From Nostoc linckia z4 (lineage in GTDB: Bacteria; Cyanobacteriota; Cyanobacteriia; Cyanobacteriales; Nostocaceae): DNA of 64,000 bases. Positions within the stretch are counted from its first letter, which is position 1. Each line of letters opens with the position of its first letter. Shown one piece after another: positions 1 through 64,000 of the stretch. The DNA lies in the NCBI RefSeq assembly GCF_002608075.1, contig NZ_LAHA01000001.1, positions 66,757 through 130,756 of the forward strand. The letters run 5' to 3'. The notes under the pieces were generated by a model, which did not search any database, was not told where the DNA came from, and saw nothing but the letters and a program-made list of their open reading frames with translations. The translations under genes were made by a program, and so were the position numbers.

Positions 1-209
1 AAATACATCCAAATCCCCTTACCCCGGTTGGTGAGCTTGCCTGTCCTGAGCTTTGTCGTTGGCGTTGGCGAAGCCTCTCGTAGAGAAGCCTCTCGTAGAG
101 AAGGGTCGAACCATTAACCTTTTCCCAGACCACAAGGGAAGTTCATACTGCTTATCCGAACCGTATTGAATGACTAATGACCAATGACTAATCACAAATA
201 ATTAAAGTT
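1..209. repeat. Repeat-bearing leader region before first gene
   Basis: No gene is seen. The stretch holds a 15-base direct duplication (GCCTCTCGTAGAGAA twice around 76-104). It also holds a GGTTGGTGAGCTTG / TCGAACCATTAACC segment that recurs near 13785 and, inverted, near 18140. These are dispersed repeat fragments; no clear promoter could be assigned. Confidence 0.5.
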
Positions 210-716
210 ATGAAAAAGATTTTATTCCGCTTTTTGGGTTTGGTTATGATTTTGATACTAGCAGTGATGTGGATAGTACTTAATCCCAAACCTGCTTTTG
301 CTCAACTAAACACAATCAACTACAACAGTACAAATTTGGAAAATCGCGATTTTTCCCATACTGATTTGGCGGGTGTAACTTTTGTCGCGGCAGAAATGCG
401 AGGGGCAAATTTTCAAGGCGCGAATTTAACCAACGCAATTCTAACTAAAGGAGTTTTATTAAAAGCAAATCTAGAAGACGCGAACTTGACAGGTGCTTTA
501 GTCGATCGCGTAACTATGGATGGTGCTAATCTGAAAAATGCCATTTTTACAGAAGCAACTTTAACCCGCAGCCGCTTTTATGATGCTGATGTCACTGGCG
601 CTGATTTTAGCGATGCTTTAATTGACCGCTATCAAGTGTCGCTATTGTGTGAAAGAGCCGATGGCGTAAATCCAGTTACAGGTGTGTCAACGCGGGATAG
701 TTTAGGCTGTAGGTAG
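210..716 (+). CDS. Secreted pentapeptide-repeat protein
   Basis: This is a 168-residue protein with an N-terminal hydrophobic signal (residues 5-25) ending in a plausible signal-peptidase site PAFA|Q near residue 31, so the mature part is probably periplasmic or thylakoid-lumenal. Residues about 40-135 are pentapeptide repeats of the A(N/D)Lxx type ([30 protein letters not shown]), which fold as a right-handed quadrilateral beta-helix. The C-terminal tail has two Cys (CERADG...LGCR) and resembles the conserved end of lumenal pentapeptide proteins of cyanobacteria. The biochemical role of this family is unknown; it is probably structural or protein-protein interaction. It starts at ATG in an AT-rich context with no strong Shine-Dalgarno. 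Confidence 0.85.
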
Positions 717-762
717 ATAATCTCAGCGTTGAGGTTCAAAACAGAGATATTTGACTCAAAAA

Positions 763-1689
763 ATGGAAAATCAACCTTCTTTATTAGGTTATATATTATT
801 AATTAGTAATCTGTTTTTATTTTGGTATTTTCTGAGAGGTAAAAATTTCAAAATTGATGAGCAAACACAGAATAAACTTAACTTTACTATTAAACCAAAG
901 TGGTTTCTATTTATTGGGTTATTTATCGCACAATTAGGGATAATTTGCTTATATACTATTTTTACGATTATACCAGTCACACAACTAAGTTGTGAACGTG
1001 TACCGCAAAATTTGCAAGCTTCCAGTATTGAGCAAAAGTCATCAACAATTATATGTCAACTGAGAGAGTTTGATTTTTTTAGTCATCAAAAAAGCCAAAA
1101 AGAAATTTCTGGATTAATTGGAACTCGTTTAGAAAAACAAACTAAAACAGATAAAGAAGGAAAAATATTATATATATATCAAGTTCAGTTGTTAACTAAT
1201 ACAGAAAGTATTCCCTTTAGACGAATTGGTTACAGCGATTATTCTTTAGAAGAAGCAAAGTTAATCATTTTAAAAATTAAGAATTTCTTGGCAGAACCTT
1301 TAGAAAAAAGTTTAGTAGTTACGCAAGATGATACCGCAGGCGTTTATGCTGGAATTGGCGGAACCCTATTTTTCTTTCTAGTAGGTTTACTCATCATAGC
1401 AGCAGGTTCGTTTATCAACTGTAATTTTGATAAAGAATCAAATAGTTTAATTCTCAGCCGCTATCGATGGTTTGGGATATTGGGAAAATCTGTTTTTTTG
1501 TACTCTTTAAATGAAATTGTTGATATTAAAGTTGAAAGTTCTGATTCTAGCGAAGGTGGCATGGTTCATCGAGTTAGCTTAATGTTAGCATCTGGTGAAA
1601 CCGTGCCTTTGAGTGGTTGCTATAGTTCTGGGTTTCAAGAAAAACAAGAAATAGTTAAGATGATAAAAAGTTTCCTCGCTGCAAATTAG
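763..1689 (+). CDS. Hypothetical three-helix membrane protein
   Basis: The frame can begin at a TTG at 751, but the ATG at 763 (MENQPSLLGYILL) is the more likely start, giving about 308 residues. Hydrophobic segments lie near residues 7-25, 47-72 and 195-218. Between the second and third is a roughly 120-residue extracytoplasmic region containing two Cys, and after the third is a roughly 90-residue cytoplasmic tail with PH-like character (NCNFDKESNSLILSRYRWFG). I do not recognise a named family. It lies 46 bases after the pentapeptide gene in the same direction and may be cotranscribed. Base composition is AT-rich compared with its neighbours. Confidence 0.7.
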   Translation: MENQPSLLGYILLISNLFLFWYFLRGKNFKIDEQTQNKLNFTIKPKWFLFIGLFIAQLGIICLYTIFTIIPVTQLSCERVPQNLQASSIEQKSSTIICQLREFDFFSHQKSQKEISGLIGTRLEKQTKTDKEGKILYIYQVQLLTNTESIPFRRIGYSDYSLEEAKLIILKIKNFLAEPLEKSLVVTQDDTAGVYAGIGGTLFFFLVGLLIIAAGSFINCNFDKESNSLILSRYRWFGILGKSVFLYSLNEIVDIKVESSDSSEGGMVHRVSLMLASGETVPLSGCYSSGFQEKQEIVKMIKSFLAAN

Positions 1690-1773
1690 TAGGTGTTTAT
1701 AACTCAAGATGAATTGGTGCGATCGCACTCAAAATAATCCTAAACTATATTCAGTAGAGACGAAGGTAGCAAC

Positions 1774-2388
1774 ATGACTACAACTAAACAAATAGTTACC
1801 TTTGAAGAATATTTAACTTATAACGATGGCACTGACACACGCTATGAACTGGAACGGGGAGAATTGATACCAGTGGCTCAAGCTCGTGGCGGACATGGTG
1901 AAATCATGCACTTCTTAGAACGTGGTTTTACAACAGAAATTGAGCGACTAGGACTAAATTGGGTTGCGCGTCAAGCTGCTATTGGCATTAGAGTTCCTCA
2001 AGTTGGTAGGCGAGATACTTCTAGAGTTCCTGATGTTACAGTTTTGCCTTTGGAACAATGGAAAAGTCTGAGAAACAGAGAAGCTGTCATTGAACTTGAT
2101 GAAGATCCGCCACTTTTGGTTGTTGAAGTTGTGAGTGCTGGAACCGAAAGCCGCGACCATCGAGCCAAAAGAGCAGAATACAATATTGTTGGCATCCCAG
2201 TTTATCTACTAGTAGATTTTCTGGACTTTGACCAAAATGGCAAAGCAATAGATAAGCGCGTAACAGTTCTGACTTTAGTTGAAGGTTTTTACGATGAAGC
2301 AGTTTACAGGGGAGAACAAATTATTGAAATTCCTACATTCCCCGAACTGAAACTGACTGTTAACCAAGTTATTAATGCTGGTGTATAG
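1774..2388 (+). CDS. Uma2 family (DUF820) restriction-endonuclease-fold protein
   Basis: This 204-residue protein shows the Uma2 hallmarks: an N-terminal TFEEYL motif followed by RYELERGELI, a central VPDVTVLPLEQW segment, and PPLLVVEVVSAGTESRDHRAKRAEY. The last supplies the acidic and Lys residues of the PD-(D/E)xK fold, and PVYLLVD follows. Uma2 proteins are greatly expanded in filamentous cyanobacteria. They are predicted nucleases, but their biological role is not settled. Two further members lie at 13878-14489 and 40660-41274 on different sequence backgrounds, so these are not recent tandem copies. Confidence 0.88.
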   Translation: MTTTKQIVTFEEYLTYNDGTDTRYELERGELIPVAQARGGHGEIMHFLERGFTTEIERLGLNWVARQAAIGIRVPQVGRRDTSRVPDVTVLPLEQWKSLRNREAVIELDEDPPLLVVEVVSAGTESRDHRAKRAEYNIVGIPVYLLVDFLDFDQNGKAIDKRVTVLTLVEGFYDEAVYRGEQIIEIPTFPELKLTVNQVINAGV

Positions 2389-2900
2389 GTATATAGCAAG
2401 GAACAGGCAATGCGGGAACGCCTAACGGTGAATGGATTAACCTCCGCAATAGAAGATTATCAGGACTTACGCACAGGCTACGGAAAATCGTAGACGCGGA
2501 GCGGCTTGCCGCAGGCTACCACAGAGGCGCAGAGGTCACGGAGAAATAAGAGTTGGAGAGGTTTTTTGCGTAAGTCCTAATTATTTTATCAGGCGATCGC
2601 ATCTTGAGGAAAAATCATCTTCAAATCCAACAAGGCATCTTCAAACCCAGGAATTCCTACTCGATCGTTTGGTAAATGGATTTGCTTACTGAGATATAGC
2701 GCTTTTCATTTGGATGGAATACATGCTTGAACAATAAATTATCGTAAGGGCACAACATTGTTGTGCCCCTATTGTGGTCTATTCAACTGCAAATTGCTGT
2801 AAGTTGACCGAAAACAAAAAGGATACAGAGCAACTAAATTTATTTATGGGTGTCTTGAATTTTGAATTTTGAATTCGGAGCAAAGCGACGTGACTCGTCC
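2389..2900. repeat. Intergenic region with inverted-repeat elements
   Basis: No gene is seen. It contains a small inverted-repeat element (2462-2578, listed separately) and a near-perfect hairpin at about 2746-2775 (AAGGGCAC AACATTGTT GTGCCCCT) that could serve as a transcription stop. The 3' end near 2855-2880 is an AATTTTGAATTTTGAATTC simple repeat. Confidence 0.6.
2462..2578. mobile_element. Short inverted-repeat (MITE-like) element, AGGACTTACGCA ends
   Basis: The left end AGGACTTACGCA (2462-2473) is exactly inverted at the right end TGCGTAAGTCCT (2567-2578), giving a 117-bp element with no coding capacity. The same termini bound a 170-bp element at 48514-48683. No transposase is encoded, so it would be mobilised in trans if at all. 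Confidence 0.65.
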
Positions 2901-5900
2901 TTAATTATCAGTGGGAATTTTAATTAAAAACTCTGTCCCTTCTCCTGGTTTGGACAAACATTTAATTTCACCATGATGTTTTTCAACTACAATTTGATAG
3001 CTGATAGACAATCCTAAGCCTGTGCCTTTACCTGGTTCTTTGGTGGTGAAGAAGGGGTCAAAAATGTGCGATCGCACTTCTTCTGGCATACCCAAACCAT
3101 TATCAGCTATTCTAATTAAAACTTGCTGATTAACTATTTGAGTACTAATCCAAATAGTTAAGGGAATCCTGGGGCGTTTTTCCCTTAAATCTAAATATTT
3201 TTGCTGTATGGTGTTGAATTTTTCCTCTAATGCATCAACACTGTTACTTAAAAGATTCATGAATACCTGATTTAATTGTGCGGGATAGCATTCGAGTAAG
3301 GGTAAAGTACTATATTCTTTGATAATCTCAATAGCTGGGCGATCGCTATTACTTTTCAATCGATGCCCTAAAATCAGCAAAGTACTATTTAATCCTTCAT
3401 GAACGTCTACTGCTCTCGATTCTCCTTCATCTGTACGAGAGAAGTTTCGCAGTGATAGCACAATCTCATGAATTCGCTCTGCTCCTATCTGCATAGAGTC
3501 AACAGTTTTGGGTAAATCTTCAAGAATAAAGTCCAAATCCGTCTTTTCAAATTTCTTTTGCACATCTGGAAGTTGGTGATAAAACTTCACAGCTTCCAGT
3601 ATTTCTTGAGTATATTCTTTTAAATGTATGAGATTACCAAAAATAAAATTAATTGGGTTATTGATTTCGTGGGCAACTCCAGCTAAGAGTTGTCCTAAAC
3701 CAGCCATTTTTTCGCCCTGAATTAATCGGCTTTGAGTTTGTTTTAATTCTTGCAGAGTTTGAGTTAATTCTGAAGTTTGACGTTTAGTTTGTTCGAGTAA
3801 TTCTGCCTGCTGAATTGCAATTCCTAATTGCACTCCCACTTGAGCTAGAAGATTAATTTCTTCTTCTTTCCAATAACGTGGTTGGGAATTTTGATAAGCA
3901 ACTAACAAACCCCATAATTTTTCACCTTGGCGAATGGGAACGAAGGTTTCGTTGCGTGGAAGTTCATTATCATCATCTGTATCTTCAAAATTTTCTAAAA
4001 TCAATGGTTGAGTGTTGACTACAGGTTTCCAACCATCTTTAAAGGAATCTGCGACAAATTTACCGCTCCAATCTGAGTTAAAGCGGTAAATAGCAACTCG
4101 CTCTACTTCCAGTAATTCTCGCACAGCTTGAGTGGTAGTTCTAAAAATAGTTTTAATATCGAGAGACTGACGTATTTTATCAACAGTTGCAGCTAATAAT
4201 TCTTGTCGTTCCATTGCTTTTTCTCGTTCTGTAGCTTCTGCTAATTGGACAGCTTGCATTTGAACTTGTTTAATATAAGAATCTTGTTTTAATGCTACTC
4301 CTAATTGTTCGGCAATTTGAGTGGCAAATTCAATTTCTGATGGTTGCCATTGGCGGGGAGCATTGCATTGGTGAATACATAGTAAGCCCCAAAGTTCGCC
4401 TTGTTTCAAAAGTGGAGCAACCATATTAGCACGCACTTGGAAAGCTGCTAGAATTTGCACATAACAGCCTTGAAAACTTCCTTGATAAATATCAGCGATC
4501 GCATTTACTCGACCTTGGGCATAAAGCGGTGCAAAATGTTCGCTAAAGCAGTGGTCGTAAACTTGTTCTCCGATGGCTGAAGTCCAACCATCAGCTACAT
4601 CTTCGTAAACAAATTCTCCTTCCCAGTCATTTTGATAATCAAAACGGAATACCCCTACTCGGTCGGCTTTGAGTAGTTGCCGCATTTCGGTGACAGAAGT
4701 TTGAAAAATTGTATCTAAATCTAAAGATTCACGAATTCTAGCAATTACGCTAGTTAATATCTTTTGTTGTTCTGCTTGATATCGAGCTTCATGTAAAAGT
4801 TTATTATGTTGTAAAGCAACCCCTAAATTTTCTGCAATTTGACTGACAAATTCAATTTCTGAAGGTTGCCAAGTTCGAGGGTTGCTACATTGATGAACGC
4901 AAAATAACCCCCACAATTCACCTTGCTTCAATAAGGGAACCACCAAATTAGCCCGCACCTGAAATTTGCTCAGAATCGCTGCATGACATTCACTTAATCC
5001 CGCCTCGTAAATATCTGCAACTGCTTGCACTCGACCTTGTTGATAATTAATAGCAAACTGTTGTCCAAAACAGTGGTCGTAGACTTTGGCTGCAATTACT
5101 GAGTTGCATTCAGTAACAACATCTTCGGAAATAAATTCTCCTTCCCAATCTTTTTGAGGGTCAAAACGAAATACTGCCACTCGGTCTGTTTGTAACATTT
5201 GCCGGACTTCAGTGACAGAAGTTTGAAAAATTGTGTCTAAATCCAGCGATTTACGAATACGAGTAATCACGCTGGTTAATGTTTTTTGTTGTTCTGCTTG
5301 ATACTGAGCTTGTGCTAACAACTCATGATGCCGCAGTATCACACCAATTTGCGTACCAATTTTCGAGAGGGATTCCACTTCATAGGATTGCCATTGTCTA
5401 GGGGAGGCATTTTGATAAGCAGCAATAACTCCCCACAGTTTTTCCCCTTGGAGAATTGGCGCAGTTGCAAAGGCTTTTACTTGAAATTGTTCTAACAAAG
5501 TAATATGGCAATCTGTTAATCCAGCTTGATAAATATCGTTAACTGTAAACGTCTCATTTTTCAGGTAGCGCCCTCCTTGAGTTTGTTGTAGATAACTATC
5601 AGCGATCGCTCCTTGAATTCCAACTAAGGGAGTCCATCCTTCGGCAAATGATTCAGCCACAAAGCTACCACTCCAATCAGCGTTGAAGCAAAAAATAGCA
5701 ACTCGGTCGGCTTGCAATAGTGTGCGTATTTCTTGGGCTGTTGTTTTAAAGATGATGTCAATATCGAGAGGCGAACGAATTGTATCAACAAGCTGAGCAA
5801 TTACTTGGTCGCGCTGGGCTGCTTGAGCTAATTTTGCTGCTTGTAATTGGACTTCATGAAGATGCTTTCCTTGTTGAATTGCAACTGTTAAATGGTCAGC

Positions 5901-6428
5901 AATTTGGCGAATAAATTCAATTTCTGATTCTTTCCAATTCCGAGCCTCACTACATTGATGAATACAAATTAATCCCCATAATTTCTTCTCGCGTAACAAA
6001 GGAACAACAAGGTTGGCACGAATTTGAAATTGAGCCAAAATTGTTAGATGACAATCACTTAGCCCAGCTGCATAAATGTCAGTAACTGCTTGCGCTTTTC
6101 CCTGTTGATAACTGGTAGCAAATTGTTCTCCAAAGCAATGGTCGTGGATTTTGACTGCCATTGCTGAAGTCCAACCATCTGCAACATCCTCAGAAATAAA
6201 TTCTCCTTGCCAATCTTGTTCAGAATCAAACTGGAAGACTGCAACTCGGTCAGCATTAAGTAACTGACGCACTTCTGTAACTGTAGTTTGAAAAATCGTC
6301 TTTAACTCAAGAGACTCCCGAATTCTTACAATCACACTCGCCAGAGCCTTTTGTTTCTCTAGTTGTTCTTGAAGTTGACTGCTTGACAATAGAAGTTGAT
6401 TTTCCGCAAAAGTTGAATTGAGTTCCAT
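2901..6428 (-). CDS. Five-GAF sensor histidine kinase, cyanobacteriochrome-like
   Basis: This 1175-residue soluble kinase has five tandem GAF domains (about 30-185, 205-365, 380-540, 555-715, 740-875), a short coiled linker, a HisKA domain with phospho-acceptor His920 (VAHEINNP), and an HATPase_c domain (N box near 1058-1067, G1 DNGLGMP 1109-1115, G2 GTGLGL 1135-1140). There are no membrane segments. GAF1, GAF2 and GAF3 carry the Cys-His pair of bilin-binding GAF domains (C126-H127, C307-H308, C481-H482) followed by FQxxAN or its equivalent. GAF4 has Cys-Tyr (C655-Y656). GAF1, GAF3 and GAF4 also carry a DHCF motif (96-99, 451-454, 625-628) like the second-cysteine DXCF motif of blue/violet-absorbing cyanobacteriochromes. 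GAF5 lacks both and is shortened. It is probably a multichromophore light or redox sensor; chromophore binding is inferred, not shown. No response regulator lies next to it. Confidence 0.85.
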
Positions 6429-7301
6429 TGCTATTTATTTCAGGGATTGTTCTACAAAAATTTATGATGTCAAACTTCATCAGGTTGAACAGCGCCAAGC
6501 TTATAAGTATGACCAACTTTTTCTTTAAGTATCCAATTCTTGTAAAGAAGATGGTTATTGTTATAGTTCCCTTCTCGTGGCTTATCTTCACAACTTGTTA
6601 ACAATCAGTTATTAGTCCTTTGTCAACACAAATGACAAAGGGTAAACTCTTTTGGGTATTAGTTCAAAAAAGCAAGCTATCCAAAGGGTTTCGTAGAGAA
6701 GTTTGCAATCAATAGAACTTTCTCAGATAAGACAAATGGCAGCTTTTATCCATCGGGGTGCAATTTAAATGTGTTAAAGCTTAGCTCAATTGTTGATTGT
6801 TCGCTAATTTGTGTATAAATTAGTATAAAATTTAATGTTTTTCAATATACACAAAAACATATAGACGGACAGTGACTAATACCTCAGCTAATGCGCGCTA
6901 AAAAAGCATAACTAACAAAAGTGGTTGTTGACAGTTGACTGTCAACTGTCAATAGCCTCGTTACATCAATGTGCAAGTTAAATGCAAAACCAGTGATTTA
7001 CACAATCAATTTTTGCCTTGTACTGTGGCTACAAGAGAAAAGGGGCATTGTAATGGAATAATTTAAACTGACACGGAGATGTAAATATGCAGTAATTATA
7101 CAACACCCAAATTCTTAAATCATCCCGCAATTATGCAACCCTGGATAAAGCAATGTCTGGCAATAAGGCGCTTTGTGTCTACTGAGTTGACTAATTGCCG
7201 CTAGACTAATAACTGACTTATCAAAATTAGCCTGACAGACAATAAAATTTAGGTTAAATGTTTTCAGGTATGGACTTTGCAAGAGTATTCAGGTATTCTT
7301 C
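6429..7301. other. Gene-free divergent intergenic region
   Basis: About 870 bases separate the divergent kinase and murJ genes. The region is AT-rich and must hold both promoters, but no confident boxes could be placed. One perfect palindrome, TTGACAGTTGAC-T-GTCAACTGTCAA, lies near 6927-6951 and belongs to the heptad hairpin repeats common in this window. No ORF here looks real. Confidence 0.5.
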
Positions 7302-8969
7302 GTGACACAACAAGACCAAAAACCCTCTCGTTCTTTTGCTGGAATTGCTGGCATTGTTGCCATTGCCACATTAATTAGTAAAGTCTTTGGTTTGATTCGA
7401 CAGCAAGCCATCGCTGCTGCTTTCGGTGTTGGTGCAGCTGCCACTGCCTATAGTTACGCTTATATTATTCCCGGCTTTCTATTGATATTACTCGGTGGTG
7501 TGAATGGGCCATTACACAGTGCCATCGTTAGTGTTTTAGCCAAACGCAAACAACAAGAAGCTGCCCCCCTAGTGGAAACAGTAACAACACTGGTGGGTGG
7601 ATTGTTGTTAGTGGTGACATTTGCTCAAATTTTCTTGGCAGATGAAATAGTTGATTTAGTCGGTCATGGTTTAGATCCTACAACCAGAGCGATCGCCATC
7701 GAACAAATCCAAATCATGGCACCGATGGCTTTATTTTCTGGATTAATTGGTATCGGTTTCGGTACTCTCAATGCCGCTAATCAATATTGGTTGCTCTCCA
7801 TTAGTCCTTTGCTATCCAGCATTACAGTTGTCATCGGCATTGCCTTCATGGCTATGCAACTGGGCAAAGACATAATCAAGCCAGAATACGCTTTCATCGG
7901 TGGTATGGTGTTAGCTTGGGGAACCTTGGCAGGGGCAATTCTTCAGTGGTTGGTGCAGCTAGTTGTGCAGTGGCGATTAGGACTAGGTACATTGCGGTTG
8001 CGGTTTGATTTTAAAACCCCAGCTGTCCAAGAAGTAATTAAAATCATGACTCCGGCAACAATTTCCTCCGGAATGATGCCAATTAACTTTGCCACCGTGC
8101 TTTACTTCGCCAGTCCCATCCCTGGTGCTGCTGCGGGCTTCAACTATGCTAATTTGCTGGTGCAAACTCCCTTAGGAATTATTTCTAACATCATTTTGTT
8201 GCCCTTATTACCCATATTTGCCAAGCTTGCAGCTCCAGAACATTGGGACGACTTAAAATTACGTATTCGTCAAGGACTGTTACTCAGTGCCGTCACCATG
8301 TTACCTCTGGGAGCGCTGATGGTGGCGCTATCTGTACCCATTGTCCAGGTAGTGTACGAACGCGGTGCTTTTAAGGGGGATGCGACGCAGTTAGTTTCCG
8401 AGTTGCTAATTGTTTACGGCATTGGGATGTTTGTTTATTTGGGGCGTGATGTGTTGGTGCGGGTGTTTTATGCTTTAGGCGATGGACAGACGCCCTTTCG
8501 CATCAGTACTTTTAATATTTTTCTCAATGCTGCACTCGATTGGATTTTGGTCGGGCCTTTTGGCGCACCTGGTTTAGTATTAGCAACAGTAGGCGTCAAT
8601 TGCAGTTCTTTATTAATGCTGTTGTGGTTACTCGATCGCAAAATTAATGGTTTACCTTGGCGTGAGTGGAGTGTACCAATTCTCGGTTTAACTGCGGGAA
8701 GTGTAGTAGCTGGGGTAGCCAGTTATGGAACTTTGATTGCTTCTGCACAAGTTTTAGGTAAAACCGGTTTAATAGCTTTACTATTGGAACTATGTATATC
8801 TAGCTGCGTGGGAATTGCTATATTTGCAGTCATCGCTGCATGGATGAAAATACCAGAGTTGAATACTTTTGTGGATCGTCTGCTTCAACGTTTTGGCAAA
8901 AAAAAGAGAGCTTACGCACAGGTAACGGAAAATCCAACCGCAGAGAACACAGAGGAAACAGAGGAATAA
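7302..8969 (+). CDS. murJ: Lipid II flippase MurJ (MviN)
   Basis: This 555-residue polytopic membrane protein has about 14 predicted helices. It opens with AGIAGIVAIATLISKVFGLIR, the conserved MurJ first helix with the family Arg, followed by AAAFGVGAAATAY. MurJ belongs to the MOP superfamily and flips lipid II across the cytoplasmic membrane for peptidoglycan synthesis. The C-terminal 30 residues are hydrophilic (KKKRAYAQVTENPTAENTEETEE). Their DNA (AACCGCAGAGAACACAGAGG) is a common intergenic repeat type, so the tail looks like repeat DNA read into the gene. The start used is GTG; an upstream ATG at 7270 runs into a stop in another frame. Confidence 0.93.
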   Translation: MTQQDQKPSRSFAGIAGIVAIATLISKVFGLIRQQAIAAAFGVGAAATAYSYAYIIPGFLLILLGGVNGPLHSAIVSVLAKRKQQEAAPLVETVTTLVGGLLLVVTFAQIFLADEIVDLVGHGLDPTTRAIAIEQIQIMAPMALFSGLIGIGFGTLNAANQYWLLSISPLLSSITVVIGIAFMAMQLGKDIIKPEYAFIGGMVLAWGTLAGAILQWLVQLVVQWRLGLGTLRLRFDFKTPAVQEVIKIMTPATISSGMMPINFATVLYFASPIPGAAAGFNYANLLVQTPLGIISNIILLPLLPIFAKLAAPEHWDDLKLRIRQGLLLSAVTMLPLGALMVALSVPIVQVVYERGAFKGDATQLVSELLIVYGIGMFVYLGRDVLVRVFYALGDGQTPFRISTFNIFLNAALDWILVGPFGAPGLVLATVGVNCSSLLMLLWLLDRKINGLPWREWSVPILGLTAGSVVAGVASYGTLIASAQVLGKTGLIALLLELCISSCVGIAIFAVIAAWMKIPELNTFVDRLLQRFGKKKRAYAQVTENPTAENTEETEE

Positions 8970-9304
8970 CAATTGCACAGAGTTAGGGACTTGCAAGTAA
9001 AAAATATTCCATAGAAGACTGTTGAGTGTTGATTGTTGACTGTTGACTGTGAACCGTCAACAGTCAATAGACTTCTAAGAGAAGTCAGGAAAAGGGGAAG
9101 GGGGGCCTTTCAAGGGCTTTTTTAAATACCTACCCTTGAAAGGATGGGGAGATGGGGAGGTAGGGGAGATGGGGAGATGGGGAGATGGGGAGATAGGGGA
9201 AAAGGTTAAAGGTTAAAGGGAAAAGGAATAAATTTAATCTTTCCCCTTTTCCCTTTCCCCTTTTCCCCTTTCCCCTTCCCTATACCCCATGCCCAATGCC
9301 CCAC
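8970..9304. repeat. Repeat-rich convergent intergenic region
   Basis: No gene is seen. In order, the region holds: a partial element beginning TTAGGGACTTGCAAGTAAAA (8983 on; same left end as elements at 50226 and 51973); a GTTGACTGTTGACT/GTCAACAGTCAA hairpin; a partial TAGACTTCTAAGAGAAGT element (from 9068); and GGGGAGAT and CCCTTTTCCC purine/pyrimidine tracts. It separates convergent murJ and the glycosyltransferase gene and probably acts as a terminator region. Confidence 0.6.
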
Positions 9305-10921
9305 TTATAAACGCTCTGTATCTTTGGTAACTAATTTCCAACCATCAGCTTGGTCAATTAGCTTGATTGAGTCTAGTTGCAGATTGTTGAGAAGTGATGT
9401 GTGAAGCAGGAAGTAGGGTTGACTGTTGTAGTGCCAATAATATTGTAGTTCGCCAACAGAAGCAGGAATAATGGTGCGATCGCTGTAATAATCCAAGGAA
9501 GGACGAGAGTAGGGAAAAGATGTATAAATCTTTTTGGTAGCTGGATTTGCCCGCACAATCATTGCGGCTACTGGTTTAACTGGATAAGCCTCAGATAATT
9601 CCCAAACCCAATAATTTGATTTCATTAACAGAAGCAGCGAAATATAACTTCCCCAGAACAAAATCTTCAGAAATTGCCCGTCGCCTCGCTCTGCCAAAAT
9701 AGATGCTAAGGTCATTGTTAAGGCCACTGCTGCAAAAATTAGCTGTAAGTCGGTTTTCGGTGTTGTACCCCAACTAAAATAAATGCTGCCGGCAGAAGCA
9801 ACTACAGCTAAAATTGCTAAACCTGCTACCCAAGTACGGGGATAAGATGATACTAAAGGCGAATTTTCTGTCTCTGCTAACTGGATACCAAAAGCCAAGG
9901 CTAAGCTGGGATAAATTGGGAATGCATACCAGGGAAGTTTGGTAATCATCAAGGAAATTAGCAATAGATAAACACCACTCCACGCCAGTACTAATTTTGC
10001 CCAGCTAAGGTTGCGATTTTCCCAAGTTAAACGTACAGTTTGAGGTAAAAATAATAACCACGGCCATGTATACTTCAAAAGTTCAATGATATAGTACCAA
10101 GGTGGTTCAAAATTCATCTGTGCAACTGCACCTATTCTGGTGGATGAATTTACAAGACCAACTTGGGCGAACGTATAACCATAATGAATTAGTTGAGCGC
10201 TGTACCAACCAACCACAGGTAAAATACCAATCAAAATGGCTATCCACAGATAGTAACAGGTGAGTAATCGCGGTGTATCCCAAAATAAAAATACGATGGC
10301 GATCGCACCTAACAATATGCCTGCTAATCCTTGAGTTAAACAAATTAATCCAAAACCGATACCAACACCAAGGCAATAACGTAAATCCCGGCGCGATCGC
10401 AACACGCACAACATCATCACCATCAAAAAACTCACCACCACGCCATCTAACATTGCTAAACGTCCATGACGCACCACGGGTAACATTGTTAGATAAATCA
10501 AGGCACTGTAAATAGCTGCCCAACGTTGGCGAAATAATTCTCGACCGATACAATACAGTAAAGGTACTGAAATCGATGTTAAAATTGCTCCAGGAAGCCG
10601 CGTAGTGAATTCATTTTCGCCTCCTAGAGAATAAGCCCAAGCAATTAGCAAATGCATTAAGGGGGGCTTGTTATGGTAAGGTTCGCCTCCTAGTGTTGGG
10701 TAAAGCCAGCGCATTGAGCCTGCTGGTGCGTGCAAGATTTCTCTAGCGATTTGTGCCACAGTGCCTTCATCCCAATCTCGCAGGGGCAATCCTCCTAGAT
10801 TGACGCTAAACAGTAACACTGCCGCTAACAGCAACACCACAAGCCATACCCAATCAACCCATCTGCCGACTGTGCGATGCTGTTTTTCTAGATGACCCCA
10901 AATAAAGCTTCCTTCTTGCAT
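9305..10921 (-). CDS. ArnT-like GT-C (PMT family) glycosyltransferase
   Basis: This 538-residue integral membrane protein has about 11-12 hydrophobic helices. Near the N-terminus is NLGGLPLRDWDEGTVAQIAREIL, the acidic first-loop motif of GT-C enzymes (DWDEG). YHNKPPLMHLLIAWAYSLGG follows, a signature of the ArnT/dolichyl-phosphomannose-type (PMT_2) family. Such enzymes transfer sugars from a polyprenyl-phosphate carrier onto lipid A, proteins or cell-wall glycans on the outer face of the membrane. The acceptor here is unknown. A short soluble C-terminal domain follows the helices. It stands alone between repeat-filled gaps. Confidence 0.85.
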   Translation of the reverse strand: MQEGSFIWGHLEKQHRTVGRWVDWVWLVVLLLAAVLLFSVNLGGLPLRDWDEGTVAQIAREILHAPAGSMRWLYPTLGGEPYHNKPPLMHLLIAWAYSLGGENEFTTRLPGAILTSISVPLLYCIGRELFRQRWAAIYSALIYLTMLPVVRHGRLAMLDGVVVSFLMVMMLCVLRSRRDLRYCLGVGIGFGLICLTQGLAGILLGAIAIVFLFWDTPRLLTCYYLWIAILIGILPVVGWYSAQLIHYGYTFAQVGLVNSSTRIGAVAQMNFEPPWYYIIELLKYTWPWLLFLPQTVRLTWENRNLSWAKLVLAWSGVYLLLISLMITKLPWYAFPIYPSLALAFGIQLAETENSPLVSSYPRTWVAGLAILAVVASAGSIYFSWGTTPKTDLQLIFAAVALTMTLASILAERGDGQFLKILFWGSYISLLLLMKSNYWVWELSEAYPVKPVAAMIVRANPATKKIYTSFPYSRPSLDYYSDRTIIPASVGELQYYWHYNSQPYFLLHTSLLNNLQLDSIKLIDQADGWKLVTKDTERL

Positions 10922-11707
10922 ATTCTCTGGTAATCATTTTACTTGCTGGTTTGATTACATAGAGACCAAAGTGAATCTCCAATGTTGTCACCCAGTAACA
11001 ACGTCTGTTCTTAACTATTGCTAGTTTCCAAGATTAACTCAACTTTCTTTAATTAGTACTATTTTTCCGGGAAAATTATTTTAATTATTTAACGATCATT
11101 TTTATAGATAAATGCTAAAAATAACACCTGTAAAAACAGGCTCATAGTAATTGGAGATTTGAGATTTTGAATTTAAATTAAAAAGACTTTATTCCCAAGC
11201 TATTTGCGTAATTTCAAACAATATATTACATCGCATTTTGGTACTAATCTTTCTAAGATACAATGTAAATAAATCTACAAGGTTCGATATTTAATTGAGT
11301 TTTTATTACTACTATATGACGTTATAGAAATTCACCAAAATATTGATACACATGGAATAGACTTCTAAGAGAAGTGGGGAAAAGGTTAAGGGGTAAAGGG
11401 GAAAGGACAAATAAAAACCCTTTTCCCAATAAAGATGAGTCCCTTTCCCCCCTATGAGCAAAAGTAACTTTTACAAGAGGTCTAATAACTTGTGGGTGCG
11501 AACAGTCTTAACCTACGAGAACTTCGAGCCTATGCCCTTACCTTTGTATTTGTATCATTTATCAAGTGAAGACGAATCAGTAGACCTCTTACATAAATAT
11601 TTTTTGTATCATGCAAAAACGTAGAGATGCAGAGAAGAGAAAACAAAGTCAGGACTTTTGCCAGAGGTTTAGTAATTAAATTGACAATATTTCTGCAACC
11701 AGAATTA
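10922..11707. other. Gene-free intergenic region
   Basis: About 785 bases with no credible gene; the open frame at 11530-11763 on the minus strand has no family features and overlaps the recombinase end. The region is AT-rich up to about 11340, then holds the inverted-repeat element at 11356-11488. Convergent or promoter functions cannot be assigned from sequence alone. Confidence 0.5.
11356..11488. mobile_element. MITE-like element, AATAGACTTCT ends (copy 1)
   Basis: The left end AATAGACTTCTAAGAGAAGT and the right end ACTTTTACAAGAGGTCTAATA are imperfect inverted repeats. The interior is a purine-rich GGGAAAAGG tract followed by a pyrimidine-rich CCCTTTTCCC tract. Full copies also lie at 13719-13858, 34687-34800 and 57231-57361, with a partial copy near 9068. 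No coding capacity. Confidence 0.65.
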
Positions 11708-13024
11708 TTAAAAAATGAAAATAACTTGTAAATGCCATTTTTGCTCTTGGCGAACAATTTCAATTTCTTTAATGAATTCCCGAAAGTAAAATCTTCGTTC
11801 TGTTTCGGACAAATCTAACCAGAATTGCGGAATTGAAACAGCAACAGCAACAGAACGCAAATTAACCGGAGGGAGAATTGCCAACTTGGCTTCGAGTGCA
11901 GAAATTTCTGTACGGAGTTTATAAGCTCTTAATTTTGCGGTTTCGGTATCTAAAATTCCAGTTTCAATTAAAGCAGGTAACTGAGTGAGTATTTCTTGCT
12001 GACGAGCGATCGCTTGGCTTAAATTATTTTTGACTGCATCCAACTGCGGAAAATTCATTCCCGCCACAGCTAAAGGTAAGTCATGGCAAACAATTTCAAT
12101 TGTCTGTTGTAAAACTTCTTGATAGAAAATAGCCGCACACTTAGGGCGTCGGGGACAGCTAATACAACGTAAATACAAATACTCTTGGTCTTGATTGCGT
12201 TGGGTGACACGGGTAACCGTTAGATGAGATTGACACTCCCCACAAACAATCAACCCAGCCAAAGAACGCGGCGCACTAGCAGTGCGGGGTGGTAAACGGC
12301 TGTTACGCCGTAAAAGTCGGTCAACTTGAGCAGCTTCTTCCTTAGAAATGATGGGAATATGAGTGTCAGAGATAATTTCACCATTTTGGTAAGCTGTATT
12401 GCCGCGATAAACTGGATTAGTCAACCAACGCCGTCCAGTGGTAACAGAAATTTTCTTGCCGTATTTCTTCGCCAAGTAGCGGACTGAACCGCGCAGAGAA
12501 CCGTAGAGTAAAAAATGGTCAAAAAAATCCTTCACCACTGGTGAAGTACTGCGGTCAATGATATATTTCCCCTTACCTCTGCGATAGCCATAGGGAACTT
12601 TACCGGGTGGTGGTGCAACCTCAAGACGATTGCGGGCGTGTCCTTGGCGGATGCGACGACTGCGTTGTTCGCGTTGGATTGCGTGTAGCAAATTCAGCAA
12701 ATCAGCACCAACAGGAGAACTTTCTGAAGTGTAGGGTTGTTCTGTAGCAATTATCGCCACTCCCATTCCTTCGAGTTCATTGAGGCGATCGCTTACTTCT
12801 TCTAAAGTATCCCCCAATTCTTCCAAACGACGAATCAGTAAATAATCTACAGCTTCAGTTTGGCAATCTGCGAGTAATTTTTGTAATTGCGATCGCGCAG
12901 CGTATCCGGAAGACTCCCCCTTGCCCAAATCTTGATAAACTTTATCAACCTCCCATCCCCAACTGCTGTCATCAGCAGAAGACTCTAACAAAGGATCGGT
13001 GTAAGAATAGGCAATGATTTTCAT
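11708..13024 (-). CDS. XisF-like large serine recombinase, probably catalytically inactive
   Basis: The frame is open further upstream, but that part is repeat DNA; the natural start is the ATG at 13024 (MKIIAYSYTDPLLE), giving 438 residues. The order is resolvase-like N-terminal domain (1-145), recombinase domain (about 165-270, with PPPGKVPYGYRRGKGKY), Cys4 zinc ribbon (CGECQ...CISCPRRPKC) and a coiled-coil tail. This is the architecture of XisF/SpoIVCA-type recombinases that excise developmental DNA elements. However, the catalytic YxRxS start is AYSYTDP here. The second active-site block, normally LDRLGR, reads LEELGD, so both catalytic Arg appear replaced by acidic residues. It is likely a domesticated DNA-binding or structural protein. 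No xisH/xisI genes are nearby. Confidence 0.8.
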   Translation of the reverse strand: MKIIAYSYTDPLLESSADDSSWGWEVDKVYQDLGKGESSGYAARSQLQKLLADCQTEAVDYLLIRRLEELGDTLEEVSDRLNELEGMGVAIIATEQPYTSESSPVGADLLNLLHAIQREQRSRRIRQGHARNRLEVAPPPGKVPYGYRRGKGKYIIDRSTSPVVKDFFDHFLLYGSLRGSVRYLAKKYGKKISVTTGRRWLTNPVYRGNTAYQNGEIISDTHIPIISKEEAAQVDRLLRRNSRLPPRTASAPRSLAGLIVCGECQSHLTVTRVTQRNQDQEYLYLRCISCPRRPKCAAIFYQEVLQQTIEIVCHDLPLAVAGMNFPQLDAVKNNLSQAIARQQEILTQLPALIETGILDTETAKLRAYKLRTEISALEAKLAILPPVNLRSVAVAVSIPQFWLDLSETERRFYFREFIKEIEIVRQEQKWHLQVIFIF

Positions 13025-13215
13025 TGGGCATTGGGCATTGGGCATGGGGCATGGGGCATTGGGCATGGGGCATTGGGCATGGGCAAGCAGGAAGTGTGGG
13101 AGGTGTGGGAGGAGACGGAGGTGTGGGAGGTGTGGGAGGATGGTGAAAAAATCTTTCCCCCCACACTCCCCACACTCCCCACACTCCCCACACTCCCCAT
13201 CTCCCCATCTCCCCA
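13025..13215. repeat. G-rich/C-rich composite repeat, copy 1
   Basis: A run of GGGCATTGGGCATGGGGCAT units is followed by GCAAGCAGGAAGTGTGGG, GGAGGTGTGGGAGGAGACGG, a GGTGAAAAAATCTTTCCCCC hinge and then CCACACTCC and CCCCATCT units. The G-rich half can pair with the C-rich half to make a long imperfect hairpin. The same composite occurs at 53022-53180 and 59631-59890; the third copy matches this one base for base through the core. Long open frames across it on both strands are artefacts of the repeat. Confidence 0.75.
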
Positions 13216-13221
13216 TCTCCC

Positions 13222-13581
13222 TCACTGCTGACTTAACTCAACAATATTCCCATCAGGATCTTGAGTAAACAGGGCAGGGCGTCCTGAGGCGCTGGGTTGA
13301 ATGGGATAATTGCGATCGAGTAACTCTTGTTTAGCGGCTTCCAAGTCAGCAACAGAGAAAGCGAAGTGGGGGTTACGTCCCCATTTTTCGTTTGGGTTTT
13401 CAGTGGGGACAGTCGGTGCAACTATGAGATGAATTTGATAGTTGCCGACTTCATACCATGCGCCAGGATATTTCAGAGAACGATCTATTTTGGTTAATCC
13501 CAATACTTTGCCATAAAAGTGTTCAGAGCGTTCTAAGTCAGTTACAAGAATTGCTGTGTGAAGACTTTGGGTAATCTGCAT
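13222..13581 (-). CDS. VOC-family (glyoxalase/bleomycin-resistance fold) protein
   Basis: This 119-residue single-domain protein has two beta-alpha-beta-beta-beta modules: LHTAILVTDLERSEHFYGKVLGL at the N-terminus and NPHFAFSVADLEAAKQELL in the second half. It ends FTQDPDGNIVELSQ, the vicinal-oxygen-chelate signature. Candidate metal ligands are His8, His69-region and the terminal Glu. Members include glyoxalase I, dioxygenases and resistance proteins; the substrate cannot be told from sequence. The stop codon abuts the composite repeat that follows. Confidence 0.88.
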   Translation of the reverse strand: MQITQSLHTAILVTDLERSEHFYGKVLGLTKIDRSLKYPGAWYEVGNYQIHLIVAPTVPTENPNEKWGRNPHFAFSVADLEAAKQELLDRNYPIQPSASGRPALFTQDPDGNIVELSQQ

Positions 13582-13718
13582 TTTCGTAAGTGCGATGGCA
13601 TTTATTTAAATTTTGGCGTAGTTTAGGACTTGGGGGGAGTAGGAAATATGAGAGATAAAGGTGCAGTTAAAATTATGAAATTTCAACCTGTATTTTCTTC
13701 AGCCACTTTACCAAACAC

Positions 13719-13858
13719 AATAGACTTCTTGCAAAAGTCGGGAAAAGGGGGGAAAGGTTTGCTATTTTCCCTTTCCCCGGTTGGTGAGCTTGTCGAACCA
13801 TTAACCTTTTCCCTTTTCCCAAAATAGTGCAAAAAGCACTTTTGCAAGAGGTCTAATA
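13719..13858. mobile_element. MITE-like element, AATAGACTTCT ends (copy 2)
   Basis: AATAGACTTCTTGCAAAAGT at the left is matched by inverted ACTTTTGCAAGAGGTCTAATA at the right; 140 bp, with a GGGAAAAGGGG / CCCTTTTCCC interior and the GGTTGGTGAGCTTG segment. A 65-codon open frame that crosses it (13630-13827) is not a gene. Confidence 0.7.
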
Positions 13859-13877
13859 AAGGCGTCGTCTTCAGAAT

Positions 13878-14489
13878 TCAGGCGAAAGGTTGAAAAATCT
13901 GTTCAGCAGTTAAATCTAATTCTGGGAAAATAGGCGAGACGATGCGCTCATTGCCTCTAAATTGAGTAACTTGGTATTCACCGTCAACTAATTGATAAAC
14001 AGAAATAGTAGGTTGTTTGGGATTACCGAGAAACTTTTTACCACCAATACCTAAATAATCAACAATCCAATATTCTTTTATCCCTATTTCCTCATATTCA
14101 CCTAGTTTTTTATGATAATCATCCCGCCAATTAATGCTAACAACTTCGATCGCTAAAGCAATGGAATCGGCAAATTTAACTGTAGAATATTTTTGCCAAA
14201 GTGGCTCTAATTTTAAAGCAGGACGGTTGAGTAATAGCAAGTCTGGAGAATAGCAAGACTGACTAGTAGGAGATTGGACTAATGCTGTTTTTGGGATGGA
14301 ATAAGGTAGGCCATTACGAACGTACTCAACGGCAATTTTTTCAACCAAAAACCCGACAATATCCTCATGGTCTCCTGCTGGTTGTGCCATTTCAACAATC
14401 ACCCCATCATGTAATTCATATCTCCCACCTTCAGGCCGCCATGCTGCAAAATCTTCAAAGGTTACTAGTTTTGGTATGGCTTGAGTCAT
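13878..14489 (-). CDS. Uma2 family (DUF820) restriction-endonuclease-fold protein
   Basis: This 203-residue protein begins MTQAIPKLVTFEDFAAW, followed by GGRYELHDGVIVEM. It has the Uma2 catalytic region in SPDLLLLNRPAL and SIALAIEVVSINWRDDYHKKLGEYEEIGIKEYWIVDYLG (acidic residues plus Lys of a PD-(D/E)xK core). It is the subtype with the FLGNPKQPTISVYQL insertion. Predicted nuclease fold, unknown biological role. It is transcribed toward the inverted-repeat element just downstream. Confidence 0.88.
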   Translation of the reverse strand: MTQAIPKLVTFEDFAAWRPEGGRYELHDGVIVEMAQPAGDHEDIVGFLVEKIAVEYVRNGLPYSIPKTALVQSPTSQSCYSPDLLLLNRPALKLEPLWQKYSTVKFADSIALAIEVVSINWRDDYHKKLGEYEEIGIKEYWIVDYLGIGGKKFLGNPKQPTISVYQLVDGEYQVTQFRGNERIVSPIFPELDLTAEQIFQPFA

Positions 14490-14564
14490 AAATTGTTACC
14501 TTGGCAACTACTTAACCTATACAGCAATCTTATCTTAGGAGTATATCAATATAACTATTTGACA

Positions 14565-15296
14565 TCACTCTGGTAATCTCTCTAACGCCTCCCGTGCGAT
14601 CGCCCCCCAATATTCTTCTTTATACTCAACATATATCTCCAACGCTGTCTGCAAATTAACCCTCGCCTCTGGGTAATTTTCTTCTGCTAGTGCAAGCGTT
14701 CCTAAAGCGTGGTAAGTGATTGCTTGGGAATAGCGATCGCCAAATTCGATATTGATAGCCAAAGCTTGTTGGTAATAGCGTCGCGCCTCCTCAAATTCTC
14801 GTAATTCTTGGGCAATTGTTCCCAACCCGTAATAAGTGGCAGCACAAGAGGAGCGATCGCCAAATTCGATATTGATAGCCAAAGCTTGTTGGTAATTGCG
14901 CCGTGCCTCCTCAAATTCCTGCAATTGTTGGGCAATTGTTCCCAACCCGTAATAAGTGGCAGCACAAGAGGAGCGATCGCCAAACTCGATATTGATAGCC
15001 AAAGCTTGTTGGTAATTGTGCCGCGCTTCTTCAAATTCTTGCAATTGTTGGGCAACATATCCCAACTGGTTGTAAGTGCTGGCTTGTGAATAGCGATCGC
15101 CAAACTCAATATCGATAGCCAAAGCTTGTTGGTAATTGTGCCGCGCCTCCTCAAATTCTCGTAATTCTTGGGCAACTATTCCCAACCCATGATAGGTGTC
15201 AGCTTGGGAATAGCGATCGCCAAATTCGATATCGATAGCCAAAGCTTGTAGGTAGTACCTTGACAATCTCATCCCTGAGGAATCGCAAATTTTCAT
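14565..15296 (-). CDS. Tetratricopeptide-repeat protein fragment (C-terminal part of a decayed gene)
   Basis: The open frame gives 243 residues made almost wholly of 40-residue TPR units (YYQQALAIDIEFGDRYSQA...YHGLGIVAQELREFEEAR), about five repeats plus a degenerate last one (EENYPEARVNLQTALEIYVEYKEEYWG). The repeats are also visible as 120-bp direct DNA repeats containing GCGATCGC at a fixed position. The first dozen residues (MKICDSSGMRLSR) are not TPR-like; they are an out-of-frame reading of the adjoining N-terminal fragment, so the true gene start has been lost. The parent is probably a large cyanobacterial ATPase-TPR signalling protein. Confidence 0.6.
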   Translation of the reverse strand: MKICDSSGMRLSRYYLQALAIDIEFGDRYSQADTYHGLGIVAQELREFEEARHNYQQALAIDIEFGDRYSQASTYNQLGYVAQQLQEFEEARHNYQQALAINIEFGDRSSCAATYYGLGTIAQQLQEFEEARRNYQQALAINIEFGDRSSCAATYYGLGTIAQELREFEEARRYYQQALAINIEFGDRYSQAITYHALGTLALAEENYPEARVNLQTALEIYVEYKEEYWGAIAREALERLPE

Positions 15297-15498
15297 CAGA
15301 AAATTTCATATTTATAAACTGAATATTCTGACATTTCGGATTTGTTTTTAGTGCCTCAATTAATATTTCTACATCCAGGGAAAAATTAATTTCTACAAAA
15401 CCAATGGTAAACTTTTCTGCAAAGTCTACAAAAGTGAGTAATTCAGCAAATACCTCTTGATTAAGCGCGATTATAGTATTAGCACGCTGATGATTCAT
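15199..15498 (-). pseudogene. N-terminal remnant of an ATPase-TPR protein joined out of frame to its TPR tail
   Basis: The frame MNHQRANTIIALNQEVFAEL...GFVEINFSLDVEILIEAL...DENLRFLRDEIVKVLP resembles the N-terminus of a family of Nostoc proteins that continue into an ATPase and then TPRs. Here it reads correctly to about 15253, then passes into TPR DNA in the wrong frame (TSFGYRYRIWRSLFPS, stop). The ATPase section is missing. The junction lies at AAGGTACTACCTACAAGC, which reads sensibly in one frame on each side, as expected of a deletion between short matching sequences. The start is ATG at 15498. Confidence 0.6.
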
Positions 15499-16412
15499 TG
15501 GGTTTTGACTAAGTTTATAGATACGACTTTCTCAAGTTTAAATTTTAGGCGATCGCTGTGCGACTCTACATTTGATAAAACTTTACTGATTGTCTTGGCA
15601 ATTTTAGTGCTTTTTTATACTTATGTTTGTAAATAACACTGCTAGGATTAAAGTTAAATATTTGGGAGAAAAAGTTTTGATAAAATCAAATTCATAGTTT
15701 ATTGTCAATACCCCAAAGGGCACACATGAGCAAAGTAAAGTTTATTTACTATCAGCTAAGTAGGTTGGCATAATCAAATCAAACAATGTTCAGACAAATA
15801 ATTTCGGCTAAAATCCTTATTATTGTCTATTGCCAAGGATACTGATTGACGTTGACTTACTTAATTGCCATTAAGTGATTCAAAAAATGCTAAAAGTTGT
15901 TTACAAGTAACGACACGGAGTTGGTACTAAAAAATAGTACACTTAATCAATTAATATGAATTTCAGTGAAAAAACTGAGTATTCGCAGCTTCTGTAAATT
16001 CTGACTCCATAGGCTTGTGTGTTGTTCAAATATTTGAAACAATAGCTAAAGAATCATCAGTGTGCTGATTTATTAATTGTTATTTCTGATTACTGAGTCA
16101 TTAATTATCGATAAGATAGTAGTTTCACATAGCAATAGCTAAAATTTTTTTTTCTCTTTCCTGAAGTCTTCTAGCCAGTATTCAGGAGTCAAGCCGGAAA
16201 AGTTTCTTTTGAATCAGTCAGTGATGGAAATGCAGAAGATTTAGAATATTAATGGTTTGATAGCTGACTGATTTCGTTGAATTTATTAAGCTTGGATTCT
16301 AAAGCCTTCTTACTTCTGACTTATAAAATTCTAAATTCGCAGTTGTGATATCTTCTGTTTCCTCTAAATCCTCATTTTGCAAGCTCGGCTTCAAGCCTGC
16401 TCCCACACCACA
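15499..16412. other. Gene-free AT-rich intergenic region
   Basis: About 900 bases with no credible coding frame. The region is AT-rich and divergent (pseudogene leftward, PAS gene rightward). Short poly-T and TTGACG-like sequences occur, but no promoter can be singled out. Confidence 0.4.
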
Positions 16413-18098
16413 ATGAAAGACCAAGTATTAGACCGGATTTTAAATAAATCTTCTTTCCCACACAAATTTGAACGCTTGGAAGTGGACGATAATTTTTGCA
16501 TTATTGATACATCGGAGCAAGTACAACGGTTTGCACATCGACCTGAGGAAATGACACTGGGTAAAGATATCCGGCTAAGCTTTCCGGAATTGATTGGACT
16601 GGAAGATATTTTAAAAGCTATTTTGTACGGCAAGCAAGAATTGTTTGAACTACAGGGAATTAGACGAGGTTTAAACCAACCATCTCATTTATATATAAAT
16701 ATATATATCATCCGCGAACAATATGAAAATTTTCAAAATAGTTTAATCGTACTGATTGAGGATGTGACTGATAAAATTGTTTTAAAACACAAATTGTTAA
16801 ACCAAACGAATGAAGCAAATTTGTTATCCAGTGCTTTGATAAATTGTAAAAGTTATATGGAGCAAGTAATCGCTTCAATGCCAGATGCTTTTTTAGTAAC
16901 TAGTAACTTGGGCAAAATCATCAAAATCAATCATGCTGCTGAAGAATTATTTGGTTTTAGTCAGGAAGAATTAATCAATCAACCTATTTCATTAATAATT
17001 GACGACCAAGTAGTCATAAAAGCAATTTATCAGCATTTTGCTGCTCAGCAAAATTTTCAGAATTTAGAGGTAGTTTGTAAAACTAAAACACGAGAAAAGC
17101 GCTTGATTGCTTTTTCCTGTTCGGTAATTTCTCAAGGAACAGAAAGTTTAGAAGATATTGTTTTTATAGGTCGAGACATTACTACTAGACAGCGCCGAGA
17201 ACAGCGTACAAGTGCCCAGTATACTATCACTCGCATCTTATCAGAATCACAGAGTATCAAGCAGGCGATTCCTCAAATTTTGCAGTCGATGTGTCAAAAT
17301 CTGGGATGGGATTTAGGAGAACTTTGGACGCCAAGCCAATATATCGGTACTTCGGTGAAAATACACAATGTTAATGCAGTATTAAGGTGTGTAGAAATTT
17401 GGTCGAGTCGATTAGTTTCCGGGAGAGAATTTAAAGGAGTTACATGGCAAACTACATATACTCCTGGTGTTGGCCTACCTGGTGAAATTTGGATTCGACG
17501 ATCGCCCCTATGGACTGAGGATATCACACAAGATGGAGACAAAAGGCGATCGCCAGCTGCTGCTGAAGCTGGATTACATGCAGCTTTTGGTTTTCCCATC
17601 TTAGACGATAATGAAATCTTAGGGGTGATGGTTTTCTTGAGCCGAGACATCCAAGCAAAAGATACAGAACTATTGGAAATGGTAGGTTCTATTGGTAGCC
17701 AAATCGCTCAGTTTATTAAACGCAAGCAAGCAGAAATCGCTCTTGTTGAAAGCGAACAAAGATATCGAGATTTATTTGAAAATGCTAATGATTTGATTCA
17801 AGCTGTGAATGCTTACGGCCGTTTTTTATATGTCAATCGCGCATGGCGAGAAGCTTTTGGATATGATGAAATTGAAATTGCTTCTTTAAACGTTTTTGAT
17901 ATTATACATCCAGAGTTTAGACAATACTGTTGGCAAAAGTTTTATCGCGTGCTTTCAGGAGAAAAACAGGAGCAAATCAAAGCCGGATTCATTACCAAAA
18001 ACGGTGAGACAATATTTTTAGAAGGTAACATTAACGGTAAATTCATCGAAGGTCATCCAATTGCTACTCATGGAATTTTTCGCAATGTTACCCAGTAA
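16413..18098 (+). CDS. PAS-PAS-GAF-PAS sensory protein lacking an output domain
   Basis: The open frame begins at TTG 16377, but the ATG at 16413 (MKDQVLDRILNKSSF) is the better start, giving 561 residues. Domains: a divergent N-terminal PAS (about 20-130), a PAS (VIASMPDAFLVTSNLGKIIKINHAAEELFGFSQEEL), a GAF (ITRILSESQSIKQAIPQILQSMCQNLGWDLGELW through the mid-400s) and a final PAS (RYRDLFENANDLIQAVNAYGRFLYVNRAW). Such arrays normally continue into a histidine kinase. Here the protein ends FRNVTQ-TAA. The next codons read LAAEKSE before a second stop and then repeat DNA, so the kinase half appears to be lost. It could be a truncated gene or a stand-alone sensor. Confidence 0.75.
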   Translation: MKDQVLDRILNKSSFPHKFERLEVDDNFCIIDTSEQVQRFAHRPEEMTLGKDIRLSFPELIGLEDILKAILYGKQELFELQGIRRGLNQPSHLYINIYIIREQYENFQNSLIVLIEDVTDKIVLKHKLLNQTNEANLLSSALINCKSYMEQVIASMPDAFLVTSNLGKIIKINHAAEELFGFSQEELINQPISLIIDDQVVIKAIYQHFAAQQNFQNLEVVCKTKTREKRLIAFSCSVISQGTESLEDIVFIGRDITTRQRREQRTSAQYTITRILSESQSIKQAIPQILQSMCQNLGWDLGELWTPSQYIGTSVKIHNVNAVLRCVEIWSSRLVSGREFKGVTWQTTYTPGVGLPGEIWIRRSPLWTEDITQDGDKRRSPAAAEAGLHAAFGFPILDDNEILGVMVFLSRDIQAKDTELLEMVGSIGSQIAQFIKRKQAEIALVESEQRYRDLFENANDLIQAVNAYGRFLYVNRAWREAFGYDEIEIASLNVFDIIHPEFRQYCWQKFYRVLSGEKQEQIKAGFITKNGETIFLEGNINGKFIEGHPIATHGIFRNVTQ

Positions 18099-18241
18099 TT
18101 AGCAGCAGAAAAAAGCGAATAGGACATGGGGAAAGGGCTATGGTTCGACAAGCTCACCAACCGGGGAAAAGGGGAAAGATAAAATTTATTCCTTTTCCCT
18201 TTTCCCTTTTCCCTTTAACCTTTTCCCTTGCTCCCCAGCTC

Positions 18242-19414
18242 CTACGTATTCGGAATCAACCTACCGCAAGGATAAGTGGCTGTCGGCTGTGAAGCATTTT
18301 CAGCTACGGCTGCTGGAACTCGTTCTGATGGTTGGGTTTTGGCTGCTAAATAATCTGTTTGCAGTTTCTTTAAAATGTCTTCTCGTTTGTCATACAGGCG
18401 TTTTAGGGGACGAGGTTGGCATTTGTTGAGGACGTATGCTGTGATCAGTGGTAGGGCGATGGTACTATCGGTATAACAAACAATTGTGTTAGGTAATTCT
18501 TCTGGGTCAATTTTACCCCAGCTTACTGCTTCTGATGGGGTTGCCCCGGACAAACCACCTGTATCTGGACGAGCATCGGTAAATTGTACAAAGTAATCAT
18601 GTCCGCGTTCTTCTAGTCCTAAGACTTCGTGAATTTGCGGTTGTGTTTGTAGCAAAAAGTTTTTTGGACTGCCACCACCGAGAATAACGGCGGCGCTTTT
18701 ACCTTCTCCTTCACGGGCATTGTAAGCGATCGCTGCTGTCTCATTCACATCAATTGCAGGGTCTAATATTAATTGCGAACCTTCTAATGCCAAAGCTGCT
18801 ACGTTCATGCCAATAGAACTATCTCCAGGAGAAGAAGTATAAATTGGTACGCCATATTCATAAGCGGTAGCCAACAAACAAGAATTTTGCACCCCTAATT
18901 GCTTTTCTACTTCCCGGACATACTTCCCTAGTAAATGGTGAAACTCAGCAGTTCCCATACGTTTTTGGAAAGGTTCTGCTTGCAGAATTTTGCGAATAAA
19001 AGCATCGGTTTCCAGCAGTACATCGTAGCCAAAAATAATGTCATAAATCCGGATTGTACCTTGTTGGCGGAGTTTCACATCATCTAAAAACGGATTTCCA
19101 GCAAACAGTTCAAAACCCAAACCATAATGCATATCGTGGTAAAGATTTGCACCAGTGCTAATCATCCAGTCAATAAAGCCGTTGCGAATTAAAGGTGCAA
19201 GTGCTGAAACCCCAAATCCTGCTGGTGTCATTGCACCGGAAAGGCTAACTCCCACTGTGACACCTTCTGTTAGCACCTCACGACTAAGTAGTTGGCAGAT
19301 TTCGCGCAAACGTGCTGAGTTGTACGCAGTGAAGTATCTATCAATTAAATCCACCACGCCAATATCATTAGATATAGGTGTGGGTGAGATTTTTTGACCC
19401 AGCTGTTTAGACAT
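18242..19414 (-). CDS. Deoxyhypusine synthase-like protein (homospermidine-synthase group)
   Basis: The start is taken at ATG 19414 ([13 protein letters not shown]), giving 390 residues. Recognisable motifs are [43 protein letters not shown] and [15 protein letters not shown]. The last is the counterpart of the deoxyhypusine synthase GGGxxK loop whose Lys forms the butylimine intermediate. The end is [30 protein letters not shown]. The family uses NAD and spermidine to transfer a 4-aminobutyl group. Bacteria lack eIF5A, so the bacterial branch is thought to act on free polyamines, making homospermidine, a typical Nostocales polyamine. The substrate is inferred. Some 15 residues upstream of the ATG can be read in frame but look non-coding. 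Confidence 0.85.
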
Positions 19415-19634
19415 TTTGGCACTCCTGAACAGTAACACGCCGAATCTAATGTTATAGCAAAGTACTGGTTTCGGAGTTGGAAGTTAAGAATTATACTAAT
19501 TTGTTGAAAAAGGCCAATTAATTAAAATAATGAGTATGAAAACTCCATAGAAGAATGAAATTTTAATTGATATAAATTTAACTTGAATCTAGGCTGTTTG
19601 ATAATTTTCTAAGGTTAAGTATTATCATTTTGAT

Positions 19635-19928
19635 ATGCGAATCATTGCCCGCAGCACTTTACGGCAATTTTGGGAAACACATCCAAATGCTGAACAGTCA
19701 CTAAAAGCTTGGTATAATGAAGCGTCTCGTGCAGACTGGAATAGTCCGACAGATATTAAAAGTACTTATATCAATGCCAGTATTATTGCTAATAATCGTG
19801 TAGTTTTTAATATTAAAGGTAATGATTACCGCTTAATTGTTCATATTCGTTATGACATTAAAATTATTTTTATCTGCTTTGTAGGAACTCACTCTGAATA
19901 CGATAATGTAGACGCGACAGTAATTTAA
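19635..19928 (+). CDS. higB: Type II toxin, HigB family mRNA interferase
   Basis: This 97-residue protein has the HigB pattern: MRIIARSTLRQFWETHPNAEQSLKAWY at the start, a basic central part with NRVVFNIKGNDYRLIVHIRYD, and a FICFVGTHSEYDNVD end. The ribosome-dependent RNase fold relies on the conserved Arg, Tyr and His of RLIVHIRY and THSEYD. It lies 9 bases upstream of the antitoxin gene, the reversed (toxin first) order typical of higBA loci. Expected action is cleavage of translated mRNA when antitoxin levels fall. Confidence 0.92.
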   Translation: MRIIARSTLRQFWETHPNAEQSLKAWYNEASRADWNSPTDIKSTYINASIIANNRVVFNIKGNDYRLIVHIRYDIKIIFICFVGTHSEYDNVDATVI

Positions 19929-19937
19929 GGTAAGTAT

Positions 19938-20351
19938 ATGCTTAAACCTCATCCCATCAGAACTGAAGCAGATTATCGTGCTGCACTTGATGAAATTGAA
20001 AGATTATTTGATGCAGAACCTAATACACCAGAATGCGATCTTTTGGAAGTCTTAACGATGCTGGTAGAAACCTACGAACAGCAACATTATCCTATTGCTG
20101 AACCAGACCCCATTGAAGCAATTTTATATTATCTCGAATCTCGTGGGCTTTCTTACCAGGATTTAGAGTCTGTTATTGGAAGCCGTAGAGAGGTTGAAGA
20201 AATTTTAAATCGCCAGCAACCACTTACACTAGAAATGATTCGGCGTTTGCATTCTACCTTGGGTATTCCTGCGGAGGTGTTGATTCAACCATACTCCTTA
20301 ATGAAAGATTCAGTTTATAGCAGCAAACAGGGAACTATTAACAGGGAATAG
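19938..20351 (+). CDS. higA: HigA-type antitoxin with helix-turn-helix
   Basis: This 137-residue protein has an N-terminal toxin-binding part (IRTEADYRAALDEIERLFDAEPNTPECDLLEVLTMLVETYE) and a C-terminal XRE-like HTH (DPIEAILYYLESRGLSYQDLESVIGSRREVEEILNRQQPLTLEMIRRLHSTLGIPAEVLIQPY). It neutralises the HigB toxin encoded 9 bases upstream and probably autorepresses the operon. The last 18 residues (SLMKDSVYSSKQGTINRE) are an extra tail beyond the usual end at about LIQPY. Confidence 0.92.
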   Translation: MLKPHPIRTEADYRAALDEIERLFDAEPNTPECDLLEVLTMLVETYEQQHYPIAEPDPIEAILYYLESRGLSYQDLESVIGSRREVEEILNRQQPLTLEMIRRLHSTLGIPAEVLIQPYSLMKDSVYSSKQGTINRE

Positions 20352-20442
20352 CTTTCTAGCAAAGGCTCACAGCAAACCACTTTTAAAATAAGTTCTTATT
20401 TTTTGTATACATAAAATACTAAGCTGTCACGCATATAACTTA

Positions 20443-20598
<156 letters not shown>

Positions 20599-20794
20599 TT
20601 ACATATCTTTTGATGTTGACTGTTAACTGTTGACTGTTGACAGTTAACCGTCAACAGTCAACAGTCAACGAACTTAACAGACAACCGTGCAATTTAAAAG
20701 CCCAATAGCTGATTCTTCCCTTTGATAGAAGTTAGAAGCAAGCAGGTTTTTCAAGATTTGAGTTAGGACTTACCCAGCGAGGTGATAAATCTGC
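20599..20794. repeat. Heptad hairpin repeat upstream of the P450 gene
   Basis: TGTTGACTGTTAACTGTTGA and related units at 20615-20645 are followed by the complementary GTCAACAGTCAACAGTCAAC (20648-20668), forming a long stem-loop of the type dispersed through Nostocales genomes. The P450 promoter must lie in or downstream of it. A partial TTAGGACTTAC motif sits at 20763. Confidence 0.55.
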
Positions 20795-22153
20795 ATGACT
20801 CAAGATATCTTTGAATTACCGGGCCCAGAAACAAATTCTATTGTGGGTAGTCTGCTTGATTTTGGTCGCGATCCTTTGGAGTTTTTAACAAAATGCGCTC
20901 GTGAATATGGTGATATTGTACCTATACGTTTAGGATTAACCCCGGCTTGTTTGTTAACTAATCCTAGCTATATTGAACAAGTACTCAAAGACACAAATTT
21001 ATTTGTTAAAAGTCGTTCTTTATATGCCTTGAAAACCTTATTAGGTGAAGGACTTCTCACTAGCGAAGGAGATTCTTGGTTTCGCCAACGAAGATTAATC
21101 CAACCTGTATTCCACCAAAAGCGGATTGCTACCTATGGCGATATTATGGTGGCTTACACCGAACAAATGCTTGATACTTGGCACGATGGCGAAACCCGTG
21201 ACATTCACAAAGATATGATGCGTTTGACATTAAATATTGTGATGAAAACAATATTTAACCGCGACCTCGCCGAGGAACAAGCGCAAGATGTCGCCCATGC
21301 ATTAGATGTCACATCACATTGGTTTGAAAGTAAACGGCAACAAAATTTTATCTTCTGGGAATGGTTTCCTAGACCGGAGAATATTCGCTACAAAAATGCC
21401 ATCAAACAGATGGATAAAACTATTTATGAAATTATAAATCAACGGCGTGTTAGTGGTGAAAATCCTGGGGATTTATTATCAATGTTAATGGCAGCAAAAG
21501 ATGAAGAAGATAGTAGCCAAATGAGCGATCGCCAATTGCGAGATGAAATCGCCACTTTAATGTTAGCAGGACATGAAACCACATCCAATACTTTAACGGG
21601 AGCATGGATACTTTTATCTCGCTATCCCGAAGTACGTACTCAATTATTAGCAGAATTACAACAAGTTTTAGCAGGGCGTTCTCCGACAATTGCAGATATT
21701 CCCAACTTGCGCTACACCGATATGGTAATTAAGGAGACGATGCGAATATTTCCTCCTGTGTACAACATGGCGCGTAAAGCCAGCCAAGATTGTGAAATTG
21801 GCGGTTATCAAGTGCCACAAGATTGTACAATTATGATGAGCCAATGGGTAATGCATCGCCATCCTCGTTACTTTGAAGACCCAGAAGTATTTAAACCAGA
21901 ACGCTGGGCTAATGATTTTGAGAAAAAGCTACCAAGAGGAGTTTATTTTCCCTTTGGTGATGGCCCGCGCACTTGTATTGGTAAAAGTTTTGCTTTGATG
22001 GAAGCAGTTTTATTATTAGCAACCATCGCCCAAAAATTTGAATTAAACCTTGTACCAGACCATCAAATTGTTCCTCAAGCTTCAATTACCTTACGTCCAG
22101 CAACGGGGGTGCAAGTAACCCTGAAGCAAACTACAACCCTTAGCACAGTGTAG
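20795..22153 (+). CDS. Cytochrome P450, CYP110-like
   Basis: This 452-residue soluble P450 has all core motifs: a WFRQRRLIQPVFH helix-C region, the I-helix oxygen-activation motif AGHETTSNTL, the ExxR (KETMRIFPP), the PERW segment, and the haem-thiolate loop FPFGDGPRTCIGKSFA, whose Cys is the fifth haem ligand. It resembles the CYP110 group of heterocystous cyanobacteria, which oxidise alkanes, fatty acids or terpenoids; the substrate is unknown. The redox partner is not local. The stop codon TAG (22151-22153) lies inside the left inverted repeat of a MITE, so the element determines where the protein ends. Confidence 0.93.
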   Translation: MTQDIFELPGPETNSIVGSLLDFGRDPLEFLTKCAREYGDIVPIRLGLTPACLLTNPSYIEQVLKDTNLFVKSRSLYALKTLLGEGLLTSEGDSWFRQRRLIQPVFHQKRIATYGDIMVAYTEQMLDTWHDGETRDIHKDMMRLTLNIVMKTIFNRDLAEEQAQDVAHALDVTSHWFESKRQQNFIFWEWFPRPENIRYKNAIKQMDKTIYEIINQRRVSGENPGDLLSMLMAAKDEEDSSQMSDRQLRDEIATLMLAGHETTSNTLTGAWILLSRYPEVRTQLLAELQQVLAGRSPTIADIPNLRYTDMVIKETMRIFPPVYNMARKASQDCEIGGYQVPQDCTIMMSQWVMHRHPRYFEDPEVFKPERWANDFEKKLPRGVYFPFGDGPRTCIGKSFALMEAVLLLATIAQKFELNLVPDHQIVPQASITLRPATGVQVTLKQTTTLSTV

Positions 22154-22390
22154 TAGCGTGGCAAAGCTAAAATGTTGCAATAGATTTTATTGTGGGATGG
22201 GTGTCCTCACCCGTCCGGGCGGGCAAGATGCCCACCCCACAAGAGTTTACTAATGCACTATTTTAGCCCGGTCACACCCTACTGGCGTGTCTAGACTAAA
22301 GTTGTGCATTAGCTTTATTGTTTGAGAGTTGCTAAGGTGCAACTAAAAATATTGTTTATTGCAACATTTTAGCCTTGACATGCCACTACA
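22149..22390. mobile_element. MITE-like element, TGTAGTGGCGTGG-type ends (copy 1)
   Basis: The left end (TGTAGTAGCGTGGCAAAGCT... 34 bases) and the inverted right end (22357-22390) match at 30 of 34 positions by eye. The interior holds a GC-rich palindrome (GGGTGTCCTCACCC, GTCCGGGCGGGCAAGATGCC). Related copies lie at about 36416-36556 (inverted) and 47996-48116. No target duplication is obvious and there is no coding capacity. Confidence 0.75.
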
Positions 22391-22943
22391 TTAATTTTAT
22401 TTTCACTTTATAAATAACCTCTCAAATAGGATTGCTGTAACTATTTGTGGTAATGGTTAACTGTCAACAGTCAACCGTCAACCCTCAACCGTCAGCTACG
22501 AGTCAATGTGCAATTTTTATCTGGAACAGCTTATAAGTGATTGTTGAAACTTGATGTTCACGTATAAGTTTTGTCGTTTCTTGTGGAATTCTATAAATTC
22601 AGTAATGTCATAAAAATCTCACATTTGTCCAGTAAAGTTGCAGATTTTTTGGGGATATTTTGGGGTTAATTAAAAACCACACTTTTTCCATCGGATTTGG
22701 GTGCAAAACACAGTAAATTGAGAGGCATATATTTTAAAATTTTTGCTGGATAAGGATTTTGGGTTGTGTGACATTGCCTCGCTATTATTTGAATTGAGGA
22801 AATTAGACACTAAAATTAAATTCCCACTTTTTCATGTGCCTATGTGGTTTTTCTGTCAATTTAGAGTTGTCACACTGCATAATTTTCAGTTATCTGGCGT
22901 AAATTAATTGTGTAGAAAGCGTCAAGTGAAACTGATACATCTT
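22391..22943. other. AT-rich intergenic region
   Basis: No gene is seen. GTCAACAGTCAACCGTCAAC heptad repeats lie at about 22460-22490. The rest is AT-rich sequence that must contain the promoter of the next gene. A TTG-initiated extension at 22908 is in frame with the next gene but has no family support. Confidence 0.45.
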
Positions 22944-25169
22944 ATGAATAACAATAATTTTAATCTAACAGTTTCTCCAGTTACTATTGCAATTATTGGT
23001 GGTGGTTTAAGCGGTTCTTTGGTTGTGGCTAATCTTTTACGTAATGCAACTGTGCCATTATCTATTAAATTAATTGAACGGAATTCTGAAGTAGGTAGAG
23101 GAGTTGCTTACGGTACGCCAGTGGATTGTCATTTGCTGAATGTCCCAGCCGGTAAGATGAGTGCATTTGCTGATGAACCAAATCACTTTCTCAACTGGCT
23201 GCACAGCAACGGACACGAACAGGTAACGGCATCTACCTTTGTTCCACGCCGGGTTTATGGGGATTATGTCCAGGCCACTCTAAAAGCAGCACAGGAAAAG
23301 GCATCGGTGAATGTGCAGTTAGAAAGAATTGTAGATGAAGCGATCGCCATTGAAACAAAATTCTCTAGCACAATCATATACCTCAGCAGCGGCCAATGTT
23401 TGGATGTACAAAAGGCTGTACTAGCTTTGGGGAATTTCCCAGCAATTTTACCGAAACCAATTGCCAGTTTAAACAAGCAATATGTCAAAGATGCTTGGTC
23501 GAGTAGTGCGATCGCTGACTTAAATCCAGAGGATGCTATTCTCTTGGTAGGCACCGGCTTAACAATGGCAGATACCGTAGTTGCCTTACGCCAACAAGGT
23601 TTCCAAGGAAAAATCCATGCTGTGTCGCGTCACGGTTTAATGCCTTGTCGCCACAAATCAACAACTCCTTACCCCGCATTTATTGATGTCGAAACCGCAC
23701 CAAAAACCGCACGAGGACTGCTACACATAGTACGTCAACAACTGCGTTCGGCACTTCTCTCAAGTAATCACTCATCATTAACATCTCCCCGCGTCCCCGC
23801 GTCCCCATGTCCCCGCGTCAAAAATGGCGAACATGATATTAATTGGCGTGGGGTAATCGATGCCATTCGTCCAGTGACTCAACAACTGTGGCAAGCACTA
23901 CCATTGCCAGAACAGAAGCGATTTTTGCGCCATGTCAAAGCTTATTGGGAAGTTCACCGCCATCGCATCGCCGAAGAAATTGCCCAAGTACTTGATGCTG
24001 CCATGGAATCTGGTCAACTCATCCATTACGCAGGTCGAATTCAAAGCTGTCAGCAGTTGGAAAATGGCGTAGATGTAAAAATCTGCCAACGCGGAACGCA
24101 CAAAGATATTGTTCTGCGAGTCAACCGAATTATCAACTGCACCGGTGCAAATTGCGATTACCGCAGATTACAACACCCACTGGTGGCTAGCTTGCAAGAA
24201 CAACGCTTGATTCGCGCCAATTCATTGTCAATGGGAATCGACACAGCCGCCAATGGTGCGCTGATAGATGCAGATGGCAAAGCATCTCAAATGCTTTACA
24301 CCTTAGGGACACCGCGCAAAGGCAATCTTTGGGAAACCACCGCTGTTCCAGAAATTCGCCTTCAAGCAGCAAGTTTGGCGCAGGAGTTACTGAAATCCTT
24401 CAATTCTCATGCTACTGCTGAGGAAAGAAACCTATCATTCACGTTGAGGAAACCTGTTATGTTATTTCGTCAACTGTTCGATAAAGAATCGAGTACTTAT
24501 ACTTACTTAATTGCTGACTTAGAAACGAAAACAGCCATCTTAGTTGATTCTGTATTGGAACAAGTTGAACGCGATTTAAAAATATTGCAACAATTAGATC
24601 TGACTCTGCGCTACTGTCTGGAAACTCACATTCATGCCGACCACATCACTGGTACGGACAGACTAAGGTCACTGACAGGTTGTTTAGGTATTGTACCTGA
24701 AAATTCAGCAGTTACCTGTGCAGACCAATATATTGGCGATGGTAATATCTTGCAATTGGGCAGCGTTCAAATTCGAGCGATCGCTACTCCTGGTCATACT
24801 AACAGCCACTTGGCATACTTAGTCAACGACACTCATCTGTTAACGGGAGATGCCTTATTTATTGGCGGTTGCGGTCGTACCGACTTCCAAAATGGCGATG
24901 CAGGGGCATTGTATGATGCCGTTACTCAAAAGCTGTTCGCATTACCAGAAGACACCTTAGTATATCCCGCTCACGACTACCAAGGACGAACAGTATCCAC
25001 CATTGGCGAAGAAAAGCGCTGGAATCCCCGGTTTGCTGGACGCACTCGCAACCAGTTCATCGAACAAATGAACAATCTCAACTTACCCAAACCGAAAAAA
25101 ATATCCGAAGCTGTACCCGCAAATCAACAATGTGGCAGAGTTTTACTTGTATTGGACTACCAAATCTAA
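22944..25169 (+). CDS. FAD/NAD(P)-binding oxidoreductase fused to a persulfide-dioxygenase-like MBL domain
   Basis: The ATG at 22944 (MNNNNFNLTVSP) is preferred, giving 741 residues; numbering here is from the longer TTG frame at 22908. The N-terminal part (25-500) is an NAD_binding_9/HcaE-like flavoprotein with a GGGLSGSLV dinucleotide loop (31-39), GVAYGTPVDCHLLNVPAGKM, and a second Rossmann motif LLVGTGLTMADTV. The C-terminal part (about 510-753) is a metallo-beta-lactamase domain of the ETHE1/persulfide dioxygenase type: THIHADHITG (573-582), TPGHT, LTGDALFIGGCGRTDFQNGD and YPAHDYQGRTVSTIGEE. These domains are often separate genes, and the fusion suggests coupled oxidation of glutathione persulfide or related sulfur species. 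Residues 286-305 (SSNHSSLTSPRVPASPCPRV) are simple-repeat DNA (CCCCGCGTCC units) inserted in frame. Confidence 0.85.
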   Translation: MNNNNFNLTVSPVTIAIIGGGLSGSLVVANLLRNATVPLSIKLIERNSEVGRGVAYGTPVDCHLLNVPAGKMSAFADEPNHFLNWLHSNGHEQVTASTFVPRRVYGDYVQATLKAAQEKASVNVQLERIVDEAIAIETKFSSTIIYLSSGQCLDVQKAVLALGNFPAILPKPIASLNKQYVKDAWSSSAIADLNPEDAILLVGTGLTMADTVVALRQQGFQGKIHAVSRHGLMPCRHKSTTPYPAFIDVETAPKTARGLLHIVRQQLRSALLSSNHSSLTSPRVPASPCPRVKNGEHDINWRGVIDAIRPVTQQLWQALPLPEQKRFLRHVKAYWEVHRHRIAEEIAQVLDAAMESGQLIHYAGRIQSCQQLENGVDVKICQRGTHKDIVLRVNRIINCTGANCDYRRLQHPLVASLQEQRLIRANSLSMGIDTAANGALIDADGKASQMLYTLGTPRKGNLWETTAVPEIRLQAASLAQELLKSFNSHATAEERNLSFTLRKPVMLFRQLFDKESSTYTYLIADLETKTAILVDSVLEQVERDLKILQQLDLTLRYCLETHIHADHITGTDRLRSLTGCLGIVPENSAVTCADQYIGDGNILQLGSVQIRAIATPGHTNSHLAYLVNDTHLLTGDALFIGGCGRTDFQNGDAGALYDAVTQKLFALPEDTLVYPAHDYQGRTVSTIGEEKRWNPRFAGRTRNQFIEQMNNLNLPKPKKISEAVPANQQCGRVLLVLDYQI

Positions 25170-25309
25170 CAATAATTAATACTTATATAGGTCATCGATC
25201 CTAGTCAAAAATAGGACACTTATACGATGCGTTCATTAGGGCGATCGCTGTAGGATATACTAATCCAACTAATTACAGCACTTTTCATGCATTTGAACCA
25301 CATCTGTCG

Positions 25310-25538
25310 TAGGGGCATAGCAATGCTCATACGTGTCAACTTAACGTGAAACCCCGATCAAAACGTGATAAGCGAGTTCTACTCATTTACCATCCAGATC
25401 CGCGTTACCCCACCCCGGTTTTGCTGGCGCAAAACCGCCCCTCCCCTTGCCAAGGGGAGGGGTTGGGGGTGGGGTAAAACGATTGTGGGGCAAGAGTTTG
25501 AGCTTAAGTTGACACCAATGAGCAATGCTGTGCCCTTA
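25310..25538. mobile_element. MITE-like element upstream of the RiPP cluster
   Basis: Terminal inverted repeats of about 35 bp (TAGGGGCATAGCAATGCTCA at 25310; inverted TGAGCAATGCTGTGCCCTTA ending 25538, both continuing inward to the TTAA of GTGTCAACTTAA) enclose a strong GC hairpin, CCCCTCCCCTTGCC / AAGGGGAGGGG, at about 25439-25465. It is 229 bp and non-coding; short open frames on both strands are accidental. Confidence 0.7.
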
Positions 25539-25687
25539 CCCCTTGGCTTCTCCAAAATCATTGGTTTGAAATTCAGGCTTTGAAAGGAGAACTCAATCAG
25601 ATTAAGAGTGAAATCAAAGTCTTGAAAAAACCTACAGAATGCCAAAAAATACTTTTAATCAACTACAATCATGACCTCTTGTAACAA

Positions 25688-25978
25688 ATGACAACACAAA
25701 TAGTCTTAAATAAAAAAGTATCCTTATCTGCAAATGTTCTGACTCAAGACTTAGCAGGGGAGTCAGTTTTGTTGAATCTGCAAACTGAAGAATATTTTAG
25801 TCAAAACGAAGTTGGTACAAAAATATTCTTTGTGCTAACTGAGTCAGATTCTATCCAGACAGCTTACGACACCTTGCTAAAAGAGTATGATGTCGAGCCA
25901 GAGAAGTTAAAACAAGACTTACTCAAGTTTATTGATAAATTGGTTAAGGCTGGACTAGTGGAAATTACTGATTCTTAA
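25688..25978 (+). CDS. PqqD-like RiPP recognition protein (lasso B1-type)
   Basis: This 96-residue protein has the PqqD/RRE winged-helix layout: a beta-strand start (NKKVSLSANVLTQDL), GESVLLNLQTEEYFSQNEVGTKIFFVL (the Y-F/LN-G-xxI region that binds leader peptides), then helices ending LLKFIDKLVKAGLVEI. In lasso and other RiPP pathways such a stand-alone domain (B1) binds the precursor leader and delivers it to the B2 protease. It is the first gene of the cluster, 21 bases before a glycosyltransferase gene, and its B2 partner lies about 5 kb downstream. It starts at ATG after a MITE. Confidence 0.85.
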   Translation: MTTQIVLNKKVSLSANVLTQDLAGESVLLNLQTEEYFSQNEVGTKIFFVLTESDSIQTAYDTLLKEYDVEPEKLKQDLLKFIDKLVKAGLVEITDS

Positions 25979-25999
25979 CCGAAAGCAAAAAATTAAATC

Positions 26000-27181
26000 A
26001 TGCGTGTACTAATGATTGGTTCCGGAGGTATTGCCTTGACACGACCCCTAGATTGGGCAGTCAAAGCAGGTTATGAAGTTTGGCTACTAGGTGATGTAGA
26101 TCCCTATGAAACCGAACCTCCTAAAAACTACCGCTATTTCCCCACTGTTTGGCAAAATTATGCAGAAAAATATACCAATACCTACCCTTATGAAGACCAA
26201 ATGGCAGAGGAAATGGTAGAACCGTTACGTCAACTTGTCGATCGATTCCAACCTGATATCATCCATGTCCATGCCATTGGCTGGCACGCCTACTGTTGTA
26301 CCCTAGCAAATCTTAAACCTCTTGTCGTCTCTGCTTGGGGATTTTTAAATCATTTGCTACAACCAGAAAAGGAATCCAGCAAGCATAAAGATAGGGTTAG
26401 CCAAGTATTTAAGCATACTGGTGTGCTGATTGTAGAGACACCCCATTTGATAGAAAAATCCAAAGCACTGTTGAACCCCGAACAACGGGTAGAATTAATT
26501 CCTCTAGGGACAAACCCTAAACATTTTCGCTCTGGAGTCACAAAAGATTTACCAAAGTGGCGACGGGAAATCTTGAAGATTTATGAAGAAGCCACAATTC
26601 TGCTTTCGCCCCGTGGTTGGTCTAAACTGTACAACCACGAGCAGATATTTACAGCCTATACACAGGCTTTTCCCCAATTCACCAAACCGACGGTACTCGT
26701 CTTTTCAAAGCTAGGGCGTGCTGGTGGGGAAGAAGCAGTAACTATATACGAAAGCATCAGCAAACAAGCTCAACAACTTGGCTTATTAGAAAACCTGCGC
26801 TGGATGCCTGCCCTACCTTATAGTTTCATGCCCACAGGCTACAACTTAGCAGATGTAATTATCAATTATCCTACTAACGATGCTTTTCCTTCCACACTCA
26901 TTGAAGCAGTTGCCTGCGAACGCCCGGTGATTACTTGTGATTTGCCAGCTTATCGGGGTACTTTTATTGAAGAATTTTGTACTTTGGTAGAATCTGAAAA
27001 CCCAGAAGCTTTGGCAAAGGCAATGATTAAAGTCGTCAATCAACCTCCCCAAGAACGAGAATCACATCTTGCAAAAGCACGGCAAGCGATTGTCGAACAA
27101 TATGATGAGGCGAATTTACAAAATCGGCTGTTCCGAGTATATGAAGATTTGGCATCTACTACTAAGCCAATCTCTGCCTAA
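26000..27181 (+). CDS. GT4-family glycosyltransferase of the RiPP cluster
   Basis: This 393-residue GT-B fold enzyme has an N-terminal domain beginning MRVLMIGSGGIALTRPLDWA with FQPDIIHVHAIGW, and a C-terminal nucleotide-sugar domain with LLSPRGWSKLYN and the ExxxxxxxE-like segment TLIEAVACERPVITCDLPAYRG. Retaining GT4 enzymes transfer sugars from NDP- or phospho-sugars. It follows the PqqD gene by 21 bases and precedes the precursor genes, so the peptide or a co-exported glycan is the likely acceptor. A close functional analogue cannot be named from sequence. Confidence 0.85.
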   Translation: MRVLMIGSGGIALTRPLDWAVKAGYEVWLLGDVDPYETEPPKNYRYFPTVWQNYAEKYTNTYPYEDQMAEEMVEPLRQLVDRFQPDIIHVHAIGWHAYCCTLANLKPLVVSAWGFLNHLLQPEKESSKHKDRVSQVFKHTGVLIVETPHLIEKSKALLNPEQRVELIPLGTNPKHFRSGVTKDLPKWRREILKIYEEATILLSPRGWSKLYNHEQIFTAYTQAFPQFTKPTVLVFSKLGRAGGEEAVTIYESISKQAQQLGLLENLRWMPALPYSFMPTGYNLADVIINYPTNDAFPSTLIEAVACERPVITCDLPAYRGTFIEEFCTLVESENPEALAKAMIKVVNQPPQERESHLAKARQAIVEQYDEANLQNRLFRVYEDLASTTKPISA

Positions 27182-27541
27182 ATTTTCCATTATTAAGTTT
27201 GATTATGTTTTACATCTAAATATAAATGACGAAATAGATAAACTTAGAAGATACAAAACAATGATATAGCTTCAGCAGAAAAGTAGGTTGGGTTACTCTA
27301 CCAGATATCGTAGATTATCCTCAATTAAACCTACATCAATTGCAGTTTTTAGCATTAATTGAACACAATTGATTTTTATCTTTAAAATAATCTTTAATTA
27401 TGGTCTTTTTGATAACTTTTAATAACAAAAAATAGCACATATTTTACACAAAATTTATAAAAACAACGACGCGCTCGTTGTACTGTATTCATAATCTGAT
27501 AATTCCAAATCAGCAAAGCACAAAAAACAAGAATTACTCAA
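27182..27541. promoter_or_regulatory. AT-rich region expected to hold the precursor promoter
   Basis: The 360 bases between the glycosyltransferase and the first precursor gene are strongly AT-rich with no gene. Precursor genes usually need their own strong promoter, and this gap is where it should lie. No -35/-10 pair could be chosen with confidence. Confidence 0.35.
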
Positions 27542-27697
27542 ATGTTTCAATCTGAAAACATGAAAAAGAACTATTCTGAGCCTGAATTGAAAGCTCACGG
27601 CAAAATATCTGGTTTGACACAACAAGTCGGTGGTAGTGGTGGTTTTGGTACTACAACCGGATTACCCATATCTACTACCAATGTGTTTTTTCCTTAG
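27542..27697 (+). CDS. Lasso-like RiPP precursor peptide A
   Basis: A 51-residue peptide. The leader carries the lasso-type recognition pattern YxxPxLxxxGxxxxxT exactly (Y11, P14, L16, G20, T26). With the conserved Thr at position -2, the core would begin at Gln28: QVGGSGGFGTTTGL then PISTTNVFFP. The core is rich in Gly, Ser, Thr and hydrophobic residues. It contains no Asp or Glu, so the usual lasso ring (N-terminal amine to Asp/Glu at position 7-9) cannot form. Ser and Thr offer sites for the kinase and glycosyltransferases encoded alongside. It is a twin of the peptide at 27883-28026; codons 10-35 are identical at the DNA level. Confidence 0.82.
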   Translation: MFQSENMKKNYSEPELKAHGKISGLTQQVGGSGGFGTTTGLPISTTNVFFP

Positions 27698-27882
27698 AAT
27701 TTAAGTATAAAAAACACCAAAAGCTCAACTTCACTCGCTGTCATATAAATGATGGCAGGGTAGAGTTAGCAAGTAGGAAAGATTTATTCGGCAATATTAT
27801 TGACCTAATAAATCTAGACTAAATACACCTTTCTACTTGCCCTCTTATGAGGCTATTGTTTACACACATAAGGATTCTTCAA

Positions 27883-28026
27883 ATGTCACAATCTGAAAAC
27901 GCGAAACAAAACTATTCTGAGCCTGAATTGAAAGCTCACGGCAAAATATCTGGTTTGACACAACAAGTCGGTGGTAGTGGTGGTTTTAGTACTACAAGAC
28001 CCGCACCCATCACTGGTCTTCCGTAA
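27883..28026 (+). CDS. Lasso-like RiPP precursor peptide B
   Basis: A 47-residue peptide with the same leader motif (Y11, P14, L16, G20, T26) and a predicted core QVGGSGGFSTTRPAPITGLP. Compared with peptide A, the leader and VGGSGGF block are identical from residue 10 to 35 without even a silent change, while the tail differs. This indicates recent duplication or gene conversion with a diversified product end. It again has no acidic residue in the core. It is followed by a 9-bp hairpin and an intrinsic terminator, so the precursors may be transcribed more strongly than the downstream enzymes. Confidence 0.82.
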   Translation: MSQSENAKQNYSEPELKAHGKISGLTQQVGGSGGFSTTRPAPITGLP

Positions 28027-28045
28027 TACATTTTCTACTTTTTTC

Positions 28046-28117
28046 TTCCATTGGAAGAAAATTATGTAAGTTTTAGTTTTCAAAAAATCCTGACTTTTTA
28101 AATAAGTCGGGATTTTA
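28046..28117 (+). terminator. Hairpins after the precursor genes
   Basis: Two stem-loops follow precursor B. The first is TTTTCTTCC-ATT-GGAAGAAAA (about 28046-28066), the second AATCCTGACTT (28086-28096) pairing with AAGTCGGGATT (28104-28114) and followed by a short T run. The second has the form of an intrinsic terminator and would attenuate read-through into the kinase gene at 28152. Confidence 0.6.
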
Positions 28118-28151
28118 AAAATTTTGAATTTGCAAATAAAAATAAACACAA

Positions 28152-29165
28152 ATGTCGATAAAAAATGATAATTATTCCTATCAATTTTATGGACTCAACC
28201 TATCTATTAATCGACTGCTTCCAGGGTTAGTTACTGTCAATAGCTCTGCACCGATAGATGTTGCTATTCACCTAGTTGGCGAACAGCAGAGTCAACCGCC
28301 ATTACTCGACCAAGCTTTTTGGAATGTGCCGCTTGAGTGGTATCAACAAACAGGCTTCCATTTGTGGACAACGCACCGGGATGACGGTACTTACTGGAGG
28401 ATAAGGTCTTTTGATGGGGTTGATTGCTTGGAATTCATTTTGAATCCTGATGGTAGTCAAGTTTGGGGTTTTTGGTCTAGAGATGCACTATTTACAGATG
28501 CGGTATCTTTGCTGCTGGGTTGTGTACTCGGTCATCTGTTACGGCTGCGGGGAGTGACTTGTCTTCATGCCAGTGTGGTTGCGGTTGATGGTAGTGCGAT
28601 CGCCATTTTAGGACAATCAGGCGCAGGTAAATCAACCACAGCAGCAGCCTTGGCTAGCCGTGGATTCTCCGTATTGGCAGATGATATTGCCGCACTTATT
28701 CCTAATGAAAAAAGGTTTTGGGTACAATCTGCTTATCCTCGTCTACGCCTGTGGCCTAATTCTGTAAATGCCATTCACGGCTCAATAGAAGATTTATCGC
28801 TAGTATCAACTAGTCTAGATAAACGCTTTATAGATTTGCAAATAAAAGATAGAGAACAGTGGCAGTTTCAATCCCAAGCTTTGCCATTAATTGCTGTGTA
28901 CATATTAGGAGAACGTGACTCAAACCTCACAGCACCTATAATTAACTCTCTTTCTCTGCCTGAAGCCATGAAGCATCTAATGTTCAATTCCTATGGACGT
29001 GCTTTCCTCACTTCTCAACAGTGTAGACAGGAGTTTCAAGAATTAGGTCAATTGGCAAAGACTATTCCTGTGCGGGAGTTATTACTTCCTGATAATTTGG
29101 GAAGTTTGGGGCAAATTTATGATGTTATTTTAGAAAACTTACACCTGATTCATACTTTGGTTTAG
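28152..29165 (+). CDS. HPr-kinase-like peptide kinase of the RiPP cluster
   Basis: This 337-residue protein has an N-terminal domain of about 110 residues followed by an HprK-type P-loop kinase core: CLHASVVAVDG (His139), Walker A GQSGAGKST (154-162), LADD (175-178) and PRLRLWPNSV. HprK-like kinases in lasso clusters phosphorylate serine in the peptide, so here the Ser/Thr-rich cores are candidate substrates. It lies just after the precursors and is followed by a GT2 gene 52 bases on. The precise target residue is inference. Confidence 0.85.
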   Translation: MSIKNDNYSYQFYGLNLSINRLLPGLVTVNSSAPIDVAIHLVGEQQSQPPLLDQAFWNVPLEWYQQTGFHLWTTHRDDGTYWRIRSFDGVDCLEFILNPDGSQVWGFWSRDALFTDAVSLLLGCVLGHLLRLRGVTCLHASVVAVDGSAIAILGQSGAGKSTTAAALASRGFSVLADDIAALIPNEKRFWVQSAYPRLRLWPNSVNAIHGSIEDLSLVSTSLDKRFIDLQIKDREQWQFQSQALPLIAVYILGERDSNLTAPIINSLSLPEAMKHLMFNSYGRAFLTSQQCRQEFQELGQLAKTIPVRELLLPDNLGSLGQIYDVILENLHLIHTLV

Positions 29166-29217
29166 CAACACCAGTAATTTGGATATCTGCCTATATTTAC
29201 TAAGCAAATTTTTAAAT

Positions 29218-30120
29218 ATGCAAGTTTTTGAGCCAACCGTCAGCGTTATTATTCCTACTTACCAGCGCGGCCATCTTGTTAGTCAGGCAATTAACAGCGT
29301 TTTGGCACAAACCTACAAAGACTACGAAATTATCGTCATCAACGATGGTTCTCAGGATAACACTCCACAAGTGCTGGCTGAATTTAGCGATCGCCATCAC
29401 ATTACCGCTATTCATCAAGCCAATCAAGGATTATCTGCGGCTCGCAATGCTGGAATTCGCTCTGCGAGAGGGAAGTATATCGCCTTTTTAGATGATGACG
29501 ATCTCTGGGAACCTCAGAAGTTAGAAAAACAGATTTCCGTCTTGGAAGCCAATCCGCGCATTGGTTTGATCTATTCAGATTCACTCTTTTTTTCCGATCG
29601 ACAGGGTTTGTTTCCAGGTTCGTACAATACAGCATTTCCTACCCCTAATCTTCAGGTATTATGGACTCTTTTTCAATATAATTACATTCCAGTTTTAACA
29701 GTTGTTGTGCGTCAAGACTGTTTAAATCAAGTGGGGTTGTTTGATAAAACTGTAACTCCTTGTGAAGATTATGATTTATGGCTGCGCGTGATTGAAAAAT
29801 TTCCGATTTACTTTTTAAATCAACCCTTAGCGCGTTATCGGGAATCGCCGAGTAGTCTTTCTCAAGATCGAGAGCAGATGTTAACTAGCCACCTGCGCGT
29901 TAAGGAAAAAGTCATCGATCGCCATCCAGAATTCTTAAAAATCCCTGTTAAATTTCTCGATCCTTGCTTTTACAATATCTACCTCCAACTTGCCAATTTG
30001 CATATTCAAAATCATCAAATAGAGCAAGCACGTAGAGTTTTGCATCGCTATCGAGAAATACGGGGTGAAACCGCTAAGTATGAGAAATTGCGATTATCTA
30101 TATCTACTGAGCAAATTTAA
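29218..30120 (+). CDS. GT2-family glycosyltransferase of the RiPP cluster
   Basis: The frame can begin at TTG 29179, but the ATG at 29218 (MQVFEPTVSVIIPTYQRG) is the family-like start, giving 300 residues. GT-A fold motifs are VSVIIPTYQRGHLVSQAI, YEIIVINDGSQDNT, AARNAGIRSARGKYIAFLDDDDLWEP (the DxD nucleotide-sugar site) and CEDYDLWLRV. It is an inverting family-2 transferase, likely acting on the peptide or an associated glycan. Its 3' end (CTATATCTACTGAGCAAATT) repeats the sequence just upstream of its own start. Confidence 0.88.
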   Translation: MQVFEPTVSVIIPTYQRGHLVSQAINSVLAQTYKDYEIIVINDGSQDNTPQVLAEFSDRHHITAIHQANQGLSAARNAGIRSARGKYIAFLDDDDLWEPQKLEKQISVLEANPRIGLIYSDSLFFSDRQGLFPGSYNTAFPTPNLQVLWTLFQYNYIPVLTVVVRQDCLNQVGLFDKTVTPCEDYDLWLRVIEKFPIYFLNQPLARYRESPSSLSQDREQMLTSHLRVKEKVIDRHPEFLKIPVKFLDPCFYNIYLQLANLHIQNHQIEQARRVLHRYREIRGETAKYEKLRLSISTEQI

Positions 30121-30124
30121 GATC

Positions 30125-31096
30125 ATGCATTTTATTGTCACTGGCGGAGCCGGATTTATTGGCTCTCATCTTACAGAACAATTGTTATCAGAAGGACATC
30201 GTGTCACTGTAGTTGATAATTTGACCACTGGACGCTTAGAGAACTTACCGAAACATCCTCGTCTTAGGTTTATACAAAAAGATATTTTAATATGTCAACC
30301 AGAAGATTTTACACTTAAAGTTGATGGAATCGCACATTTAGCAGCTATTTCATCGGTGACAGAATCTTTATATCGTCCCCTAGAGGCTCATCACAATAAT
30401 CTTTCGGCAACCCTAGCTGTGATTCAACTTTGCCAAGCTTTAACTATTCCTAAATTAGTGTTTGCTAGTTCCGCATCTGTATACGGCAATCTCACTCAAT
30501 TACCGATTTCAGAAGAACAAAAAACCTTTCCTCTATCACCTTACGGCTTACAAAAATTAGTAAGCGAACAATACGCTAGTATGTTTGCTAAACAACTAGG
30601 TTTTTCATTTGTTGGCTTACGAATTTTTAACGTATTTGGCCATAGACAAGTTCCTGATTCCAGCTACTCTGGCGTAATTTCTCGTTTTGTTGATATTATG
30701 CAACGGGGCTTACCAATTACTATTTATGGCGATGGCAATCAAACCAGAGACTTTATTTATGTTAAAGATGTAGTAAAGGCTTTTTCTCAAGCATTAAAAG
30801 CGAATCTTACTCCTGGCTCATCCTTAATTTGCAACTTAGGAACTGGAAAATCTACTTCTTTAGTACAGTTGATTGATATCCTCAAAAATCATTTCCCGCA
30901 ATGGCAATCAGAAATTAATTTCGTTTCTCCTCGTTTGGGAGACATTCAGCATTCACAAGCTGATATTTCCAGGATATCTTCATGTTTAGACTTTCATCCT
31001 CAGTGGTCAGCAGAGTCGGCTATTAATTTTTTTATTGCATCATCTTTGAAAAACAATGATAATTATTCAAAACCACGGTTGACTCTATCTGCTTAA
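30125..31096 (+). CDS. NAD-dependent sugar-nucleotide epimerase/dehydratase
   Basis: The start is ATG 30125 (MHFIVTGGAGFIGSH), 4 bases after the preceding stop, giving 323 residues. It is an extended short-chain dehydrogenase with NAD loop GGAGFIGSH, a catalytic Ser/Tyr/Lys set (FASSASVYG; SPYGLQKLVSEQY), RIFNVFGHRQ and the YGDGNQTRDFIYVKDVV motif of UDP-glucose/galactose 4-epimerases. It probably supplies an activated sugar for the GT2 and GT4 enzymes in this cluster. Confidence 0.9.
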   Translation: MHFIVTGGAGFIGSHLTEQLLSEGHRVTVVDNLTTGRLENLPKHPRLRFIQKDILICQPEDFTLKVDGIAHLAAISSVTESLYRPLEAHHNNLSATLAVIQLCQALTIPKLVFASSASVYGNLTQLPISEEQKTFPLSPYGLQKLVSEQYASMFAKQLGFSFVGLRIFNVFGHRQVPDSSYSGVISRFVDIMQRGLPITIYGDGNQTRDFIYVKDVVKAFSQALKANLTPGSSLICNLGTGKSTSLVQLIDILKNHFPQWQSEINFVSPRLGDIQHSQADISRISSCLDFHPQWSAESAINFFIASSLKNNDNYSKPRLTLSA

Positions 31097-31153
31097 GATT
31101 TAAAAAATGAAAACTGCATTTTCAATAAAAAATCATCAAATATTTAAGTAAAA

Positions 31154-31597
31154 ATGAAGCATTTATCTAAGTTCCTCAAATTAGATTATCAAAAAAAACT
31201 ACTTTTAATTAACACTTTTATTGTATTGACATTAGTTAGATTAGGTTTGTGGTTGCTGTCATTTAAAACCTTGCATCAACTTCTATTAAGGCTAAGTAAC
31301 ACCAAACCTAAATGCCAAGAAAAATACCACGTCTCTATTGACAAAATCATCTGGGCTGTTGAAGTGAGCAGTCATTATATGCCTGGTGTCAAGTGTCTGG
31401 CGCGTGCCTTGACTTGCCAGTTTTTCATGAGTCGCCACGGTTATACATCTAATCTCTGCATTGGTGTTGCCAAAGATATACAAGGAGAATTAAAGGCTCA
31501 TGCGTGGTTAGAAAATCAGGGACAGGTTGTAATTGGCGATGTTGCAGACCTTTCTCATTTTAGCCAACTGGCATCTTTTACAAAAGAGCATATTTAA
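31154..31597 (+). CDS. Lasso-type B2 leader peptidase (transglutaminase-like Cys protease)
   Basis: A 147-residue protein of usual B2 size. An N-terminal hydrophobic helix (residues 17-47) is followed by the catalytic core MPGVKCLARALTCQFFMSRHG (nucleophile Cys81), KAHAWLE (His116) and VVIGD (Asp129). With the PqqD-like B1 protein it should cleave the leader after T26-Q27 of the precursors. It ends 4 bases before the ABC exporter start, so cleavage and export are probably translationally coupled. Confidence 0.9.
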   Translation: MKHLSKFLKLDYQKKLLLINTFIVLTLVRLGLWLLSFKTLHQLLLRLSNTKPKCQEKYHVSIDKIIWAVEVSSHYMPGVKCLARALTCQFFMSRHGYTSNLCIGVAKDIQGELKAHAWLENQGQVVIGDVADLSHFSQLASFTKEHI

Positions 31598-31601
31598 AAA
31601 T

Positions 31602-33419
31602 ATGAAAGCAGGCAAAACTTTAAGATATAAAATCCAGCACAGCTTACGCATTCTGCCTGCGTTGCGCCTAGTTTGGAATAGTAGTCCTCGTTTGACTATT
31701 GCTTTGGTTGCACTTTTGGTTATTCAAGGTTTATTGCCTCTACTCTCTCTTTACCTCACCAAACTGATCGTAGATACAATAGCCGCCAGTGTTAATGTTG
31801 CCGACAAAGGAGCCGCCTTTAATCAAGTATTACTTTTGCTTGGCTTCTTTGTTGCTATCACCCTGGTAACTAACCTGTGTTCTTCCCTGACGGAACTGGT
31901 GTATGCCGCCCAATCTCAGCAACTAACTGACTACATGCAAAACGTCCTCCATGCCAAATCAATTGAAGTAGACCTGGAGTATTACGAAAACTCTGAATAT
32001 TATGATGCCTTGCAGCGAGCGCAAAAAGAAGCTCCTTCTCGACCGGGGCAAATCCTACATCGTTTGGCGTGGTTATGTTTGAGTAGTATCTCTTTGGTGG
32101 CGATGCTGGGGTTGCTACTGTCATTGCATTGGGCAATAGGAGTTATCTTATTTGTTGCCGCGATTCCGGCCTTGGTAGTGCGGGTGAGATACTCCGGCAT
32201 CATGTATCATTGGCAGCGCCGAAAGACAGCCCAGGAACGCCAAGCAGGGTACTTAAGTCGGATACTGACTACAGAACAACACGCTAAAGAAATTCGCTTG
32301 TTTGATTTGGGTTCTTTCTTTAGTGAGTGGTATATGCGTGTGCGATCGCAACTATACCAAGAAAACATAGCCATGATTAAAAGACAATCTGTGGCTAATC
32401 TTGGCGCTCAAGCAACGGCGACAACTTTAGTTTTTGCTGCCTATGGTTTCATTATTTATCAAACTATGCAAGGCACTATCCGTTTTGGCGATTTAGTCCT
32501 CTATTACCAAGCATTACAACGGGGACAAAACGACCTAAAAAGTCTCTTGGGTGGTCTGTCTGGTTTATATGAAGACAACCTATTTCTCGTCAACTTATAT
32601 GAATTTCTAGATTTGAAACCAAAGGTTGTAGAACCATCATATCCAAAACCATTTCCCATACCAATGCAACATGGCATTGTATTTGATCGCGTCAGCTTTC
32701 AATATGCAAATACAAAGCGTCAGGCACTCCAGGATATTAATTTGACTATTCGCCCAGGAAAAGTTGTCGCGTTGGTAGGAGAAAACGGCTCCGGTAAGAC
32801 TACTTTAATTAAGCTTTTGTGTCGCTTATACGATCCCACTTTTGGAAGTATTACCATTGATGGCATAGATTTACGCCAATTTCAAATTGCTACCCTCCGC
32901 AGTCAAATTAGCGTGATTTTTCAAGATTATACAAAATATCATCTAACTGCTAAAGAAAACATTTCGATAGCAAATATTAATCTGTCATTTGCCCAGGACA
33001 AAATCATCGCTGCTGCCCGTCGTTCCGGTGCTGATGATGTCATCAGTAAACTACCTCAAGGTTACGACACCATACTAGGTAAATTGTTTGAACAAGGAGA
33101 AGAATTGAGCATCGGTCAATGGCAAAAAATTGCTTTAGCCAGAGCATTTTTGCGAGATTCACAGTTAATTGTGTTGGATGAACCAACTAGTGCTTTAGAC
33201 CCGAAAGCCGAAGAAGAGGTGTTTCATAATTTCCGCCAACTTATTAAAAATCAAGCTGCTATCCTCATTAGCCATCGCTTATCAACTGTCAAAATGGCTG
33301 ACTGTATCTACGTAATGGCAAACGGTTCAATCATGGAAAGTGGCACCCATGAGGAACTGATAAATCTGGGTGGTAGCTATGCAGACTTGTTTGAAACGCA
33401 AGCCCAACACTATAAGTAA
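31602..33419 (+). CDS. ABC exporter of the RiPP cluster (fused membrane and ATPase domains)
   Basis: The open frame starts earlier (31533) but overlaps the B2 gene; the proper start is ATG 31602 (MKAGKTLRYKIQH), giving 605 residues. A six-helix type-IV transmembrane domain (about 20-320) is followed by an ATPase with Walker A GENGSGKTT, Q-loop, signature LSIGQWQK and Walker B LIVLDEPTSALD plus SHRLSTV. There is no C39 peptidase domain, in keeping with a separate B2 protease. It is likely to export the mature peptide across the cytoplasmic membrane, acting as a dimer. Confidence 0.92.
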   Translation: MKAGKTLRYKIQHSLRILPALRLVWNSSPRLTIALVALLVIQGLLPLLSLYLTKLIVDTIAASVNVADKGAAFNQVLLLLGFFVAITLVTNLCSSLTELVYAAQSQQLTDYMQNVLHAKSIEVDLEYYENSEYYDALQRAQKEAPSRPGQILHRLAWLCLSSISLVAMLGLLLSLHWAIGVILFVAAIPALVVRVRYSGIMYHWQRRKTAQERQAGYLSRILTTEQHAKEIRLFDLGSFFSEWYMRVRSQLYQENIAMIKRQSVANLGAQATATTLVFAAYGFIIYQTMQGTIRFGDLVLYYQALQRGQNDLKSLLGGLSGLYEDNLFLVNLYEFLDLKPKVVEPSYPKPFPIPMQHGIVFDRVSFQYANTKRQALQDINLTIRPGKVVALVGENGSGKTTLIKLLCRLYDPTFGSITIDGIDLRQFQIATLRSQISVIFQDYTKYHLTAKENISIANINLSFAQDKIIAAARRSGADDVISKLPQGYDTILGKLFEQGEELSIGQWQKIALARAFLRDSQLIVLDEPTSALDPKAEEEVFHNFRQLIKNQAAILISHRLSTVKMADCIYVMANGSIMESGTHEELINLGGSYADLFETQAQHYK

Positions 33420-33426
33420 GTAATTT

Positions 33427-34662
33427 ATGATTACCTTAAACCAGCCTATTATTCAATTACCAATAAAGGTTAAACGTCCAGAAATTGAGCTACTTCTGTG
33501 TTGTACCCGAACTCACATAGACTCCGAAACCGCAGAGCGAATTAAAACTTTACTCCAGCAAAACATAGACTGGACATTGCTCATAGAAATAGCAACATAT
33601 CATGGAACAATACCACTTTTATACCAAAGTTTCAATAACATTGGAAAAGAAGCTATTCCCGAAACAGTCTTAACTCAGCTTCGGAATCGCTACCATGCTA
33701 ATGCTAGCCGCAACTTATTTTTGAGTCATGAGTTGCTTAAAATCGTTAAAGTTTTTGAAGCTCACAAAATTAGGGCAATTCCTTTTAAAGGGCTTGTTTT
33801 AGCTATTTCTATTTATGGCAATTTAGCCATGAGACAGTTTAGCGACCTAGATATTTTGGTGAAACAAGAAGATATAGCCAAAGCTCAAGAATTATTGATT
33901 GCTCAGAAATATCAATTAGAAGCTGATTACTATGGTTGGCAACAAACTTTTGTCCATAGCCAGAAACCAGAAATAGTAGTGGATCTTCACTGTGAACTGA
34001 CTCCCTTATCTTACTTTCCTTTTAAACTCCCCGACTTTGAAACTTTGTGGCAACGAAGCAGGTCTTTATCTCTCAATGGTGAATCTATCGTCGATTTATC
34101 TTTTGATGATTTGTTGATTATTCTCACTGTACAAGTTGCCAGAGGAGTTAATGAAGGTAGAGAATCTTTAGCTCAAATTTGCGATTTAGCTGAATTATTG
34201 CGTATTCAACAGACATCAGATTGGGAAGAATTATTGCACAAAGTAAATAGTCTGGAACTTAAAAGACCATTCTTTATTAGTCTGTTAATAGTTAATACTC
34301 TCCTGAATACGCCTTTACCAGACCAACTTAACCAGGCTATTCAACAACAGATCCAAATCGATCCAACAATTGTAATTTATGCTGTACGAATGCAGAAACA
34401 GCTTTTTACTCAAGTTAAAACTCCACGGTTGATTAAACTTTTTTTTCAACACTTGATGATCGATGGGCCACTTAGCAGAATGCCAGTTCGTGTTTATCTA
34501 GTGTGGCAATTTTTGAGTTTTACAACCAGGCTGGCGATCGCTAATTCTAATCAAGCAGACAGAGAAGTTTTCCCATTGCCATCTGGTCTTTCTTTCCTAT
34601 ACTACTTAATTCGACCAATACGCTTGGTAAGTAGATACATAACTAATAGTACATATAGGTAA
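33427..34662 (+). CDS. Nucleotidyltransferase-family protein of the RiPP cluster
   Basis: A 411-residue protein with the Nucleotidyltransf_5 pattern: an N-terminal helical part (LLLCCTRTHIDSETAERIKTLL), RAIPFKGLVLAISIYGNLAMRQFSDLDILV with the D140-x-D142 metal pair, VVDLHCEL, and a helical C-terminal half. Members are common in lasso and related RiPP clusters, where they are thought to transfer a nucleotide or otherwise modify the peptide; no reaction is proven for this branch. It is 7 bases after the exporter and is the last gene of the operon. Confidence 0.83.
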   Translation: MITLNQPIIQLPIKVKRPEIELLLCCTRTHIDSETAERIKTLLQQNIDWTLLIEIATYHGTIPLLYQSFNNIGKEAIPETVLTQLRNRYHANASRNLFLSHELLKIVKVFEAHKIRAIPFKGLVLAISIYGNLAMRQFSDLDILVKQEDIAKAQELLIAQKYQLEADYYGWQQTFVHSQKPEIVVDLHCELTPLSYFPFKLPDFETLWQRSRSLSLNGESIVDLSFDDLLIILTVQVARGVNEGRESLAQICDLAELLRIQQTSDWEELLHKVNSLELKRPFFISLLIVNTLLNTPLPDQLNQAIQQQIQIDPTIVIYAVRMQKQLFTQVKTPRLIKLFFQHLMIDGPLSRMPVRVYLVWQFLSFTTRLAIANSNQADREVFPLPSGLSFLYYLIRPIRLVSRYITNSTYR

Positions 34663-34686
34663 ACTACCAGAGCAAACGCATCTAAA

Positions 34687-34800
34687 TATTAGACCTCTTG
34701 CAAAAGTAACTTTTGCAAGAGGCGGGAAAAGGGGAAAGGTTTTTTTATTCCTTTTCCCTTTCCCCCTTACCCTTTTCCCTACTTCTGCAAGAAGTCTATT
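34687..34800. mobile_element. MITE-like element, AATAGACTTCT ends (copy 3)
   Basis: TATTAGACCTCTTGCAAAAG at the left and CTTCTGCAAGAAGTCTATT at the right are imperfect inverted repeats around GGGAAAAGGGG / CCCTTTTCCC tracts. The left end also contains its own palindrome, CTCTTGCAAAAG-TAA-CTTTTGCAAGAG (about 34694-34720). It sits 25 bases after the RiPP operon and may terminate it. Confidence 0.65.
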
Positions 34801-34980
34801 GAAATACGAGAACCATAAAAGCGATCGCTTCTACCGTTGTATAAAAAACAAGCGATGCCTGCGGCGGTAAACTACGCATCTAAGAGTACTTGTAATTCAA
34901 CCGCTTAGATCGTAGGTAATTAATTTTCTTGGTATAAAAATATAAAATCTTAGGGTAACAAAAAAATATTTTATTAACAT

Positions 34981-35037
34981 ATGTCTAATGAGACATAGCT
35001 TTTATTGAAGAATAGTTTAGATTTGTAACAGGTTACA
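34981..35037 (+). promoter_or_regulatory. Twin palindromes upstream of the fasciclin gene
   Basis: Two palindromes precede the fasciclin gene: ATGTCT-AATG-AGACAT at 34981-34996 and TGTAAC-AG-GTTACA at 35024-35037. The second ends 18 bases before the ATG. Either could be an operator or an mRNA 5' structure. The regulator is unknown. Confidence 0.4.
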
Positions 35038-35055
35038 CAGAACTAGGTAAAACAC

Positions 35056-35457
35056 ATGGCTAACATCATCGACACCGCTGTTAATGCTGGTTCTTTCAAC
35101 ACCTTAATTGCAGCGCTTGAAGCAGCTAATCTAGAAGATACCTTGAAAGGTGCTGGCCCATTCACAGTATTTGCACCCACAGATGAAGCGTTTAATAAGC
35201 TTCCAGCAGGTACAGTAGACGCTTTACTTAAAGACATTCCCAAGCTCAAGAAGATTTTGACCTATCATGTTGTCTCAGGTAAAGTACTGGCTGCTGATGT
35301 GGTGAAACTGAAAACAGCTAAAACAGTTGAAGGTTCAGATGTAAAAATTGATGCTTCTAATGGCGTCAAGATAAATGATGCGAAAGTTGCAACCCCGGAT
35401 GTTGCTGCTGATAACGGTGTTATCCACGTCATCGATAAAGTTTTGATTCCTGCATAA
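35056..35457 (+). CDS. Fasciclin (FAS1) domain protein
   Basis: A 133-residue protein that is one complete FAS1 domain: [36 protein letters not shown] (H1 box), a central [16 protein letters not shown] (YH motif), and [11 protein letters not shown] (H2 box). FAS1 domains mediate adhesion or protein-protein contact. No signal peptide is present, unlike many FAS1 proteins; short cyanobacterial FAS1 proteins of this kind are common and of unknown role. It is a monocistronic gene between a palindromic leader and a strong terminator. Confidence 0.93.
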
Positions 35458-35558
35458 GCAAGCATCAAAATAGCATTTGCTATTTCTGAGGGGGTGACTA
35501 TCTATAGTCCCTTCTCCCTAAGTGTTTGAACGTTTTTTAGTAAACACCAGCTACGAAT

Positions 35559-35589
35559 AAATCCATCTAGATACTGTCTAGATGGATTT
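35559..35589. terminator. Perfect 13-bp stem terminator between convergent genes
   Basis: AAATCCATCTAGA (35559-35571), a 5-base loop TACTG, then TCTAGATGGATTT (35577-35589) pair perfectly and are flanked by T/A-rich sequence. It lies between the fasciclin gene and the convergent sfsA gene and should stop transcription from both sides. Confidence 0.75.
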
Positions 35590-35608
35590 GTTGTTTGAAC
35601 GAGTGGAA

Positions 35609-36334
35609 TCAAATTTTCAATTTTGCCAAACCCAAATAACGGATACCTTCAGGGGAAATATCAAAACGGCAAGGTAGCACTTCTAAACCAAGAGCGATCG
35701 CCTGCCGCAACAACATACTATATACTGGGTCAGTGCGATCGCCAGGTGAAAATTCAGTACAATCACCCCGATTGATAAAATAAAGCATCACCCCACGAGT
35801 TAAAGGTAACAGCGCCATTAATTCCCGCAAGTGTTTTTGTCCTCTGGTAGTTTCTGTATCTGGAAATAAAGCTAACCTTCCATCACAGAAAGTTGTATTT
35901 TTTACTTCTAAATAAATTGGCCGTTCCTCAAGACTTCCTGTTAAGAAAAAATCCACTCGACTTTTGTTATCTACTCCATAAACCACTTCAGTTTTGATGT
36001 GGTTATAATCACCCAATTCTGAAAAAAGATGTTTTACCAAAGCTAACTTTACCACCCGATTAGGCAAAAGAGTATTCACACCCACCCAAGTCGGATCGTT
36101 GTCATTGACCTGAATTAGTTCTAAAGTATAAGCCAATTTGCGCTTTGGATTATCACTTTTAGAAAGCTGTACCGCACTTAAAGGAGTCGATACTCCAGTC
36201 ATCGGCCCTGTATTTGGACAATGTGCTGTCACTATCTCGCCAGAAGTCAGTTGAACGTCCACAAAAAACCGCTTGTAGCGTTTTAGCAAAATACCTGAAT
36301 ATAAAGGCGGGTAACGGTAAAGCCAATCACTCAT
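35609..36334 (-). CDS. sfsA: DNA/RNA nuclease SfsA
   Basis: The start is taken at ATG 36334 (MSDWLYRYPPLYSG), giving 241 residues; seven more codons are open upstream. The SfsA signature is complete: SGILLKRYKRFFVDVQLTSGEIVTAHCPNTGPMTG (N-terminal OB-like part), the PD-(D/E)xK core SRVDFFLTG...PIYLEVKNTTF, LALFPDTETTRGQKHLREL, and RTDPVYSMLLRQAIALGLEVLPCRFDI. It was first named for stimulation of sugar fermentation; purified members show nuclease activity. Cellular role in cyanobacteria is unknown. Confidence 0.95.
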   Translation of the reverse strand: MSDWLYRYPPLYSGILLKRYKRFFVDVQLTSGEIVTAHCPNTGPMTGVSTPLSAVQLSKSDNPKRKLAYTLELIQVNDNDPTWVGVNTLLPNRVVKLALVKHLFSELGDYNHIKTEVVYGVDNKSRVDFFLTGSLEERPIYLEVKNTTFCDGRLALFPDTETTRGQKHLRELMALLPLTRGVMLYFINRGDCTEFSPGDRTDPVYSMLLRQAIALGLEVLPCRFDISPEGIRYLGLAKLKI

Positions 36335-36415
36335 CATCAAACTTTGTAGCTGCACTCAATAGAGTAGCTTGAAAATAATCTACAGAGGTGCGTTAGCCTA
36401 CGGCATAACACACCC

Positions 36416-36556
36416 TACTGGACTACTGGACTGACACAGCTAAAATAGTGCATTAGTAAACTCTTGTGGGTGGGCATCCTGCCCGCCCGGACGGGTGAGG
36501 ACACCCATCCCACAATCAAATCTATTGCAATATTTAAGGCTTGCCACGCCACCACA
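36416..36556. mobile_element. MITE-like element, TGTAGTGGCGTGG-type ends (copy 2)
   Basis: The right end (inverted TGTGGTGGCGTGGCAAGCCT) is clear at 36537-36556. The left end is degenerate (GACACAGCTAAAATAGTGCA). The interior GTGGGTGGGCATCCTGCCCG palindrome is the inverted version of the core of the 22149-22390 element. Confidence 0.6.
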
Positions 36557-36778
36557 TTTATTCACATCTACGTATGACGTTTTTTTAGGTTGAGCTACTT
36601 AATACAATGATTACATAAAATAATTCTTTCCCAGTCATCAGTCATCACTCAACAATCATTCTGATACCATACATTGTCAATTTTTGTAGTCAAATTTACG
36701 ACAGTTTAATAAAAAGTAGCATATACTAAGTGTCATAACCCTCCCAGTAAACAACAATTCGGGAGAAATTCAACGTGC

Positions 36779-36786
36779 AAGGAGGT
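36779..36786 (+). promoter_or_regulatory. Perfect Shine-Dalgarno site of the 2OG oxygenase gene
   Basis: AAGGAGGT lies 7 bases before the ATG at 36794. It is the strongest ribosome-binding site noted in the window, since most genes here have weak ones. It fixes the start and suggests high translation. Confidence 0.7.
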
Positions 36787-36793
36787 AAATCCT

Positions 36794-37462
36794 ATGCAAA
36801 AAATATGGACATCAAGGGAATTAGAATATGCTTTTCTGTTTACTTTCAGAAAAGTAAATTCAATTAATGTAGAAGGTTTTAAGTCATTTTTTCAAAATCT
36901 GCCCATCGACCCTTATATTAAAGGCAACTATCGTTCCAGAAGATTATCTCGGTTCATAGTTGCTGAGGATAAATTAATCAAATTACCTCATGGCTACCTT
37001 TTCCAAAGTAAAGAATATAATCCGTTATTGGGAGACATCAAAAGAGAGTTTGCAGAATTAGAAGATGCACTAATTGAACTTGATATTTTTAGAGATCTGA
37101 TTTTAGCATTTCATGATTCTTGTAAACTTCATCCAGAAGCAGAAATTGGAGTTCATCAAATCAGAACCATTTGTTCGCCTGATAATTTAGGTAACCCTGC
37201 ACCTGAAGGTATCCATCAAGATGGTACTGATTTTATTGGTATTTTCTCTGTGGATCGAGAAAATATCCAAGGTGGAGAAACACATTTATATGCTGCAAAA
37301 AAACAAAAACCTGTGTTTAGCAAAGTTCTAAATCCTGGAGAACTTTTATTGGTCAATGACCATGAATTTTTCCACTTTACAAGTCCTATCAAACCAGAAA
37401 TTGAAGCTCAAGGAAGTAGGGATGTGTTTGTACTAACTTCTCCTAGCTTATTAACAGAATAA
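36794..37462 (+). CDS. 2-oxoglutarate/Fe(II)-dependent oxygenase
   Basis: A 222-residue protein of the 2OG-Fe_Oxy_2 group. The core contains VHQIRTICSPDNLGNPAPEGIHQDGTDF, whose HQD is the HxD half of the iron site. NIQGGETHLYAA and LLVNDHEFFHFTSPI supply the distal His and a following basic/Ser region. Family members hydroxylate free amino acids such as isoleucine, or natural-product intermediates. The next gene downstream on the same strand is a P450, so a shared oxidative pathway is possible. The substrate is unknown. Confidence 0.85.
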   Translation: MQKIWTSRELEYAFLFTFRKVNSINVEGFKSFFQNLPIDPYIKGNYRSRRLSRFIVAEDKLIKLPHGYLFQSKEYNPLLGDIKREFAELEDALIELDIFRDLILAFHDSCKLHPEAEIGVHQIRTICSPDNLGNPAPEGIHQDGTDFIGIFSVDRENIQGGETHLYAAKKQKPVFSKVLNPGELLLVNDHEFFHFTSPIKPEIEAQGSRDVFVLTSPSLLTE

Positions 37463-37644
37463 ATTTAATATTAAATAATTTAACTGCGTTGGTTGGACTG
37501 TAAATATTTTCCCAGTAGAGAGATATGGCAGAATTCAAAATTAAGATAGGATTTATACCTTGCTTTGAGTGAAAGCTCGTATACTTAGCTTGAATCTGTT
37601 GTATGACAATCCTAGTTAATTTGTAAAACTCGCAGTGTTGAGAT

Positions 37645-37669
37645 ACCCGATTTCTGAATGAAGTCGGGT
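37645..37669 (+). terminator. Stem-loop between oxygenase and P450 genes
   Basis: ACCCGATTTC-TGAAT-GAAGTCGGGT forms a 10-bp stem with one G-U pair, followed by TTCTAATTTT. It is probably an intrinsic terminator for the oxygenase gene and would make the following P450 a separate transcript. Confidence 0.65.
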
Positions 37670-37737
37670 TTCTAATTTTCATGAATAGATGGTCACGATC
37701 AATAGTCTCTAATTTTAGTTTTGCTAAGTTATTGTAA

Positions 37738-39129
37738 ATGAAATGGATCGGAGTATTTGTCATGAAACAGCCAGCAACCCCACAAATTCCAAAAATTATA
37801 CAACTGCTTCAGTGGGTTTTTAATCCTTTAAAACTCATGGAAACATCTGCAAAGGCCTATGGCGAATGTTTTTCGCTACAGCTAACTGGTAATAACCCAC
37901 TTGTGTTGTTTAGTAATCCCCAAGCAATTCAAGAGATTTTTACAGCTCCACTTGAGCAGTTAGACGCTAAAGGTTCAGCACAACTTTTAAAATCTTTATT
38001 AGGTGACAACTCGTTAATATTGCTATCTGGCGCATCTCATCAACGCCAACGGCGATTATTGACCCCGCCTTTTCATGGCGATCGCATGAAAGCCTACGGT
38101 CAAATTATCACCAATATCACTCATGAAGTCATCAGTAAATGGAAAATTGGCGAACCTTTTTCTATCCGTGACTCCATGCAGGAAATCTCCTTAAAAGTAA
38201 TTCTCCAAGCTGTATTTGGTCTAAATCAAGGAGAACGTTTAACAAAATTGCAAGGACTGTTGCGTTCCGTTCTGGAGTTATCCGGTTCTCCCTTGCGTGC
38301 TTCCATAACATTTTTTCCCATACTGCAAGTAGATTTGGGTAACTGGAGTCCTTGGGGGATATTTTTGCGTCAAATGCAACAAATTGACGAACTCCTCTAC
38401 AGCGAAATTCAAGAACGCAGAGATCGTCCAGATGCTTCTCGTAGCGATATCCTCTCCTTGATGATGTCAGCACGCGATGTTAATGGCGAACCGATGACTG
38501 ATGTCGAATTGCGCGATGAATTAATGACTTTGTTAGTCGCAGGTCACGAAACCACCGCTTCAGCTTTGACATGGGCAATTTACTGGATTCACCATTTACC
38601 ACAAGTACGAGAAAAGCTGCTCACTGAGTTAGATAATGTGAATGAGAATGCTGATTGGAATGACATTTCTCGCTTACCTTATCTAACAGCGGTATGCCAA
38701 GAGACACTCCGCATTTACCCGATTGTCATGCTGACTATCCCTCGCATAGTCAAGAAACCCATAGAAATTATGGGCTATGAATTCCAGCCGGGGACATTAT
38801 TAACAGGTTCTATATATTTAATGCATCACCGCGAAGATTTATATCCAGAACCAAATCAGTTTAAGCCAGAGCGATTTTTACAACGCCAGTATTCACAGTA
38901 TGAATATTTACCCTTTGGTGGCGGTAATCGTACCTGTATTGGTATGGCATTTGCCATGTTTGAAATGAAATTGGTATTGGCAACAGTGCTATCACAAATG
39001 AATTTAGCATTAGTTGACAATTATCAAGTAAAACCTACCCGTCGTGGCATAACTTTAGGCCCTTCTGGCGGTAAGTGGTTAATTGCAACCAGTCAGCGAC
39101 AAAAGGTGAAAACTCCTGTGGGTGTGTAA
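37738..39129 (+). CDS. Cytochrome P450 (second, CYP110-like)
   Basis: 463 residues from ATG 37738 (MKWIGVFVMKQPATPQ); a second ATG at 37762 would give 455 residues and is equally plausible. Motifs: RQRRLLTPPFHGDRM, I-helix AGHETTASAL, ExxR (ETLRIYP), PERF, and haem loop LPFGGGNRTCIGMAFAMFE with the Cys ligand. It is clearly related to, but divergent from, the P450 at 20795-22153. The 3' end runs into a GAATTCAGGAGTCA repeat array immediately after the stop. Confidence 0.93.
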   Translation: MKWIGVFVMKQPATPQIPKIIQLLQWVFNPLKLMETSAKAYGECFSLQLTGNNPLVLFSNPQAIQEIFTAPLEQLDAKGSAQLLKSLLGDNSLILLSGASHQRQRRLLTPPFHGDRMKAYGQIITNITHEVISKWKIGEPFSIRDSMQEISLKVILQAVFGLNQGERLTKLQGLLRSVLELSGSPLRASITFFPILQVDLGNWSPWGIFLRQMQQIDELLYSEIQERRDRPDASRSDILSLMMSARDVNGEPMTDVELRDELMTLLVAGHETTASALTWAIYWIHHLPQVREKLLTELDNVNENADWNDISRLPYLTAVCQETLRIYPIVMLTIPRIVKKPIEIMGYEFQPGTLLTGSIYLMHHREDLYPEPNQFKPERFLQRQYSQYEYLPFGGGNRTCIGMAFAMFEMKLVLATVLSQMNLALVDNYQVKPTRRGITLGPSGGKWLIATSQRQKVKTPVGV

Positions 39130-39134
39130 TTTTA

Positions 39135-39376
39135 GAAGAATTCAGGAGTCAGAATTCAGAATTCAGGAGTCAGAATTCAGGAGTCAGAATTCAGGAGTCA
39201 GAATTCAGGAGTCAGGAGTCAGAATTCAGGAGTCAGAATTCAGGAGTCAGAATTCAGAATTCAGAATTCAGGAGTCAGAATTCAGAATTCAGGATTCAGG
39301 AGTCAGAATTCAGGATTCAGAATTCAGAATTCAGAATTCAGGATTCAGAATTCAGGAGTCATAATTCAGAATTAAG
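39135..39376 (+). repeat. GAATTCAGGAGTCA tandem repeat array
   Basis: About 240 bases are made of short units (GAATTCAGGAGTCA, AGAATTCAGAATTCAG, AGGAGTCAGGAGTC) in irregular order, giving many EcoRI-type GAATTC sites. The units read as EFRSQNSGVRIQ-type peptides in more than one frame; these are not genes. The reverse complement of the same unit recurs at 39577-39670. Confidence 0.85.
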
Positions 39377-39576
39377 CAAGCAAGGGTAGTTTAACGCCGT
39401 AAGTAGAACAACTTGAAAAAACCAAACTATGTTCAGTAATGTAAAAATAATAAGATTTAGTTCGTAGTCAGGACTTTAGTCCTTTTTTGAGAATTTTAGT
39501 TCTCACTACAAACCTTTAATTATTTACCCTGTTCTACTTAGGCATCGCCTAAAATCATTCTAGAAAGTGCGATCGC

Positions 39577-39670
<94 letters not shown>

Positions 39671-40345
39671 TCATACTTCCAAATTTGCACCCAAGGGAGA
39701 AGAATCATACTGCTGTAGCAAATCTTCTGGGTCATCATAAATTGCCAGCGCTTGGGATAATTGTTCGTCGCTAAAGCCACCACAGCGCAAAGCAATTACA
39801 CATACCCCTGCTTTGCCAGCAGATTCAATATCATAGGGCGAATCTCCTAGCATTACTACTTTACCAGGTGTCATTTGTCCTTTATTCAAAGCGGCTTGTA
39901 CAATGTCTGGAGCAGGTTTAGATGCTTCGGCATCATCGGATGTAGTGACTTCTGTTAGCAAATCCTCTACTTGGGCAATTTTGAGCATAATCTCAAGTTC
40001 TTGAGAACTGGCTGAACTGGCAACAACCAAATGCAATCCCGATTTTTGCATTTTTAATATTAATTCTCTGCTACCCTTGGCAGCTGTAATTTGTGGTATG
40101 TATTTATCAAATAATAGTTGTTTGCGTAAATCGGCGATCGCTTTACCAGTTCCTTCTTCACCATTTAATTCTGGTACTACTTTGGGAATAAGTTGGTCTC
40201 CCCCCATACCCATAAGCGGTCTAACTTTTTCAAAAGGCACCTCGAAGTTATAACCTGCAAATGCTTCCACCCAGGAATTTGCATGACTATCATTACTTAA
40301 AACCAGCGTGCCATCAATATCTAAAATCACCCCTTCTAATGCCAT
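39671..40345 (-). CDS. HAD-family phosphatase
   Basis: A 224-residue haloacid-dehalogenase hydrolase of the beta-phosphoglucomutase-like group: motif I ILDIDGTLVLSND (nucleophile and acid/base Asp), motif II LVVASSAS, motif III Lys in EASKPAPDIVQAAL, motif IV MLGDSPYDIESAGKAGV. A helical cap lies between motifs I and II (MGMGGDQLIPKVV). It hydrolyses small phosphate esters; the substrate is not predictable. The last residues (SSPLGANLEV) are followed directly by the CTGACTCCTGA repeat. Confidence 0.9.
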   Translation of the reverse strand: MALEGVILDIDGTLVLSNDSHANSWVEAFAGYNFEVPFEKVRPLMGMGGDQLIPKVVPELNGEEGTGKAIADLRKQLLFDKYIPQITAAKGSRELILKMQKSGLHLVVASSASSQELEIMLKIAQVEDLLTEVTTSDDAEASKPAPDIVQAALNKGQMTPGKVVMLGDSPYDIESAGKAGVCVIALRCGGFSDEQLSQALAIYDDPEDLLQQYDSSPLGANLEV

Positions 40346-40659
40346 GAAAAACCTCGCCCTTTGATTTCATAGCTGATGATGGCATGGCAAATCAGGTTAT
40401 ATCATCGTCCCAACAGCAGAGAAGGAGGTTAGAGAAAAAATGGCGATCGCTTATAATTATCTGCAATTGCGCTTGCCGTTCGAGACACTTGGGCGATCGC
40501 ACAGCGCCTCAGACAGACCCGAACAAAGCTTGTAAAATTTGTTATATCATAACCGCCTAATCACTTATCAAAAAAAAACTCCCCACCTCCCCACCTCCCC
40601 ACCTCCCCCCGTCAGTCTAAACAATAAGTCTTTAACCAGACATGATATGAGAGGTCAAG
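40346..40659. other. Short divergent intergenic region
   Basis: No gene is seen. The region contains two HIP1 sites, a poly-A run and a CTCCCCAC repeat near 40580-40605. It must hold the promoters of the HAD gene and the Uma2 gene. Confidence 0.45.
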
Positions 40660-41274
40660 ATGGTACAAACACCCGCTAGTCCAGAAACCGAAACCCTATT
40701 GATTGAGTTGCCCAAGTCCATTGGGCTGTATGTTACCCAAGAACAGTTTGCTGCTTTAGCCGCAGCCAACCGAGAATTGAGACTGGAAAGAACCGCACAA
40801 GGAGAATTAATAGTGAACCCACCAACAGGCTGGGAAACAGGAGAGCGAAATTGCAGTATTTCTGGAGAATTGTATTTGTGGTGGCGTAATGCCGGCGAAC
40901 CTGGTAAGGTCTTTGATTCTTCTACAGGCTTCATTTTACCCAATGGTGCGACTCGCTCCCCCGATGCCTCTTGGGTGAGTCAAGAACGATGGCAAGCGCT
41001 GACTTCGGCACAAAAAGGAACCTTTGCTAATATCTGTCCCGATTTTGTGGTTGAGTTACGCTCTAGTTCAGATACCCTCAAATCCCTGCAAGATAAAATG
41101 AGGGAGTATATCGACAATGGCGCTAAACTTGGTTGGTTAATCGACCCACAGCAGGGACGGGTGGAAATTTATCGACTGGCTAAGGATGTGGAAGTATTGG
41201 AAAATCCTGCCCAGTTGTCAGGTGAAGCGGTGTTGCCGGGTTTTGTCTTGAATTTGCAACGGGTGTGGGATTGA
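40660..41274 (+). CDS. Uma2 family (DUF820) restriction-endonuclease-fold protein
   Basis: This 204-residue protein is of the subtype with VTQEQFAALAAANRELRLERTAQGELIVNPPTGWETG at the N-terminus, SPDASWVSQERW, and the core ICPDFVVELRSSSDTLKSLQDKMREYIDNGAKLGWLIDPQQGRVEIYR (D, E and K of the PD-(D/E)xK fold). It ends LPGFVLNLQRVWD, the usual end. Predicted nuclease fold, unknown role. A 21-bp tandem repeat begins about 105 bases after its stop. Confidence 0.9.
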   Translation: MVQTPASPETETLLIELPKSIGLYVTQEQFAALAAANRELRLERTAQGELIVNPPTGWETGERNCSISGELYLWWRNAGEPGKVFDSSTGFILPNGATRSPDASWVSQERWQALTSAQKGTFANICPDFVVELRSSSDTLKSLQDKMREYIDNGAKLGWLIDPQQGRVEIYRLAKDVEVLENPAQLSGEAVLPGFVLNLQRVWD

Positions 41275-41377
41275 AAGCATCTTGCTTGCTATGGGTTAGA
41301 GAAGAAATAGCATTGCCTGAGATAATGTGAGAGAGAGCGTAAATGCAAAGCAAGCGATCGCCAGAATTAAAAACATT

Positions 41378-41580
41378 ACAATGTTGGTCACCAAGGTTAC
41401 GATGTTGGTCATCAACGTTACAATGTTGGTCATCAACGTTACGATGTTGGTCACCAAGGTTACGATGTTGGTCATCAACGTTACGATGTTGGTCACCAAG
41501 GTTACAATGTTGGTCACCAAGGTTACAATGTTGGTCACCAAGGTTACGATGTTGGTCACCAAGGTTACGATGTTGGTTGC
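41378..41580. repeat. 21-bp tandem repeat (about 9-10 units)
   Basis: Units of the form TTACRATGTTGGTCAYCAAS are repeated about ten times in strict 21-bp phase. The changes cluster at three positions (A/G in ACRATG, C/T in CAY and G/C before TTAC). Because 21 is a multiple of three, frames on both strands stay open and read as 7-residue repeats; none has support as a gene. It lies between the convergent Uma2 and STAND genes. Confidence 0.85.
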
Positions 41581-41649
41581 AAATGTTTAAATATAGCTGT
41601 TCTGAACTGGGAACACTGCGGTGTTCTTCAACCAAGAACCGCTTGGCTG

Positions 41650-44600
41650 TTACTTGATATTGTCGCAGAGATGGCGATCGCTCTGGCTTACATTCGGGTT
41701 ATTGTGCAAATAATCATGTAACCATTCACAGCCACGCACCAGTAAGTTATCTAACTTATCTAGAGAATTTAACTGTTGCAAATCCCACAAAATCACAGTG
41801 TTATCAGCACTGCCTAATGCCAGAGTCTTGTCATTGGGTGAAAAACTGACACTTAATATTTCTTTGCTATGTCCGCTAAGAGTTCTGATGAGAGTGCCAT
41901 TTACCCGCCAAAGTTTTACTGTCTTGTCATCACTGGCAGTGGCAATGGTGCGATCGTCGGATGAGAAACTTACACTTTTGACTTCATCGTTATGTCCGAT
42001 TAACTGTTTATAGAAGCGAAACTCACCTCCACTGTCTTGCTTCCAAAGAATCGCCGTTTTATCATTACTCGTCGTGGCAATAATTTTGCCATCGTGTGAA
42101 AAGCTAACGCTATAAACCCAACTTTTATGCGCGTTTTCTCCGGTGAGACTTTTGTAAATTTTAAACTTTTGATTGCGATCGCGCTGCCAAAGTTTTATCG
42201 TGTTGTCATCACTTGCTGAAGCAACAAATTTACTATCTGGCGACCAAGCTACACTTCTGACCCAATCGCGATGAGCTTTGAGAACTTGGTAAGGTAGGGT
42301 TTCAAACTCACCTTTGGCATCTCGCCGCCAAATTTTCACTGTATTATCCACACCACCCGCAGCCAAAAGTTGACCGTCGGGTGAAAAACTCACATCTAAT
42401 ATTTTGTCGCTATCATCACTCAGGGTTTTGATGAGGCTACCGTCCAGCTTCCAGAGTTTTACAGTTTTATCTGCACTGGCAGAGGCAATGATTTTACGAT
42501 CGGGGGAGAAAGCGACACTATTAACTTGATCTTTATGCCCCTCAAGAGTTCTGAACAAGGTACCATCATCAGATTTCCAAAGTTTCACGGTTTTGTCATA
42601 ACTAGCAGAAGCAATTATTTTGCCATCTGGTGAGAAACTCACCTTATTAACCCGATCGTCATGAGAATTGAGGGTACTTAGCACACCACTTCCTAGCCGA
42701 CCACCTTTCATGGTACTGTCAGCGCAAATGGACGCATTGCGATCGCCCTTGTGTAACAAACTTCCAGCATCAAGCTGCCAAATTTTTATCGTACTGTCAG
42801 CACTGGCGGTGACAAGAACTTTACAGTCAGGCGAGAAACGTGCAGCATAAACCCCATTTGTATGTCCTGAGAGAGTTGTCAGTAATGTACCTTCAAGCTT
42901 GCCATCAGATTTTTTGTCAAGCTTCCAAAGCTTCACTGTTTTGTCTTGGCTAGCTGAGGCAATTATCTTGCCATCGGGACTAAAACTTACATTCATAACC
43001 CTCTCTCTATGCCCTTTAAAAACTTCTAGGACTTTGCCGTCTAGGTTCCAAACTTTTACGAAGTTGTCCCGCCCAGCAGTGGCAATTATCTTACCATCCG
43101 GCGACCAAGCTACAGCCCAAACAAAGTCCTCATGCTTATCTTTAAAAGGTTTGAGGAGTTTACCGTTGGGTCTCCACAATTTTACTTTCCTGTCCCGGCC
43201 ACCCGTGGCAATGATCTGACCATCAGGTGAGAAAGCAACGCTAGTAACTCCATCTTCATATCCTGTAAATGTTCTTATTCCATAGCCGTTAGGTTTCCAA
43301 AGTTTCACAGTTTTGTCCCGACTAGCTGTAGCAAACATCTCGCCATCCGGAGAAAAACTTATTCCATAAACTCCATTGCTATTTTTGCTATTGTGAGCTT
43401 TGAACTTTTTGAACTCTTTGAATTGAGTACTTTCACGCTTCCAAAGTATCACGGTACCATCGAAATCGCCTGAAGCAATCATCTGACCGTCAGGTGAAAA
43501 ATTAACGCTCAAGACTTTATCTTTATGTCCTTCAAGAGTTTGTATTAATCTACCTTCACGATTCCATAGTTTTACCGTGTGGTCAAAACTAGCTGAGGCA
43601 ATTATTTCACCGTCAGGTGACAAATTCATGCCCCAAATTAGACCTTTATGGTCTTCTAAACGATTGCGCTCTACTAACCAGTAAACTGGTTGTTGTAGTG
43701 CTGTTACAACTTGTGTAGCAATGTATTCTTTATCCTGACTTTGTATAAAAGGTAATTGTTTTAGCAATATTCCCGCCTTGATGCCTTCTTTGAGAGCATC
43801 AAACCTTTGACCTGAGGCAAAAAGAGCTTCTGAAGTTTTACTAATGGCTATTATTCGGTTGTTTTCTACTTCTCGTTTTTGAGATTCTGCTTGCGCCCAA
43901 AATCTTCCTGATAGAACTGCCAGAATTGTCATCATAGCAACTCCAGCGATCGCCCAGTTGCGTTGCTGTTTAAGAACGCGATTTAGCTGTGCTTCAGCCT
44001 GTTGTCGTTTTTTCTTTTCCTTTTTCCGTTCTTCTAACTCTCTTGCTTGTTGTGAATGCCTAATAAAAGATACTAAATAATCATGAACTAATTGATATCG
44101 ATCGGCAGGGTCTTCAGGAATATTTAACACCAACCCCGAACCAACTAAAATTTCTAAGACTAAATTTAGTTGTTGTTCATTTGAGACAATATCTGCTGTT
44201 TTTAAATCTTCTGCTAAATTGTCAGCAGTTTTCAGGGGACGAGTGCGATTTTCGTCTGTGAGTAAATATAAAACTACTCTGGCACAACGTTCATTTTCAA
44301 AACCACAGTCTTGAATAACTTCTTCTAAAAATCCCTCTACCAACTTTTCTTTTGTGCCTGCCTGAAGATATTTTTCTAAAGTTGTAATTTTATGTGTTTG
44401 GAGTTGCGCTCCTACAATTTGCAATTCAATCGGGCGTACTTCTCCCTGGTCTGATAAATCTTCCAGTAATTTATCAATTAACACAGGTTCTAAATAAAAG
44501 TTGGTTTGCTTAGTTAAACTCTGGACAACAGCTTTGGCATCTTCCGAAGATAAATTTTTTAATTCATAACGAATATACTTATCTAGAATATTATTATTAA

Positions 44601-46596
44601 TTGCTGTAAAATTAAATAAGCGATCGCATTCTAATAAATAATGTAAATAATCTTCTCTCAAACAAAGAATCACCTTCACAAAAGGAATATCTAAGCAAAA
44701 GTGCAAAAAATTATAAAATGGCTGCCTTTTACTTTTATCTGTGTAAACAAAGAAAAATTCTTCAACCTGATCGAAAATCAAAACTGTTAACAGATTACGC
44801 TCGGCATTTTTATGTAAATTTTCACATATAGATTCTATGGAAATACTAGACGTACCATTATTGGCTAAACGTTTTCCTAATATCCCCATCCAATCTGTAT
44901 AGACTCTGACGATAATAGGTAATACGTCACGAGCATCAATTGATTGCAGTTGCAGAGCAGGTATTAAACCGCCGATTAAAATCGAACTTTTACCTACACC
45001 GGAATGACCATGAAATACAGTTAATTTATGGTCATTACGGCTCATTCTTTCTCGTAATCTATCCACATCTTTTTGACGGCCAGAAACAGCAATTTCTTGG
45101 GCAACTTTTACTGAATTTTCTATTTGCACTAATGCCGGATTAATTACCTCATACTGAGGATTTAAATAAGCTGCTCCAATGAAAGCGCGAAAACCATATT
45201 GATGTTCAATTTGAATTTGTTCTTGCTTAATCTGAAAAGCTTCAAGATATTGACGTTGATGATAATAAATTTCTCGTAAATTTTTTAATATGGAAATATA
45301 AAGCTCTGGATCGTATTGAGGTTTAGTTTTTTGTTTGGCAGTTTTTAGAGTAATTAAAGCATCTTGTATCTTCTTAAGCTGTTGTTGCGCTCTAGCTAGT
45401 GCAAATAAATACCAACCCTGATGAGAATATAAGACTAATTCTAAATTAGCATTGGCTTCAGTAGATTGATTAGCAGCTACAATAGAAAGAGCTTGTTCCG
45501 CAGCTTGTTTGGCTTTATTCCAATCAGATTTAGCCAGTGCTACCTCAGAAATAAATCCGTAAGCTCTCGCTTCTCTAAACCAATCAGGATAAGTTTGATA
45601 TAGCTTTAAAGCTTTTTGTGCAACCTTTTCTAACTCATCCCATAGTTCGAGTTTTTGCAGTACTTCTCCTAGAGCATTGATAAATTTTGCGATTAAGTCG
45701 GGACAATTTGCTTGTTCAAATACCTCCAGACATTTTTGATAATAATCTTTAGCTTGTAAGCAAGCAGATTGCTCTTGTGTTAAGTGTTGCACTGCATAAG
45801 TACGCCACCATAACCCCAAATTGTACAGTACACATCCTTGCTGCTCTAGTTTAGAAATCTGCTGCCAAAGTGTTAAACTGCGTTCATAATGCTGGCGTGA
45901 CTGTTCCATCGAAACCGCATCTCGACCGAGAACAAATTCTAAACTAGCTTCTAGTTCTGCGTCTAACTTCACACCGCGTTTTTGCAGTTCGGTTTGTGCT
46001 AATTCCAGTTCCACGCGCTGCGGCGAACCAATTGCGAGATTGAGTGCAGAATTATCAAGAAATTTTCCTGCACCAGCATCCATAACTTGCTCAAAAACTG
46101 ACTCAGCAGTTTGTTTGATTAATTTAACTAAATCAATAGTAGCGATCGCAGTGGGAATTATTGTTGCCCAATTCTCGAAATCTGTTGCTAATCTTATCAA
46201 CTTTTGTAGAACTTGGTCATTAACCAATAAAATCACCGGGAACGGTAAATTTTTTCTAAACTCCTCTCGTACTTGGTTAGCTGAAGTTAAAACTGTATCA
46301 ATATCTTTAACCGATTCCAAACCAAAAACCATTAACGCTGGTGGCTGTTCATCTGCGAGTTCTTCACCTATACAGGTGTAAAGAGTTTTCACTGACGTAG
46401 GTAAGGTGATTTCACGAATTTTAACAGGAGATAGTTCCTGTAGACGTTGTACTATATCCTGACGTAAAACTGCATAATTACAACGCAATAAAATCAGCAA
46501 AAATTCTCCTTGAGAAAGGGTAATTGCTCGCACCAGAGTTTGCAATGAACGTTCATTTTCAACGTTCAAATATTCTGGCTCGTTTTGATTACTCAT
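41650..46596 (-). CDS. STAND NTPase with TPR sensor part and 14 WD40 repeats
   Basis: 1648 residues. Residues 1-190 are an alpha/beta region (LLILLRCNYAVLRQDIVQRL) like the N-terminus of cyanobacterial nSTAND proteins. Residues 240-470 are TPR-like helices. The nSTAND1 NTPase (about 480-860) has Walker A GHSGVGKSS (530-538) and Walker B TVLIFDQVEEFF (604-615). A single membrane helix (about 880-900, WAIAGVAMMTILAVLSG) follows a charged coiled coil. Residues 980-1615 are fourteen WD40 units (FSPDGKIIASAS...VKLW), enough for two seven-bladed propellers, then GCEWLHDYLHNNPNV...RHLCDNI. STAND proteins are signal-triggered switches, many in immunity or cell death. It overlaps the upstream ATPase gene by 4 bases. 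Confidence 0.9.
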   Translation of the reverse strand: MSNQNEPEYLNVENERSLQTLVRAITLSQGEFLLILLRCNYAVLRQDIVQRLQELSPVKIREITLPTSVKTLYTCIGEELADEQPPALMVFGLESVKDIDTVLTSANQVREEFRKNLPFPVILLVNDQVLQKLIRLATDFENWATIIPTAIATIDLVKLIKQTAESVFEQVMDAGAGKFLDNSALNLAIGSPQRVELELAQTELQKRGVKLDAELEASLEFVLGRDAVSMEQSRQHYERSLTLWQQISKLEQQGCVLYNLGLWWRTYAVQHLTQEQSACLQAKDYYQKCLEVFEQANCPDLIAKFINALGEVLQKLELWDELEKVAQKALKLYQTYPDWFREARAYGFISEVALAKSDWNKAKQAAEQALSIVAANQSTEANANLELVLYSHQGWYLFALARAQQQLKKIQDALITLKTAKQKTKPQYDPELYISILKNLREIYYHQRQYLEAFQIKQEQIQIEHQYGFRAFIGAAYLNPQYEVINPALVQIENSVKVAQEIAVSGRQKDVDRLRERMSRNDHKLTVFHGHSGVGKSSILIGGLIPALQLQSIDARDVLPIIVRVYTDWMGILGKRLANNGTSSISIESICENLHKNAERNLLTVLIFDQVEEFFFVYTDKSKRQPFYNFLHFCLDIPFVKVILCLREDYLHYLLECDRLFNFTAINNNILDKYIRYELKNLSSEDAKAVVQSLTKQTNFYLEPVLIDKLLEDLSDQGEVRPIELQIVGAQLQTHKITTLEKYLQAGTKEKLVEGFLEEVIQDCGFENERCARVVLYLLTDENRTRPLKTADNLAEDLKTADIVSNEQQLNLVLEILVGSGLVLNIPEDPADRYQLVHDYLVSFIRHSQQARELEERKKEKKKRQQAEAQLNRVLKQQRNWAIAGVAMMTILAVLSGRFWAQAESQKREVENNRIIAISKTSEALFASGQRFDALKEGIKAGILLKQLPFIQSQDKEYIATQVVTALQQPVYWLVERNRLEDHKGLIWGMNLSPDGEIIASASFDHTVKLWNREGRLIQTLEGHKDKVLSVNFSPDGQMIASGDFDGTVILWKRESTQFKEFKKFKAHNSKNSNGVYGISFSPDGEMFATASRDKTVKLWKPNGYGIRTFTGYEDGVTSVAFSPDGQIIATGGRDRKVKLWRPNGKLLKPFKDKHEDFVWAVAWSPDGKIIATAGRDNFVKVWNLDGKVLEVFKGHRERVMNVSFSPDGKIIASASQDKTVKLWKLDKKSDGKLEGTLLTTLSGHTNGVYAARFSPDCKVLVTASADSTIKIWQLDAGSLLHKGDRNASICADSTMKGGRLGSGVLSTLNSHDDRVNKVSFSPDGKIIASASYDKTVKLWKSDDGTLFRTLEGHKDQVNSVAFSPDRKIIASASADKTVKLWKLDGSLIKTLSDDSDKILDVSFSPDGQLLAAGGVDNTVKIWRRDAKGEFETLPYQVLKAHRDWVRSVAWSPDSKFVASASDDNTIKLWQRDRNQKFKIYKSLTGENAHKSWVYSVSFSHDGKIIATTSNDKTAILWKQDSGGEFRFYKQLIGHNDEVKSVSFSSDDRTIATASDDKTVKLWRVNGTLIRTLSGHSKEILSVSFSPNDKTLALGSADNTVILWDLQQLNSLDKLDNLLVRGCEWLHDYLHNNPNVSQSDRHLCDNIK

Positions 46597-47897
46597 AACC
46601 TGAATTCCTTAGTTTCAGTCAAAATCGGATTGATATCAAACCACGAACCATCCTCATTTCGGTATTCAAATACAAACATATTGCGAAGCAAAAGTTCGTA
46701 TCTTTCATGACCTCTTAAGCTTTTTTCTTGTGCTACTTCCCGCAATAGTTCCCATTCATCAGCTGTAATTGCCAAAGTTAACTCGTTGCAACGTTGTTTA
46801 ATGACTCTATTCAGGCACTCTTGTGATATTGGTGGGTCTTCTTGTTGAAGACAGCAAAATAATAACTTCAACAAATTTCGTAAATGACCACCGCTAACTA
46901 AACACAGTCTTTCTAAAGTTTTAGGACTATCAAAAACTTCGGTAATTAAATGCTGGCTTTGTTCCCAACTGACACCAGGAAAAGCCCTCGCCATCACCAT
47001 TTGTTGCAGTAGCGTAATTCCTTGTGAAAATTGCGAACCATCCTGTAGTTGTACGGGAACCATCGGCAAAACCTTGGGGTCTAAGCCGAAGCGATTTGTT
47101 AATCTGCCTAAAGCATTGGAAAAAATCAACACCAAGGGAATTGTATAAACAACGTGACAACTAAGTTTATTTAATTGTTCGCCCCGTTCTACAAATAAAT
47201 ATTCTGGTTGATAATAACCAGAAGGCTTCCAAGAATTATAAACTCGGTCGAGGTTATCGACAATTACCACGAGTCCTTTTTTACCTTGCTGCTTGAGTTT
47301 TTCTCTGGCAGGCTTGAGCAATTCTTTGTTAAGTGATTCTAAAATACCATTGGTGCGCGGTTCTAAATATTGTCGCAACTGGCCGCGAAGCTTGGGACTA
47401 TCTTTCGTTTTGGCGGTGATTTTGGCAATACCCACAGACAATTCAGCCTCAACGCCAATATCTAAAGGTGTTTGCAAAAATTCTGAAATTTCCTGAAACA
47501 GATTTTTAAAATATCCTGGCTTCAGATTAATTTTGATTGCTTCCAGACTTTGACTGACTTCACGAGCTACTGCCAGTAAAATATCTGTAACATCAATATC
47601 AGCCATATCCAGGCTTTGGCTAGACTCAAAATAAACTGTATGAAAACCTTGGTGTTCTAACTCTGCTTTCAGACGCAATAATTCAGTAGACTTGCCACAA
47701 CCGATATGTCCAGTAAATAATTGACAGGTGGGTTCTTCCGGCGAAAGCCTGGTGATAGTCCGCCCCAGTTCCTCAATAATCCTGGCACCACGCACTTTAG
47801 AAAAATCAATATAATACTGCCTATCTTCCGGTTTACTCACAACCAGAGTCTTACTAGGGTTGCAAGCCTGAAAAAACCTGATTAAATCTAGTTTCAT
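46593..47897 (-). CDS. AAA-type P-loop ATPase paired with the STAND-WD40 protein
   Basis: 434 residues: an N-terminal arm (IRFFQACNPSKTLVVSKPEDRQYYIDFS), Walker A GHIGCGKST (63-71), Walker B GLVVIVDNLDRV, a VVYTIPLVLIF sensor strand, and a C-terminal winged-helix-like part (ITADEWELLREVAQ...RNMFVFEYRNEDGSWFDINPIL). It resembles the KAP/Orc-like ATPases of STAND operons. The ATGA overlap with the downstream STAND-WD40 start shows translational coupling, so the two proteins probably work in one complex. Function (signalling or defence) is inference. Confidence 0.85.
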   Translation of the reverse strand: MKLDLIRFFQACNPSKTLVVSKPEDRQYYIDFSKVRGARIIEELGRTITRLSPEEPTCQLFTGHIGCGKSTELLRLKAELEHQGFHTVYFESSQSLDMADIDVTDILLAVAREVSQSLEAIKINLKPGYFKNLFQEISEFLQTPLDIGVEAELSVGIAKITAKTKDSPKLRGQLRQYLEPRTNGILESLNKELLKPAREKLKQQGKKGLVVIVDNLDRVYNSWKPSGYYQPEYLFVERGEQLNKLSCHVVYTIPLVLIFSNALGRLTNRFGLDPKVLPMVPVQLQDGSQFSQGITLLQQMVMARAFPGVSWEQSQHLITEVFDSPKTLERLCLVSGGHLRNLLKLLFCCLQQEDPPISQECLNRVIKQRCNELTLAITADEWELLREVAQEKSLRGHERYELLLRNMFVFEYRNEDGSWFDINPILTETKEFRL

Positions 47898-47995
47898 CCC
47901 AAATCACCCGATATCAGCTTGATATTTTTGCCCATCCCAGTGATTATACAGAGGGCAAAGCCACGATTTCGGATAATTGCCTTGAGAATTTCCAA

Positions 47996-48116
47996 TCAAA
48001 ATAGTACATTAATAAACTCTTGTGGGATGGGCGTCTCGCCCGTCCGGTGCGGGCAAGATGCCCACACCACAAAAGCTAAATTTTATGCACCATTTTAGCC
48101 TTGCCACGCCACTACA
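47996..48116. mobile_element. MITE-like element, TGTAGTGGCGTGG-type ends (copy 3)
   Basis: The right end is the inverted TGTAGTGGCGTGGCAAGGCT (48097-48116). The interior carries CTTGTGGGATGGGCGTCTCG and CCGTCCGGTGCGGGCAAGATG, shared with the copies at 22149 and 36416. The left end is truncated. Confidence 0.6.
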
Positions 48117-48202
48117 AATACTTAGATTTTTCACCAAATCAAATATGATTCTTATATCTCATAGAGTAATTATGAATTCTGACTTCTGACTTCTGACTTC
48201 TG

Positions 48203-48493
48203 TTATAAAACCACAGCTTCTTTTAACACTTTTTGTTTAATACATTCATGTAGAGTTTTGGGTTCAGTCACATCTACTTTGCGTCCTAGCAACTCTTCCA
48301 ATGATTGCATCAAAGCAATTTGATCTAATAAAGTTCGTTGCGGTTCCAGTTCTACTAGAAAATCTACATCACTATCTGGTGTTGCTTCACCCCTAGCAAC
48401 TGAACCAAACACTCGCACATTATATGCTCCATACTTGGTAGCAATTGTCAGAATTTCTTCACGATTAGCTTTAAGTATTTCATCAATTCCCAT
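48203..48493 (-). CDS. Minimal nucleotidyltransferase (MNT/MntA-like)
   Basis: A 96-residue single-domain protein with NVRVFGSVARGEATPDSDVDFLVELEP: the GSxxRG motif and DxD of the polymerase-beta superfamily. ALMQSLEELLGRKVDVTEPKTL follows. MNT proteins usually pair with a HEPN (DUF86) toxin whose activity they block, in MntA by AMP transfer. No HEPN gene is next to it on either side, so it is an orphan or the partner is elsewhere. Confidence 0.88.
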   Translation of the reverse strand: MGIDEILKANREEILTIATKYGAYNVRVFGSVARGEATPDSDVDFLVELEPQRTLLDQIALMQSLEELLGRKVDVTEPKTLHECIKQKVLKEAVVL

Positions 48494-48513
48494 AACCTAT
48501 CACCTAAAATAAC

Positions 48514-48683
48514 AGGACTTACGCAAAAATAACGTAATTGGGTCATTACGAGCGATAGCGTACTCCTACCCAGAAGTAAGCTACGCACAGCGTCTCGTAG
48601 AGAAGTAATCCACCCTGACGCTGGGATTGCTTCCCTACACTCCGTTTCGGTCGCAATGACAATATCGGCGTTGCGTAAGTCCT
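48514..48683. mobile_element. Short inverted-repeat (MITE-like) element, AGGACTTACGCA ends (copy 2)
   Basis: AGGACTTACGCA (48514-48525) is exactly inverted at TGCGTAAGTCCT (48672-48683). The interior includes GCGTCTCGTAGAGAAGT-type sequence. The first copy is at 2462-2578. Confidence 0.65.
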
Positions 48684-48704
48684 AAATAATTCTGCATAAG
48701 TTAA

Positions 48705-50132
48705 TCAATTAATCATTTTCTCTAAAGCGATTTGCAAATCTTTAGTTAATTCGCTTGCAGCTTGCCTAGATGCGTGGCGTAGTTTACCACTGTAGGCATC
48801 GCCCTGAGCTTTCTCCCAACGTTCGCTAACTGAAATTGGCTCTCCCACGGTAATTTTTGCTCGTCGTAAACCTAAACTTGGTCGCCCTGGAAGTGTGGTA
48901 TCTTTAATGCGAGAAAGCATATCAAAAATCAGCAAAGTTGTTTCCGCAAACTTTTCTGCTGTGGGTTTTTCTTGAATATAATTTGCGGTGACTGCAACGA
49001 AACTTTCCACTATCCGCATGTGCCGCATTCGCAAGTCTGCTTCTTGGGCAATCCAATCTGCCAAACCGCGTTTTAGGGGTGGTAAATTATTAATATCTGG
49101 TAAATCTTCGCGGTAAATATAATTCCACCCAGCTTCTTCCAAGCGGCGACAACGGTCAATGAAATTTCCCTGTGCTTGAACTCCAAAATATTCCTCGGTA
49201 ACTGCTAAAGACTTATCTAGTAGGCGATGCAGTCTATTAATTAATACCTGATTTTGACTTTCAGATTCTTCATCATTGCAGACAGTTTTCGGAATATCTT
49301 GATGATAGAAACGACGGTAAAATTCCTCCATTTCTGTAATCAGATATTCACCCAAACGATAGATGCGTTGATAGTAAATTTCTGGGTCATGGTCTGGAGT
49401 ACTTGCCATTACAGGTAAGCCACTATCAGCTTCTAATTTACTTAATAGCCAATTGAGTTTTGTCCAAGGTGGCTTGTCATAGGAATATTGAATGGCAACG
49501 GGCACAATTAAAACTGTTTCAGAACGGTTGGCTTTTTGCAAATCTTCTACACACCAAAACCCCATTTGGGAAACACCGGGTTCTAGCGGACTAACAATGC
49601 CACTATGACCATTAGTACCGCCTTCCGGTGCCACTGCGATCGGTAGTTTGCCATTAGCAAATAACTCCCGCGCTGTTTGAATAGCTTGGCGGTCTAACCG
49701 CCTACCGCGACGCACCGGCACACCCCCCACCTGTGAAAACAACCATCCGAGCCAGTTTCCAGCCCAAATTGTCATCCCCCGGTCATAAAGAAAATAGCTG
49801 TGAACCGGGTCTTGTAGCTGGATATTTTTCTGGCGCGCCACCTTTGGCACAATTCGAGAAAGCAAATACAACATACAGAGGGGATCTTCCACCTCTGGGT
49901 GGCGAAATGCCAACAAAAAGCGAATCTTCCCCTCCTGGAATTGTTGATAAAGTTTAGCCAAGACCTCAACATTCTCAGCTTCAATTTTGACAATCCCAGC
50001 TGGTAACCAAGGTCGAGTGCGGAATCGCAGCACTATTGGCAGTAACCATCGAAAAATGTAGAGTATCGACGGGTTAAATTGTTGGGGAATAAATTTCAGT
50101 GGTGGTTGAGTAGACTGAATCGATTTAGGCAA
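48705..50132 (-). CDS. 1-acyl-sn-glycerol-3-phosphate acyltransferase family protein
   Basis: A 475-residue PlsC-like protein, longer than the usual 200-250. The acyltransferase HxxxxD motif is FRHPEVEDPL. The glycine-rich second block is VAPEGGTNGHSG, in place of the common FPEGTRS, with VPVRRGRRLDRQ between them and VLIVPVAIQYSY after it. The long C-terminal region is helical with no second catalytic domain seen. The family transfers acyl groups to lysophosphatidate or other lipids at the membrane. The extended form is typical of cyanobacteria and its exact acceptor is uncertain. Confidence 0.85.
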   Translation of the reverse strand: MPKSIQSTQPPLKFIPQQFNPSILYIFRWLLPIVLRFRTRPWLPAGIVKIEAENVEVLAKLYQQFQEGKIRFLLAFRHPEVEDPLCMLYLLSRIVPKVARQKNIQLQDPVHSYFLYDRGMTIWAGNWLGWLFSQVGGVPVRRGRRLDRQAIQTARELFANGKLPIAVAPEGGTNGHSGIVSPLEPGVSQMGFWCVEDLQKANRSETVLIVPVAIQYSYDKPPWTKLNWLLSKLEADSGLPVMASTPDHDPEIYYQRIYRLGEYLITEMEEFYRRFYHQDIPKTVCNDEESESQNQVLINRLHRLLDKSLAVTEEYFGVQAQGNFIDRCRRLEEAGWNYIYREDLPDINNLPPLKRGLADWIAQEADLRMRHMRIVESFVAVTANYIQEKPTAEKFAETTLLIFDMLSRIKDTTLPGRPSLGLRRAKITVGEPISVSERWEKAQGDAYSGKLRHASRQAASELTKDLQIALEKMIN

Positions 50133-50225
50133 GTCGCTTTCTTTGATTGTATTTTGAGGAATTGTACAATATCCAAGTTAACAGCGATTTGATAGCAATC
50201 CTGTGCCCGTTATGAAAATTACTAT

Positions 50226-50329
50226 TTAGGGACTTGGAAGTAAAAAATATTTTATAGAAGACTGTTGACTGTTGACTGTTAACCGTCAACGCATGAACTG
50301 GAATGATTTATTTTTTGGAGTTCCCTTAA
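50226..50329. mobile_element. MITE-like element, TTAGGGACTT ends (copy 1)
   Basis: TTAGGGACTTGGAAGTAAAA at the left is an imperfect inverted match to TTTTTTGGAGTTCCCTTAA at the right, enclosing GACTGTTGACTGTTGACTGT / AACCGTCAAC heptad hairpin sequence. Another copy is at 51973-52163 and a left half is at 8983. Confidence 0.6.
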
Positions 50330-50432
50330 ACAGCGATCGCGGATTTACCAATTTCAAATATAATCATACCTGCGTTGGTAGTGAAACGATAATGTTTAAC
50401 AACCTTGGAAGTTTTCAACTCTCAAATAATAA

Positions 50433-50505
50433 TGGAGGTTAGCGGACTCGAACCGCTGACATCCTGCTTGCAAAGCAGGCGCTCTACCAACTGAGCTAAA
50501 CCCCC
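50433..50505 (-). tRNA. tRNA-Ala (anticodon UGC)
   Basis: On the minus strand the 73-base sequence begins GGGGGTTTAGCTCAGTTGGT and ends in the T arm GGTTCGAGTCC and acceptor AACCTCCA. The 7-bp acceptor stem pairs with one G-U. The anticodon stem-loop CTGCT-TTGCAAG-AGCAG shows anticodon TGC. CCA is not encoded. Confidence 0.96.
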
Positions 50506-50576
50506 GTAAAATTAAAATAGCAGGTAACTTTGTTTGCCTTCGTTATTGTAACTCATATTGTGTAATTACTAAAGGG

Positions 50577-51506
50577 ATGAAGCCAGAAAATATTCAGGTG
50601 GTGGCAACACTATATAAATTCGTCAAACTGCCAGATTTCGCCGAGAAACGAGAGCCTTTGCTGTCCTACTGTCAAGGGCAAGGTATTAAAGGAACAATTT
50701 TGCTGGCAGAAGAAGGAATTAACGGTACAATAGCAGGTTCGCGTCAGGCGATCGATTCTGTTCTGTGGTTTTTGCGTTCCGATCCTCGTCTAGCTGACCT
50801 AGAACACAAAGAATCTTATACCGAAACACCACCTTTTGAGCGGATGAAGGTGCGGTTAAAGCAAGAAATCGTCACTTTAGGGTTACCGGAAATTGACCCC
50901 AACGAACAAGTAGGCACTTATGTCACTCCCGAAGAATGGAATAATTTAATTTCTGACCCAGAAGTAACTGTAATTGACACCCGCAACGATTACGAAGTAA
51001 ATATCGGGACTTTCCAAGGAGCAGAAAATCCGCAAACCGCCTCATTTCGGGAATTCCCTGATTATGTACGCCAACACCTAGACCCAACAAAACACAAAAA
51101 AGTCGCTCTGTTTTGTACGGGTGGTATTCGCTGTGAAAAAGCCTCATCCTTTATGCTTGCCCAAGGTTTTGCAGAAGTTTATCACCTCAAAGGCGGCATT
51201 CTCAAATATTTGGAAGAAATTCCAGCCCAAGCAAGTTTATGGCAAGGGGAATGTTTTGTTTTTGACGAAAGGGTAGCCGTCAGTCATGGCTTGGAATCAG
51301 GAAGTTATGAATTATGCCTATCTTGCGGGCGTCCCATTTCTGAAGAAGATAAATTATCTCCCAAATACGAGCCAGGTATTTCCTGTGCCCATTGTTTTGA
51401 TAGCCTAACCGACGAAAAAAGAGCGCGCCAGCAGGAAAAATGGCGACACTACCAAAGCCAAATTGCTAATAAAAAGAAGTTGGGCATTGAGAGTGTTGAC
51501 GGTTGA
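50577..51506 (+). CDS. trhO: tRNA uridine(34) hydroxylase TrhO (rhodanese family)
   Basis: 309 residues. An N-terminal acylphosphatase-like domain ([45 protein letters not shown]) is followed by a rhodanese domain with [15 protein letters not shown] and active-site [11 protein letters not shown], then a C-terminal Cys cluster (CLSCGRP...CAHCF). This is the YceA/TrhO family, which makes 5-hydroxyuridine at the wobble base of tRNAs. Length and all motifs are as expected. It is divergent from the tRNA-Ala gene, 72 bases away. Confidence 0.94.
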
Positions 51507-51583
51507 CGGTTGACTGAGGATTTATTCTCCTTGTCTCCCTTGTCTCCCTTGCCTCCCTTGCCTCCCTTGCTCCCCCTGCTCCC

Positions 51584-51853
51584 TCATCCCCCCACTCTCC
51601 CCACTCTCCCCTCTAAACCTTGGGGTATCCTCAACCGGGCATAATCACCGCTCAGTTGTACCTTTGAAGGTGGTTTGTGTAGGAGTACACAGCATCTATG
51701 AACTGCGGCTTGGTACTCTCGCCATTGCTGACGAATTGCTTTACTGGCAGCATCATTACCTAAGTCGCAAAATTTTAGCCCTGCCCGAATTAGCCAAACT
51801 TCGACATCTGTTGTTTCACCCACTATTTCGGGAGTGGGATTAATCTTGTCCAT
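51584..51853 (-). CDS. Small conserved-looking hypothetical protein
   Basis: 89 residues with no known domain. It begins MDKINPTPEIVGETTDVEVWLIRAGL and contains a helical middle (NDAASKAIRQQWREYQAAVHRCCVLLHKPPS) and LSGDYARLRIPQGLEGR. The last residues (VGRVGG) come from a CCCCACTCTCC repeat, so the natural end may have been altered by repeat DNA. Coding is judged likely because the codon usage and helices are regular; the function is unknown. Confidence 0.6.
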   Translation of the reverse strand: MDKINPTPEIVGETTDVEVWLIRAGLKFCDLGNDAASKAIRQQWREYQAAVHRCCVLLHKPPSKVQLSGDYARLRIPQGLEGRVGRVGG

Positions 51854-51972
51854 GAGTAATTTCTAATACAAGCATATAAAATTCCTAACTTTACTCTAAG
51901 AGAAACTATTAACAATAGCCAATAGCATTTTTTTTCAAAATCATAAATAAAAATGATTACAGTAATTTTCAG

Positions 51973-52163
51973 TTAGGGACTTCCAAGTAAAAAAATATTC
52001 TACAGAAGACTGTTAACTGTTGACTGTTGACCGTTGACAGTCAGCAGTCAACGCTTCGACTCCGCTCAGCCTTGACCCTGAGCGGAGTCGAAGCATAGCG
52101 GCGACCATAGGAGAAGGGTCAACGAACCCAAGCGGAATAATTTATTTTTTGGAGTTACCTTAA
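51973..52163. mobile_element. MITE-like element, TTAGGGACTT ends (copy 2)
   Basis: The left end TTAGGGACTTCCAAGTAAAA and right end TTTTTTGGAGTTACCTTAA are inverted repeats around heptad hairpin units (GTTGACTGTTGACCGTTGAC). They also enclose a CTTCGACTCCGCTCAG / CTGAGCGGAGTCGAAG hairpin at about 52052-52093. Confidence 0.65.
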
Positions 52164-52369
52164 ATAAACGACGTTGTAGAGGCGTAGGCTTTACCTTGCC
52201 TTAGCATACGGTTGTTCGCCCCAATCAGGGATTGTGGTTCAAATAAATGAAAAGCGCTGTAATAAAAAAAATCATATCTGAGTACAAACAACTCAGATAT
52301 GAAGGATGAATCGCGATCGCAGCTGTCAGATATGATTGCTAAGAAATTCCAAATCAGCTGTTACAATTC

Positions 52370-52882
52370 CTAGAAGCGATAACCCAATCCGGCTTGGAAG
52401 CTCACAGCATCAGCATCACTGTTTCTATAAGCGTCAATGCCCCATTTTGTATCGCCATAGGCGATGACATTGTTAGCAACTTCTGATTCCACACCAAGGG
52501 TAACTACAGGTGCATTGCGATTGCCCAATGGGCTATTTTGACCTTCGTCAGTGATGAAAGAATAACCACCACCGAAGTAAACGTTAGTATTTTTGGCGAT
52601 GGGCGCATCGTAAGTAACTATAGGCATAATGGCAGCCGCATCACCACCGTAAAGCACAGAACCTCGTAGTGAAACAGGTGCATTGGGAACAGCGTAACGT
52701 CCTTGAACATTTCCACCAAGTTGTGCGCCATCGTTTCCTTGTCCGCCACTGGTTGCACCAGCCGCAATTCCAGCACCAATATAGTTAGCATTTGTACCAG
52801 CTGTTTGAGCAGAAGCAATACCACCTGAGAGGATGATAGAAGCAGCAGCAAGGACAGAAGCAGTTAATTTTGTAAGTTTCAT
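52370..52882 (-). CDS. Secreted, probably outer-membrane beta-barrel protein
   Basis: The start is taken at ATG 52882 (MKLTKLTASVLAAASI), four codons after the first possible one, giving 170 residues. A clear signal peptide ends ASAQ|TAG. The mature protein has alternating beta-strand segments (QGRYAVPNAPVSLRGSVLYG, NVYFGGGYSFITDEG, VVTLGVESEVANNVIAYGDTKWGID) and ends with AGLGYRF, a terminal Phe typical of outer-membrane barrels recognised by BamA. The small size suggests an 8-strand barrel. The function is unknown. Confidence 0.75.
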   Translation of the reverse strand: MKLTKLTASVLAAASIILSGGIASAQTAGTNANYIGAGIAAGATSGGQGNDGAQLGGNVQGRYAVPNAPVSLRGSVLYGGDAAAIMPIVTYDAPIAKNTNVYFGGGYSFITDEGQNSPLGNRNAPVVTLGVESEVANNVIAYGDTKWGIDAYRNSDADAVSFQAGLGYRF

Positions 52883-53021
52883 AGAATTTCTCACTAGAGT
52901 TAGGTAATATCAATGTTCTCTATTACCAGAATCTCTTTTTTTACAAAATGTAACCTCCCACACTCGGTTCACCTTAATGGTTGAATTGTTTTTCACCCAG
53001 TAGGGTGAGATGTTGTAGCGA

Positions 53022-53180
53022 ATGGGGCATTGGGCAATGGGCAAGCAGGAAGTGTGGGAGGGGTGGGAGGTGTGGGAGGATGAGGAAGAAATCTTTCCCC
53101 CCACACTCCCCACACTCCCCACACTTCCCCATCTCCCCATCTCCCCCATCTCCCCATCTCCCCATCTCCCCATCTCCCCT
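53022..53180. repeat. G-rich/C-rich composite repeat, copy 2
   Basis: GGGCATTGGGCAATGGGCAA, then GCAGGAAGTGTGGGAGGGG and GTGGGAGGATGAGGAAGAAA, lead to TCTTTCCCCCCACACTCCCC and CCCCATCT units. It matches the composites at 13025-13215 and 59631-59890 but with a shorter G-rich arm. Frames crossing it are not genes. Confidence 0.75.
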
Positions 53181-53332
53181 GCTCCCTACTACATATTATT
53201 TAATGCCGTTAAATGTAAAACAGTGTTCTATTTGTTGAAGAAACATAGAACACTGCTTCAAATAAATATTATTGATTGCAAAATTAGAAGGATTAAAGTA
53301 AAATCTCATTCATCATCGGAAAAAGACGAATA

Positions 53333-53716
53333 TTATGGCGATTTTTCCTGTGGTTTTTTAATTTGTTCTGTAGGAAGCACTTGGCGATCGGAACTTGTGT
53401 TTTCCTGAGTGATAGCAATCATACTAAAAAAAATTGCACTTCCTACAGCAAAAGCTACCATAGGACGCTTAAGTAAAACAAAATCCCTGATAATCCTAGC
53501 CAAAGGACGGCTTTGACGACGCAGAGCCGAAGAAACCATCATTTGTCTCCAAGTAAAAGGATCGCGGACATAATGGCCGCTTTGGCAAACTACTAGCCGT
53601 TCTTGACAATAGGGACAACAAAACAAGCCAATACGCGTTTTAATTGGTTTAGATGTGGCATTTTTTTGGCAAATTGGGCAAGTAACATAATGATTATCAA
53701 ACGTGTGTATATTCAT
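53333..53716 (-). CDS. Zinc-ribbon membrane-anchored small protein
   Basis: 127 residues. The N-terminal half has two CxxC pairs (CPICQKNATSK; CCPYCQERLVVCQSGHYVRDPFTW), forming a zinc ribbon, then a basic stretch. One hydrophobic helix near residues 88-105 (MVAFAVGSAIFFSMIAI) is followed by a polar tail. I do not recognise a named family; it may be a membrane-bound nucleic-acid or protein adaptor. It is a single gene with AT-rich flanks. Confidence 0.7.
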   Translation of the reverse strand: MNIHTFDNHYVTCPICQKNATSKPIKTRIGLFCCPYCQERLVVCQSGHYVRDPFTWRQMMVSSALRRQSRPLARIIRDFVLLKRPMVAFAVGSAIFFSMIAITQENTSSDRQVLPTEQIKKPQEKSP

Positions 53717-54268
53717 TTACTCGCTCTATAAGAATAGTTATATTGAATTGGGGTCAACTAAGAGGACAAGGAGAAAGTGAGACACGGATAAGCAAAGACA
53801 AACACAGATGGTTATCTTATTGGTTTTGTCTCGTTGTTTCCTAATCTGCCACTCCTATGACTTCTTAAGTATATTTTGACATCAATGCTGAATCACACAT
53901 ACATTCTATTACTACCAAGGATGGCTCAATGGTCGCAACACGAGTATAGCTAGATTTAGGCGAAAATGACTTCTCATTAATGTTTGTGTCTCATAGAACT
54001 TGTGTTGACTCTAGAGAGAATATGATTGGCTTTGACTTATGCCCTATCAGCTTAAGCTAGCAAAAACTCTAGGCATCGCTGACCCCTTAACACTAATTGT
54101 CTCCCATTTGACTATTGTTCCCACAAAAATTTTGCATAGTGAGATTTTTTGCTGTGGCTTTGTCAATCGAGTAAATAAAGTCTACTTGTCTGGTTGCTAA
54201 ATAATGGCTCACAATGAGAAGTAACAGATAAAAATTTAAATTTTTTCTTACATTTACCCCGCCTCTCA
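53717..54268. other. Gene-free divergent intergenic region
   Basis: About 550 bases with no credible gene (a 92-codon minus-strand frame crosses the start of the ClC gene and has no family features). The region is AT-rich; no repeats of the families listed elsewhere were found here. Confidence 0.45.
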
Positions 54269-56173
54269 ATGACTCTCTTGCCTCCCACTCAACTGAGGAA
54301 GGTAACGGAACAACCTGCCTTTCCCACACCTTCTGCCCGCTTAGTTCACTTAATAAACCGTTTTCAGCCATCCCCAGAAACCGTTGTGCTATTTTTAGCT
54401 ATGCTAATTGGCGGTGGCACTGGTATGGGTGTAGTCACTTTTCACTATTTGATCGATTTGATCCACCATTTAATGTTGGAAAATTTCATGGGTCAAATTG
54501 GTGTCTGGGGTGCTTGGACTCTAGCTTGCGTTCCCACCCTTGGTGGATTAATCGTTGGTTTGATGCGCTGGCGTACTCAAGATTTCGGCCCTGGGCTTTC
54601 GTCTCTCATCGCCGCTTCCCAGGGAACAGAGATCAGGCGACCGCTACGACCAGTCACCAAAATGTTAGCCGCATCAGTTTCTTTGGGAAGCGGTGCTTCT
54701 TTAGGCCCAGAGGGGCCCAGTGTAGAAATTGGCGCAAATTTTGGTATGTTGTTGTCTGTGATCCTCAACGTATCTCAGGAACGACGACGTTTATTGTTGG
54801 GCGCTGGTGCGGCTGCGGGATTAGCAGCTGGGTTTAATGCTCCCATAGCTGGGGTATTTTTCGCCTTAGAGGTGGTGATGGGTGCTACATCCTTTGCTAC
54901 TTCTGCTGTAAGTGTGGTGCTGCTGGCGGCGGTGGTGGCAGCTTTAATTGCTCAAATTGGTTTGGGGGCACAACCCGCTTTTGATTTACCCGCCTACCAA
55001 GTCCGCAGTCCTTTAGAATTACCCCTTTATCTCGGCTTGGGTTTAGGGGCTAGCTTAATTTCTTTAACTTATACTCAATCAATTCGTTTGGCTAAAGCCT
55101 GCTTTGCTGGCAAAGTTCCGGGCTTTCAATTTTTGGGGCAAATTCCTCAGCCAATTCATCCAATTATTGGCGGTATTATTGTGGGCGCAGCTGCTTTACA
55201 GTTCCCGCAAATTTTGGGCGTTGGTTATGAAACTGTAGAGGCAATGCTTCAAGATGTGCAATTTTCACTGCACCTATTACTTGTACTACTAGTGGTGAAA
55301 TTAGTAATGACTGCCATTAGCGCGGGTAGCGGTTTTATTGGCGGTTTGTTTGCACCAGCGATGTTTTTAGGTGCTTCTTTTGGTTCGGCTTACGCCAAAA
55401 TATTGGCTGTGGTATTCCCAGCAATTTGCGAGCAAATGGCGGCTCCTCCTGCTTATGCAATGGTGGGAATGGCGGCAATGTTAGCAGGCAGTGTCCGGGC
55501 ACCATTAACAGCTATTTTAATGCTGTTTGAATTAACCCGCGACTACCGCATTGTTTTACCTTTAATGGCTGCCGTTGGTTTGAGTGTTTGGTTAGTAGAA
55601 AGGATTAAACCAACCTTTAACTCTAATTCCAATCTACAACAAATTGGTCTTTCAGAATTGAAAGATGAACGAGCAGAAATTGTGCAGGAAATTTTGGTAG
55701 AAGATGCTATGCATCCCTATCCAAAAAAATTACCTGCAAGTTTGAGCGTATTAGAAGCAGCTGTGGAAATGCTGCGCGATCGCACACGAAGTGTTTTAGT
55801 AGTCGATCGAGAAGACCAATTAGTTGGTATCCTCTCTCTAGAAGACATCAACCGTGCCCTTGCTCTTTGGCAAACTTACCCAAATTCTTCAACCGAAATT
55901 TCAGGTAATTTATCCGGTCAAACTCTCAAGGACATTTGTACTACTGAAATTATTTATGCATGGCAAGATGAACTATTATCTGAAGCTTTAGACCGCATGA
56001 GTGTAAGAGGTTTGCATCAATTACCAGTGGTAGCACGAGACAAACCCGATCGCATTTTAGGTTTACTGGAAAAAGAACAAATTGCATTAACATACAATTT
56101 AGCAGTTACCCGCAAAGCACTGCGCCACCATTTACCAGTCTTACCAAAAACAGATATAGTTATTAGTCATTAG
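54269..56173 (+). CDS. ClC-family chloride channel/antiporter with CBS domains
   Basis: 634 residues. The ClC core (about 30-455) shows the selectivity motifs GSGASLGPEGPSVEIG, GAGAAAGLAAGFNAPIAGVFFALE (the gating Glu region) and AGSGFIGGLFAPAMFLGASFG. A pair of CBS domains (about 470-615: VEDAMHPYPKKLPASLSVLEAAVEML; RGLHQLPVVARDKPDRILGLLE) follows and probably binds adenine nucleotides. It moves chloride, with or without proton exchange, across the cytoplasmic or thylakoid membrane. It starts at ATG 54269. Confidence 0.93.
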   Translation: MTLLPPTQLRKVTEQPAFPTPSARLVHLINRFQPSPETVVLFLAMLIGGGTGMGVVTFHYLIDLIHHLMLENFMGQIGVWGAWTLACVPTLGGLIVGLMRWRTQDFGPGLSSLIAASQGTEIRRPLRPVTKMLAASVSLGSGASLGPEGPSVEIGANFGMLLSVILNVSQERRRLLLGAGAAAGLAAGFNAPIAGVFFALEVVMGATSFATSAVSVVLLAAVVAALIAQIGLGAQPAFDLPAYQVRSPLELPLYLGLGLGASLISLTYTQSIRLAKACFAGKVPGFQFLGQIPQPIHPIIGGIIVGAAALQFPQILGVGYETVEAMLQDVQFSLHLLLVLLVVKLVMTAISAGSGFIGGLFAPAMFLGASFGSAYAKILAVVFPAICEQMAAPPAYAMVGMAAMLAGSVRAPLTAILMLFELTRDYRIVLPLMAAVGLSVWLVERIKPTFNSNSNLQQIGLSELKDERAEIVQEILVEDAMHPYPKKLPASLSVLEAAVEMLRDRTRSVLVVDREDQLVGILSLEDINRALALWQTYPNSSTEISGNLSGQTLKDICTTEIIYAWQDELLSEALDRMSVRGLHQLPVVARDKPDRILGLLEKEQIALTYNLAVTRKALRHHLPVLPKTDIVISH

Positions 56174-56388
56174 TAGAGACGCGATTCTACTCTTACGAGA
56201 AGCCGCTCTTCGAGCGTCTACGCGTCTGTACAATCGATGAATTGGCTCTGCAAAATAGTCATTGGTCATTGGTTTTCACAAATGACTAATGACAAAAGAC
56301 AAATTGCAAAGCCTGATGGTGACAAACCTACCCTCAGGACTTTGTAACAGAGACAAATGACTATTGACAATTGACTAATGACTATTTA

Positions 56389-56805
56389 TTAAGCTGTAGC
56401 TTCTAGAGCTTCATCTTCTTCCCGATCTTCTGGATCTACTTGTCTCAAACGAATGTGTTTCTTACCTAAAGTGATCAGAAACTCATCTCCTGGTTTGAGA
56501 TTCATCTGTTTTGTATAAGCCGAACCTATAAGCAAGTTACCATTAGATTGCACGCTAATCCGATAGCTAGCACTACGTCCACCGCGACCATTTGCACTGG
56601 GTGTACTGTCTAACTGAATGCCTTCGGCATCGATTAGGGCATTTAAGAACTTCATCATATTGACGCGCTCTATACCATTTTTGGTAACGGTATAGTAGCC
56701 GCACTTCTTGGCTTTGTCTTCCTTGCTCTCGTTCTCTAGCTCTTTGACTTTTTTGAGCAGTTCTTCGCCGACTAGGGGTTCAATTTTTTTCTGTTTAGGC
56801 ATCAA
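56389..56805 (-). CDS. AbrB-like transcriptional regulator, cyAbrB type
   Basis: 138 residues beginning MMPKQKKIEPLVGEELLKKV (the second Met is also a possible start). A helical N-terminal part contains KKCGYYTVTKNGIERVNMMKFLNALIDAEGI. The C-terminal AbrB swapped-hairpin DNA-binding region is ASYRISVQSNGNLLIGSAYTKQMNLKPGDEFLITLGKKHIRLRQV. cyAbrB proteins are cyanobacterial global regulators of carbon/nitrogen genes and, in Anabaena, of heterocyst-related genes. It looks like the cyAbrB1 (CalA) branch, but I cannot exclude cyAbrB2. An acidic tail (DPEDREEDEALEATA) ends the protein. Confidence 0.88.
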   Translation of the reverse strand: MMPKQKKIEPLVGEELLKKVKELENESKEDKAKKCGYYTVTKNGIERVNMMKFLNALIDAEGIQLDSTPSANGRGGRSASYRISVQSNGNLLIGSAYTKQMNLKPGDEFLITLGKKHIRLRQVDPEDREEDEALEATA

Positions 56806-57427
56806 CTTAGGTCGAAAACGAATGTTTGAAGTGTTGGAATCGATTTTATTTTAGCTGAGGTTGAGCTAATAGGAAGATAATCCTTTAGTTTTTATCTCAA
56901 CATAGCCAAGTATATTACACTAAAAGCCAGAATTGTTATGAGATTACCAAATATTTTCCAAACAATTTATTTTATAGAATGTTGGCAATGCTGATAACTA
57001 TATATATGTAGTTTGTGAATTACTGCTAAACTATAATTAGTTTAAGTTTTCTAAACTAACCTTCAAAAGGTTGTCTATTTGCTGAAAATCATAACTGAGT
57101 CAGACAATGATAAGCAAAACTGAACCTTAGTCATTGGTTATTGGTCATTATGCATTAGTCATTAGGCATTAGTCCTCTCTTACAAAGTTACGATCGAAGG
57201 AAACCTCCGCTCATACTTTGCGCTTAGTCATTAGACTTCTAAGAGAAGTCGGGAAAAGGGGAAGGGGAAAGGGGGAAAGGTTTGGTATTTTCCCTTTCCC
57301 CAATAAAGATGTATCCCTTTGACCACAAGAGTCCAAAAAGCACTTTTGCAAGAGGTCTATTGGTCATTGGTCATTAGTTATTGGTCATTGGTCATCGATC
57401 TAAATAAATGACAAAGGACAAACAACA
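56806..57427. other. Divergent intergenic region with repeats
   Basis: Upstream of the cyAbrB gene is about 300 bases of AT-rich DNA with no gene. The part toward the Rrf2 gene carries GTCATTGGTCATTAG-type short repeats and the inverted-repeat element at 57231-57361. Part of it (CTCTTACAAAGTTACGATCG, about 57175-57195, and ACCTCCGCTCATACTTTGCG) recurs in inverted form at about 57935-57985, so the Rrf2 gene is flanked by an inverted repeat. Confidence 0.5.
57231..57361. mobile_element. MITE-like element, AATAGACTTCT ends (copy 4)
   Basis: TTAGACTTCTAAGAGAAGTC at the left and CACTTTTGCAAGAGGTCTATT at the right are imperfect inverted repeats around GGGAAAAGGGGAAGGGG / CCCTTTCCCC tracts. Confidence 0.65.
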
Positions 57428-57871
57428 ATGAAACTAACTACCAGAGGACATTACAGTGTGAAGGCATTGCTAGATTTGAGTTTACAGCCAAAATATGGGC
57501 CTGTATCTGTAAAAGCGATCGCCAAACGCCAAGATATCCCAGCTCCTTACCTTGAAAAACTACTAATAGAAATGCGTCGTGCTGGGTTAGTGAATTCAAT
57601 TCGTGGTAGCATCGGCGGATACCAATTGGCAAGAGAACCTCTACAAATATCCATCGGGCAAATTTTAGAAGCAGTAGGCGAGAGCATTACTCATTTACCC
57701 TATGGCACTCCTGCACCTACACAAGCTGAAGATTGGGTAACATTTACCCTTTGGCAAAGACTTAATCAAAAGCTCAAAGAAGCTTTGTACAGTATTACTT
57801 TGGCAGACCTTTATTACGATGCTCGTAGTTGGCAAGCTTCCCTTGGAGAAGAAGCAAGTTTTGTGGTTTAG
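57428..57871 (+). CDS. Rrf2-family transcriptional regulator lacking cluster cysteines
   Basis: 147 residues. The winged-helix N-terminus MKLTTRGHYSVKALLDLSLQ is followed by VSVKAIAKRQDIPAPYLEKLLIEMRRAGLVNSIRGSIGGYQLAREP, the Rrf2 signature. The C-terminal half (ILEAVGESITHLPYG...LYSITLADLYYDARSW) is helical. IscR-type members bind an Fe-S cluster through three Cys; this protein has no cysteine at all, so it must sense another signal or act as a structural repressor. The gene has inverted repeats on both sides. Confidence 0.88.
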   Translation: MKLTTRGHYSVKALLDLSLQPKYGPVSVKAIAKRQDIPAPYLEKLLIEMRRAGLVNSIRGSIGGYQLAREPLQISIGQILEAVGESITHLPYGTPAPTQAEDWVTFTLWQRLNQKLKEALYSITLADLYYDARSWQASLGEEASFVV

Positions 57872-57992
57872 TTATTGGAGATTGGGAATTGAGCATTGGG
57901 CATTGACTATTGTTAACTAACTAATGACTAAGTGCAAAGTATGAGCAGAGGTTTCCTGCGCTCGTAACTTTGTAAGAGAGGACTAATGACTA

Positions 57993-58976
57993 ATGACATC
58001 TGCTGTTGTTTTAATCATTGCGGCACTTTTAGATTACTTAATTGGCGATCCTTGGGGTTGGCCTCATCCCGTCCAATTTATGGGGTGGGTAATTTCTCGA
58101 TTAACTAAATTTTTTCTGCAATTGTGTCAACATTCTCTAACACAACGCCTAGCTGGAATTTTATTAGGCACGCTTGTCATAATTGGTAGCGGCTTTGTTG
58201 GTTTTTTCCTCATTCAAACTGCCAAATGGCTGCATCCGCTATTGGGAATCGCTTCAGAAAGTATTCTTTTGGCTAGTTGTTTTGCTAGTAGGAGTTTGCG
58301 AACAGCAGCAATAGCTGTTTTACAACCTTTAACAGCAGGAGATTTAGAACAAGCGCGTCAGATTTTAAGTAATTATGTTGGCCGAGACACACAAAATCTT
58401 TCAGAAGCAGAAATTTTGCGAGCAATTTTAGAAACGGTTACAGAAAATGCCACCGATGGGGTAATGGCTCCACTTTTTTATGCAATTATTGGTGTCTTCA
58501 TACCATTTGTGGGGTCAATTCCCTTAGCTTTAGCATACAAAGCCAGCAGTACCCTTGATTCAATGGTAGGTTATCGGGAAGCACCTTATACTTATCTTGG
58601 ATGGTTTAGTGCCCGTTTAGAAGATTGTTTAACTTGGCTACCTTGTCGGTTAACAGTTATCACCCTTGCACTTTTATCAGGTAGACCGATGCATGTTTGG
58701 CGAATTTGTAGCCGGGATGCAATTAAGGATCCTAGTCCCAATTCTGGTTGGAGTGAGTGCGCCTACGCTGCAATTTTAGGTGTACAAATGGGCGGTAAAA
58801 ATTGGTATCGTGGGGTAGCTAAACAAAAACCATTGCTAGGAGATGCGATTTATCCCATCACCCCGACTTCTATTTATAATGCTTTGCAACTGACTCGATA
58901 TTGTTTTTTATTATGGTTAGGGATAGCGATCGCTATCATCTTAATTAGGGCATGGGGCATAGGGCATAGGGCATAG
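57993..58976 (+). CDS. cbiB: Adenosylcobinamide-phosphate synthase CbiB/CobD
   Basis: 327 residues with four to five membrane helices. It opens VVLIIAALLDYLIGDPWGWPHPVQFMGWVI and has RDTQNLSEAEILRAILETVTENATDGVMAPLFY, the catalytic region of CbiB, and AYKASSTLDSMVGYR. It joins (R)-1-amino-2-propanol (or its phosphate) to adenosylcobyric acid in vitamin B12 synthesis. The last residues (RAWGIGHRA) are encoded by GGGCATGGGGCAT repeat DNA, so the C-terminus has been extended by a repeat. No other cobalamin genes are adjacent. Confidence 0.93.
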   Translation: MTSAVVLIIAALLDYLIGDPWGWPHPVQFMGWVISRLTKFFLQLCQHSLTQRLAGILLGTLVIIGSGFVGFFLIQTAKWLHPLLGIASESILLASCFASRSLRTAAIAVLQPLTAGDLEQARQILSNYVGRDTQNLSEAEILRAILETVTENATDGVMAPLFYAIIGVFIPFVGSIPLALAYKASSTLDSMVGYREAPYTYLGWFSARLEDCLTWLPCRLTVITLALLSGRPMHVWRICSRDAIKDPSPNSGWSECAYAAILGVQMGGKNWYRGVAKQKPLLGDAIYPITPTSIYNALQLTRYCFLLWLGIAIAIILIRAWGIGHRA

Positions 58977-59093
58977 CGCATGGGGAAGAGTGGAACGGGG
59001 GGAAGCTTGTTCATAATCTCCCAACACTCTCCCATCTCCTCATCTCTTCATCCTCATGCCCAATGCCCACTCCCCACTCCCCTAAAGATAGCT

Positions 59094-59630
59094 ATGTCTG
59101 CAAAAGTAGTTGAGATCCTTTCATCAGAAGAAATTCGTCGTACTTTGACTCGCTTGGCCTCTCAAATTGTGGAAAGGTCGCGTGATTTATCTCAATTGGT
59201 GCTTCTCGGTATATATACTAGGGGTGCTTTATTAGCCGAATTGTTAGCACGCCAAATTGAGACCCTTGAAGGTGTAAGTGTTTCCGTCGGCGCTTTGGAT
59301 ATTACATTTTATCGAGATGACCTTGACAAAATTGGTTTGCGAACTCCCGCAAAAACCGATATTCCTTTCGACCTCACAGGGAAAACCGTTGTACTCGTGG
59401 ATGATGTAATTTTCAAAGGACGGACAATTCGTGCTGCTTTAAATGCTGTACATGAGTACGGAAGACCAGAGGTCATTCGTTTAGCTGTATTAGTAGACAG
59501 AGGTCATCGTGAGTTACCAATTCACCCAGATTTTATTGGTAAGCAGCTACCCACCGCCAAAGAAGAAATTGTCAAAGTTTACTTACAAGATTGTGATGGA
59601 AGAGATGCAGTAGAGTTGATGGGAGATTAG
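59094..59630 (+). CDS. pyrR: Bifunctional pyr regulator / uracil phosphoribosyltransferase PyrR
   Basis: The start is ATG 59094 ([18 protein letters not shown]), giving 178 residues; 38 upstream codons are open only through repeat DNA. PyrR motifs are [36 protein letters not shown] and the PRPP loop [18 protein letters not shown], with [31 protein letters not shown]. In Bacillus it regulates pyr mRNA by attenuation and converts uracil plus PRPP to UMP. A cyanobacterial role in regulation is not established. Confidence 0.93.
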
Positions 59631-59890
59631 GCATGGGGCATGGGGCATGGGGGAGCCACTGCGGTCTTGGGGTCTCCCCAAGTGGAGCAAGTGGCGTCAT
59701 GGGGCATGGGGCATTGGGCAAGCAGGAAGTGTGGGAGGTGTGGGAGGAGACGGAGGTGTGGGAGGTGTGGGAGGATGGTGAAAAAATCTTTCCCCCCACA
59801 CTCCCCACACTCCCCACACTCCCCACACTCCCCACACTCCCCATCTCCCCATCTCCCCATCTCCCCATCTCCCTTGTCTCCCTCATCTCC
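59631..59890. repeat. G-rich/C-rich composite repeat, copy 3
   Basis: The largest copy: a GGGCATGGGG run interrupted by GGAGCCACTGCGGTCTTGGG and GTCTCCCCAAGTGGAGCAAG, then the same core as copy 1 (GCAAGCAGGAAGTGTGGGAG, GGAGACGGAGGTGTGGGAGG, ATGGTGAAAAAATCTTTCCC), then CCACACTCCCCACACTCCC and CCCCATCTCC units. The core is identical to copy 1 over more than 80 bases, which suggests recent copying or gene conversion. Confidence 0.78.
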
Positions 59891-59969
59891 CCACTCCCCA
59901 TTCCCTATGTTCAAGCTAGATGCAAAGAACAATTACACCCGTGTCCCCACGTTTGCCTCATCTCCACAT

Positions 59970-60353
59970 TCACCGCAAAATCGGACTACCGTGATGATGA
60001 ACTAAATACCACTTGCTCCCGAAAAGCTGAAATACATTTGTAGCTGTTGATTGTGCTTCAAGTCTTCTAGAACGTACCACTTGAAATACATTTTCTATCA
60101 GCACAACATAACCAATATTATCAGTTACTTCTGTGGCAATTACATCTGTGCTGATTTCGATGTAAGCAGTGTTTTTAAATATCTGCTCCCAGGAAGCGCA
60201 AATCTCTTTCCAACCTCGCAATACTTGACTTCCAGGATGAATACAAAAACTACCAGTTCCCTGCGACCATATTGCACTCATCGCCTCAATATCTTTTCTT
60301 TCAAAAGCTCGATAAAAAGCTGCATTAGTAGCTAAAATTTCATCTTTGGTCAT
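59970..60353 (-). CDS. NTF2/SnoaL-like (SgcJ-type) small protein
   Basis: The start is taken at ATG 60353 (MTKDEILATNAAFYRAFERKDIEAM), giving 127 residues; the upstream frame is repeat DNA. A cone-shaped alpha+beta NTF2 fold is expected: AFERKDIEAMSAIWSQG, CIHPGSQVLRGWKEICASWEQIF, YVVLIENVF and FQLFGSKWYLVHHHGSPI. Family members are binding or isomerase proteins of widely varying function; in cyanobacteria a short NTF2-like protein of this pattern is common and uncharacterised. Confidence 0.87.
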   Translation of the reverse strand: MTKDEILATNAAFYRAFERKDIEAMSAIWSQGTGSFCIHPGSQVLRGWKEICASWEQIFKNTAYIEISTDVIATEVTDNIGYVVLIENVFQVVRSRRLEAQSTATNVFQLFGSKWYLVHHHGSPILR

Positions 60354-60486
60354 GGGGAGGTGGGGAATGGGGGGATGGGGGGATGAGGGAGACAAGGGAA
60401 GGGGCAGGGGAGAATAATAACTCCGCAGCCATCTGTCAACAGTCAACAGTCATCAGTCAACAGTCATCAGTCAACACTCAACAATC
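60354..60486. repeat. Simple and heptad repeats between genes
   Basis: GGGGGATGGGGGGATGAGGG followed by GTCAACAGTCAACAGTCATC units. No gene; belongs to the same repeat classes as elsewhere. Confidence 0.5.
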
Positions 60487-61782
60487 CTAACTCTTTTTAA
60501 CTGTACTAATAGTTTGTAATAATTGATTAGCTGTATAAGGTTTAGGTAAAAAGGCTTTTATTCCCATATCATAAGCTGCATCAACTTTATCCGCTGAACT
60601 CAGTCCACTGACGGCAATAATTTTGACATCTGGATTAATTTTTCGGAGGGTGCGGATGGTAGTTAGCCCGTCCATAGATGGCATCAGCATATCAGTTAAG
60701 ACAAGAGATATTTCATCTCTATGTTCTGCATATAAAGCTATGGCTTCAATGCCGTCGCTGGCTGTAATTGCTTTATAGTTATGACTTTCTAATGATGTTT
60801 TTGTCACATCTCGAATGGCTGCTTCGTCATCTACAACTAAAATTAATTCTCCTTGACCTGGAGGTAATTCTTGATGTTGTTCTTCTACAGTTTCCGTTGC
60901 ATCTTGGGCTGGTAAATATACCTTAAATTGGCTACCTTTTCCAGCTTCACTGTATACGTTGATAAAACCACCGTGGCTTTTGATAATACCAAGCACTGTA
61001 GACAGACCAAGACCAGTTCCTTTGCCAACTTCTTTGGTAGTAAAAAATGGCTCAAATATCCTGTCTAATATCTCTGCTTGAATACCGATTCCCCCATCAG
61101 CAACGCTAATCACAATGTGATGGCCAACTTTAGCATCAATATGCATTTTGGTAAAATTCTCATCAATGAAAAGGTTTTCAGCAGAGATTTTTAAAGTGCC
61201 ACCATTTGGCATGGCGTCACGAGCATTAACACACAGATTCATCAGTACTTGATGCAGCTGAGTAGCATCACCAGATATAGTCCAGAGATTTGGGGAAATT
61301 TGTGTGAAAACTTCTATGGATTTGGGAAAAGTTTCTTTAATAATTTGCTGAATTTCTATTATTAAATGCTTTAATTGTAAAATTGTGCGATCGCCTTCCA
61401 GTCCACGAGTAAAGGATAACACTTGCTTGACTAGGTTTGCCCCCCGTTTAGCGTTAGCAATCAATATTGGCAGCAGTCGCCGAGAACGCTCATCATTAAC
61501 TTGTGCCTCTAATAGCTGAGCTGTCATCAAAATTGGTGCAAGAACGTTATTTAAATCGTGGGCGATACCGCTGGCTAATGTGCCAATGCTTTCTAATCGC
61601 TGGGCACGCAGAAATTGGGCTTCTAGTAGTTTTTTCTGGGTAATATCAGTGTTTACAACTAGGATAGTTTGTGTTTTTTTACTAAACTCATGTACCAATG
61701 TCCAACGACTTTCAACAATAATTTCTTTACCAGATTTGGTTTTTTGATATAATTCTCCTTCCCAAGAACCATTTTTCATCAA
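60487..61782 (-). pseudogene. 3' part of hybrid histidine kinase interrupted by an amber codon
   Basis: The 431-residue open part carries the end of a PAS/PAC domain (GSWEGELYQKTKSGKEIIVESRWTLV), HisKA with GIAHDLNNVLAPI (phospho-acceptor His), HATPase_c ([20 protein letters not shown]) and a C-terminal receiver domain (ILVVDDEAAIRDV; VLTDMLMPSMDG). It is in the same frame as the gene piece at 61822-62376. The only break is one TAG at 61822-61824, and the 13 codons after it (EKQLSQVQEALST...) read as normal protein. So one 630-codon hybrid kinase gene (REC-PAS-HK-REC) is split by a single nonsense codon. A start at the internal ATG 61782 would make a sensorless kinase. Confidence 0.82.
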
Positions 61783-61821
61783 AGTACTGAGTGCTTCTTG
61801 AACTTGAGACAGCTGTTTTTC

Positions 61822-62376
61822 CTACCAGAGAATTCGTGTCTTTTTGTTAATGGCTTCTTCTTTTTTCCAACCGTACAGTTGCTCAGCAGCTTTGTTCCAA
61901 AATAAAATTTTATCGTCTAAATCCCGGACAAAAATTGCATCGGTGGCAACATCTAATAAAGCAGCTTGTTCGCGAATTTTCTGTTCTGTTTGTTTCCGTT
62001 CAATGGCGTAGCGGATAGAACGCTCTAACAAAGGAGCCGTTAATTGGCTTTTTTCCAAATAATCTGCGGCTCCAGCTTTCATGGCTTCTAGGTCTATTTC
62101 CCAATCGCCCTGACCGGTGAGTAAAATCATTGGAGAAGAACAACCGTTGGCAATGGCTTCGCGTAATAGTTCTAGTCCATTGTGCGCCCCCAAACGGTAA
62201 TCTACTAGATAAATGTCATGTTGCTGCCGAGCAATGGCGCTTCTGGCCGCTTGATAATTATTCACCCATTCTAGGTCGCACTTTGCCACCCGGAATTCGC
62301 CGAACCAATAACGAGTCAATATATAATCATCTTCATCATCATCAACGAACAGAACTTTGATGGGGCTGTTGTCCAT
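61822..62376 (-). CDS. 5' part of the same gene: receiver domain plus PAS
   Basis: 184 residues: a receiver domain (KVLFVDDDEDDYILTRYW, phospho-acceptor Asp59 in YLVDYRLG, ILLTGQGDWE, DYLEKSQL) followed by a PAS domain (ALLDVATDAIFVRDLDDKILFWNKAAEQLYGWKKEEAI) cut off at ILW-TAG. If not read through, the product is a receiver-PAS protein with no kinase. It overlaps the end of the upstream response-regulator gene by 35 bases, showing an operon. Confidence 0.82.
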   Translation of the reverse strand: MDNSPIKVLFVDDDEDDYILTRYWFGEFRVAKCDLEWVNNYQAARSAIARQQHDIYLVDYRLGAHNGLELLREAIANGCSSPMILLTGQGDWEIDLEAMKAGAADYLEKSQLTAPLLERSIRYAIERKQTEQKIREQAALLDVATDAIFVRDLDDKILFWNKAAEQLYGWKKEEAINKKTRILW

Positions 62377-62839
62377 ATTCGTCTCCCATTACTTCTGTTG
62401 GCAGTTTCACAGTTTCAAACCAGTATTTTCCTACAGTTTTCATTACCTCAACTAAAGAAGCAAAAGTCACTGGCTTAATGATGAAGGAGTTTGCACCTAA
62501 GTCGTAGGTATTATATATATCTTCTTCAGTACTTGAAGTTGACAGTATAATCACAGGAATTCGCCGCAGTTGGGGGTCAGTTTTTATTTCTTTGAGTGCC
62601 TCAAAACCGTCTTTTTTCGGCATATTCAAATCTAATAAAATCAACCCTGGATGTGGTTTATCGCTGTCGGTGGCATATCGACCACGATGGTATAAATAAT
62701 CCATCAAGTCTTCGCCATTGGTGACGATGTACAGTTCAATTGGCAATTGACTTTCTGCCAAGGCCTCACGAACTAACATCCTGTCATCTTCGTCATCATC
62801 AGCCATTAAAATTGTGACGTTTGTTTCTCGACCGTTCAC
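62342..62839 (-). CDS. Rcp1-like single-domain response regulator
   Basis: The start is taken at GTG 62839 (VNGRETNVTILMADDDEDD), preceded by AGGAGA about 11 bases upstream; longer frames to 62977 have no family support. 165 residues: acidic pocket ADDDEDDRML, phospho-acceptor Asp in LILLDLNMPKKDG, conserved Thr/Ser in ILSTSSTEED and Lys in FIIKPVTF. These single-domain regulators usually pair with phytochrome-type kinases. It is cotranscribed with the hybrid kinase downstream and probably with the kinase entering at 63276-64000. Confidence 0.9.
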   Translation of the reverse strand: MNGRETNVTILMADDDEDDRMLVREALAESQLPIELYIVTNGEDLMDYLYHRGRYATDSDKPHPGLILLDLNMPKKDGFEALKEIKTDPQLRRIPVIILSTSSTEEDIYNTYDLGANSFIIKPVTFASLVEVMKTVGKYWFETVKLPTEVMGDEYGQQPHQSSVR

Positions 62840-63275
62840 TATGCATCGTCTCCTTTGCATTGGTTTATTAGTATGAATCAAGTTATTAACTTGGCACAGA
62901 TGGCAACTCGCACATTGACAAAAATATGCAAATATGCAGTCAATATATTCAGCTACAGAAGCTGCTTTTTTTAACAATAAACGGCATGTTGTAATCAGAA
63001 AGTCGGTATGAAAAAAACAAACTATGTTAATAAAAGTTAATTAAGCTAAAACCATGTTTCCTTCTACCTTCTGCCTTGCAGTCTCCTACTTTATCGTGAT
63101 AACAAATATTCGCTCCAACTTACTTAGTCGTCTGAAAGGGCAAATAATCGCATCTGATTAATGGTTCACATAATGGTCAATCTATACAATCAATAAGTCC
63201 CAGAAAATAAAGGGCACAATTGTACAATTAAGCTAATTTTTTGGTCTGTTCTTAATCCCTCTCTAGGAAGAAAAA
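62840..63275. other. Short intergenic region within the two-component block
   Basis: No gene is seen in about 435 bases. The region is AT-rich with no repeat of the listed families; it may hold the promoter of the response-regulator operon. Confidence 0.4.
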
Positions 63276-64000
63276 TTAAGGGACAGAATTAACTGATAAT
63301 GTGACAAAAAACTTCGAGCCTTGCCCTGGTGTGCTTTGGGCTACGATCGCTCCATCATGACGTTCGATAATTTTGCGACAGATGGCTAAACCTATACCAG
63401 TCCCCTCGTATTCACCATTACTATGTAAACGTTGAAAAACATTGAAAATGCGATCGAGATACTTTTCTTCAAAACCAATACCATTATCTTCTATAACTAT
63501 TTCGCAAAGGTCAGAACTGTTACACAGTTTATTTGTTTGATTGTTTAAAATGCTGCCATAAATTTTGATTACAGGTGGTATTTGTGGGCGGTGAAATTTG
63601 AGAGCATTACCGATGAGATTTTGCAACAATTGGCGCATTTGTACCGGATCGGCTTGAATGGTGGGTAACTCGCCGATTTCTACGGTTGCTCCAGTTTGCT
63701 GGACATAGATTTCTAAATCAGATAATACTTCTTGGGCGATGTTTGCTAAATTTACCCATACAAAAGGCTGGGCCCTGGTGGTAACTCGCGAAAGTGTCAG
63801 CAAGTCTTCAATTAATGTCTGCATTCTGTTGGCAGCATTCTGCATCCGTTCTAAGTAATCCCGTCCCTGTTCCGTTAAAATATCACCGTAGGAAACCTTC
63901 AGCCGATCGCCAAAGGTTTTAATCTTACGCAGTGGTTCTTGCAAATCGTGGGAAGCCACAAATGCAAATTGCTGTAATTCTTGATTGGAACGGGCGAGTT
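63276..64000 (-). CDS. Sensor histidine kinase, C-terminal part (5' end beyond window)
   Basis: The frame is open to the window edge; the visible end begins LARSNQELQQFAFVASHDLQEPLRKI, the HisKA box of phytochrome-like kinases (SHDLQEP with the phospho-acceptor His). HATPase_c motifs follow: LLQNLIGNALKFH (N box), IEDNGIGFEEKYLDRIFNVFQRLH, GTGIGLAICRKI and TPGQGSKFFVTL. It most likely has PAS/GAF or phytochrome sensory domains upstream, outside the window. The likely partner is the single-domain response regulator that follows. Confidence 0.9.
   Translation of the reverse strand, partial: LARSNQELQQFAFVASHDLQEPLRKIKTFGDRLKVSYGDILTEQGRDYLERMQNAANRMQTLIEDLLTLSRVTTRAQPFVWVNLANIAQEVLSDLEIYVQQTGATVEIGELPTIQADPVQMRQLLQNLIGNALKFHRPQIPPVIKIYGSILNNQTNKLCNSSDLCEIVIEDNGIGFEEKYLDRIFNVFQRLHSNGEYEGTGIGLAICRKIIERHDGAIVAQSTPGQGSKFFVTLSVNSVP

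Follow-up and report, generated by a model that had tools for sequence, protein, structure and literature searches.

The locus considered here raises the question of what a set of lasso-peptide biosynthesis genes produces when it comes without a lasso cyclase. Ten genes on the (+) strand occupy positions 25,688 to 34,662 of a 64,000-nt stretch of the Nostoc linckia z4 genome (hereafter the window; G000:C1:66757-130756, from a 9.0-Mb genome in 130 contigs). On the strength of sequence comparisons, and with a probability of roughly 60%, we read these genes as a complete, mobile RiPP cassette that was derived from lasso-peptide machinery, operates without a cyclase and would make a linear modified peptide.

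The first gene (25688..25978) encodes B1, a PqqD-like RiPP recognition element (RRE) and putative leader-binding adapter (Pfam PqqD, 54.8 bits), which scored 55.1 bits against the NCBIfam model lasso_PqqD_Bac, under the cut-off of 80, and whose closest PDB entry was TbiB1 (E = 5.6e-7). It is followed by a GT4-type glycosyltransferase (26000..27181; Glycos_transf_1, 55.3 bits), two precursor genes, a predicted HprK-like peptide kinase (28152..29165; Hpr_kinase_C, 34.1 bits, cut-off 33.3), a GT2 glycosyltransferase (29179..30120; Glycos_transf_2, 130.5 bits) and an SDR nucleotide-sugar epimerase-like protein (30119..31096; Epimerase, 194.4 bits; galE model, 188 bits, below the cut-off of 262). 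The remaining genes encode B2, a predicted cysteine leader peptidase (31154..31597; NF033537 lasso_biosyn_B2, 115.2 bits, cut-off 33; Transglut_core3, 79.8), an MsbA-like ABC exporter of the permease-ATPase type (31599..33419; ABC_tran, 119 bits; MsbA_lipidA, 286 bits, below the cut-off of 602) and an NTP_transf_5 nucleotidyltransferase-like protein (33427..34662; PF14907, 192.2 bits). All genes named in the first-pass annotation were thus found in place, with family support from Pfam and NCBIfam. Kinase residues H139, K160 and D178 were identical in 54/54 aligned homologues and D177 in 52/54, while C81 and H116 of B2, which is the only B2 detected in the genome, were present in 63/63 aligned B2s. 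A comparison of B2 with solved structures returned no match, and PADLOC, queried with four of the proteins, returned one weak kinase match and nothing else.

Precursor 1 (51 aa; 27542..27697, an ORF kept in relatives) and precursor 2 (47 aa; 27883..28026) share the sequence YSEPELKAHGKISGLTQ followed by QVGGSGGF(G/S)TT, the leader/core boundary being a cut after Thr-x that we assumed by analogy with lasso peptides. Their leaders carry the motif YxxPxLxxxGxxxxLT, and their cores begin with QVGGSGGFGTT and QVGGSGGFSTT, respectively, and continue into variable tails that differ between the two. Both scored under the cut-off of 33 against the NCBIfam model lasso_cyano (30.4 and 23.8 bits, respectively). 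Translation of precursor 2 most likely starts at the ATG at 27883, which has AAGGA upstream, rather than at 27847, and for precursor 1 both 27542 and 27560 are possible starts; the inner one is a candidate because L172 and L174 have an upstream stop yet keep the inner ATG.

The cassette was found in 13 genomes of nitrogen-fixing Nostocaceae (G000, G001, G028, G074, G110, G126, G134, G156, G167, G198, G199, G200 and G203) under four genus codes (g1, g2, g27 and g28), being divided between two contigs in G134 and G203. B2 occurred in 100 of the 192 genomes of the family sample, from which 116 B2 loci were fetched, with some lower-scoring B2 places left out. An AsnB-like ORF was present in 103 of these 116 loci, which is only an upper bound for the cyclase because AsnB-like proteins of the window genome itself served as seeds for the HMM behind this count. 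Eight of the 13 loci without such an ORF were this cassette (L059, L064, L067, L068, L072, L084, L086 and L090, the last on a short contig); the others were the lanthipeptide-type L087, L123 and L127, the orphan B2 of L124, and L143, a different system with no cyclase seen, which was left out of the cassette set. By our own reading, the one precursor of L143 is the single "noC, True" entry in the tally of acidic residues at core positions 7–9. A search of the genus added four more cassette genomes, and a kinase orthologue (96–100% identity) was present in 9 of its 53 genomes. Across a phylum sample of 386 genomes, kinase orthologues (>700 bits) were confined to six genomes, all of the same family, the next best match reaching 248 bits. 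A named scan recovered nine loci, spread over eight genomes of Nostoc, Desmonostoc and Cylindrospermum; Nostoc calcicola FACHB-3891 and Cylindrospermum sp. FACHB-282 are among the carriers. L059 and L064 carry a truncated epimerase and L086 a partial one; the epimerase HMM also matched B2 ORFs, and no count given here rests on it.

Comparison of the surrounding DNA (matches over 300 bases) showed that the window shares both flanks with L072, L172, L173, L174 and L068. In L084, L064, L059, L086 and L067, matches ran only from 25.57–25.69 kb to 33.4–34.66 kb of the window, with unrelated flanks. The same backbone site was nearly empty (0.4 kb) in the cassette-less congener L186 and was filled with other DNA in the cassette-less L185, L187, L188 and L189. 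The P450 genes that flank the cassette on either side are part of the backbone, since L186 matches there too. Judged by these alignments, the cassette behaves as a unit that moves by transfer.

Within the 13 cassette loci, tblastn revealed 31 precursor-like places, 29 of them intact; two broken copies (L068 at about 13847-13903 and L181 at about 3019-3150) are not counted among the 29. Most loci held several intact, diversified precursors. The two window precursors had been credited with the exact lasso leader motif, and this extends to their relatives: 29/29 intact precursors carry the YxxPx[L..] motif and Thr at the penultimate leader position. Core residues V2, G3, S5, G7, F8, T10 and T11 were invariant across the 29, position 9 was G in 20, S in 6, A in 2 and D in 1, and the tails were variable, with no common C-terminal Ser. 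The absence of the Asp/Glu that a lasso requires, also claimed for both window cores, was confirmed: 28 of the 29 intact precursors, including both from the window, lack D/E at positions 7–9, the sole acidic residue there being D9 of one related precursor (L173:11780-11938). In contrast, 135 of 153 precursors from cyclase-bearing loci have D/E at 7–9 (counting only precursors with the exact spacing used for this tally). Among the other 18, an acidic residue occurs at 10–15 in 17, and one runs off the end of its stretch. The contrast (28/29 versus 18/153 without D/E) gave a Fisher p of about 1e-19 in a test that ignores relatedness.

A core without Asp/Glu might still be closed into a ring in a different way, with the kinase, NTP-transferase and glycosyltransferase set using, for instance, Ser/Thr or phosphate. 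The near-invariance of VGGSGGF, beyond what a simple sugar carrier seems to require, and the 18 precursors of cyclase-bearing loci that likewise lack D/E at 7–9 are consistent with this idea, but the Pfam/NCBIfam scan of the cassette proteins detected no known cyclizing family, and we consider such a ring unlikely.

The first-pass annotation had reported no AsnB-like lasso cyclase in the cluster, and we obtained the same result: a family scan of the cassette genes found none, and cyanobacterial cyclases used as tblastn queries picked up no remnant at nine cyclase-less loci (best E = 0.16), with E = 0 at five control loci. A lasso peptide could still be made if another asparagine-synthetase-like protein of the genome acted in trans. 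The genome contains seven PF00733 Asn_synthase matches, none inside the window, and two of these proteins (575 and 599 aa, contig C65) lack the N-terminal MCG. Two observations on the 575-aa protein favour this reading: a homologue (72–91%) occurs in 8/8 other cassette-bearing congeners, and in a quick AsnB-family tree with long branches it falls, on a long branch and apart from the other homologues of this genome, inside a 24-row set with lasso-cyclase rows (SH-aLRT 96). However, it lies, like the other homologues, outside the main 20-row cyclase clade (support 98), and by our count 29 of the 44 cassette-less congeners, as scored by the kinase orthologue, also have a homologue (70–87% identity across most or a large part of the protein). 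Against a lasso-cyclase profile built from 14 cyclases out of B2 loci, the best match of this genome reached 240 bits and 11 of the 13 cassette genomes stayed at or below 262 bits, compared with 550–960 bits in five control genomes. The exceptions were G001 (953 bits, from a separate canonical lasso cluster, L085) and G074 (322 bits, from an AsnB-like gene that adjoins a second B2). No AsnB-like protein among the profile matches was common to all 13 cassette genomes, the profile missing the type represented by three small contig-C69 Asn_synthase proteins (395–411 aa). Specifically, G126 had only a 643-aa AsnB, 31% identical to the window genome's own C31 protein and 27% to its 575-aa protein, and the matches of G156 and G200 were the C65 pair only. 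Neither in the window genome nor across the 13 cassette genomes did the profile reveal a co-conserved cyclase elsewhere. Taken with the 28 of 29 cores that lack an acceptor at 7–9, the profile scores, the tree and the distribution of homologues over cassette-bearing and cassette-less genomes led us to reject a trans-acting cyclase, which we regard as very unlikely.

A lasso cluster that has lost its cyclase might also simply be decaying and make no product. Related clusters do have a cyclase, some members carry a shortened epimerase, B2 is weakly constrained and two copies of the precursor are damaged, but most of the cassette is under purifying selection. Pairwise dN/dS between the window and up to seven relatives, out of twelve further cassette genomes, and for all enzyme and exporter genes but the epimerase, was 0–0.27 for B1, 0.15–0.23 for GT4, 0.07–0.24 for the kinase, 0.24–0.39 for GT2, 0.08–0.17 for the ABC exporter and 0.18–0.37 for the NTP_transf_5 protein; pooled across precursor pairs, it was 0.03 for the leader and 0.12 for the core start. 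B2 (0.30–0.91) evolves fast and is only weakly constrained. The exporter of L067 and the NTP_transf_5 proteins of L067 and L086 were too distant for an estimate of dS. Together with the damaged epimerases, this distance indicates that not every modification looks fixed. Decay is further contradicted by the several intact, diversified precursors of most loci, by the spread over four genus codes and by the matches as a unit without flanks. A truly eroded locus, L182, looks different, with a B1 fragment and no precursor, exporter or cyclase seen. On these grounds, and with no cyclase remnant in the tblastn search, we rejected decay, to which we assign a very small probability. Conservation across 13 genomes, the purifying selection that acts on most of the genes, transfer of the cassette and the lack of cyclase relics instead argue that the cassette is a stable pathway, as the first-pass annotation had proposed; its observation that the loss of the cyclase agrees with the loss of the acceptor residue is borne out as well.

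We then considered where the cassette came from. In a quick kinase tree, the cassette rows formed one group against all others (SH-aLRT 100), and in the B1 trees they also grouped together (94 in the quick tree, 85/81 in the careful one). The full B2 tree did not recover them as one group (two changes; together in 6% of bootstrap trees), but a quick B2 tree without nine long-branch rows did (SH-aLRT 97). The kinases nearest to the cassette were those of L128, L167 and L168, and the nearest B1s those of L141, L167 and L169 (98/90). Since the loci of these nearest relatives carry AsnB-like genes that fall in the cyclase clade, the simplest reading is that the cassette arose by cyclase loss, although the roots of the trees are uncertain.

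The cassette retains B1, B2 and the leader motif of lasso peptides and lacks the cyclase C and Asp/Glu at 7–9; because cyclase and acceptor are absent, we do not file it as a lasso peptide. With paeninodin- and pseudomycoidin-type lassos it has in common B1, B2, an HprK-like kinase and a nucleotidyltransferase-like protein, as well as a leader motif with penultimate Thr. Those systems, in contrast, have the cyclase and an acidic acceptor, and the paeninodin type modifies a C-terminal Ser, which the cassette cores do not share. Cyanobacterial lasso clusters of the order B1-B2-C-A-HprK-ABC-NTP5 (lasso_cyano) have homologous B1, B2, kinase, exporter and NTP_transf_5 proteins and the same leader register. 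They differ from the cassette in gene order, in having an AsnB-like ORF (in at most 103 of the 116 B2 loci) and mostly an acidic residue at 7–9, and in that GT4, GT2 and the epimerase belong to the cassette.

The closest parallel in logic is the lpp system of Paenibacillus alginolyticus, whose linear polyphosphorylated peptides (LPPs) are restricted to Bacillota according to PMC13381572. As described in that source, it has a discrete RRE, an HprK-like kinase, an NTP transferase and an MsbA-like exporter and no macrolactam cyclase, and its lasso-like YxxP leader has the YxxP...H..I...T register found in the cassette, which by analogy appears to work in the same way. These likenesses could mean that the cassette is itself a member of the LPP family. 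However, LPP leaders are removed by an SpI-like signal peptidase (PMC13381572), none was found among the cassette proteins in the Pfam and NCBIfam scans, and B2 stands in its place, which is why we do not file the cassette as an LPP. The LPP conserved core set, as given in PMC13381572, contains no glycosyltransferase, whereas GT2 and GT4 are built into the cassette, and the LPP phosphosite is Ser3, compared with the predicted Ser5 here. In addition, window B1 matched LppB (PDB 9x8z) weakly (17 bits, E = 0.07), compared with 33 bits for TbiB1 and 31 bits for PbaB1 (PDB 9x90; both PDB assignments from PMC13381572). In the B1 tree, the single LppB row sat on a long branch lacking resolution, and cassette B1 grouped with the cyclase-bearing cyanobacterial systems noted above. 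The better match of window B1 to TbiB1 and PbaB1 suggests, short of proof, an origin independent of LPPs, and membership in the LPP family seems quite improbable. The earlier label of a candidate new class is weakened by PMC13381572 (2026), in which linear, phosphorylated, RRE-dependent and cyclase-free peptides from Bacillota are already published. The open-licence PMC literature yielded no recognized description of a cyanobacterial cyclase-less lasso-type cluster.

Based on homology, we propose that B1 recognizes the leader by its YSEPEL motif and presents the precursor, and that the kinase would phosphorylate the core, most likely at Ser5, as this is the only invariant Ser in the core, with T10 and T11 as alternatives. 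The NTP_transf_5 protein would then cap the phosphate with a hexose, like PsmN of pseudomycoidin, which we take to be a member of the same Pfam family. GT2 and GT4 may extend or add sugars, and a dispensable epimerase may adjust a nucleotide sugar. B2 would cut after Thr-Gln to release the linear core QVGGSGGF-x-TT-tail, and the MsbA-like transporter would export it. Precedents include PsmK/PsmN, for which Ser phosphorylation followed by hexosylation is described (PMC9266682), and LppK, reported to phosphorylate Ser3 of a linear core with no cyclase (PMC13381572, 2026). The role of the NTP_transf_5 protein is uncertain, since the LPP study reports that deleting lppN made no visible difference (PMC13381572). 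More tentatively, and with clearly less confidence than in the linear product as such, the cassette may represent a second type of lasso-derived RiPP that does without a cyclase and evolved independently, in which cyanobacterial linear peptides released by B2 carry a phosphodiester-linked sugar on Ser5, extended by the glycosyltransferases, with Phe8 at the acceptor position. If so, the lasso toolkit (RRE, leader peptidase, kinase and NTP transferase) would have been freed from cyclization on at least two occasions, in the Bacillota and among cyanobacteria, and phosphate/sugar decoration could serve as the main modification. The conserved Ser5 and Phe8 and the compact ten-gene layout open both the kinase site and the NTP transferase's role to direct testing.

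The GSGGF core also resembles the GSGGD-type cores of other cyanobacterial precursors (L038, L040 and L057). Direct descent from these was rejected, as neither the B2 tree nor the B1 tree places the two sets together, so the resemblance may be convergent.

Among the 29 intact precursors of the cyclase-less cassette, the sole acidic residue at core positions 7-9, the usual site of the lasso ring acceptor, was Asp9 of the precursor at L173:11780-11938, within the motif FDTT. Precursors from nine loci that carry an AsnB-like gene, i.e., a cyclase candidate (L043, L045, L089, L120, L122, L128, L133, L134 and L141), had their first acidic residue only at core positions 10-14, which argues for a non-standard ring size or cleavage site in these loci. 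On contig C69 of N. linckia z4 itself, three adjacent proteins of 395-411 aa (L155:7447-14325) all gave Asn_synthase matches, and one of them was additionally checked.

In three further loci (L087:9854-14907, L127:5582-10252 and L123:5665-10313), a large synthetase and a leader protein of the NHase-alpha type (NHLP-like) lie beside a lasso-B2-like peptidase. The domains found in L087 were Transglut_core3, NHase_alpha and DUF4135 with LANC_like, and the ORFs of L123 and L127 resemble those of L087. Judged by these proteins, all three represent a predicted lanthipeptide setting with a lasso-type protease.

The segment L182:9118-11100, which retains an HprK-like gene, B2 and a B1 fragment and in which no precursor, cyclase or exporter was seen, is an eroded lasso remnant. 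In the window, the minus-strand ORF at 41180-41635, composed of repeated DQHRNLGDQHCN-type units, is unlikely to be a gene and probably represents a short tandem repeat.
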